This document shows positions 1-64,000 of a stretch of 64,000 bases of DNA, piece by piece. The DNA lies in the NCBI GenBank assembly GCA_961205875.1, contig OY540813.1, positions 19,439,001 through 19,503,000 of the forward strand, read 5' to 3'. The notes under the pieces are model-generated. The model was not told where the DNA came from. It did not search any database and worked only from the letters and a program-made list of their open reading frames with translations. Both the position numbers and the translations under genes were made by a program. Each line of letters begins with the position of its first letter. Within the stretch, counting starts at the first letter, position 1. This DNA is from Sialis fuliginosa. Taxonomy: Eukaryota > Arthropoda > Insecta > Megaloptera > Sialidae.

Positions 1-2348
1 TATGTAAGATTCATCCGTTCCCCCGCAAAGCCAAAACTTCTTAACCGATTTCAACAAATGAAGTATCATTGGTTTTGTCTGGATTGTCCGCGTATCGTAG
101 ACTACAAAAAACACTGTTTTATGAAACTTCTTCCTTTCTTATAACTTTTTAACTGACAAGGGGAACCCTTGAAGCTGTTCTTTCCGATTTTCTTTATATT
201 GAAATATGTTGTAGAGGAGGGTTCTCTGATAACACCTATACCCGGTTTTGGACGTAGACGGGTAATAGTTTGGAAGATATGATCCAAAATATTTTTTAAT
301 GCTGCATATGTTATACTATGCTTATTTCTACAATTTGAACAAACATTTTGAAAAATAAACATTGAAAATAAATTGATAAGATATTTTACAGAAGAACTAT
401 ATATTTAAATAATGTCACTGTGTGCAATTAAAAATAAAAATTTGAGAGCGGGTCTATTATCATTATCACTTGGCCAACAGACGCTTATGGTTTACAGTTT
501 TAACAAATAGGTATATATGCAGCATTAAAAAATATTTTGGATCATATCTTCTTAACTATTACCCGTCTACGCCCAAAATTGGATATATTATCAGGGAACC
601 CCCGTCTACAACATATTTCAATATGAAGAAAATCGGAAAGAACAGGTTTAAGGGTTCTCCTTGTGAAATGATTTAGCGTAGTCGAGTTTCAACATCCTTC
701 TCATTTTTATTTATTTTAACAGCCTGACGATATTTCTGTAAATCAAAAAGTTTGCTTATTTAATAATTACAAATAAAATTGTTATTTTTGATATATTTTT
801 TACGCTACTACTTATATATTTATATACATATATATAATATGTATGTGTATGATATCGAACACCTGTATAGGTATATATAATATAATAATATTTATCAGTC
901 ATTTTATGCGATAAGGTAAGCTGAAACTGGCAACAAATAACCTTGCTTCATCGCAACGCGGATAGTTATCTCACACATGTAGTGAAAATACGAGCAAGTG
1001 AAAATGTACTTCAGATAGTAAAACAAAGTACAATATGTGATTGTGCATGTGAAATAAAAATAAATAATATTTTGACAAAAAATATATGAAACATTAATTG
1101 TTTCTAACGAAGTACGTATAAGAAATATTTATTTAATATAAGTAATATGTTAAAATTTAAATATTAACGATAATTTTACTACTAATAATATTGTTATATA
1201 TATACTTAATTGGTTTTCTTAATGAAAATGGCTTTTAGAGTAAATATCATAATACCTTATATGTAATATCCACGTAGAGAAGTTATTAAAAAATACTTAC
1301 TGAATTTTGTTAAAATTTTACATTGTCTTAACGCCCACGAAAATTAGTTAAATACATTTTTTATTAATTTGTCATTATAGTATTCGTAGAAGCTTGACGT
1401 CACTGATATAAAATGATATAAACAAACATATGGTATTGATAAAATATATAAAATTACAAATACAATATATCGTTCATGTAAAGTTCATATTTATTATCTC
1501 TAGGTACTGATATGATAGATAAAACGGATAAAACATTAAATTGAGCTGCTCATCACATGGCTCCCAAATCTTATCGCGAGCCCCCTCTTGTTAAGAAACC
1601 TATGTATGTTTTTTTTTGACGACAATAAAAAAAAATCTTGTTGACTAGACCCTTAACATCGGGCCATCAGGCTAGAGCCCATTTTTTTGTGAGACCGTGG
1701 GTCGCCGAGACCAGATTATTCTCGGGCTCGTTCGGTCTCGTTTCGAATTGAATTCAGACGATATGAAACCAAAACGAGGCAAGGGACGAAACTATCTTAC
1801 ATTTTGATAAGATTGCGCTGACAATGAGGTGATACTAACTGTATTTAAAAGAATCTCGGTTTTAAGACATTTTCAATAATTAGTATTTAAACATTTATGT
1901 TTCTAGGCTCTCGCTTGCATAAAATATTTTTATTTCTTGACTTTATATTAATTTATTTTTTAAGAAATAATTTTTTTCGAAAAAATATAATATTAATGTA
2001 TAAAATTCGTTATAAGACCGAAACTTTTTCTGAAATCGATCATGATCTCGTCTCGGTCTCAGCAACATACATATACGATACGAGATTGAAACAAAATATC
2101 TAAACTTGGTCATGTGTGTATTTTTGCAACATTTTACCTCATTGTCTTGACAATCCGGCAATTAACGTTTTGCAGGTATAGGTACTGTTTGTTAAAAGTT
2201 ACCACATATTTTTCTTCAATTTTGTTTTTTATCCCCTTCCCCCCCCCCCCCCCCCAGCATACAATATAATATCAATTAACCAAGAATTTATTCTTTTCCA
2301 GAAAAAGCGTGGCTATGAAGACAGAAATTAATTGTTTATAACAATACG
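1..2348. other. Intergenic/5' flank with repeats, no gene recognised
   Basis: No convincing exon is seen apart from the short untranslated stretch just before the ATG at 2349. The left part carries an inverted repeat (listed separately). About 1680-2130 contains several CGAGAC/GTCTCG-type words that recur at about 6950-7100 and 35090-35340, so it is probably a dispersed repeat. A homopolymer C run lies near 2237-2256. A 3' splice site (ttcttttccag, ending 2311) followed by a very short upstream ORF (ATG at about 2324) lies directly before the first gene. Confidence 0.6.
155..665. repeat. Fold-back element with about 165-bp inverted arms
   Basis: The stretch at about 160-330 reappears as an imperfect reverse complement at about 505-660, separated by about 170 bp. 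Matching words include ATTACCCGTCTACG and AAAATATTTTGGATCATATCTTC. Both arms give the same pseudo-peptide (…TTYFN.KKIGKN.FKGSPC) in opposite directions, which is a by-product of the repeat and not evidence of a gene. It is probably a MITE or fold-back DNA transposon. No target-site duplication was established. Confidence 0.6.
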
Positions 2349-5074
2349 ATGTCACAAACAAATAAAAAAGCAGAGTTATATATCGAAAATGAAACAAAAA
2401 CGGATAAACGTAAAATAAGTCTACCTCCACCAAAAAATGAAATTATTATATCAACGATAACGAAAGCTAGTTCTTTTAGAACTGAATCTGTTAAGAAAAT
2501 TGGAAATAATAAAAATGATATTATTAATCAAAATAAATTACAAGTGTCGACATCTACTGACCAACGTAAAAGGTCGACCCCGCCATCTAGTTTACAAATA
2601 AACCAAGCAAATGGTTCACCAAAGATTCCAACCAAGACGCCAACGAAACAACCAAGTTTTAGACAACATACTGTGCAAGCGCCATCTGTATCTGTAATAG
2701 CGGAAGTATCTGAAACTGAAATTACTTCTGATATAGACAAGGCAGATAACAACAGTCTTCAAAGTTCTAATAGTACGAATTTTAGCAGATCTACTCGTCC
2801 TGGATCAAAACAAAATACTAATTTAAACAGAAAAACAAGTCAAATGAGTGGTAGATCGGTTGCCTCAAGTAATGAAAACCTTATTTACAATAGTACGAGT
2901 TCATCTATTCATGGAAGTGTCCATAGTTTACCGTAAGATATATTTCAATAAGTATATAATATCTTTCAGAGCTGTGCACAGCTACGAAAAAAAAATACCT
3001 AAGTACAATAAATTTTGCCAAAAATTGTACTTAAGTACAAATACTTGACAGAAAAAATGTATATATATAAGCACTTTCTGTAATTGTACTTTTTAAGCAA
3101 TTGCAGTTGCATTTTTGATATTTGATACTGAAAAAGTACTTAATTACATCGATATACTTGAACACTTTTAATGTACCTACTTAAGTATTTCAAAAATACA
3201 TTTGTATGTATTTGAGTACACAAGTAAGATTACATTTCAATGAATGTATAAAAATGTTAAAGTTTCGATTACTAGCGTATTTTTTCTAAATTCCACTTTA
3301 CTCTACCGTTTTTGGTAAAGAATTAACATATAAAATAAAGTTCGTTTAATGAATATTTCGCATCCGACTACACTACGGCAACAAAACCTGTTTACACCAG
3401 TTGAGTGTCGGTAGAGGAATTACTATGGTAAGGACGGATGACTGAATTACGGCGTCAAAAATCGATTTAGGTAATATCTTCAAACTAATAACAAATACCG
3501 TCAAAACGTTGTCTATAAACCAGTCCGCAATGCAACGTAAAATTTTTATTTTATTATGCAACTCAATAGTTTGTGCGTGCAATTAAAGTTGGGTTTCTTT
3601 CAGTGGCGTACCGTAGGTTTCTGCCGCCCGGGGTAAATAGCAAAATTTGCCCCCCAACCCCCCCCCCCCCCCCCCACTTTGCAATACTAACTAAATATGA
3701 AATTTGAAGATTTTGAATTTACCGCTGGGAATCCTCAATTTTGCGCCTTTCTAGTGATTTTGATGACCTTTTTTTTGGTTGCTACCTCAAATTTGCCGCC
3801 CCCAATCCACAATTTTGCCGCCCTTAACAAACTGCCGCCCGTAATTCAGTCATCCGGCCTTATGTGCGACGGAAGAGTTACCTACTATATCACATTTGCT
3901 ATCCACTCAACTTTACCTACTGCTATATTCTTTGGTACTCGCATCTACTCCCACTATCGCAAAGTGTTTACATTAATGGTAGAGTATGCACAGTGCCGGC
4001 CTTAGCAAATCTGGCGCCCTGGACCAGATTTTTTTTCCGCCCTCTCTCCCCCTAAAAAAATGTTCCACCGAAAATGTCAATTAAAATTGATAAATTAACA
4101 AATAAGTTGAATAATTCATATCTTAGCTTGGCGCGATCCTACAGACTCAAACTTTTTTTTTAAATATAACTTACATCATTAACTTTAAGACTATCAAATG
4201 CCCTAAGACCGACGAGACCTCCGTCCCCTATTATGAACAAATTAAAATTGATAAATTAACAAATAAGTTGAATAATTTATATCTCAGCTTGGTGCGATCC
4301 TACAGACTCAAACTTTTTTTTTTAAATATAGTTTTCATCATTAACTTTAAGACTATCAAATGCCCTAAGACTGGCGAGACCTCCTTCCCCTATTATGAAC
4401 AAATTAAAATTGATAAATCAACAAATAATTTGATTAGTTAGTATTTATATTTTCATATTAAAGGTTTTCTGGGTTGCTGAAAAAGTATTTGTTAGTTAGA
4501 AGCTATCGAATAATCGATTTTTTTTTTAAATTAACATTGTCTATATTAAGCTATATTTTTTGCTTAATCGGGTTTAACTGATCGACAAAAAATTTAAAGA
4601 TAAAAAAAAGTTTACTCTAGCCTGGGGCCCCGGGCAGTCGCCCTGGTTCGCCCCCCCCCCCCCCTAAAGCCGGTACTGAGTATGCACTTTACCTCCGTAC
4701 CTACTCAGACTACTCACTACTTACTATCCTAATGTAATCTGGCAAAAAATATCCGAATACGTACAATTATTCTTACGATTTTTCGATGCCCAGTGTTGGT
4801 ATACGGCTCATTTTTCGAATGCTTAGAGAAAATTATTTTAATTATGATCATTTATTTTTAAATTAATTAATTTGCTTTTTACTATTACAGGGTAACGCAT
4901 GAACAATATTTCTGCTGTGAACGTTGGTCTAAAAAGGAAAAATCTTTGATGAAAATTCTTGCCTTGTTAGTGGTTATTATATTGGGACTCGTCATTACGA
5001 TTGGAATACTGGCGAGACGTAAAGAAAAGTTTAGAACTCCTGAACACGAACACGATTTTTTTTGGTCATTTTGA
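2349..5074 (+). CDS. Unrecognised single-pass membrane protein, two coding exons
   Basis: Two coding exons are inferred: 2349-2932 (donor CC|GTAAGA) and 4891-5074 (acceptor TTACAG|GGTAAC). They join in frame to give 255 residues and stop at TGA 5072-5074. Residues 1-195 are rich in Ser, Thr, Asn and Lys with several SP/TP and RKxS-type sites, and look disordered. They are followed by a Cys pair (203-204), a basic stretch (SKKEK), a hydrophobic helix at about 217-235, and a basic then acidic short tail ending DFFWSF. This suggests a membrane-anchored protein with a long hydrophilic N-terminal region, probably cytosolic because both flanks of the helix are basic and no signal peptide is present. 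The intron at 2933-4890 contains a hAT-type MITE. I do not recognise the family. The layout also resembles the cytosolic tail and anchor of a type II ectoenzyme, and a possible internal donor (GAGAC|GTAAAG, about 5016-5026) could lead to further exons, but none was found downstream. Confidence 0.6.
3991..4678. mobile_element. hAT-type MITE with perfect 8-bp target duplication
   Basis: The element begins CAGTGCCGGCCTTAG and ends CTAAAGCCGGTACTG, which are imperfect terminal inverted repeats. It is flanked on both sides by AGTATGCA (3983-3990 and 4679-4686). An 8-bp duplication with CAGTG-type ends is characteristic of hAT elements. It is 688 bp long with no transposase ORF. Inside, a segment of about 155 bp (starting near 4080 and again near 4240) is tandemly duplicated with few differences. 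A run of C lies near its right end (about 4651-4664). Confidence 0.85.
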
Positions 5075-5342
5075 ATAGAAAACTGCTACTAACAACAAGA
5101 AAACAAACAAAATTCATGGAAGTCAAGCATTAGTATGTACACATAGGTGTCGACTTCGAGAGGGGGATCGCCTCCTTGTTAATCCGTATAACATATAATC
5201 GTCGACAAAACTAAAGGAATTATTTATTTTTCTAAAAAAATGTGCGATATTCAAATAGCTGTTACTTTGGTAAAAATAAACTAACATAAGATATTTTTAA
5301 AAATAGGAAAAAAATCAGCGCCTATGTGTACTTATGTATATC

Positions 5343-5859
5343 CAGGCGCGTAAATAAGGGGGGGATCAAGGGGTCATGACCCCCTCCCAAAAAAAATAAA
5401 AAATACACTAGATATTATAAAGGAATTCGAAAGTTATTTGAAGTAGTCAGATGAGTTCAAATCACTATGTATTAATAAATTTTCATCTACAAAATCATTT
5501 GAATAACAAATTTATATTTTGATAATTAGCTCCTTGACACGTAGAAATGAAGATTGACATACTATTTTTAATATACCTAATTAGTAATTATTTTATATGA
5601 GTTATAGGACGTTGATTTGACTTCATTTCTAGTTGCCATATTGTGCATCTCTCTCTACTACCGTTTATTGCAAAATTCGAATTTGTAAAATAAACAAAGA
5701 ATTTACAATCAAGAAAATGTTTGTTAACTAATATCTCGAAAACAACACCTCTAAATAAATTTTGATTTATAATTTATTAATCAGGAATTTTCTGTATACT
5801 ATTCTGGATTTTTTTTTCAATATGACCCCCTCCGAGAAGTGAGGCTGTACACGCGCCTG
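5343..5859. mobile_element. hAT-type MITE with perfect 8-bp target duplication
   Basis: The element starts CAGGCGCGTAAATAAGG and ends TACACGCGCCTG. It is flanked by identical TGTATATC copies at 5335-5342 and 5860-5867. A GGGGGTCATGACCCC-like palindromic stretch follows the left end, and TATGACCCCCTCC precedes the right end. It is 517 bp long and AT-rich with no transposase coding sequence, so it is non-autonomous. The undisturbed 8-bp duplication points to a fairly recent insertion. Confidence 0.85.
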
Positions 5860-8181
5860 TGTATATCAAAGTTTTTAATAATTTTTTTATGTGTTTACGC
5901 GAATACCTCGAATAAATATAATATTTTAACTTGCTTTTTTACTGCATATAATAAATATGAGATACCGTATGTATATATAAAGAAAAAATACGAGAATACC
6001 CTGAACTATTCTCAATTCTGAGGTAGGAATTTCGCATTACATGTTTTTTTTTTAAATAGATTAATTCGATATTGATAGCTAACAAAAAATAATGATTTAT
6101 TAAAGAAATGTAATATTAAAAACATTATCTGCTAAAGATGTTCTTTGTTTTATAAAAAAAAAAACGTGTTTGCTTTCGTGAGCAATGATTTAAGAACTTA
6201 TAGGATAATCGATTTTAGACTTCTTGTTAAAGTCCTAATTGTCTTGGTTGTGATAATAATATTAATAAAGTATTTTGTATTGTGGTTATTTTAAATATAA
6301 AAATAAAAAAATATTATATAGATTTTTTAGAATTGAAAAATTTATTAAGTGCTAATAATAATAGAATGTATATATTTTATGTATACTTTTTATATAATCA
6401 ATATTTATTTTATTAGGAATAATGTATAATTTATATTTACTTTTTATCATTTTATTAAATACCCAGTATTTTATTACTTAAAATATGTAGGTACACATTA
6501 TAGTACAAATTTATAAAAATGGTCACGTTTTATAATTAAATAAAGATGATCATTTATATTTATATACATCTTTTTTTTCATTTAGAATATTTTTTTAATA
6601 AAGAAAATAACTCAACACTGTTACAAAATAAGTAAATTAAACAAGTGTCTCGAAACACCTGTATTTTCTTATGCATGTATTTTTTTATAGGTATAGTTTC
6701 AGTTTTCTAAAAATTCTAAATTCATAATGCGAAAGAGAAAGAAAAATATTGAAAATTAAAGATGATTTAAAATAAAATAATTATTTTAATTAAATTTCTT
6801 TGCTGCAGATTTTCTTGGGGTGTCTTCATCTTAATAATAATAATAACTAACATATTGTAATAAAGAGTGTAATTTCGAAATATAACGAATATTATATATT
6901 CTACAATACAAATAATTAATTTTTACTAATTATATTATTGATAATCTTTTAAAACCGACTCTCGACGAGAGATAAAAAATATGAGAAGTTGATACATCAT
7001 TTCGATCTCCTCTTGTCTGAATTTAAATCAATCTCATCGTCGTTCCCTCCTGATTTCGTTTCGAGACCGAGACCGTGCAGCCATAATCTCGCCGAGAGGT
7101 TATTTTTTTTAAGAAAAATTTTTTTTTGCAAAAATTATAACCAATTCAAATTGTGTTACTTTTTTAATTTAATTAAATGAAATGTAAATTAATTTATAAT
7201 TGTAGAGGTTGATGCGCCCTCTGCGAAAACTTAAATAAGCGTCCAAAATATTTTTTGTCATCATGTCGTTTCCGGTGAGTTCAAGTAACTCTTGCAAAAG
7301 TGTAAACCTTTTTTTTTCGTTGTGATGTCATTTTCAACGCCCTTATCGCTGCTTTTTGCGCTCTTCTTGAGACAACCTTTTTTTGCTCATGCCCGTACTT
7401 ATGAATAGGCGCGTAAGGTTCTTGTTGAGGACCTCGTGACGATAGAGGTCTCATGTAACATGGTAGTATCTATTTATCCTATGGTAAAAAAAATTCGTAT
7501 GTCGATCAACAATAATATCTACTGTTTTTTAGCCTTGGGCCTCAAAATGTCTAAATACGGTCCTGGGGGTAATACTTGTTACACTACTGAGAAGTCTATT
7601 GATACGGTCCATATTATAAATTACTATCATGTCCAGACACTGCACTGTTACAATCGTACATGAAACATCCCTGTCTCTATTGAATACTCCGTTTGAATGG
7701 TGACATCTTAACATAAATATATAACAAGTTCGTGTAGTTTCAGTGTACAACGTTCGACAGGTTTTTTATTTACAGTACAATAAGGCACGCGGTCAACAAA
7801 GAACGGTACTGGAAATAGTAAATACTCCAAGCGTCTAATGCAGCAGAAGTGCCCTGCAAATGATGCACAGCATATTATTATGTATGTCACTGAAATAAAT
7901 TCAGTAGGGCCCGATTAATTAATTAACTACCAGCGAAAAGTTAATCATTCAGAAGCTAGCCATTCCAATTTCTATAGATTTTTTTTAATTTTGGTACGAA
8001 AGTTATTAATTAGTTATGTAAAAAAAGTACCTATGGCAAATATGGCCCAGGGTGTAATTAGGCTCATGTAAAAAACAAATTTACAATAGTACGTGGGCCT
8101 TATATGCCACCATGATCTTACATTCTAGAAAACAAAATAAAATCGCTGAATGTTTTGTGTAGTTGCTAATAAAAAATATGT

Positions 8182-8376
8182 ATGTCGTATGCTAGCCAAC
8201 ACTGGACCAAGATACAAATGATAACTTCGTTCAAGACTCGACCAAGGCTTGTCGTACCAAGGCCCTCCCAGAAGGTTGGCCTAAATTGGGACCAATATCG
8301 ACAAAGCCGCACTGGCAACCCAATATTGGGCCAAACTTCGACCCATCGTCAAAGCTGTCATTTCCTACATGGGTAA
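8182..8376. repeat. Single copy of the TTGGGCCAA-type dispersed repeat, reverse orientation
   Basis: Read on the minus strand, this segment matches both ends of the array at 36640-37080. Shared words include CAATATTGGGTTGCCA, TCGATATTGG, GACAAGCCTTGGTCGAGTC, AACGAAGTTATCATTTGTATC and GTGTTGGCTAGCAT. Here the internal block of about 100 bp occurs once rather than about three times. The short ORF across it is a by-product of the repeat. Confidence 0.7.
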
Positions 8377-10253
8377 TGACAAATTAAAATAACTGAAGGT
8401 TCAGATATAAACTAATTTTAGCTTCCCCTTCGCAAAATTTCTCAAATTTAAATATAAATTATAAAATTATGAATTAATTAGGAAGTATTTAAGATGATAA
8501 AATTGGTCTCGGGGTGGTGAACATTTCAACTACATTATATTTAGGACATACAAATTATTATACCCGAATCAACCTTAAAAGAATATAGGTATATTATATA
8601 TTTGTTACAAATAAAAATTAAGAAGATTAAATGATTTTTTACAATATCTAACATCTTGACATTAATTTTATGAAGATTGTTGCTATCCGATTTTATAAAA
8701 GTTAATTATTTACTAGATAATATATATGTAGACTTTATTATAAAAAGAACAATGACCGAGAATGCATTGTTAAAAATATTAATAAATAATAATGATTTTT
8801 ATCTATAAAACGTAGATAACAAGAGCATTGTTTTCTGTATTAAGGATTAATGTATCAAAAATAAATTAATGATAAATAATTATTTGTTTACATATCGCTG
8901 TGCATATATTTAGAAATTTAAACAAAATATAAAAATAAATGATTGTATAATTTAATGATAACAGTTGATAGCCTGCAAACTACTGAAAGTTCAAATATAC
9001 CAAAGTACCATGGTTATCCAAATAAAATATGTATAGATATTTGAAATTTAAGTCTGCGAAAGATATCAAATAAGCAAGTTTCGGTCGCACCCCTCCTCCT
9101 ATTCGTCAAAAATATGATTGTCTTTTATATTCAACCAATCAGTTTGGGCACCCCAGATGACGTATTTTTCCCTTCTCGCGTCGAGTTACTGAGGCTACCT
9201 TGTACTGTACATACCTTGTATTCAACCAATAATGATATGAACCATTAATTTAATGTGTATAATCAGGGTCGGATTTACGCTTATTATTAAGCAGAATAAA
9301 CAAAGACTTGGGACCCTTAAGCACGGTTACCAGAAGTCCCGAAATTCGCGCTGCTGCGCTATAGTCTCGCAAATTAATTTAGACAACGTTTGATTGAAGT
9401 AATATATATTATTGAAAAATAGTAAGTTTATTATCAAAATTTTATCTAAAATATTTGGGCCGTGTCCTTTGTAAAGTTGTCACAAAGCCCTAGGCCCTGA
9501 GATCGTAGGGTTAACCTAACGACACTGGCATGCCTGGGAATCAGGGACGAACTTTGGCCTAGGCAGACTAGAGGCAACTACTTAGGGTTCGTAATTTCTG
9601 GGGACCCGGATATTCAAAAGTAGAAGCAAAAAAAGTTCTTCAGATATTAATGCAGACAATTTTTTAATCTTTGCTAGAAAAAATCTAATTTTCTAGCCTT
9701 GCCTTGAACTTAGTCCGCCCCTGGTCAGGCCAGATTAATAAAAGTAAATTAATATTTCTATATATTATGTATTTTCATTCGATATTATTATTTTATAATT
9801 ATTTACAATCAGAAAAAAATATTGTTGAAATTTAAGTTTTAATATATAATAAATATATTAAAACAATTTAATAATCATTAATTAAAAGAATATGAATTAT
9901 TTAGAAAATTAATTTAAATCAAATTAATAACATATTGCACAGCCCTGAAACTAGAATTTCTGGTTATCTTCCTCCTATGACATTACGTCAATTGTCATCG
10001 AACTTAACCTTAATAAAAGACAATAATCACAAAGAATAGTAATACATGATCGTACACTCGCAAGATTCATTTGCTCTAACAATATTCAACAGTAAAAAAG
10101 TGTTTTAAAATCTAATTGTTTGAATTAAATATATTGTAGTTAAAAACCAATCATTAAATGATACCGGCTTTTTAATAGTCGATCTTATAATTAGTTATTG
10201 TTGTCGATATTGTTATTGTTTACTTTTATGAAGTTAAACATTAATTTAAAAAT

Positions 10254-13200
10254 ATGTTAAAAATATTGTTAATTATTTGTGTCTTTAGTAATAGTATTTT
10301 AGGGAAACCAACTAATAAAAATGTAGAAATAAGTACTTGTGGCTATGAGGTAAGAATTAATTATTTATTTATTATATTTGAAATTATTTATATTCAAAAC
10401 AATAAAATAATTATATTTCATAATATAATATAATATAGTAATATAATATAATATAATGAACTTTTCGCATATTTTTTCTAGAAAAATATGTTGTTATTAA
10501 TGTCCTCACCCCATTAAAAAATTTCTCTACCTCCCAAAAAAAATCCTGGTTACGCCAATGACACATTGACTATTGAAATAACATTTTACGTTTTGTACAT
10601 TATCAGAACAGCACCGTTCACACGCGTCGTACCGATTATTTCCCGTACTCTAGGCAGTAAGGCAGTGACAATGCATTTAATATTATACGACCGTACACGT
10701 TTACCAGTCATTACCTAGACCTAGACTAGGCTATAGAGCACAGGAAAAAATGTTACGGGAATAATCCGCGGTACGGTGGTTATGTATTTATGTTATTTAT
10801 TGTCAACAATGTCAAGACATAGAGCATGTCCAAAATTAGTAAATACACAGGTTGCTTAGTAGCTTTTGACCAATCAGCTTGGGCACCCCAGATAACGTAT
10901 TTTCCCTTTCTCGAGTCAAGTTACAAAGCTATATTTGTTATGATTGGGCACATCATTCCCCCTCTCCACATTTAGGCACCCCAGATGACGTATTTCCCTC
11001 TCTCGCGCTGAGTTACTGAGACTACCTTGTACTTAACATACCTATGGTCAAGACTATTTGAAAAACAACTGTCCTTTTTGTGCACAAAAGCAGGGGCGCC
11101 CGCAGAAAATTTTTCGAGGTGTGAGAAAATTTGTAAAAAACATACCTTAACAAGTTGACCGCCGTATAAAAAGTTCGATATGCCAGGGGCGGTCGTATAC
11201 GACCGCATGTAGCCGGCCAAATTTATTATTGGTATCTGAGCCATTTTTTGTGATTTCTTTATGGCAATCAACCTGTTAACCATGCCTTAACGCTAGAAGG
11301 CTAATCTACGCAGAGGCTTTTCATTGGTCAATTCAACTAACATCAGTTAATATCCTTATTAATTATACATTAATATATTTGATTTATGTTTTAATTTTTT
11401 GTAGCTTCATTACCTATTTTAGAGGAATATAAATAAAAAACACAGTTTTTGTAAATTTTTTTATTAAAAGTTACAAAAATCAATCTTATTCTACTTGTTT
11501 TGAAAATTTTTCGTAGAAGGAATAAAACAAAAACTATATTCTTTTTTTTTTACTAAATAAACTTGCTTTATCTAATATTACTCTAACTTAAAAAAATTAA
11601 TTTTTTTTTTTAATACATATTAGCATATAACAAAAAAGTTACCAAGAGGCTATTCATTACATTCACTAGTTTATTAGCTTACAGCTGTAAACGAATTTTC
11701 ATGTTACAATATTTATTTATTATTTTAATTTCCAGTCATGCAATGCACCTTTACCTGATATGTTAAATGTCCATTTAGTTCCTCATACTCATGATGATGT
11801 AGGCTGGTTGAAAACTGTAGATCAGTATTATTATGGAAGTAAGTTTTTATATTTCTTCATTATATATAATATAATACGAATAATATATTTTTTATTTCCA
11901 GGTAGAACAAATATTCAACGAGCAGGAGTACAATATATTCTAGATTCAGCGATAACAGAACTTCTAGCTGATAAAAACAGAAAGTATGAATTGTAAAAAT
12001 AATATTTGTATTATTCAAATAATACATTTAATTATTTTAATAGGTTTATCTATGTCGAGTCTGCTTTCTTATGGAAATGGTGGAAAGAACAGAGTGATCA
12101 TCGTCGCCATCAGGTTAGAGCACTTATAAATAATGGACAGTTAGAAATTATTGGTGGTGCTTGGAGTATGAACGACGAGGCTACTACTCATTACCAATCA
12201 ACAATTGATCAATTCACATGGGGATTTAGGTAACTTTACTAACTAATAAACTATCAGTTAGTGATTAGTCAAGAAAAAATATCTTTTATACTTCAGATTT
12301 TTAAATGATACGTTTGGTGCATGTGCCCGGCCTAAAATTGGTTGGCAGATTGATCCATTTGGCCACAGTCGTGAAATGGCATCCATGTTTGCCCAATTTG
12401 GTTTTGACGGACTCCTTTTTGGACGTTTAGATTATCAAGATAAAAACCAACGTATGAAAACTAAAACGGGTGAAATGATTTGGAAAGGCAGTGCTAATTT
12501 AGGTAGAACTATAGCTTTTATTATAAAAATATATCTACATTATAAATTTTTATTTTTGGTAATAGGTTCTTCAGCTGAATTATTTACCAGTGTTTTATAC
12601 AATCAATATCAACCTCCTCCTGGATTTTGCTTTGATGTTTTATGTTCAGATGAACCAATCATTGACGATAAAGAAAGTAGAGACTACAATGTTGAAAAAA
12701 GAGTATGTATTCAATTTTTTAATTCAAACTTTTGTCAATATCATATTAAGTGAAAGATTTTTTCTATTTTTTTTTATAAAAGAAATTATTAAATTTATTT
12801 TATAATTTTAATTAGAAAATCGAACTAAACCAAAATCCGTAAAAAGAAGTGATACAAATCGAAGCCAACTCATTATTTTGCATTGGGAAAAATAATTTCA
12901 AAATTGTCAAATATACAACATAATTCATTTTTTACTAATAAAAAGTAGAGCAAAATATTAGTACCTACTATTAATACCTAGCAATATTCATTTATCGCTG
13001 ATTTTTTATAAGTGTATAAAAATTCTATAGATTTTTCAAATTTATTACATTTTTACTGATTGAAAGAAAAGTTATAAAAAATAAATTTCCAATGCACTTA
13101 TATACAAATCATTCACAATCCAAAGTGAATAACCGCACATTTTATCAACATTCTAAATTTGATGTCTTGTTCAATAGATCAATACACCTATAGATATTAC

Positions 13201-16200
13201 ATTGATATTGTGTTCTTGAAAAATGCTGTATTTAAATTACTAATAATGTATGACTTCCTATAAATCTGTAAATTGTTAATCATTTTGGCTTCTGAACAGC
13301 TTACATTCATAAAGTTCCTGAAAAAAATACGCTGTAACTTTATGAATGCCCCACAAATTATGTCATAAAAAAAAATCACTGCTTTATAACAAAATTATTT
13401 CATCTGCTATTCACCAGCTTGCATATTTGTTGTTTCTCATTCAATATTTAAATTCAATTCAATCAAGTTACTTACAATTAAAATATATATCAGGTAAATC
13501 AGTTTTTGGAATTCATTATGAAGCAAACAAAATACTATCGCACTAACAACATCATTTTAACGATGGGGGGGGATTTCACATACCAAGATGCCAACATGTG
13601 GTATAGGAATCTAGATAAATTAATCAGGTGCGTATAATACAATTTTTTTTTTCCTCCAAACAGTGGGAGATATTTGAGACGTTTGTTAAGAAGCAAGCTC
13701 TATCTTATAAATCAAATAATATTATTTTAACTATGGGCGAAGACTTTAATTATCAAGATGCACACATGTGGTATAAAAATTTGGATAAATTAATTAAGTA
13801 AGTTTCATTGTTTCCAAAATACAGTACACTCTAGTTATATTAACTGATCTTCATTAAAATGTAGAAAAAGAAACTACCTGAACTTTTACGTGTAGTGTAA
13901 CAAAAATCGTTCATTTGTTTATACATATAATATTAGGTGTATAAATTAATTCTCAGCTTCTAAATAAAATCAGCTGTAGCATTCCAGCTCAAAAAAATGC
14001 CAACAAGGCTAAGGAAATGTTTTGTTCAACCTTAGGAGAAGATGAGATCCTAGAGCATGTGTAAGAAATGATTCTAGAAAATAAATTTTAGACAAGTGAT
14101 ATTGGTGCATGACAATGCAATAGGTTACTCAGGGAATACAATCAAGGACATATATTCTATGTTTTCCGAAGTTCTCCCTAATGCAAATTATTCTACAGAC
14201 TTTGTCCCTTCTAATTATCATTTGTTCCGGTCTTTACAACATTGCTTTGTTGATTCACACTTCAAAATGCCCAAAGATGTCAATAAAAGCATTTGACTCA
14301 AACCTCCATCCATTCAACGCCCAATCAATGGCAAAAGTGTATAGTTCTGATAAAGATTATTATGCAGATTAAAATATCTTATAATTTTTTATATATAGAG
14401 AATTAATTTGTACACCTAACATATTAATTTTAATGAATCAAAACACAATAAGAGAAGTATTAATTGGATCAACATTAAAAAACCATAAATAAAAGTAGTA
14501 AATAAAAAAATATACTCTATGTAACCTATGTATAATATTTAAATGTAAAAATTATAATATTTTGTTATTCAAAATGCTTTAACAGATACGCAAACGAACG
14601 ACAAAAACAAGGCTCAAATATTAACGTTTTCTATTCAACACCATCATGTTATATTAAAGCTGTTCATGATTCAAACCAGCAGTGGCCAACGAAATCTGAT
14701 GACTTCTTCCCATACTCATCTGATCCACATGCATTTTGGACTGGCTATTTTATATCTAGGCCAACAATTAAATATTATGAACGATTTGGTAATAAAGTCT
14801 TACAGGTAATTAGTTTGTGATTCAATATAAATTATAATTTTTTAAACAAACTTATAATGCTCCAAAGGTTGCTAAACAACTAGGGGTAGTAGAAAATGAA
14901 AGTGATCGTTTAAAAGGACTGAAAAAGCTACGTGAAGCAATGGGAATAATGCAACATCATGATGCTGTAACTGGTACGGAAAAACAACATGTAGCTGAAG
15001 ATTACGCATCAATTCTTTCACATGCTATCGATACATCTCTTGAGGAAGCATCTGTAAACTTAAAGTAAGTTATAAACATTAAAATCAAATGTAACTATTT
15101 TTTCTCATGGTTGACATCGTTTTATAATATCATATACAAATACAATAAACATAAATATTACGGTTTAAGTCTTAAGTAATATATTAAATGAATTATATGT
15201 TATACACAGTTTGTCCAGATAGATTCAAAAAAATATCCTGATTTTTAATGACTAATTGCCTTATGAAGCTTGACTTTCAACAATGTAAACCTAAAATTTT
15301 AAGGTACATACATACTAGCATGTCGGTCTCATTAGTTTTGAGGTTAAATATATTGAGGCTCATCAAAATGACATCAAGGAACAAAGAGCCAATATTAAAT
15401 TCTGTTTGAAATAAGCTGGTGAAATAATGAAAAATGTGTACAGTAGTAAACGTTTTTAGCTGGTATGCTAAAATTTGTAACGGTAAAGAGAACATCACAG
15501 ACACTCCACGAGCTGTGCGAGCACCACCACTAAAAACAAATTGTACCTCTGAAAATGTGCAAAATATGCATAAAATACTTTAATCAGACTGATGTGTGTA
15601 TGCATACCTTAAAACATCGTGCATCAAGGTCTGTGCAAGATTGTACATGATTTCGTGACCAGAAAAAATATATCATATTCGCCTGATTTGGCTCCATGTG
15701 ACTTCTGACTATTCTCAAAATTCAAATTGGCAATAAATGGAAAGCTTTACGACACCATTCAGGGTATCCAAAGAGCTTTGACCGCAGTTTTTAAGGAGAT
15801 GCAATACAGTGATTACTTTGAAAAAAAAATTATATCTTCAGCAGAAATGTATTTAAAAATTAAAAATCAAGAATAATTTACTTCTATATTTTGTACCAGT
15901 TACTCCCATAAACTGAACAAACTGTGTATGTTCTTAATTTTTGACCGCATGGACAGACATTTTTCGTTGTTCATTAATTTAATTTATATTTAAAATAGCT
16001 AGCTTGGGAACCGAAATGATGTTTTTACCTTGTAAATTATTAGAATTATTTATTATATTTGCATCATTATACTTTTAGCTTATTACTTACTTCAAAAGAA
16101 GAAACAAAACCTCAGTTAGATTTTGAGATGTGTCATTCATTGAATATCAGTCAATGTTCGGTATCAGAAGATTCTAAAATTTTTGTAGTGGTTCTTTATA

Positions 16201-19200
16201 ATCCGAGTAGTCGAAACGTTACTCACTATGCACGTGTTCCTGTTACCGGCCAAAATTATTCTGTAAGAGACCCTAGTGGTACGTAATAATAAATATTGTA
16301 ATTTTTTATTTCTTACTTTTTTTTTTTATTCAGGTAATTACATTGAAACACAGTTAATTCCAATTGCACAATCTGTGCAAAATATACCAGGACGAATCAG
16401 TGCAGCTACCAATGAATTAGTTTTTGTTGCATCTAATATTCCACCACTTGGATACAAATCATATTTCATATCACTAATGAACTCAACTGGTCCTCTCCAA
16501 CATACGTCTATTGCAAATGAAAAACTTAAAGGCCCACTGGGCAATGAAAATACTAAAATACATTTGAACGGCAAATCAGGAATAATAAAAGGAATCAAGT
16601 TCGGTACAACTGAAATTCCATTATCACAGAGTTTTGCGTTTTATGAGGGCGCAGTTGGAGATAATAGAGAATTCAAGAACCGCTCATCTGGCGCTTATAT
16701 TTTCAGACCAAACGGTACAATTCACACGTTCAATTTAACTGCTGACAATAAAGTATATCGTGGGCCAATTGTTGATGAATTACACCAAACTTATAATTCG
16801 TGGGTTAGTCAGATTGTTAGAATATATCACAAAGAGGATTATGCAGAGTTTGATTGGATTATTGGACCTATTTCTATCGAGTATGTATATTTAAATCTCT
16901 CAATATAAATAACTGATTTTTAGCAAAACAAATTTTACATATAAATATATATTTGGATATTCCAAAAAAAATATCCACTCTTATGAAATAAGTTATTTTA
17001 TTACATAAATAAAAAGGAATATCCTGTAGTTTGATTTTAAGAGGTGCTGCAAGAGGGGTCCCATTTTCCATTTAAATAACATGGAAAAATTATTCTTTAG
17101 TACTAATGCTTCGAAATCTCCAATTACAGAGCAATTTCCTTACTTTCAACATTTGCCAAGATATTCGAAAAAATTATACATGATCGCATAACCAAGTGTA
17201 CTGATAAATATTCCATTATATCAAAACACCAATATGGTTTAAAAAAAAACGGTTTCATTAACCTAGCTTATAATCACTACATATTATGCGTTTATCGAAT
17301 CTAACATCAGATACGGCATTGTATGCTGGGGAAAAAATGTTTAAGAATAATAGACAAAAAAGATCCCCGTAAATCTTGTCAAAATCTTTTCCGAAAATAT
17401 AATATACTCACTGTTACCTCCTTATACATCCTTGAGTGTACCTTATTCATAAAAAAAATATCCTTCCTTCTTCGAAAATAGCAGTACCAAACACAACTAC
17501 CCCACACGCAATAGAACTCAGCTAGTCACAAATTTTGCTTCCTTGGAGACTACCTACAAAAACCCTCACAACAACGTAATCAAAATCTATAATAAAATAC
17601 CTAACACTATCCAGAACCTACCATACAATCAATATAAAAATAAAATAAAATCCATACTATTTACCAGTAGTTTTTATACTGTAGAAGAATTCTATGAATA
17701 CATTTATTCTCACCTATAATTTATTATATCATATTTCAGTTATATTTCATTGTTTACTCTTTACATAAGTCTTTATTTTGATAGTATTTAGTACCTTATT
17801 TTGTCAAATTTATTATTTGTTTTTTCTCTTCATATTAGCATTGTAATTTCTTTTTTTTTCTTTTTTTGTCGTCTGATTTTACACTGTACCACAGTTTATA
17901 AAATAAATTGTATTATTATTATTACTGAATCATAACAACTGATAAAAAAATTCTCTACAAAAATGTTCACAACGTATATAATATTAGAATCTATAGAAGT
18001 TGATGATGTTTATACTTTTAGCACAGTGTATAAAATATTTTGATCAATTACATGAACATTTTTTGTGTAATTTGGTCATAATTATATAAAAAATGAATAA
18101 CCATTTAAATTAATTATTATATTGTATTGAATATTAATATTTTTATAGTGATAATATTGGTAAAGAAATTGTAACACGATTCACTACTGATATTAAATCT
18201 GAAGGAATTTTCTACACTGATTCTAATGGGCGTGAAATGCTACAACGAAAACGTAATCATCGTGATACTTGGGAATTGGAATTAGAAGAACCTGTTGCAG
18301 GAAATTACTACCCTGTTACTTCATGCATTTCACTAAGAGATTCAAATAATTTACGCTTGTCTGTACTGAATGATAGAGCTCAAGGTGGTAGCAGTTTAAA
18401 TGATGGAGAACTAGAAATTATGATACATCGTAGATTGCTGCATGACGATGCATTTGGTGTGGGTGAAGCATTAAATGAAACCGCATATGGACTTGGACTT
18501 GTTGCTAGAGGTCAACACTTTATTATTGGTGGAACTGATGAAAATTCTTGTAAGAGAAAAATTATCTTAATTAAATATTTCTTTATAACTTATTAAAATA
18601 TTTTTATAGCACCAACATTGGCAGCAAAAGAACGAATTCTAGCTCAGAAAGTGTTACTATCTCCATTACCATTCTTTATCAGAGCAAACGAAATGTCTTT
18701 CAAAGATTTTCAAGATACATATAATTTAGAAGTTTGTATAAAATCACAATATATTTTCTCACAGAAAATTTCATAAAATTATTTTTTAGCATTCACATAT
18801 TCAAAAGCCATTACCTGATAATGTTCAAATATTAACATTGGAACCTTGGAAAAATGAGTCGATTCTTCTTCGTTTAGAACACTTTTTAGAAAAAGACGAA
18901 GATTCTTTATTATCCAAACCAGCTGTTGTAGATTTAGCGGTAACTAAATTAACAATACTGAAATGAATTGTACCTAGTATTAACTGATTCTTTTTTTGTA
19001 GAATTTATTCACAACATTTAAAATTCTCAGTATGAGAGAAACTACTCTTGGCGCTAATCAATGGCTTTCTGAAATGAATCGCCTGGAATGGACAGCAGAA
19101 AGGTTGACGTATGATAATGAAATTGAGTTATTGACAAATGAAATTAAGGCTGCTTTTGCTAATGATAAAAATACCGAAAATAAAGCAAAGCGTTCGCTGA

Positions 19201-19268
19201 AATCCTCTGAAATTTCTCTTGATCCAATGCAAATACGTACATTCATATTGAATGTAGAATATATTTAG
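10254..19268 (+). CDS. Lysosomal alpha-mannosidase (GH38)
   Basis: Retaining zinc glycoside hydrolase expected to trim alpha-mannose from glycoproteins in the lysosome. Coding exons: 10254-10349, 11736-11838, 11902-11983, 12044-12229, 12297-12502, 12566-12702, one of 13494-13627 or 13664-13797, 14586-14805, 14868-15064, 16079-16278, 16334-16880, 18149-18549, 18610-18731, 18790-18939, 19002-19268. All phases join without a break to give about 1015 residues, close to the 1011 of human MAN2B1. Residues 1 to about 17 form a signal peptide. Zinc site: HTHDDVGW (His51, Asp53), Asp175 in WQIDPFGHS (also the expected nucleophile), and His419 in QHHDAVTGT. Acid/base Asp297 lies in the duplicated exon. 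The middle and C-terminal beta domains are present ([43 protein letters not shown]). The exon ending at 18731 has a weak donor (GAA|GTTTGT). An AATAAA lies at 19375-19380. The assignment to the lysosomal rather than the Golgi mannosidase II group rests on these motifs. Confidence 0.95.
13494..13797 (+). other. Tandemly duplicated, apparently mutually exclusive exon pair of the mannosidase gene
   Basis: Exon 7a (13494-13627) and exon 7b (13664-13797) are both 134 nt. Both start in phase 0 and end in phase 2. Their 45-residue translations align without gaps, with 28 identical residues. Both keep the catalytic-acid Asp: [15 protein letters not shown] in 7a and [15 protein letters not shown] in 7b. 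Each alone joins in frame to the exon ending 12702 and the exon starting 14586. Including both would shift the frame, because 134 is not a multiple of 3. The gap between them is only 36 nt, too short for a normal intron. 7b has the stronger signals (a long pyrimidine tract before CAG, donor GTAAGT); 7a has a weak tract and donor GTGCGT. Both reading frames are open, so neither is an evident pseudo-exon. Confidence 0.85.
13933..14419 (+). mobile_element. Mariner-family element, internally deleted relic
   Basis: The terminal inverted repeats are TTAGGTGTATAAATTAATTC at the left and the reverse complement of TTAGGTGTACAAATTAATTC at the right, differing at one position over about 22 bp. The left flank is TA; the right flank is CA, probably a decayed TA. 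Inside, the + frame at 14096-14296 encodes a decayed mariner transposase C-terminal part, with HDNA followed by a [12 protein letters not shown] segment. The element is 487 bp against about 1.3 kb for full length, so it cannot move by itself. It sits in the intron directly after the duplicated exon. Confidence 0.8.
15205..15926 (+). mobile_element. Mariner-family element, second relic
   Basis: The ends are CACAGTTTGTCCAG and its inverted counterpart CTGAACAAACTGTG, each next to TA (15203-15204 and 15927-15928). Near 15685-15870 the + frame reads [10 protein letters not shown], then a stop codon, then a typical mariner transposase C-terminal stretch. The catalytic region upstream is degraded and partly deleted (722 bp in total). 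It is a different mariner lineage from the element at 13933-14419, because the ends differ. It lies within the mannosidase intron at 15065-16078. Confidence 0.8.
17095..17930 (+). mobile_element. Non-LTR retrotransposon (jockey-like) 3' fragment
   Basis: In the large intron 16881-18148. The + strand encodes broken reverse-transcriptase pieces: [20 protein letters not shown], then SKHQYGLKK. After a deletion come [12 protein letters not shown] and a C-terminal tail ([19 protein letters not shown]) typical of jockey-type LINE ORF2. It ends in a (TTA)n-rich tail (TATTATTATTATTACT, about 17910-17926) in the same orientation, as LINE 3' ends often do. Frameshifts and stops show it is dead. Confidence 0.7.
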
Positions 19269-19374
19269 ACATAGTAAAATGTATGTTGCTTAAACATAAT
19301 TCTGTTTAAAGTTATTAATACATAACTTTTCTTAAAAAGCTTATGTATTGCATGTATATATAAAAACTTTAAAA

Positions 19375-19380
19375 AATAAA
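19375..19380 (+). terminator. Likely polyadenylation signal of the mannosidase gene
   Basis: AATAAA (with an overlapping AATAAATAAA) lies 107 bp after the mannosidase stop codon. It is the first such hexamer in the 3' flank. The reverse-complement hexamers that could serve ci on the other strand lie at 19635-19640 and 19410-19415. Confidence 0.5.
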
Positions 19381-19798
19381 TAAACAAAAAAATTTCTTTA
19401 CATTTATATTTTATTTAAAAAAAACATTTATATTACACAAAGCACAAAATGTTGAGATCACAACATTATTATATATATATATTTTTGAATAAAATGACAA
19501 AATTTAAAACAATGTCCGTAACTTAAAAAATTACTTATATAAAAATAATTTTGTTAACATGTACAATTTTAAAGCCAAACCATCAAATAAAAAAGATTCA
19601 TACATATATAATACATTAAAAATAATACAATCATTTTATTTTCTATTTGGCACTTAATTAAATTCAAATTAAAACATACTTATTAAATACAGTAGAAAAT
19701 ATGATCGTTAATAAATATTTGAAAGTACAAACTTAGTTTTAATATTTGTATATTACAATTTTGCAAAAATTTCACTATCACAATAAAAAAAACTCCAT

Positions 19799-40440
<20,642 letters not shown>

Positions 40441-43400
40441 CTGCAACAATCAAAAAATAACATCAGATATATAATTAAACTGTATGAATTATTACCTATA
40501 CAATCAATACAAAATACTATATAGGTACGTCGTTTTACAGGCAATATAATCTGTATGTATCTGTTTATTACGACTTGACACGAAAACTTATACTGAACCG
40601 ATATTGATGAGACTTTCTCGGATTTACGGATGGTACATATTAAGAAAAAAATTTGTTGTTATTTCTAATAAATATTTATAAAAATGATAATTACATTGGC
40701 AGTTGTGGTGTTAATGCGGGTGAGTCCATGGAATGGATTTTATGGTTTATGTTAATGAAAACGATATGTTTGATATTAATATAAAATAATATGAAATAAC
40801 ACCTGAAAAGGAACTAATTTTTTATTAACTTCACTATACTAAAAGAATAATTTTGCACACTTATTATTAGATTTGTAAAATACTCATAAGTACCTGTAAC
40901 GGGCGTTACAAATTTCGGAAGCCTATTTAAGCTAAGTTATTAAGTCAGGTAAATTTGCAAAATCGTTTATTCTATTTATGTGTTTTTTTGTATACCGTGA
41001 CTTTATTAATATAGGCAGATGTAAACATAAAAATAAAGCTATATTGTATGTTTATCTATTTTTACACACAATTGATATAGATAATTTTTACTTCATTGCT
41101 TGGTGTTGTTAAATGTTAAGTGTTTTTAAAATAGTATGTAATAATGAAAAAGTTGTTCTTTCTTATTGTCTCTTACCATTAGGCGTCAATTTATCAAGAA
41201 GTGAACTTTTTACGCAAAAAATAAATAAAACAAAAACATCAGTAAAAGTAGCGGTTAGTCTGGACTCGCCCTAATGTAATTAAATTCATCGTCACTACTG
41301 CAGAAGTAGGGGTGAGGTGCCTATGTTTTAAGAGCAATCGTCGATTTTGAAAAACAATCAAGCGAAGCCGCGGAGAAATTTTAGTATGTTTATAATATAA
41401 CAGGTATATCAATCTACTTACTGATAGTGGCTATATACTTAAAATATAATATATTACAATTTACAATTAGTATTAATAACTTCTACATATTATCAAAATA
41501 TAATGAATTAAGTAAATGTGATTTCAGATCAACCAATATTATACTTTTAAATACTTTTATTCTATGTTAATTGTATGTTAATTCGCGTATTATATCTGTA
41601 GGTACATGTGCTTCTTGAATATTCAAATGTGAATGAACACATTAAAAATTCAAATCTGTAATAAATTAGTAACATTTAAATGTAATGAATTCATTATTCA
41701 CATAACATCAAATCCAGCAGCTTGCACCCAGTTATCCAGATTCATTTAATTATCACATAAGAATCATAAACAAACTAGTTTATTTAATTGTATATACTAA
41801 AAACACGATATGTTAATAACTTAATATTCAAATTCCCAGCAGAAAAAAATAATCAACACATCTTTAATTAAAACAAGAAAACAAACAAAATTGAGCACGG
41901 GATCGTCTGTTCATTGATTTGTGGTAAACGAAAAAGAATAAAAGAGAGTCGATGACGCCTACTAGATGTACATAAGTGTGTATGTGTATGTGTGTGTGTT
42001 AATGAAGCGACATGTCCACGTCCCAAAGCCCCATGAATATGTATGTGAGATAGTCAGCCGGATAACAGAGGTGTCTTAACATCTATCTAGATTCTCAATA
42101 ATAATAATAATAATATAATTTTAGTAAGTTAATTATTTTTGTGGGAGCTTTATCTGGATGTAAAATGCGTCAATGTAACAGTGAGTATCTTCAGGCATTG
42201 AAATGTGATCGTTTAACTTAACCAAGAAGCCAAGATTCATTTTATTGTTCGTTTTAAACGAAAGACGAATATTTAGGTGAAAAATGATAATTGCAAAAAT
42301 ACAATTTCTTATTCATCCCATACGATTATTATCATTTATTTTAACACATTTCTCTAATAAATACAAATACCTTCACCAAATGTCAGTTATCATATTATGA
42401 CCAAATACCATTTTCCTGTTACAACAATGCAAATTCGTTAAAATTGAATTATGAACGAGAAATTGGAATACTCGTACTAAAGTTAATTTCTGATATAAAA
42501 ATAATTACCTATAACTAATTATAAGATCCATTTCACCGTAAATTTTCCAATGCAAATTAAGTATATAGGTAAAAACTCGCTGAGTGTTTATGGTTTAAAG
42601 ATTTTTTGAAATAATTTTTACGCAAAGGCCGAATTAATATTTCAGAAAATTCAACGAATCCACTCCTGCAGTTTTATAATTGACAGATTTGTTTATAAAT
42701 ATATCGTAATCATTTATTAAATTAAACATTAATCATTTTATATTTATAGTTTTATTTCGTATATATTACTATGCATCATAAAATATTAGTTTTGTTAAAT
42801 TTTATTCCTATATCTATACCTACACACAAATTACACCCACCTCAGTGGCGTAGCTGCATTTAAATAAAATGTACAATTTTGAACAAGTATATAATAATAT
42901 TCGAAAAATATACCTGAGTAATAGATATCAATCGAATTAAATATATTCTAATGTCCGGTAATGAGGTTTCAAACCTATCTGACAGTTCTCTTGAAGTTTC
43001 ATGAAATGTCTGACAATTTTCGCGTACTCGTGGTATTTAAACACTAACGATATTAAACCAGTGGCGATATTATGAATTTTTTTTTGTTTATACTGTCAGA
43101 GTCGCCACCTGTTATAATAAGTTGAAGTATCACTGTTCCAATTTCCATAACTAATAATTAATACCCCATTTGAAAGTGCTTGCTAGCTAGTAAGTAGTCA
43201 TTCGAAAGAAAATTTTCTGCTCCCCAAGATATTGTGTTCGCTAATTGTTTGTTAATTTCTTGAACATTTCAAATAATTTTTTTTAAATAAAAATTTAAGA
43301 TAACAAGATACGCTACTGAATTGTCTTCTGATTGTACATAATACAAATTAATTAAAACATTGTTAAAATACAGTGGCTATGTCATCAGAAATCTTAATGA

Positions 43401-43934
43401 CTTTTTTAATTAAATGAATATAACTAATATCCGCTTATTTTATAATTAATTATACATATATACGAACAGAAATTTATTTCTTGTAGAAGGGAATTGCATA
43501 CAAGTAAATTATGCATGAATTGGGTAGTGGGTACGTTTGCATCTTTATAAGTATTATTGCATTTTCATGTTTTAATTTTATGTACATGTTTTTTAAATAT
43601 AAATGTACATGTGCGTTACTAATGAATGTAATAAACATACTTTATAAAGGTTACTTCCTTTTACCTATAAATTATTAAATTAGTATTAAATCATTGAAAT
43701 ACGAAGGGTGTAAAATTTGTATCAATGGGTCAAGAGTGACCAAATAAACGTTTGACAAGAGGCAAATACATTATTAACATAGAACTTTTCATCACTTTAT
43801 TTTAGATAAAAATAATATACGTTTTTTTATTTCAAGCAAAAACATTTTCGCATTACAGTTAAAAATCAAGTCGGATTAAAATCACATATGTACTTATAGC
43901 AATTTTTCATCAGACCAACGCGACGTGACGTAAG

Positions 43935-44315
43935 AACATTTTTTATTCGATCATTTTTGAGATTATTCAGTTAGTTTGCCGGATAGACAGACATTTTTCT
44001 AAAAACATTTTTTTTTCGGATTGTAAGGATCTTAAAACGTAAAAATTCATCAAAATTGAGCAAGGTTTTTTATGCGATTATTTTTGAGATTATTCAGTTA
44101 GTTTGCCGGATAGACAGACATTTTTCTAAAAACGTTTTTTTTCGTATTGTAAGGATCTTAAAATGTAAAAATTCATCAAAATTGAGCAAGGTTTCTTATG
44201 CGGTCATTTTCGAAATTATTCAGTTAGTTTGCCAGATGGACAGACATTTTTCTAAAAAAAAATTTTCGTATTGTAAGGATCTTGAAATGTACAAATTCAT
44301 CAAAATTAAGCAAGG
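43935..44315. repeat. Tandem repeat, about 3 units of 126-127 bp
   Basis: The phrase TTCAGTTAGTTTGCCGGATAGACAGACATTTTTCTAAAAA occurs near 43966, 44093 and 44219 with few differences. Each copy is followed by a T-run, TTGTAAGGATCTTAAAA and AATTCATCAAAATTGAGCAAGG. The period is 126-127 bp. The 100-residue open frame at 44056-44358 is an internal repeat of this unit and is not considered a gene. Confidence 0.8.
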
Positions 44316-47300
44316 TCACTTTTTCAAAACTAATACTTTTCTTATCACTTCGCAATGAAAAGTAAAAACATTACACATTTTTTTAATACAATAATGGATA
44401 AGAGCAATATATTTATTTACAACGAAAAACAATTGAATATAAATATATTCAACACTGTATCTTCTTGAAAATAAGAATAAACAGTTCAAACAATCGATTG
44501 TAATGCAAAAGTACAATTTTTTCGACATTGCAATAGTTGGCTGTGTATTTATTTACACATGTTTCGTGTTTTTGTTTATACGAGATGTAGTTCGCACCTA
44601 GCAGCGTAGGCGTTATCTCGAGCCAAGACAACCTCTGAAACTCGATACGACTGATAAATACACACATTCGAAAATGTGAGCTCGTGTTATTGTTTGTACA
44701 ATGTCATAGTTTTAATTTAATTATAGGGTTTAGGATTTAACAAACAATTGTATATGTACTCTTTAAATATATTGTAGTATAAACGTATTCATAATAAGGT
44801 TGGAATTCAGCCAATGCTTCAATAAGAGCAGCGGTCTTCAACCTGGGTTCCGTAAAATAATTATGCATTGGTGCCACTTTCAGATAAATTCGCGTATTCA
44901 GAAATAGTATCCTTAAAGCAGCGGGGGAAGGGGGCTGGCTCTCACGCAGTAGTGTAATCAACAAGAGGCCAGATGATTATACCGTATAATATATATTTTA
45001 TATGTTAATGCACGCTCCCATAAAAAAAATCCCCCTCCTCGTAAAAGCCTGGTTACACCACTGAATAGAATAACACATTGATACGTCAACGACGAATTTA
45101 ATATCGGTAAATCAAAAATCAATAAGATTTTTCCAACGTAGATAGTTTTTGTAAAAGTTGACAATCCAAATTAGCTTTAACAGAAGCAATTTTACTTATA
45201 TGCAGAAAATAATAATTTATAAAATCTTCAATTTATTTATTGATATTTTGCATTCATCTCCGCAAACAAGTAAACTTACACCAAATAACGTTACATATAA
45301 TATATATAGTAAATACATTAACTTACACAACAGAGGTTATGTACACTGGTATATAAATAAATTCTGTATGACTTTTATGTGTATATTATACATTAAAATC
45401 TCACAAGTATTTAAATATTTATGGTGCTTTAAGTCTGGTGCACCAGAATACTACATACATATTTCTTAAACGTACAAGAAAAATAACGATCAAGTATTTA
45501 ACTTTTAATAATATTTATTTATTGCAACTTATAATGGAACTGACAAAAAAATAAGAAAAATACTTATTCAAATTGTTTTAGTAACTAGTTATTACTTATG
45601 CCTGGTATTAAAGAAATTGCATTTTTGCGTAAGCTTGCAATCACTTTGAACGTGATATCGAATTTTATTGAATTAGCTTTGGAATTTAGAACAGTGGTAC
45701 TTCAATTTATTAAAACACAGTTATGCTTGATTTCTTCATGTTACCAGTTTGTTTGTGATGATAGCTTGGTATACATCTGTTAAATAGCAAATGCTGGACT
45801 CTGATTGGTCCATTTGGAGATTCACCTACATGGTTAGTACCAATAACAGGTTTTGATAAAACTAGGAGCAGAGGTTATTTTATGAAAATTTATCAACTGC
45901 AAATACCTTTTTTTGCTTTTTTGTCTACACTAATACTTTTTTATATTTTCTTTCTACTTACAATTTTTCAACTACACAAATTATCTTTTACAACTGCAGA
46001 TTTAATTTTTGGAACTGCAGAAACAAGTTACAAATACACACTAAAATAACCCCTGACTGGGAGTTAGTGACTCAGACAGTAAAATTTTTTCATGTATAAT
46101 CACTGTTTTAGTACTGTTGTTTTCAACTTACAAAGAATGCGCTGAAATATTAATAAATGTCATAAAACTGTCATGTTATATACCCAAGTTATTTATGATT
46201 TTATTAATCAAAACAATTTTATTGTAAGAGTAATCCTTTTTGCTTAAAACTTTACCAAAGTTCATTCTCTGATAAGAAAATAGTTTTTTAATAATAATTC
46301 CGTAAAAACACTACATGGAAAATATTTTTTTTATAATCGTAAATGCTCCTCATCGTAACTCGAGAAAGCCTAGTTATTGAAAGATTGATTTTTATCTTCT
46401 AAAATTAACTATACTTTATTCATGACAAATGACAACAGCCATAAAATCTCTTAATTTATAACGCTATGTTAACCAGAACTCTTTTACAACATTTGGAATA
46501 TAAAAGTGATCATTTAATACCTTCACATATTACAACTCAATCATATATACAAAATTTGACACATATTAGAAGTTTTAATTTATACTATTTTAAAAACATG
46601 TAATTTAAATTTAGATTATATATTAATTATGGAACTAGTTAAGTAACAAATTTTCCCAATCAAATATAAATTTTAGAATAGAACTTTTTGCATCATACTT
46701 ACCTTCCTATACATTTAAAAACGCTAATTTTATTAGGTTTTTATTTTCTAAAATCGAAAATTCTTATACCTAAAATGTCAAAATCAAGTAGACGCAACTT
46801 ACACCTAGAGACACAGATACAGATCATTTATGAAATATCCTGTCTATATCAACATGAAGAATAAAGAACGTAAGTTTCTGAATAAATTTTAACGAGAAAA
46901 ATACGTCTCTCTGAACGTTTGTAAATGTATACACGGTAAATTTTACGATGTTTTTTATTGTCAGAATGTTTGCTTTCATCTTTATTACATGTTCTGTTTT
47001 CTACAACATTTGGACGAACCTGGTTTAAAAAAGATCAGTTGATACAGACCATAAAATCAGTTTATTAATATCACATAGTACTTTTATGCTGCAGAGAACG
47101 ACTGAATGTTCTGTAATCTAACATTTTTAAATACCATTTATAATCTAAAAATACAAATGTATTCAAAAGAAATACAAAATATTGAGAAAAGAATTTAATT
47201 CCCTTGCACTGAAAAAATAACAAACGTGGTCCTTCAAATCTTTATCACGCTATTATCCCAGAGGGGTAAGCAATTATAAAAAATCTTAATAAGTAATTAC

Positions 47301-48257
47301 TAAGTACTTAAACCTATTTGGTAAAATTCCGAATTTCCGACACCCACCCGAGCAACACCTAATATGTTATTATATAAATTAAAATAACTTAGACTGTATT
47401 TAATTTAAATGTTAACATATGCATATTAATAAATACTTGATTCTAAACATATCACATAAAAAAATCAATCAAAATCTTTTTGTCACTTGATTGCAACAGA
47501 TCGATACGGTACACGTTCTTTTTTCAAACAATTGAAATGCAATTGCATTTCTTATAAAGGTATGCATGTACTAGTCATATAATACCTTTTTTAATTAAAA
47601 ACAATACAGTCAATATTAATATTACATTTATCAAGATAAATCAATAAGTAATGCACCATGCAAGATAAGAATATAACAAAATAAAAATAAAACACTTTTG
47701 CGATTACGTTTCAGCATTGTTCGACTATAAACAATATTATAAAGCAATATTTCACAATCACCATAAATATACAAGCAATAAAAGCCAATCAAAGAACTGA
47801 AGACCGTTTAACAAGAACGAGTAATGTTTTATAAAGAACACTAGACATAGAACTTGATGAAAAATGATTTTTACAATTAGTAAATCCGTGGGAAAATCGA
47901 CACATATAAACAACACTGAATATATTATACAATTTAAAAAACACTACTTAATATTTGAGATAACAAAACCTTTTTGTTTAAAGATTTATTAAAAAGTAAT
48001 TCATTATATTATAAAGAAGCTATTAAACAATATTTGTTCCTTTTATATACTTCTATTGCTATTTTATCTTATATTGTATTTAAATGTATTTCATATTAAT
48101 AACAGAACTCTGACACAAATAATTGAAAAGTAAAAAATATTTATTTTGATTATGAATGGGAGTAATTCCAAATATTGACATATATACAAACTTATTTCTA
48201 CCTTCCACCCATATAATTAAATCGATTATTAATAAAAATGATATTATGTCAAAGATA

Positions 48258-48809
48258 TTGGCAATTGGCACCAGCCTTGTTAAATTAAATGTAAAGAATT
48301 AGAAATATTTGTTGATATTTGATTACTACCTTTTCTGAATATTAATTTTTATACATTTAACTGTCTTACAGCGTGATATGATGACAATCGGCCAATATGT
48401 GTATGTGTCAAAATGGTGGACATTTAAACTTATTATTAGTATAATTTATTTGTTAATTATTATATTATCATAGAAACTGATTTACATTGTTTCAAATTTG
48501 ACGATTCTTACTTTTATATCTTTTGTGTTGTAGTACTTATCATTTTGTAATCATTAGTAAGTGTCCATCACTGCGTGCTTATTACTAGTTTTATTTTATC
48601 CATTACTGGAGAAAAAATATAAACGAAATAAAAGGCTATAATTTAAAAAACAAACTATATTTGCGAACTTTGGTAATTAAATTGGTTAAATAAAGAGTTA
48701 CTTATTTTATTAGTAACATAAGTTTATGAGAATTACAAAAAAGAAGCCCGTCAATCACAAAAACAGTTAACATTGCTCTTATAGCGGCCATAACTGGTGC
48801 CAGTACCTT
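48258..48809. mobile_element. MITE family C copy, inverted relative to 33682-34209
   Basis: Begins (degraded) TTGGCACCAGCCTTG and ends GCGGCCATAACTGGTGCCAGTACCTT. The interior matches the reverse complement of the copy at 33682-34209 over its whole length, including GTGTCAAAATGGTGGACATTTAA and GTGTCCATCACTGCGTGC. Non-coding. Confidence 0.8.
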
Positions 48810-51800
48810 ACAGGTGAATAGAAAATAAAGAGTATTGTTTCTTCAACTTAAAATATAAACTTTATCAAAAATGTGTTTGACTAATTATTTTCCACCTACT
48901 ATCTATAAAAACTTTTAATTTTCGTAACTTACAGTAGTTTTATAACGTATGAGTGACCTCTATTATGAAATTACTTTTCCATACAGTGGCTATTTTAAAT
49001 AATAAACAATTTTCGACTATACTTGTATGCATACATTCATATATGAACGTAAGTTCTGTAGTGTTTGTATACTTAAAATAATAAAAAGATTGACAATTTG
49101 GTCAACATCCTGTTACAAAAAACAAACATAAATGAACATTTGGAAAATGGCCGATTTGACTAATCACATATTTTTTCATCTACTTCAAAACTAAATTACA
49201 TCTCTCTACATTCTACAGAAGAATGTATACTTAAGTTGAATGTTGTGCCGATACTTACTCGTCTTTATTGATATATTATTGTGACTTTCTTCATTGGCTG
49301 TAGATGACACTACAATAGAGACGGTAAAGTACAAGTCAAATAAATAAAACAGAGAAAAAACACGAAAGAATTTAACTGTTGGAATAAGCAGGGGCGGATA
49401 CAACAATTTTTATTAAAGAATTCCTCACATTCAATGATATTATTAGATACAAATCTACTATAAAGAAGACAATTTTTAGAATAACTTGACAACTAACGTG
49501 GTACTAACAACAAGAGATGTTTTAAATTAACTGTTTGGGCTAAAAATCGTTAAGAAAGACATAAAATATTAAACGTTTAGATCAACGAAGAAACATAACA
49601 TACTCAAAATTTCAACCCTTTTTCAGCATCTGTGGTTTTAATTGCCTAACCTAACTTTCAGTTTATGTATTATACAACAAAGGAAGGACCTTCGGTCATT
49701 TTTAACTTTTGGTGTCCTGAATAAATACAGTAGAACCTCCTAAACGTATAAATTAAAGCCGGACAACCTCTCTAATAATATATTTTCCCTCTACCCACAC
49801 ATACTTGATAAAAAATCATTCCATGTACATAAAATAAAACTATAAAGTTAAAGTTTAAATAATATATGTATGTCTAGGGAGGTAAATTGTATAAGATATG
49901 TTTATATGTTTAGGGAGCGTTTTAAGTTTCAGGGAAGTTGTAATGTAACGTTATTACATTACAGTACAACTTCTCTTGTACTGTAATGTGTTTCCCTCAT
50001 AATAACGACGCATCCACCGTCACTGACTGCAAGAACATCGACGACATAAGATGAAGAATCACTTGAGCTATGAGTCAATTACCTGGCTGTCAAACTCATC
50101 AATGGGGCAGGTGTTCGAGTCCCGGTCACGCATCCATCATTTATGTAAATTAGCCATATATAACATATTGTATAGTTACGTCATCGCCACGAAATTGTAT
50201 GTATGTCTGTGTGTAACTGTCAGAAAAAATCCTAAGATAAATATATCTTTCAGTTTGCACTTCGACTTTTTTACTCTGTTAAGTACTTCTTGTTGGCCAT
50301 TGTTAACCAAACACGAGTATTGTTATTGTAAACAGTGGATATAGTTATGCTTATTATATAGATACAAGTTTATAATAAATGAAGAAGAGAAAATGAAAAT
50401 ATCGAAAGTGTTGTTAAATGGCAATTTTATGGGTTCTGTAATTCAAAAGGCATTTAATATACATAAGTATCAATTGACAGTTTTGAAGAATGAAAACTGT
50501 TAAAATACTAAATAATTTCTTTCAAATGTTTAAAAAAAATACTAAAAAAATCAAAAGAAGAAGATAAATACAACCTTAAACGTTTTACATAATGTTACAT
50601 AACTAAATAAAATAACTCGCGCGGATTTCTAAGCTCCCACCCCCAAGATCAAATGAAACTAATTACAACCCTCAATACATGACAAGGGGTGAAATATATA
50701 TATTTTTATGTTTTGTTTTTTATTCATTATACAAAATTGTAAATATATCGGCTCCTATGCGAGATAGGAGGTTGTTTCCCCCCCTAAAACCCTCACCACC
50801 GTGGTATTTTTCCCACCGGATCGAATGAAATAAATTACAACCCTTCATGTATGACAGGGTGTGAATTACAAAAAAAATTGCTCTTTATTCAAAATCGTAA
50901 ATATCATGAATCCTAGTTAAAAATTTCAAAAACCCACTCCTGTCTCCCCCCGCCATTAGGGATTGAATATCGAAATTTTTATTTTTATTGAAGACTATTT
51001 TTACCGAGTTCGCCATTATAACTTGAGCAAAAAAATATTTTTTACCTTACAAACTTTTACCCCCGTAGGGATTGAATTTTTAAAAACCCTTTCTTAGTGG
51101 TGCTTACGTCATAAAAGGAAGACACCCCTGAAATTTCACCTTTCTAGATCCAGGATTTTCGGCTCGGCGATGATAAATCAATCAATCAGTCATGTTATTA
51201 TATGTATGTATATAGAAAAAATAATATATACATATAAACCAAATATAAATGAGCAAAATCTTAAGAATAAATTAAATATTTATAGTTTACAAATATACAA
51301 TTCTAATTACAATTCAAACAGAGTCAAATTAATCAATCATGAATTTACATTTACAAGATAATAAACTTGTGCCATTGAAAATTATAGATTCACATGTATT
51401 ATGCACAAATTCAGTTAAAATAGGCGAAGTTATACTGTACACATTGTCGATATTTGTTCGACGTTTATGTTTATATTTATATACACGCATGTCATCGCGC
51501 TTTTCCGTAACGACATCTATTTTTATTCGGAAACAACAACAAATAATTAGCCGAATCGAATTTCATTAACAAGTTTAGCCAGCAGGCTCGTACTATCCTA
51601 CATTAAACTTTAATATAATAAATGTATTTTCAAATATTATACATTTTTCTAGTTCCTTGAAAAGTTATAGGTATTATTCATTTTTTTATTTTATTATTTA
51701 GGTACTTTATTAATTTCTTATTTTTTATTATCGATTTTTCAAACATTGACATTGTAATTTAAATATTGTTAAAAAGTTAATATTATTTAATAAAAGTTTG

Positions 51801-52357
51801 TTGTAAAAATAAAAATACTTTACATTTTTTAAACAATTTAAATATTAACCTTCAACGTCAGTTTTAATATCTTTAAAAAAACCTTTTGTGAAAAAAATAC
51901 AGATAATCTTAATACACCACTGTTAAAGTATACAATGTAACGTTGGGCAGACTGAGTGATTTCGTTTGAGTAATTTAGAAAATCTCTTTAATCTTTGAAA
52001 GAAATTTTTAAAATAGAGATGGTAGTGAAGATCGTTAAGCGATAGAAATAGAACAATTCATATAAAACAGAAATGGCCTGTGTCGTCGAACAACTGTGAA
52101 AAACGTTCTAACAGGAAATCGGACAGTTCGAATACCATAGCTCGTGATATTAAATGTTTCTGCCAAATATATATTTTAAAAATTGTATCAGCAATTATTA
52201 GAAGCTACATTTCAGATATTGTAATTTCTAGTAAATATATTTTTTAAATTTTAAGTTTAAAATTTTTCTTAACTTAATTTTATTATGTATAAAAGTTTTG
52301 ACTGTATGTTCACATGTTACAATAAGCATTTTCGAGATACTTTTTAAAATGTTAATA

Positions 52358-52640
52358 TTTGAGTGCAAATGCAAATTAGCTTCCAGCTAACGCTATCTGC
52401 TAGGTATTAAATATAAATGACAACACACTCATATCTGTAGCGAATGAAATCGTATATATGTGCTTAAAATAAGTGTTGCCAAGTGTACCTAATAAAATGC
52501 ATAACATTTACATTAATATACATTTATTACCACTGCTTTAAAATACCGAGCAATTTCAACAATTTGACACCTAGTAGATAGTGTTAGCTGGAAGCAAATT
52601 TGGATTTGCACTCAAACAAATTCTTTATAATACCGAGCAT
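52358..52640. mobile_element. MITE family B copy
   Basis: The left part TTTGAGTGCAAATGCAAATTAGCTTCCAGCTAACGC is inverted at the right as GCTGGAAGCAAATTTGGATTTGCACTCAAA, followed by TTCTTTATAATACCGAGCAT. Related copies lie at 55863-56062 and 56745-57070. The GGTATTATAAAG end resembles family A, so the two families may be mobilised by related enzymes (inference). Confidence 0.7.
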
Positions 52641-53604
52641 TAGTATAATATCAATATTATAACAAAACGATTATAATATCTTTAACTGAAAATAATATAT
52701 TTTTTTAAATAATATTTTATAAATAGAACAAAATTATATTTTACAATATCACTTTTTGCTTTACGATTTTTTTAAAAACTTATATTAAACACTTTTTTGT
52801 ATTCATCATTCTTTTTCATATCTATATGACATATACTGATGTCCACAGAAGCTCCGCAGGGATACTATAAAAATATACATTTATTAAACTTTAGTGTATA
52901 AAATAATAAGTTGTATTCCTTTATTTTATTATATTTTCTTCCAGATATCTAAAACAATCTAACTACATTAAATATATTCCATGAACATATTCCGTGTTTC
53001 TATCTTTTCTATAGTAGCAGATAATTAATCCTTGACAAACTAACGGACAAATAGACAAACTAATAAACCAAAACCTTAAGCCATTTTAGATAAAAATACC
53101 TTAAAAGATATAATATACCTAAATACTTAAATGAATAAGGATATGTATATGTTTATAAATTTATAACCGGTTAAATTACAAAGTATATATTGAGAACGCT
53201 ATCCCATATTCTGGAATCCCGCTGTTCGGGATAAAAGAAACATTTAACCAACAGATTCGACCGTGGGCACTGTATAAATTACCTTGTCTCGTAGATTACA
53301 TCTCAAGCTCGAATTGAATAACATCGAATTCTTAACACAGCGCTCCTCAGCATTTTATCTACGCGCTATTGTTTAATTTAACATCATTGGAACATTTTAG
53401 CATTAACTAAACTCGTATAAATATTCGTTCTATAGATATTTAATCAAATAGAAAAATGTACAGGTTAGGGAGTAACTAATTAAATTATATATTTAAAGTT
53501 TATGATCTTTTTGTGGTACCTTATTCCTACAATTTTTACTAGCTTAATTGTTAGTTTTTCTATTTAGATATCTATCTATTTAGCAAGCATTTTGTTGAAC
53601 ATAT

Positions 53605-54113
53605 AAGGTAGTGGCACCAGTCTTAGCAAGGTCCCCAGTAATGGCAAATTTTTAATTAAATGTACTGAATTAGAAATATTTATTAATATTTGATTACTAC
53701 CATTTCTGAATATTAATCTATATTTAACTGTCATTTAAACTAATTATTAGTATAATTTATTTATTAATTATTATATTATCATAGCAACTGTTTTACATTG
53801 TTTCAAAGACGATTCTTTCTTTTATATCTTTTGTGTCGTAATACTTATTTTGTAATCATTAGCAAGTGTCCATCACTGCGTGCTCATTACTGGTTTTACC
53901 TTTTCCATTACTGGAGAAAAAACATGAACAAAATAAAAGGTTATAATTAAAAAAAACTATATTTGCGGACTTTGGTAATTAAATTGATTAAATAAAAAGT
54001 TATTTGTTTTATTAGTAACATGAGTTCATGAGAATTACAAAAAACAAGCCCATTAATCCAAAAAAAAAACGAAAACTTGCTCTTACAGCGGCCATAACTG
54101 GTGCCTTTATCTT
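53605..54113. mobile_element. MITE family C copy
   Basis: Begins AAGGTAGTGGCACCAGTC and ends GCGGCCATAACTGGTGCCTTTATCTT. The interior is the same as in the copy at 48258-48809 and in the same orientation, lacking about 60 bp around the TGTCAAAATGGTGGACA segment. Short ATAT-type sequence flanks both ends. Confidence 0.75.
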
Positions 54114-55862
54114 ATATTGATGATCCTAGGTCAGTGATTTTTCAAGAAAGAAATACGTATAATAAATAATTTAACGTAATTCTGAAATGAATAGACCAAA
54201 CAAAAGAATACACAAAACTAAATTATAATAAGTATTTTTCAGAAAATAGCTCTTCGCAAAATGCAAAAACAATACCAACAAGATAAAATTTACACTCAGA
54301 AGCTAAAGTTATTAATAAACTTAGAATAATGAACCATTGTATACATAGAATTTGTATTTCAACAATTTAATAACACTTTCTATATCAACTGAAATTGTTT
54401 TATTCCTGTTATTGAATTAAGCCAATAATATTTAATAATAATATTTTCAACATAATATTTATTATATATTTAATGAAAAGATTTAAAAATAATATTCACT
54501 CGAAAATAAAACTGTTGAGAACAACTGGTTGAATGTACATGGATGATCCAATCTGTGTGTCTATCTATACGTGTGTTCGTTATCATCAGATGTAAAATAT
54601 ATACATATAAGTATACCCACAAAAAATATATGGGATTATGCGCGCATGTATATATGTACACGGTCAGTCCAAGCCCACTCGTTAGAAATAAAAATATCAA
54701 TTAATGATAACTCAATTCGAGGAATTCAGTTTTTAGTCGATTCAATTTTACATTGTTCAACCATATAAAAACAATTTTAAATACGATATAAAATAATAAT
54801 GTTTTTATTCATGTACTTGTGTATTTAATTATATATCTGTTACGTGAATTAATATTTAAAAAAATGACAACAGGTGCGTATCTAGGGGGCCCTAAGAAAT
54901 TGTTTTCCAACTAACAATAAGTTATCGTATCTACAAAATTTAAGAAAATTAGACTATTTAACAAAAAGATCCTTGAAACTCCTTGACTTGCCGTGCTGGG
55001 CCCCCATGCTAGAGCCCTGTCACCCCCCCTTGTGGGGGTCATATACCACATAAAAATCAATTCTACTAAACAAGATTGCAATATGGTAGTACTCAAATAA
55101 TGTTCTGTATCATTAGCCTTTTTTTCTTCGAATATCATCGCTGTTTCAGAGTTATTATATTATTTTCATTGGGATATGTTTTCGAAATATCATATTTATA
55201 TTAGTTTCCAATTAAAATGAATTAAAAAATACAGAAAAAATAGGAAGATGATGCACGCACCCAACGCCTCCAGGCCGCTTTGTTTGCAAACCTAAAAAAC
55301 GAGTAATAGTACTAATTTAAATACTTAATTATCAATAAAATAAATCAACGCATTTGTATATCTATGTAAGGTACCTACAACATATAGTTACCTACTTGAT
55401 AAGTTTTACAAGTATATTTATATAACGTAAAAATAAAAATAAAGGTCAGTTAGCGGTTCAATACATTTTCTTCCTCTTTTGTACAAAAAGACAAAAGTAC
55501 AAAGATCTATTCTATCTGTTTCAAGAAATAAAATCATCGGAGTGTCCAATATAGTGCCCATAATTCTATTCTCAAATTTATGTGAAGGTTGACTTCAGTA
55601 TTGTTCCTTTCCACAAGTCGGAGGTTTTAAAAACTTGAACAAAACACTGGAAGTACCTGCGATATGTTATTTAAAATTTCTATAGGGGGTTGAAAAGAGA
55701 AATTGTTGAAATGTAGACATTTCTAACCTTTATACATTAATGTGTATTGTTAGGTGAAATATTAGTTAAAATTTGGAATGTTTCTATGAATGTAAAAATA
55801 TAAAAATAAAATGTCTACTTCTACTATTATAGTTGTAGCGGTATGTTACAAATAAATTTCTA

Positions 55863-56062
55863 ATGCTCGGTATTATGAAGAATTTACTTGAGTGTAAATG
55901 CAAATTAGCTCCCAGCTAACGCTATCTACTAGGTATTAAATATAAATGACAACCACCCTACAGATGTAGCCAATGAAATCGTACATATAATAAAAATTTG
56001 ACTCCTGGCAGATAGCGTTAGCTGGAAGCAAAGTGTGCAAATTCTTTATAATACCGAGGATA
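55863..56062. mobile_element. MITE family B copy, short
   Basis: Begins ATGCTCGGTATTATGAAGAATTTACTTGAGTG and ends with the inverted GCAAATTCTTTATAATACCGAGG. Both halves carry TAGCTxCCAGCTAACGCTATCT in opposite orientation, so the 200-bp unit can fold almost completely into a hairpin. Non-coding. Confidence 0.75.
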
Positions 56063-56744
56063 AATAATAAATATGTAAACATTATTTTATAGTTCACTGT
56101 AATGAATTTTCGATTAAAAGAATTAATTATGAACATTCATAAGCAGATGTATAAATATTTTAGTACACTTGGAAGTCATAAACTCTGTTATTATCTTTTT
56201 AATTGAAAACTGTATTAATACACTTTGTAATGTTAATTAAGTAAGCTCAATCAAATTACTTTTTAATACTTTATTTAATCATGGTACAAACTTTTATTAA
56301 TTAAATTATGTATATATGATAATTAAACAAGAAATATAATTTAATTTTATTATAAACTGAACTAGCTTCTACTATTTATCGACTATCTTATATTACATTA
56401 TTTAACCAATAAAATGTAAAAAAATCTCGCGCTATATTAAGTACCTATTACATTTTTTAATTATGATCACATAAATTCCAATTTTACTTTTTTAAACATT
56501 ACATTAAATGTACTGTATAACAAAATATAATAATTGAATAAATTCGAATTCAAGATTTCAACGGAATCACATGTTTTAAGTCTCCGAATCGAGTATGACC
56601 ATTATCTTAATGACATATATGTACGATTAAATTTACAAATTTGAAATTTCAAAGTTTCTGTATACATAAATGTGCACCTCATATTTTTTAAGAGCATCGC
56701 TAAAGCAGAAACCGAAACTCATTAAATTACGTAATAGAAAAAAA

Positions 56745-57070
56745 ATAAAGAATTTGCATGAGTGCAACAGATAATTAGCTTCCAGCTAACGCTATCTGTT
56801 AGGCACAACATACTCACAAATGTAGTGAATGAAATCGTACATACGATAACCTTGACGCATTTGTAATAAGTAGAAATCAGCTACTTAAAATAAGTGCTGC
56901 CAAGTGTACCTCATAAAATGCATAACATTTACATTATTATACATTTATAACCACTGCTTTAAAATATCGAGCAGCAATTTATAACAAGTTGACACCGAGC
57001 AGATAGCATTCGCTGGAAGCTAATTTACTTTTGTACTCAAGCAAATTCTTTATATTATAATAATACCGGG
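56745..57070. mobile_element. MITE family B copy
   Basis: The left portion AAAGAATTTGCATGAGTGCAAC and TTAGCTTCCAGCTAACGCTATCTG is inverted at the right as AGATAGCATTCGCTGGAAGC and ACTCAAGCAAATTCTTTATA, ending near TACCGGG. The interior shares GTGCTGCCAAGTGTACCT and AAAATGCATAACATTTACATT with the copy at 52358-52640. Confidence 0.7.
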
Positions 57071-58139
57071 TAGTAGTAATAAGTATAAGTAATCAATATA
57101 CATATTATTTAAATTTTCTCACTGTTACTTTTAGAAATGTGAGCATGCAGAGGATAATTGTATGATTTTTTTTAAATTTGCTAAATGAAGATTTTAATAA
57201 TAACAAATCGTTTACATATTTAAATTTTTTTATTTGTCAGCATTCATTTGACATTTGACATTTCTCTCGCCGGGATTGAATCAAGAAAATGTTTGGTAAT
57301 CCCTTTGTCCTCCTTAAAAAACGCCACAGACTGTGACAGACAAACAGATTCCATAAATGATCATTTTTCCGATTTCGGTACGGGACACCAAAAAAGTCTC
57401 GTGTTGGCCACAACAATTTATTTTCCACTTTACTATAAAATATCATTGTTACTTTATCCATTCGCTACTTTGCTAAATATTCGAAACTATCAACACTTTT
57501 TAATTACAACAGTGTGTAATATCTTATAGAAAACATCGAAACAACTTCATAATGTCATAAACTCTGATTTATAAATTGATCTAACAAAACATAATTTCTA
57601 TACATTTACTATTATTATTCTTATCAATGGCTAAAAATATTTTCTTATATAACAATGGTCTATTAATTCAACGAGCATACCTATACTAAATACATAAATT
57701 ATCAAACAAAAACAATCATCTATGTGCATTATTTAACCGAAAACAAGAACGACTGCAAATCCAAGAAATCCGTGTACGCGACACATTCGAGTCCCGGTGG
57801 AATGCCGGTGCAGTTCGTGACGGTGCATGTGTTACAGATATAACGAACACAAAACAAGAGGAAATGTGTTCATTAGCAAAACAAAGGCTCGGGTGAGATG
57901 ATACACGAGATTGGGCGACTGCTCCGGCGCTAATTATCGAAGCAACGCAAACGGACCACGTGCATGTATGTCGTTGTTAGTGCACCGCTGCTGCACTGCG
58001 CGAAAACGTTAGTGAGGGCGGTAACCGTGGTAACGGTCGCAGATCGTCGTGGGGATGATAACACAGACCAACAAAGTTTAACTTTTTTTATAATTATTTT
58101 AGATGTAATAACTGAACTTATATTTTAATCAGAATTTAA

Positions 58140-58385
58140 AAAAATCATCTGCTAAGTAAATGCACAGTACTTCCTCGTGCTAAATTCACCAAAGGTAGTT
58201 AATTATTGACAATTTAAATAAAAACCTATAAAGTGTTCAGATAAATTGCCTAGCACTGGTTAACCATTTAATTTTTATATAATTTTACTAAAAAATATTA
58301 GTTTGAAATTTTTCTAAATCTAAATTTATGCAAACGTCAAAAAACAAATGACGATTTTTGAAAGCAAATTGAGATAAATCATTGT
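58140..58385. repeat. Dispersed repeat, right copy, inverted relative to 27550-27810
   Basis: The reverse complement matches the left copy through TTTTTATTTAAATTGTCAATAATTAACTACCTTTGG and TAATATTTTTTAGTAAAATTATATAAAAATTAA. An insertion of about 40 bp (TTAACCAGTGCTAGGCAATTTATC region) distinguishes it. Confidence 0.75.
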
Positions 58386-59265
58386 AAGGGAATATTTTAC
58401 AACACACGTTGTAGACCTATATTATAGGAAATTGAATGGTCTATAAAAAATTATTTCATAAAATTTTCACGTGTCCTCCCCCTTACACACAATTTTGATG
58501 AATTTGAAATGGGACCGTCCTCAAGTCAGACCCAACTATCCAACCAAGTTTCATTACTATCGGTTCAGTGGTTCGTGAGTTATGCGTGTGACAAGGATTC
58601 AGGGGACATACACACAGAAAGACAGACACACACACAGCCAGATAGATACCGAACGAAAAGTGTTTGTCTTGACCTGAAACGGAAAGATAAATTTAAAATT
58701 TTGAAATCGGAGAACATTTTTTTTTGTCTTATTTTAAAACGATCACAGAGTTTGCGAGGAAGCAAAATAGTAATAATTAACATTATTTTACTATATGCAT
58801 TTCTTTGTTACAGATTGTGCTTAAAATCTAGTTCAGTTATATTTTTCAATATATGACTGTTTATTAATTTAGTGATTTCTTTGTTTTTTTTTCTGTACTA
58901 ATTATATACATACATATATTATATTAATTATACTTTTTGTGAAAACTTATTATTAACTAGGCAAGCGCAATTTTCTATATTCAAATGGTTATATAGCCTG
59001 TTTTTTCCTCTTTGAATGTTCATATTTCCTTGCACTACGTTCAGATTTGATCAAACTGTGAGTAGGCCCGATGACTAGGAGTACAGCTATACCGGTCTTA
59101 ATAAACGAAAATGTGCATAATCTAGGCTAAATTATCTATAACCATGACGAACATATATTTTAAAACCTAACGAAAATAACGGGCCCCAAATTTCTGACGC
59201 CGGACCTGAATGTGGGGCATGTTTTAAATCCATGTTGAGTTTTTGGTACGGGAAAAGATAACTTT

Positions 59266-59566
59266 ATGTCCGGTATTATAAAGGAGATCGCAAATTTGCA
59301 ACCTTGCAAGCACTTTCAAATGGGATATCAAACTTATATGACAGTTATATTGGAGTTTTTGACAGATAGTTTCATGCATAGGAAGTAAATACATATGTAT
59401 GTAAAGTATATTTACTAATCTTGAGTAAAAACGGTAAAAATTAACTTACTGCGCATGAAACTATCTGTTAAAAACTGAAAGAGAACTGTCATGTAAATTT
59501 GATACCTCGTTTGAAAGTGTTTGCAAGCTTGCAATATTTGCGAGATTCTTTATAATACCTGACATT
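59266..59566. mobile_element. MITE family A copy
   Basis: Begins ATGTCCGGTATTATAAAGGAGATCGCAAATTTGC and ends GCAATATTTGCGAGATTCTTTATAATACCTGACAT. The whole 300-bp unit is close to a perfect hairpin, since the interior arms (GTTTCATGCATAGG… / …GCGCATGAAACTATCTG) also pair. Confidence 0.75.
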
Positions 59567-60180
59567 AGTGTTCATATTATTTCCTATAAATTTATATATG
59601 ACATAAATTTTACTATCTGGTATCGGTTGCATACCATTATACCAAGATTCAGTTAAATTAAATTGATTTGTATGAAATGATATGCATAGTGACATATTCA
59701 AAATTGTGAGAAAAGTAGATATGTTGGGCAAAAATTGTGAAACAACAAAAAGCATGTTGGTTATATAAAACAAAAATAATCACGATTAGTTAATTGTAAA
59801 AATAATTGTAAATCCTGAATTTACCACGGTTAAGAAATTTGACGATTTATTAACCATCATAATCACAATTAATATTTGTTATATAACAGAAATAATAAAC
59901 ATATTTTAAATTCATTTACGTACAAATTAACTTATATTAATGTTACTATGTAAATATAGACAGACTTTAGTGTTGTCAGTATCATATAATAAAAAATCAT
60001 TCTGGTCTTCAAATAAATATATAAAAAATAACTAAATAGAGATCCAAAATAACAATAATTGTTTGTCTTCTCAAATATATAATTTAAAAAACCAATTGTC
60101 TTGTAACAAAATTGTTAACTTCAGATACTCCAATAAGGATGACAGTTAAGGACATTTGTGAGTATTTAAGAATTTTTTAC

Positions 60181-60246
60181 CTGTTAACTCGTCTTCCATA
60201 TGCCGGGTTCCAAAACCCCCGGCATTGAAATCTCCATACTGTTTCT
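60181..60246 (-). other. Candidate 5' exon of ci (uncertain)
   Basis: On the minus strand, a short GC-richer segment is bounded by an acceptor-like GAATCTGACAG and a donor TTAACAG|GTAAAA. It carries an ATG (60199-60197) followed by GAAGACGAGTTAACAG, ending in phase 1. Joined to the exon starting 40440 it would be out of the Ci frame. Joined to the exon starting 27943 it would read MEDELTGLGLSPEY in the Ci frame. It may therefore be untranslated, the start of a shorter isoform, or nothing. It is offered only because no better start exon was seen. Confidence 0.2.
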
Positions 60247-60385
60247 CTGTCAGATTCAACAGTTACATAGTTGCCGTCACGTTGCAGTACATTTTAAAAT
60301 ATTTTTTCAATGCAATATCGATCATAGAATCACAAAGTAAAATAAAATACAATCACGTGAGTTAATAAAACGTATCAGAGAATAT

Positions 60386-60405
60386 AAAATGGCGGCCGCC
60401 ATTTT
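60386..60405. promoter_or_regulatory. Palindromic double YY1/PHO-type site
   Basis: A perfect 20-bp palindrome, AAAATGGCGGCCGCCATTTT, formed by two head-to-head ATGGCGGC motifs. That word matches the YY1/Pleiohomeotic core (GCCAT; extended AAnATGGCGGC). It stands out in a region otherwise very poor in G and C. YY1 motifs of this extended type occur near transcription starts, and PHO sites occur in Polycomb response elements; binding here is inference. Confidence 0.4.
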
Positions 60406-61522
60406 TATGTTAGTATTAAATTTAAATTTAAATGTATCATAAATATGTCTTATGGTACCACCATAAATACTTGTAATTCAGATGTAATCTTGAAAATAAA
60501 CGAATTTCACACTTTTATACACTTGTAAAAATTAAATTAAGATATTAAAATGTTTCTTGTTTAAATATTTTACAGGTTGTTAATTTATTTTAATTAAAAT
60601 TCAATAAAACAAACGTCATTTTGCATATTTTGTTGTATTCGCATATTTGTCTCAACGTTTAACATTATAAATTATAGATATATGAAATTTAAAGTCAGCC
60701 AATAATGAACAAAATTTACATATTTTGATGCTTGGTAAATGTTTGTTTTTAAAGGTACACATCTGGTTTAACCGATAATTATTATTATTTACATTTTTCT
60801 ACAAGGTTTACTTTCGCAACAAAAGAAACTAAATAATAACTCATACACATATTAACTGTAACCATTCTACTAATTAGCACATTCCCAAAAAACGTGTAGC
60901 AAAATATACATTCCGCGTCGAACCGAATCACGAAGACGTATATTTACACACTGGTATAACAAGGTACAAACAAGCACTTTTTACACAAAATCTGATCTGC
61001 GGTGAACCAAATTGAGACGTTACAAAGGAAGAAACGCAAGATGATGATTATATTCACGTATAACAACAGTGACTGAAGCCTGAGTCTGAGACTCATCAGT
61101 GAAAGCGCGAGCGGCGCGGGGGTCGCGGGGGAGGCTGAACCACGGGACCACCCAAGCAAGCATGAGACCAATCCAACATTCGATGTCTTATTCACGATCA
61201 TGCCAAAAGGGTTTCATTATAAACAAAGATGTACAATCGAAAAATGGTTTCGCGATATAAAAAAAATTGCAACGATTTTGTTTAGAGGCTCTTGTTTAGT
61301 GCGGTTCTTTCAGTTCATTTCTGGAGATGTAGATATCGCTGAGTAACTGTTTGTGACAACTTAAATGTGTCAAATTGCCAAACTGTTTAGGTGTTTAATG
61401 ATGTAATGAAATATTAGCGAAATAAAACTGTCTTGTGCTCAAAATTCAAAAAATCTTGTTGAATATTCTAACTGTAAGCTTAACGATATTAAGTCTATAG
61501 ATTGTATAGTAGATTAGACTAT

Positions 61523-61901
61523 ACAGTAAGTTCTTGACTTCCACGATTAATTCGTTCCTAAGGTTTTCATGTATGTCGAAAAATCGTGTAAGTAAGAACT
61601 TACTGTAGCAAAAAAATATGTAAAACAAGTGAACAGAGAAAATGATAAAATTATAAACAAAATGCGCCAACTAAACTCAGTACTAAAAGCCCTAAAAAAT
61701 ATATATTATAATTTATTATAAATTCCCTGTTGTGCCAACTAAACTTGAGAATATAGACAAGGGAGGAATGATGAAAGGATGAAGTGTTTGACAATCTCGG
61801 TATGCACACTGGCCACAGAGATAAAAAGCGTCGCGAAATAAAAAAAAACTTTTTTTCAAAACGCGTAAGTATGAATTCGCGTAAGTTGAGGACTACCTGC
61901 A
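61523..61901. mobile_element. Tc1/mariner-type MITE
   Basis: The left end TACAGTAAGTTCTTGACTTCCACG and the right end CGCGTAAGTTGAGGACTACCTGCA are degenerate inverted copies. A second internal inverted stretch (CGTGTAAGTAAGAACTTACTGTAG near 61586-61609) repeats the left end, which suggests a solo copy nested with a longer one. The CAGT…CTCGACTT style is shared by widespread MITEs. No coding capacity. Confidence 0.55.
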
Positions 61902-62017
61902 TAAGCATTTTTTATAATTTTTGAATTTGTCTGTATATATATTATTATATATATCTGTTTGTTTGTTATGGTTTGACATAAAAACTATTGGATCTAGTTT
62001 GATAAGACCCTATAATA

Positions 62018-62959
62018 CAGTGGTGGCGAACCTTTTTGAGCTTGCGTGTCATGAGTTTTTATTTTTTGTGCAATATTATGCAGCGTGCCTATAAGAAAAT
62101 TATAAAGTATCCTGTTTGCGTAGTTTAAAAAAAAATATGAAAAATAAAATATAATAAAAAATACACTCCTTTTATTAGGTATAATATATGTACATAAGTA
62201 TGTAAATTAAAAAACAATGAAAGAAAATCAAAAAATTATTCATTTTAATTGATCAAAAAATAAAATTGAATGTGATTTTTGCATTTGTATGGCAGCTGCC
62301 AAATTTTTTACATCCGGTTCATAACTGGTGGCTTTGAGCAGGATACAAGCAGCACTACTTTCATCTGTAAGTCTACTTCTTATATCCGATTTTATCAAAT
62401 TCATTGAAGAAAACAATGCTTCACATGTATATGTGGATGAAAAAATGGTTAAAATTGCCATTGCTATTTTTTTTAATGAACAAAAAATGTCTGGCATGGA
62501 TTTCCAAGTTTTTAATAATTCTGCTTCGGCACTATTTTGGGTTCCTCCAGATAATCGATCTCGCTCCATATCTTCCAAAATCTTTCTTAAATCTATATTT
62601 TATGTTTTGTTTGTAACATAAAAGCAAAAGAACTTCAGTATAATTACCGCGAATTTCAATTATTGTCATAAAGAAATCTTAAAAAGACATTAAAACTCAA
62701 TATATTTAGAGTTACAAAATAGAAAAACAGATCGTGGAAGAAAAGTGCATCATACAAAAATATGTTAAATAGAAATATTATCTCTCCATGCAGTTAATAT
62801 GGAACACAGTATTAGTATAAATTATAGTGTATGTACAATAAGTATGAATTTTTAAATTTCCCTTGAAAAAAGAAATCGTCAAATCAGAAATTTTGCGTGC
62901 CTACCAAAATCATCACGCGTGCCACTTGTGGCACGCGTGCCATAGGTTCGCCATCACTG
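62018..62959 (-). mobile_element. hAT DNA transposon, internally deleted, with C-terminal transposase remnant
   Basis: Ends are CAGTGGTGGCGAACCT and AGGTTCGCCATCACTG, flanked by identical 8-bp copies of CTATAATA (62010-62017 and 62960-62967). The minus-strand frame at 62578-62240 encodes the hAT C-terminal dimerisation region: the typical STYTCEALFSSMNLIKSDIR and RLTDESSAACILL motifs, ending at a stop codon. The N-terminal zinc finger and most of the catalytic domain are missing, so it is non-autonomous at 942 bp. The intact duplication and the open frame indicate recent arrival. The protein resembles the animal hAT lineage with ZBED/EPM2AIP1-like relatives. Confidence 0.85.
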
Positions 62960-64000
62960 CTATAATATATGTTAAAAAAGTATACAAATTAGTGCTCTAT
63001 TTAAATTGAGACAAGCAAATATCTCGAAAACTAAGGATTTTTAGAGAAAATGTTTGATACACATGTTTCAGAGTTAGGAGGTGGAAAATCATTGAATGTA
63101 TCTGTGTGTCTGGATGTAGAATTTTCTTTCGTTCACGATAAATACTGTAAAAATGCACTGATCTGAATTATTTTTGGAGAAAATGTTTGTCTCGGTGAGT
63201 ACAATACTCCAGACCTATTGATTTTGATACTAATCGGATTAGAGGTTTTCGAAATATTCGAAATTTTGTAGCTATTATTGTCTAAAAAGTTAACGTTGCA
63301 AGTATTATCTCACTAATTTTGATAAGACTTGGTACATTTGCAGTTTAATTGAACCTAAAGAACATTTATTATTTGTACGTACCTAAACAGCTACACACCC
63401 TCAAAATTTTAATTTTGTTGGCTTGAAAACAAATGCAACTAATTTCAAATTGTGAAATTAGTTATTCTACGAATGTGTATTATGTTTTTGACATTAGGAC
63501 ACTAGACAACTAATATTTATAATACAAAGGTGAGTTTATTTCTGACAAATCGCATTAAAATTTTTCATATATAAAAAATTATTTAAAAAGATATTAAAGA
63601 ACATGGAAGTCATGTATGGTTCTCCATACTGATATTTTTTTTTATTTTATCAAAATTTCATATGCATATATCTCTGTATTCGATCTGTGAATAAAAATTT
63701 AATTTTTTATTTTCAAATTTATAAATGTTTCTTTATTCTTTTGAAAGATACTCATACTACTTAAATTCTATTAAACACGTTTTCTTGAATTGATATATTT
63801 TAAAAACCAAAATATTCATAAATAAATAATGTCATAATAAAAAACAATATATATGACTCACTTTAAAATCTAATTTTAATTTGAACTACTTAATTAAAAT
63901 ATCCGAATGAAATATTAGTATGTTCCATTACTCTAATAATTATGATTTCATGACACAATAGCTAAGCATTTTGATAAATAACATTATAAAGGCACACATA

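Follow-up and report, generated by a model that had tools for sequence, protein, structure and literature searches.

Two neighbouring, probably mutually exclusive exons encode the catalytic acid of a predicted lysosomal-type GH38 alpha-mannosidase in Sialis fuliginosa

The window analyzed here, a stretch of 64,000 nucleotides from the genome of Sialis fuliginosa, carries on its plus strand (10254-19268) an intact gene with 15 coding positions, 1015 encoded amino acids and exclusively GT-AG introns (Table 1). Both isoforms that can be read from it matched PF01074, PF09261, PF07748, PF17677 and PF21260 above the Pfam cut-off; these domains represent the N-terminal, middle and C-terminal parts of GH38 enzymes plus the LAMAN-like central domain. 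The catalytic half scored 5.2e-121 against the jack bean enzyme and 1.3e-119 across 298 residues against the bovine lysosomal enzyme 1o7d. Golgi mannosidase II was rejected as the identity of the gene, the Drosophila Golgi enzyme scoring 3e-49 in the same comparison. The gene is thus predicted to encode a lysosomal-type GH38 alpha-mannosidase (LAMAN), for which lysosomal location and an acid pH optimum would be expected.

Searching the whole genome with PF01074 and a 421-residue query, we found, among the best candidates scored, GH38 matches only in the window gene and at two further places, C6 and C8. Both of these genes read GDDF at the catalytic acid, like Golgi enzymes. The genome therefore has one LAMAN locus found, which is a lower bound since additional LAMAN genes were sought among the best candidates scored; the other GH38 places are Golgi-type. 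The gene on C8 (L026 494-3373) has an uninterrupted frame of 959 amino acids and is devoid of the RTN motif of its relatives. A family search of the genome for phytoene synthase returned a single match, whose frame probably represents the common mitochondrial NDUFAF6 relative and not a carotenoid gene of the aphid type.

Elsewhere in the window, a neighbouring gene on the minus strand (~19799-25074) encodes Gli/Ci-type zinc fingers, of which those within 23031-23303 match 2gli (E 4.7e-23). A long frame at 19799-21868, rich in Asn, Gln, Met and Ser and containing a repeated unit of 11 residues, may be part of the same zinc-finger gene. A hAT transposase dimerisation domain (PF05699, E 1.5e-07) lies at 62240-62578 on the minus strand.

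Table 1 Features of the LAMAN gene and its alternative exon 7 (positions refer to the window).
Feature	Position	Strand	Remarks
LAMAN exon 1	10254-10349	+	start codon, hydrophobic N-terminus (signal-peptide-like by eye)
LAMAN exon 2	11736-11838	+	His and Asp of HTHDD motif
LAMAN exon 3	11902-11983	+	gene model
LAMAN exon 4	12044-12229	+	gene model
LAMAN exon 5	12297-12502	+	Asp175, aligned with Asp196 of mammalian LAMAN
LAMAN exon 6, constant	12566-12702	+	Gln240, partner position of selectivity pair
Alternative exon 7, version A	13494-13627	+	134 nt, phase 0 in / 2 out, donor GTGCGT
Exon A codons Gly296-Asp297	13569-13574	+	selectivity-site residue and acid/base Asp
TTAAT, nearest YTNAY upstream of B	13620-13624	+	inside exon A; motif only, putative branch point
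A-B spacer	13628-13663	+	36 nt: donor of A, T10CCTCC tract, AG acceptor of B
Alternative exon 7, version B	13664-13797	+	134 nt, phase 0 in / 2 out, donor GTAAGT
Exon B codons Glu296-Asp297	13739-13744	+	selectivity-site residue and acid/base Asp
LAMAN exon 8, constant, follows either A or B	14586-14805	+	gene model
LAMAN exon 9	14868-15064	+	QHHDAV motif
LAMAN exon 10	16079-16278	+	gene model
LAMAN exon 11	16334-16880	+	gene model
LAMAN exon 12	18149-18549	+	gene model
LAMAN exon 13	18610-18731	+	gene model
LAMAN exon 14	18790-18939	+	gene model
LAMAN exon 15	19002-19268	+	stop codon TAG 19266-19268

Exon 7 of this gene is present in two versions, A and B. The initial annotation had described them as two neighbouring exons of 134 nt with the same phases, 36 nt apart, and the recomputed coordinates, lengths and borders agree with this description; each exon is bordered by AG and GT. 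Translation and alignment also upheld its statements that both are open, that 28 of 45 residues are identical and that both carry the acid/base Asp. The same residue is found in 28 of the 44 whole codons, the 45th position being the split codon at the exon end, which gives Arg or Lys. At the nucleotide level, 87 of 134 positions are identical and 47 differ. Both exons are without an in-frame stop, frameshift or broken splice border; on the plus strand of the window, 4156 of 63868 stretches of 132 nt (6.5%) are open in frame 1. The alignments to bovine LAMAN 1o7d and jack bean 6b9o, in which the acid/base Asp is kept in A and B, together with the Pfam domains, bear out the assignment of the pair to the catalytic acid of a lysosomal alpha-mannosidase. 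Exon A matches 1o7d with an E-value of 2.2e-10 and exon B with 2.3e-07.

The direct repeat formed by A and B extends just ~11 nt beyond the donors, and this loss of similarity in the flanking introns fits an old duplication. When the exons were used as 44-residue queries against the whole genome, the best candidates scored were, for exon A, itself, B and, weakly, one other place (E 0.22), and for exon B just itself and A. There was no third copy in the window, and further copies in the genome were limited to weak places with E 0.22 or worse (best candidates scored). A search for relatives of the exon pair gave five pattern stretches in the viral_contigs collection and two in the genome_contigs collection, none of which was confirmed.

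Several properties of the gene suggest that A and B would not enter the same message. The full frame of 1015 amino acids is obtained with A alone or B alone. If A and B are joined, the frame is broken, as had been claimed, and stops after 336 amino acids; if neither is included, it stops after 282, and retention of the 36-nt gap leads to an in-frame stop after 317. One exon at a time would give a working message, while double or skipped messages would end early and probably be destroyed. The gap was also proposed to be unusually short for splicing, and it is indeed shorter than the introns of the gene itself, of which nine are short (55-67 nt) and five are long (791-1386 nt).

We additionally inspected potential branch points. 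The gap contains no match to the branch-point motif YTNAY, and the nearest one upstream of B has its branch-type A at 13623, which leaves 40 nt to the spacer's end; a laxer TAAT is found ~10 nt past the donor of A. In seven of the nine short introns, as read from the positions, YTNAY is located 30 nt or more past the donor and 12 nt or more ahead of the acceptor. Since the gap is only 36 nt long and devoid of YTNAY, with the nearest motif inside exon A, splicing of A to B looks physically blocked; these motifs are loose, and they support such a block rather than prove it. A human survey uses a distance of <50 nt from donor to branch point as its criterion for steric interference (in a passage of PMC5740500). 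Here, the entire spacer is shorter than this distance, the branch point being placed by motif. A too-short spacer and the decay of double-inclusion messages are two of the mechanisms listed in part of PMC6071210. Within the 36 nt, the branch-point region of B would overlap with the donor of A, which would make A unjoinable to B, and each message would carry A or B.

The strength of the splice sites was assessed with donor and acceptor matrices built from the other 13 sites of the gene. The donor of B is strong, with 5 of 390 GT sites in the gene scoring as well, whereas the donor of A, matched or exceeded by 28 of the 390, is moderate. For the acceptor of A, which is fair, the corresponding number is 25 of 392 AG sites. 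In contrast, the acceptor of B is poor: it scores -2.67, a value reached or exceeded by 143 of 392 AG sites, and it beats only 1 of the 13 other acceptors in a leave-one-out comparison, on a matrix that is itself weak, as one accepted acceptor of the gene model scores -10.01. An uninterrupted T10CCTCC tract precedes the acceptor of B. The poor acceptor score is the main result in the sequence that argues against equal use of B.

Regarding RNA structure, the intron preceding A contains a perfect 13-bp hairpin with a 19-nt loop (13304-13316 / 13336-13348), 145 nt upstream of the acceptor of A. The hairpin is more stable than shuffled sequences (z -4.53), and at least one such hairpin is expected in 28 of 2000 Markov sequences of the 1.9-kb stretch; the count for the window is three. 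A second close copy of a hairpin arm or a competing partner, such as docking/selector structures use to choose one exon by alternative intronic pairings, was not found near B, and the hairpin could be regulatory or the trace of a mobile element. Folds over the exon borders, which made up three of the four stretches folded, were no stabler than shuffles (z 1.20, -0.36 and 0.37). There were no matches to known RNA families within 9000-20000, and no conserved regulatory element was found in this single genome. In the intron following exon B, a stretch at ~14090-14300 on the plus strand resembles, by eye, a decayed mariner-type transposase and has no match in Pfam; it may have contributed to the length of this intron.

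In order to obtain information on selection, we compared A and B pairwise within this one genome according to Nei and Gojobori. In this dN/dS-type comparison of A with B only, pN (0.22) was far below pS (0.96) over all 44 codons. In the catalytic half (codons 18-44), where 23 of 27 residues are identical, we counted 14.5 synonymous differences over 13.2 sites, which is saturated, and 4.5 non-synonymous differences over 67.8 sites (pN 0.066). For one lineage evolving neutrally for a dS of 0.5, ~25 non-synonymous differences would be expected in this half. We also simulated one copy decaying neutrally until its nucleotide distance from the other equalled that observed between A and B. The 23 of 27 identity of the catalytic half was reached in none of 20000 runs starting from A and none of 20000 starting from B, and at least 28 identical residues over the whole exon in none of 5000 runs from either copy. 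The saturated synonymous sites and the outcome of the simulation (0 of 40000) indicate that both copies were coding through most of their separate history. A second copy that is a neutral relic was thereby ruled out for most of this history, the recent past excepted. The differences are unevenly distributed: in the front helix, 12 of 17 residues are changed, whereas the catalytic half has 4 changes among 27 (Fisher p 0.0003), which confirms that the isoforms differ across the helix preceding the Asp.

Compared to bovine LAMAN, A matches in 22 and B in 18 of 43 columns, and the respective numbers for the jack bean enzyme are 20 and 19. With 28 of 43 shared columns, A and B are closer to each other than to either enzyme, which places the duplication after the split from both of them. 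Of the 22 columns in which bovine and jack bean agree, 17 are kept by A and 15 by B, and B alone swaps the Arg-Thr of the YRTN stretch for Lys-Ser. B is thus the slightly more derived copy; the numbers in a relative-rate count (5 vs 1 for bovine, 3 vs 2 for jack bean) are too low to be decisive.

From the active-site residues of LAMAN listed, in human numbering, in part of PMC11931667, the comparison covered His72, Asp74, Trp77, Asp196, Arg220, Asp319 and His446-Asp447. The first six align with His51, Asp53, Trp56, Asp175, Arg199 and Asp297 of the gene product, and His446-Asp447 is matched by the QHHDAV motif. Among the residues checked, only the general acid Asp297 (Asp319 in mammals) is encoded in the swapped exon, while the rest is constant. 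The residue before it is Gly in A (GGDF) and Glu in B (GEDF), a difference that was pointed out initially and that translation and alignment reproduced.

Gly/Glu296 aligns with bovine Ser318 and with Asp340 of the Drosophila Golgi enzyme, and the partner position is Gln240 in the constant exon 6. According to passages of PMC13204073, the Golgi pair Asp270-Asp340 and the neutral lysosomal pair Asn262-Ser318 form a non-conserved selectivity site, the ionization of Asp340 varies with the protonation of the catalytic acid, and position 340/318 is a demonstrated inhibitor-selectivity position in GH38. Isoform A is therefore predicted to be lysosomal-like (neutral/neutral), and isoform B to contain one carboxylate. 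That the difference between GGDF and GEDF sits on a published Golgi/lysosomal selectivity position makes a functional difference more plausible, albeit unproven. The jack bean enzyme, which is of the acidic vacuolar type, already has Asp at the selectivity position, so that an acidic residue alone does not make an enzyme Golgi-like.

Taken together, we consider it likely that A and B are tandem duplicates that are both used, in a mutually exclusive manner, as exon 7 of the LAMAN gene, from which we infer two enzymes from one gene. The exons have equal length and phases, compatible borders and homology without stops, which correspond to criteria for tandem mutually exclusive exons given in parts of PMC3228551, PMC6071210 and PMC5740500, and both copies show coding selection. 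The original proposal of mutually exclusive exons was thus uncontradicted by the frames, the intron and branch-point comparison, the selection tests and the genome searches; the one point on which it fared less well is the poorly scoring acceptor of B. The two predicted enzymes would agree in their zinc and nucleophile residues and in the catalytic acid, but the helix preceding this acid would differ. The Gly or Glu neighbour could shift the pKa of the acid and the substrate fit at that subsite. Given either-or use, a real catalytic difference between the A and B forms, such as the one in pH optimum or substrate preference suggested initially, is plausible but a close call, which we place marginally on the negative side.

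The strongest competitor to a catalytic difference is that both exons are used and yield equivalent enzymes. The changes would then represent drift in a tolerant surface helix and at a variable residue, and the pair would be kept through inertia or because it serves dosage or regulation. The concentration of differences in the helix fits such drift, as does the variability of the residue before the catalytic Asp, for which Ser, Asp, Gly and Glu all occur in the sequences compared. Moreover, 9 of the 15 differing columns (2-44) vary between bovine and jack bean too; the other six, however, are conserved between these enzymes. A long-retained pair of constrained copies usually implies a use for both, which counts against equivalence. 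The variable residue also coincides with the demonstrated selectivity position (in part of PMC13204073). We regard equivalence as quite possible, although not as the favoured outcome.

The main rival to the splicing claim itself is that one of the two exons, B being the likeliest, worked through most of its history but has lately become a relic that is retired or hardly ever used, the animal making only the other form. Apart from being more derived, B has lost the Arg and Thr of YRTN that are kept in the bovine, jack bean and Drosophila Golgi enzymes, yet the Golgi-type gene on C8 likewise is without RTN. The poor acceptor of B, scored on a small matrix, agrees with such a loss of use, but its donor is better than that of A and its acceptor follows the T10CCTCC tract. 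Against retirement also speaks that B has acquired no stop, frameshift or broken border, and a long neutral period would be hard to reconcile with so few non-synonymous differences. Overall, we consider a retired exon improbable.

A pair that mainly serves to switch the enzyme off, one exon being a poison exon in regulated unproductive splicing, is considerably less probable still. Double inclusion, skipping and gap retention each give an early stop, as such a switch would have it. However, a poison exon has no need for catalytic sequence, and both copies are under protein-level constraint; A alone or B alone keeps the frame, and the 36-nt spacing speaks against double inclusion. Finally, we see practically no chance of an assembly or haplotype artefact, as the two copies diverge in over a third of their nucleotides (47/134), are located on one contig inside one gene and were each found once by the genome search, and no evidence favouring an artefact was found.

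Returning to two mutually exclusive, used exons, a more specific reading is that splicing makes a lysosome-like (A) and a Golgi-like (B) active site, with pH optimum or linkage preference shifting by compartment, tissue or diet. The subsite of A, Gln240-Gly296, would be uncharged like bovine Asn262-Ser318, and B would place Glu296 beside the catalytic acid, where the two Golgi-type genes of the genome have Asp. We consider this reading tentative and rather unlikely. If it were true, exon duplication would here do the job of the six-gene LAMAN family in Drosophila. The salivary glands of a bamboo aphid show high expression of a lysosomal alpha-mannosidase (in part of PMC9874943), so that in sap feeders the enzyme may conceivably have an additional, non-lysosomal role. 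Should both forms be produced, they would constitute a natural GH38 pair whose sequences differ only in 16 or 17 residues surrounding the catalytic acid. With such a pair, one could examine directly how the residue beside the acid determines the pH optimum and the Golgi/lysosomal selectivity that inhibitor design depends on (as stated in part of PMC13204073).

Mutually exclusive exons are a known kind of arrangement, and the catalytic-acid exon of a glycoside hydrolase is an unusual place for them. Consistent with the initial annotation, our literature search found, among the papers listed, no description of a splice switch or such exons in GH38 enzymes; the word mannosidase has no use in PMC3303723 and PMC5740500. 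The LAMAN pair resembles the tandem exons of Dscam, myosin heavy chain and 14-3-3 in that homologous neighbours have equal length, phase and borders, break the frame if joined and are separated by an unspliceable spacer. It differs from them in carrying the catalytic acid of a glycoside hydrolase, and its either-or use is inferred from DNA.

Splice choices that exchange the catalytic core of an enzyme are described as rare in a section of PMC7434440. According to this source, the mutually exclusive exons 6a and 6e of coq-2 in C. elegans and helminths similarly remodel an enzyme core by the substrates, one exon being family-like and the other derived. However, coq-2 encodes a prenyltransferase, for which RNA, mutant and product evidence exists, whereas the LAMAN pair is known from DNA alone and swaps the catalytic acid itself. 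In human CYP4F3, splice choice also alters enzyme specificity (cited in a portion of PMC7434440); this tissue-specific and biochemically proven case concerns a cytochrome P450 and, unlike LAMAN, no glycosidase.

With the lysosomal or vacuolar alpha-mannosidases of bovine, human and jack bean, the gene product shares domain order and active-site residues. The solved sequences of these enzymes contain a single version of the acid/base exon, in which the acid is preceded by Ser (bovine) or Asp (jack bean) and not by Gly or Glu. Several versions of lysosomal GH38 enzymes within one insect are also known from Drosophila, where they are provided by six separate genes, LManI to LManVI (as described in part of PMC4006722), in contrast to the one LAMAN locus found here with one duplicated exon. 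If both forms are made, exon duplication would replace gene duplication in the LAMAN family.
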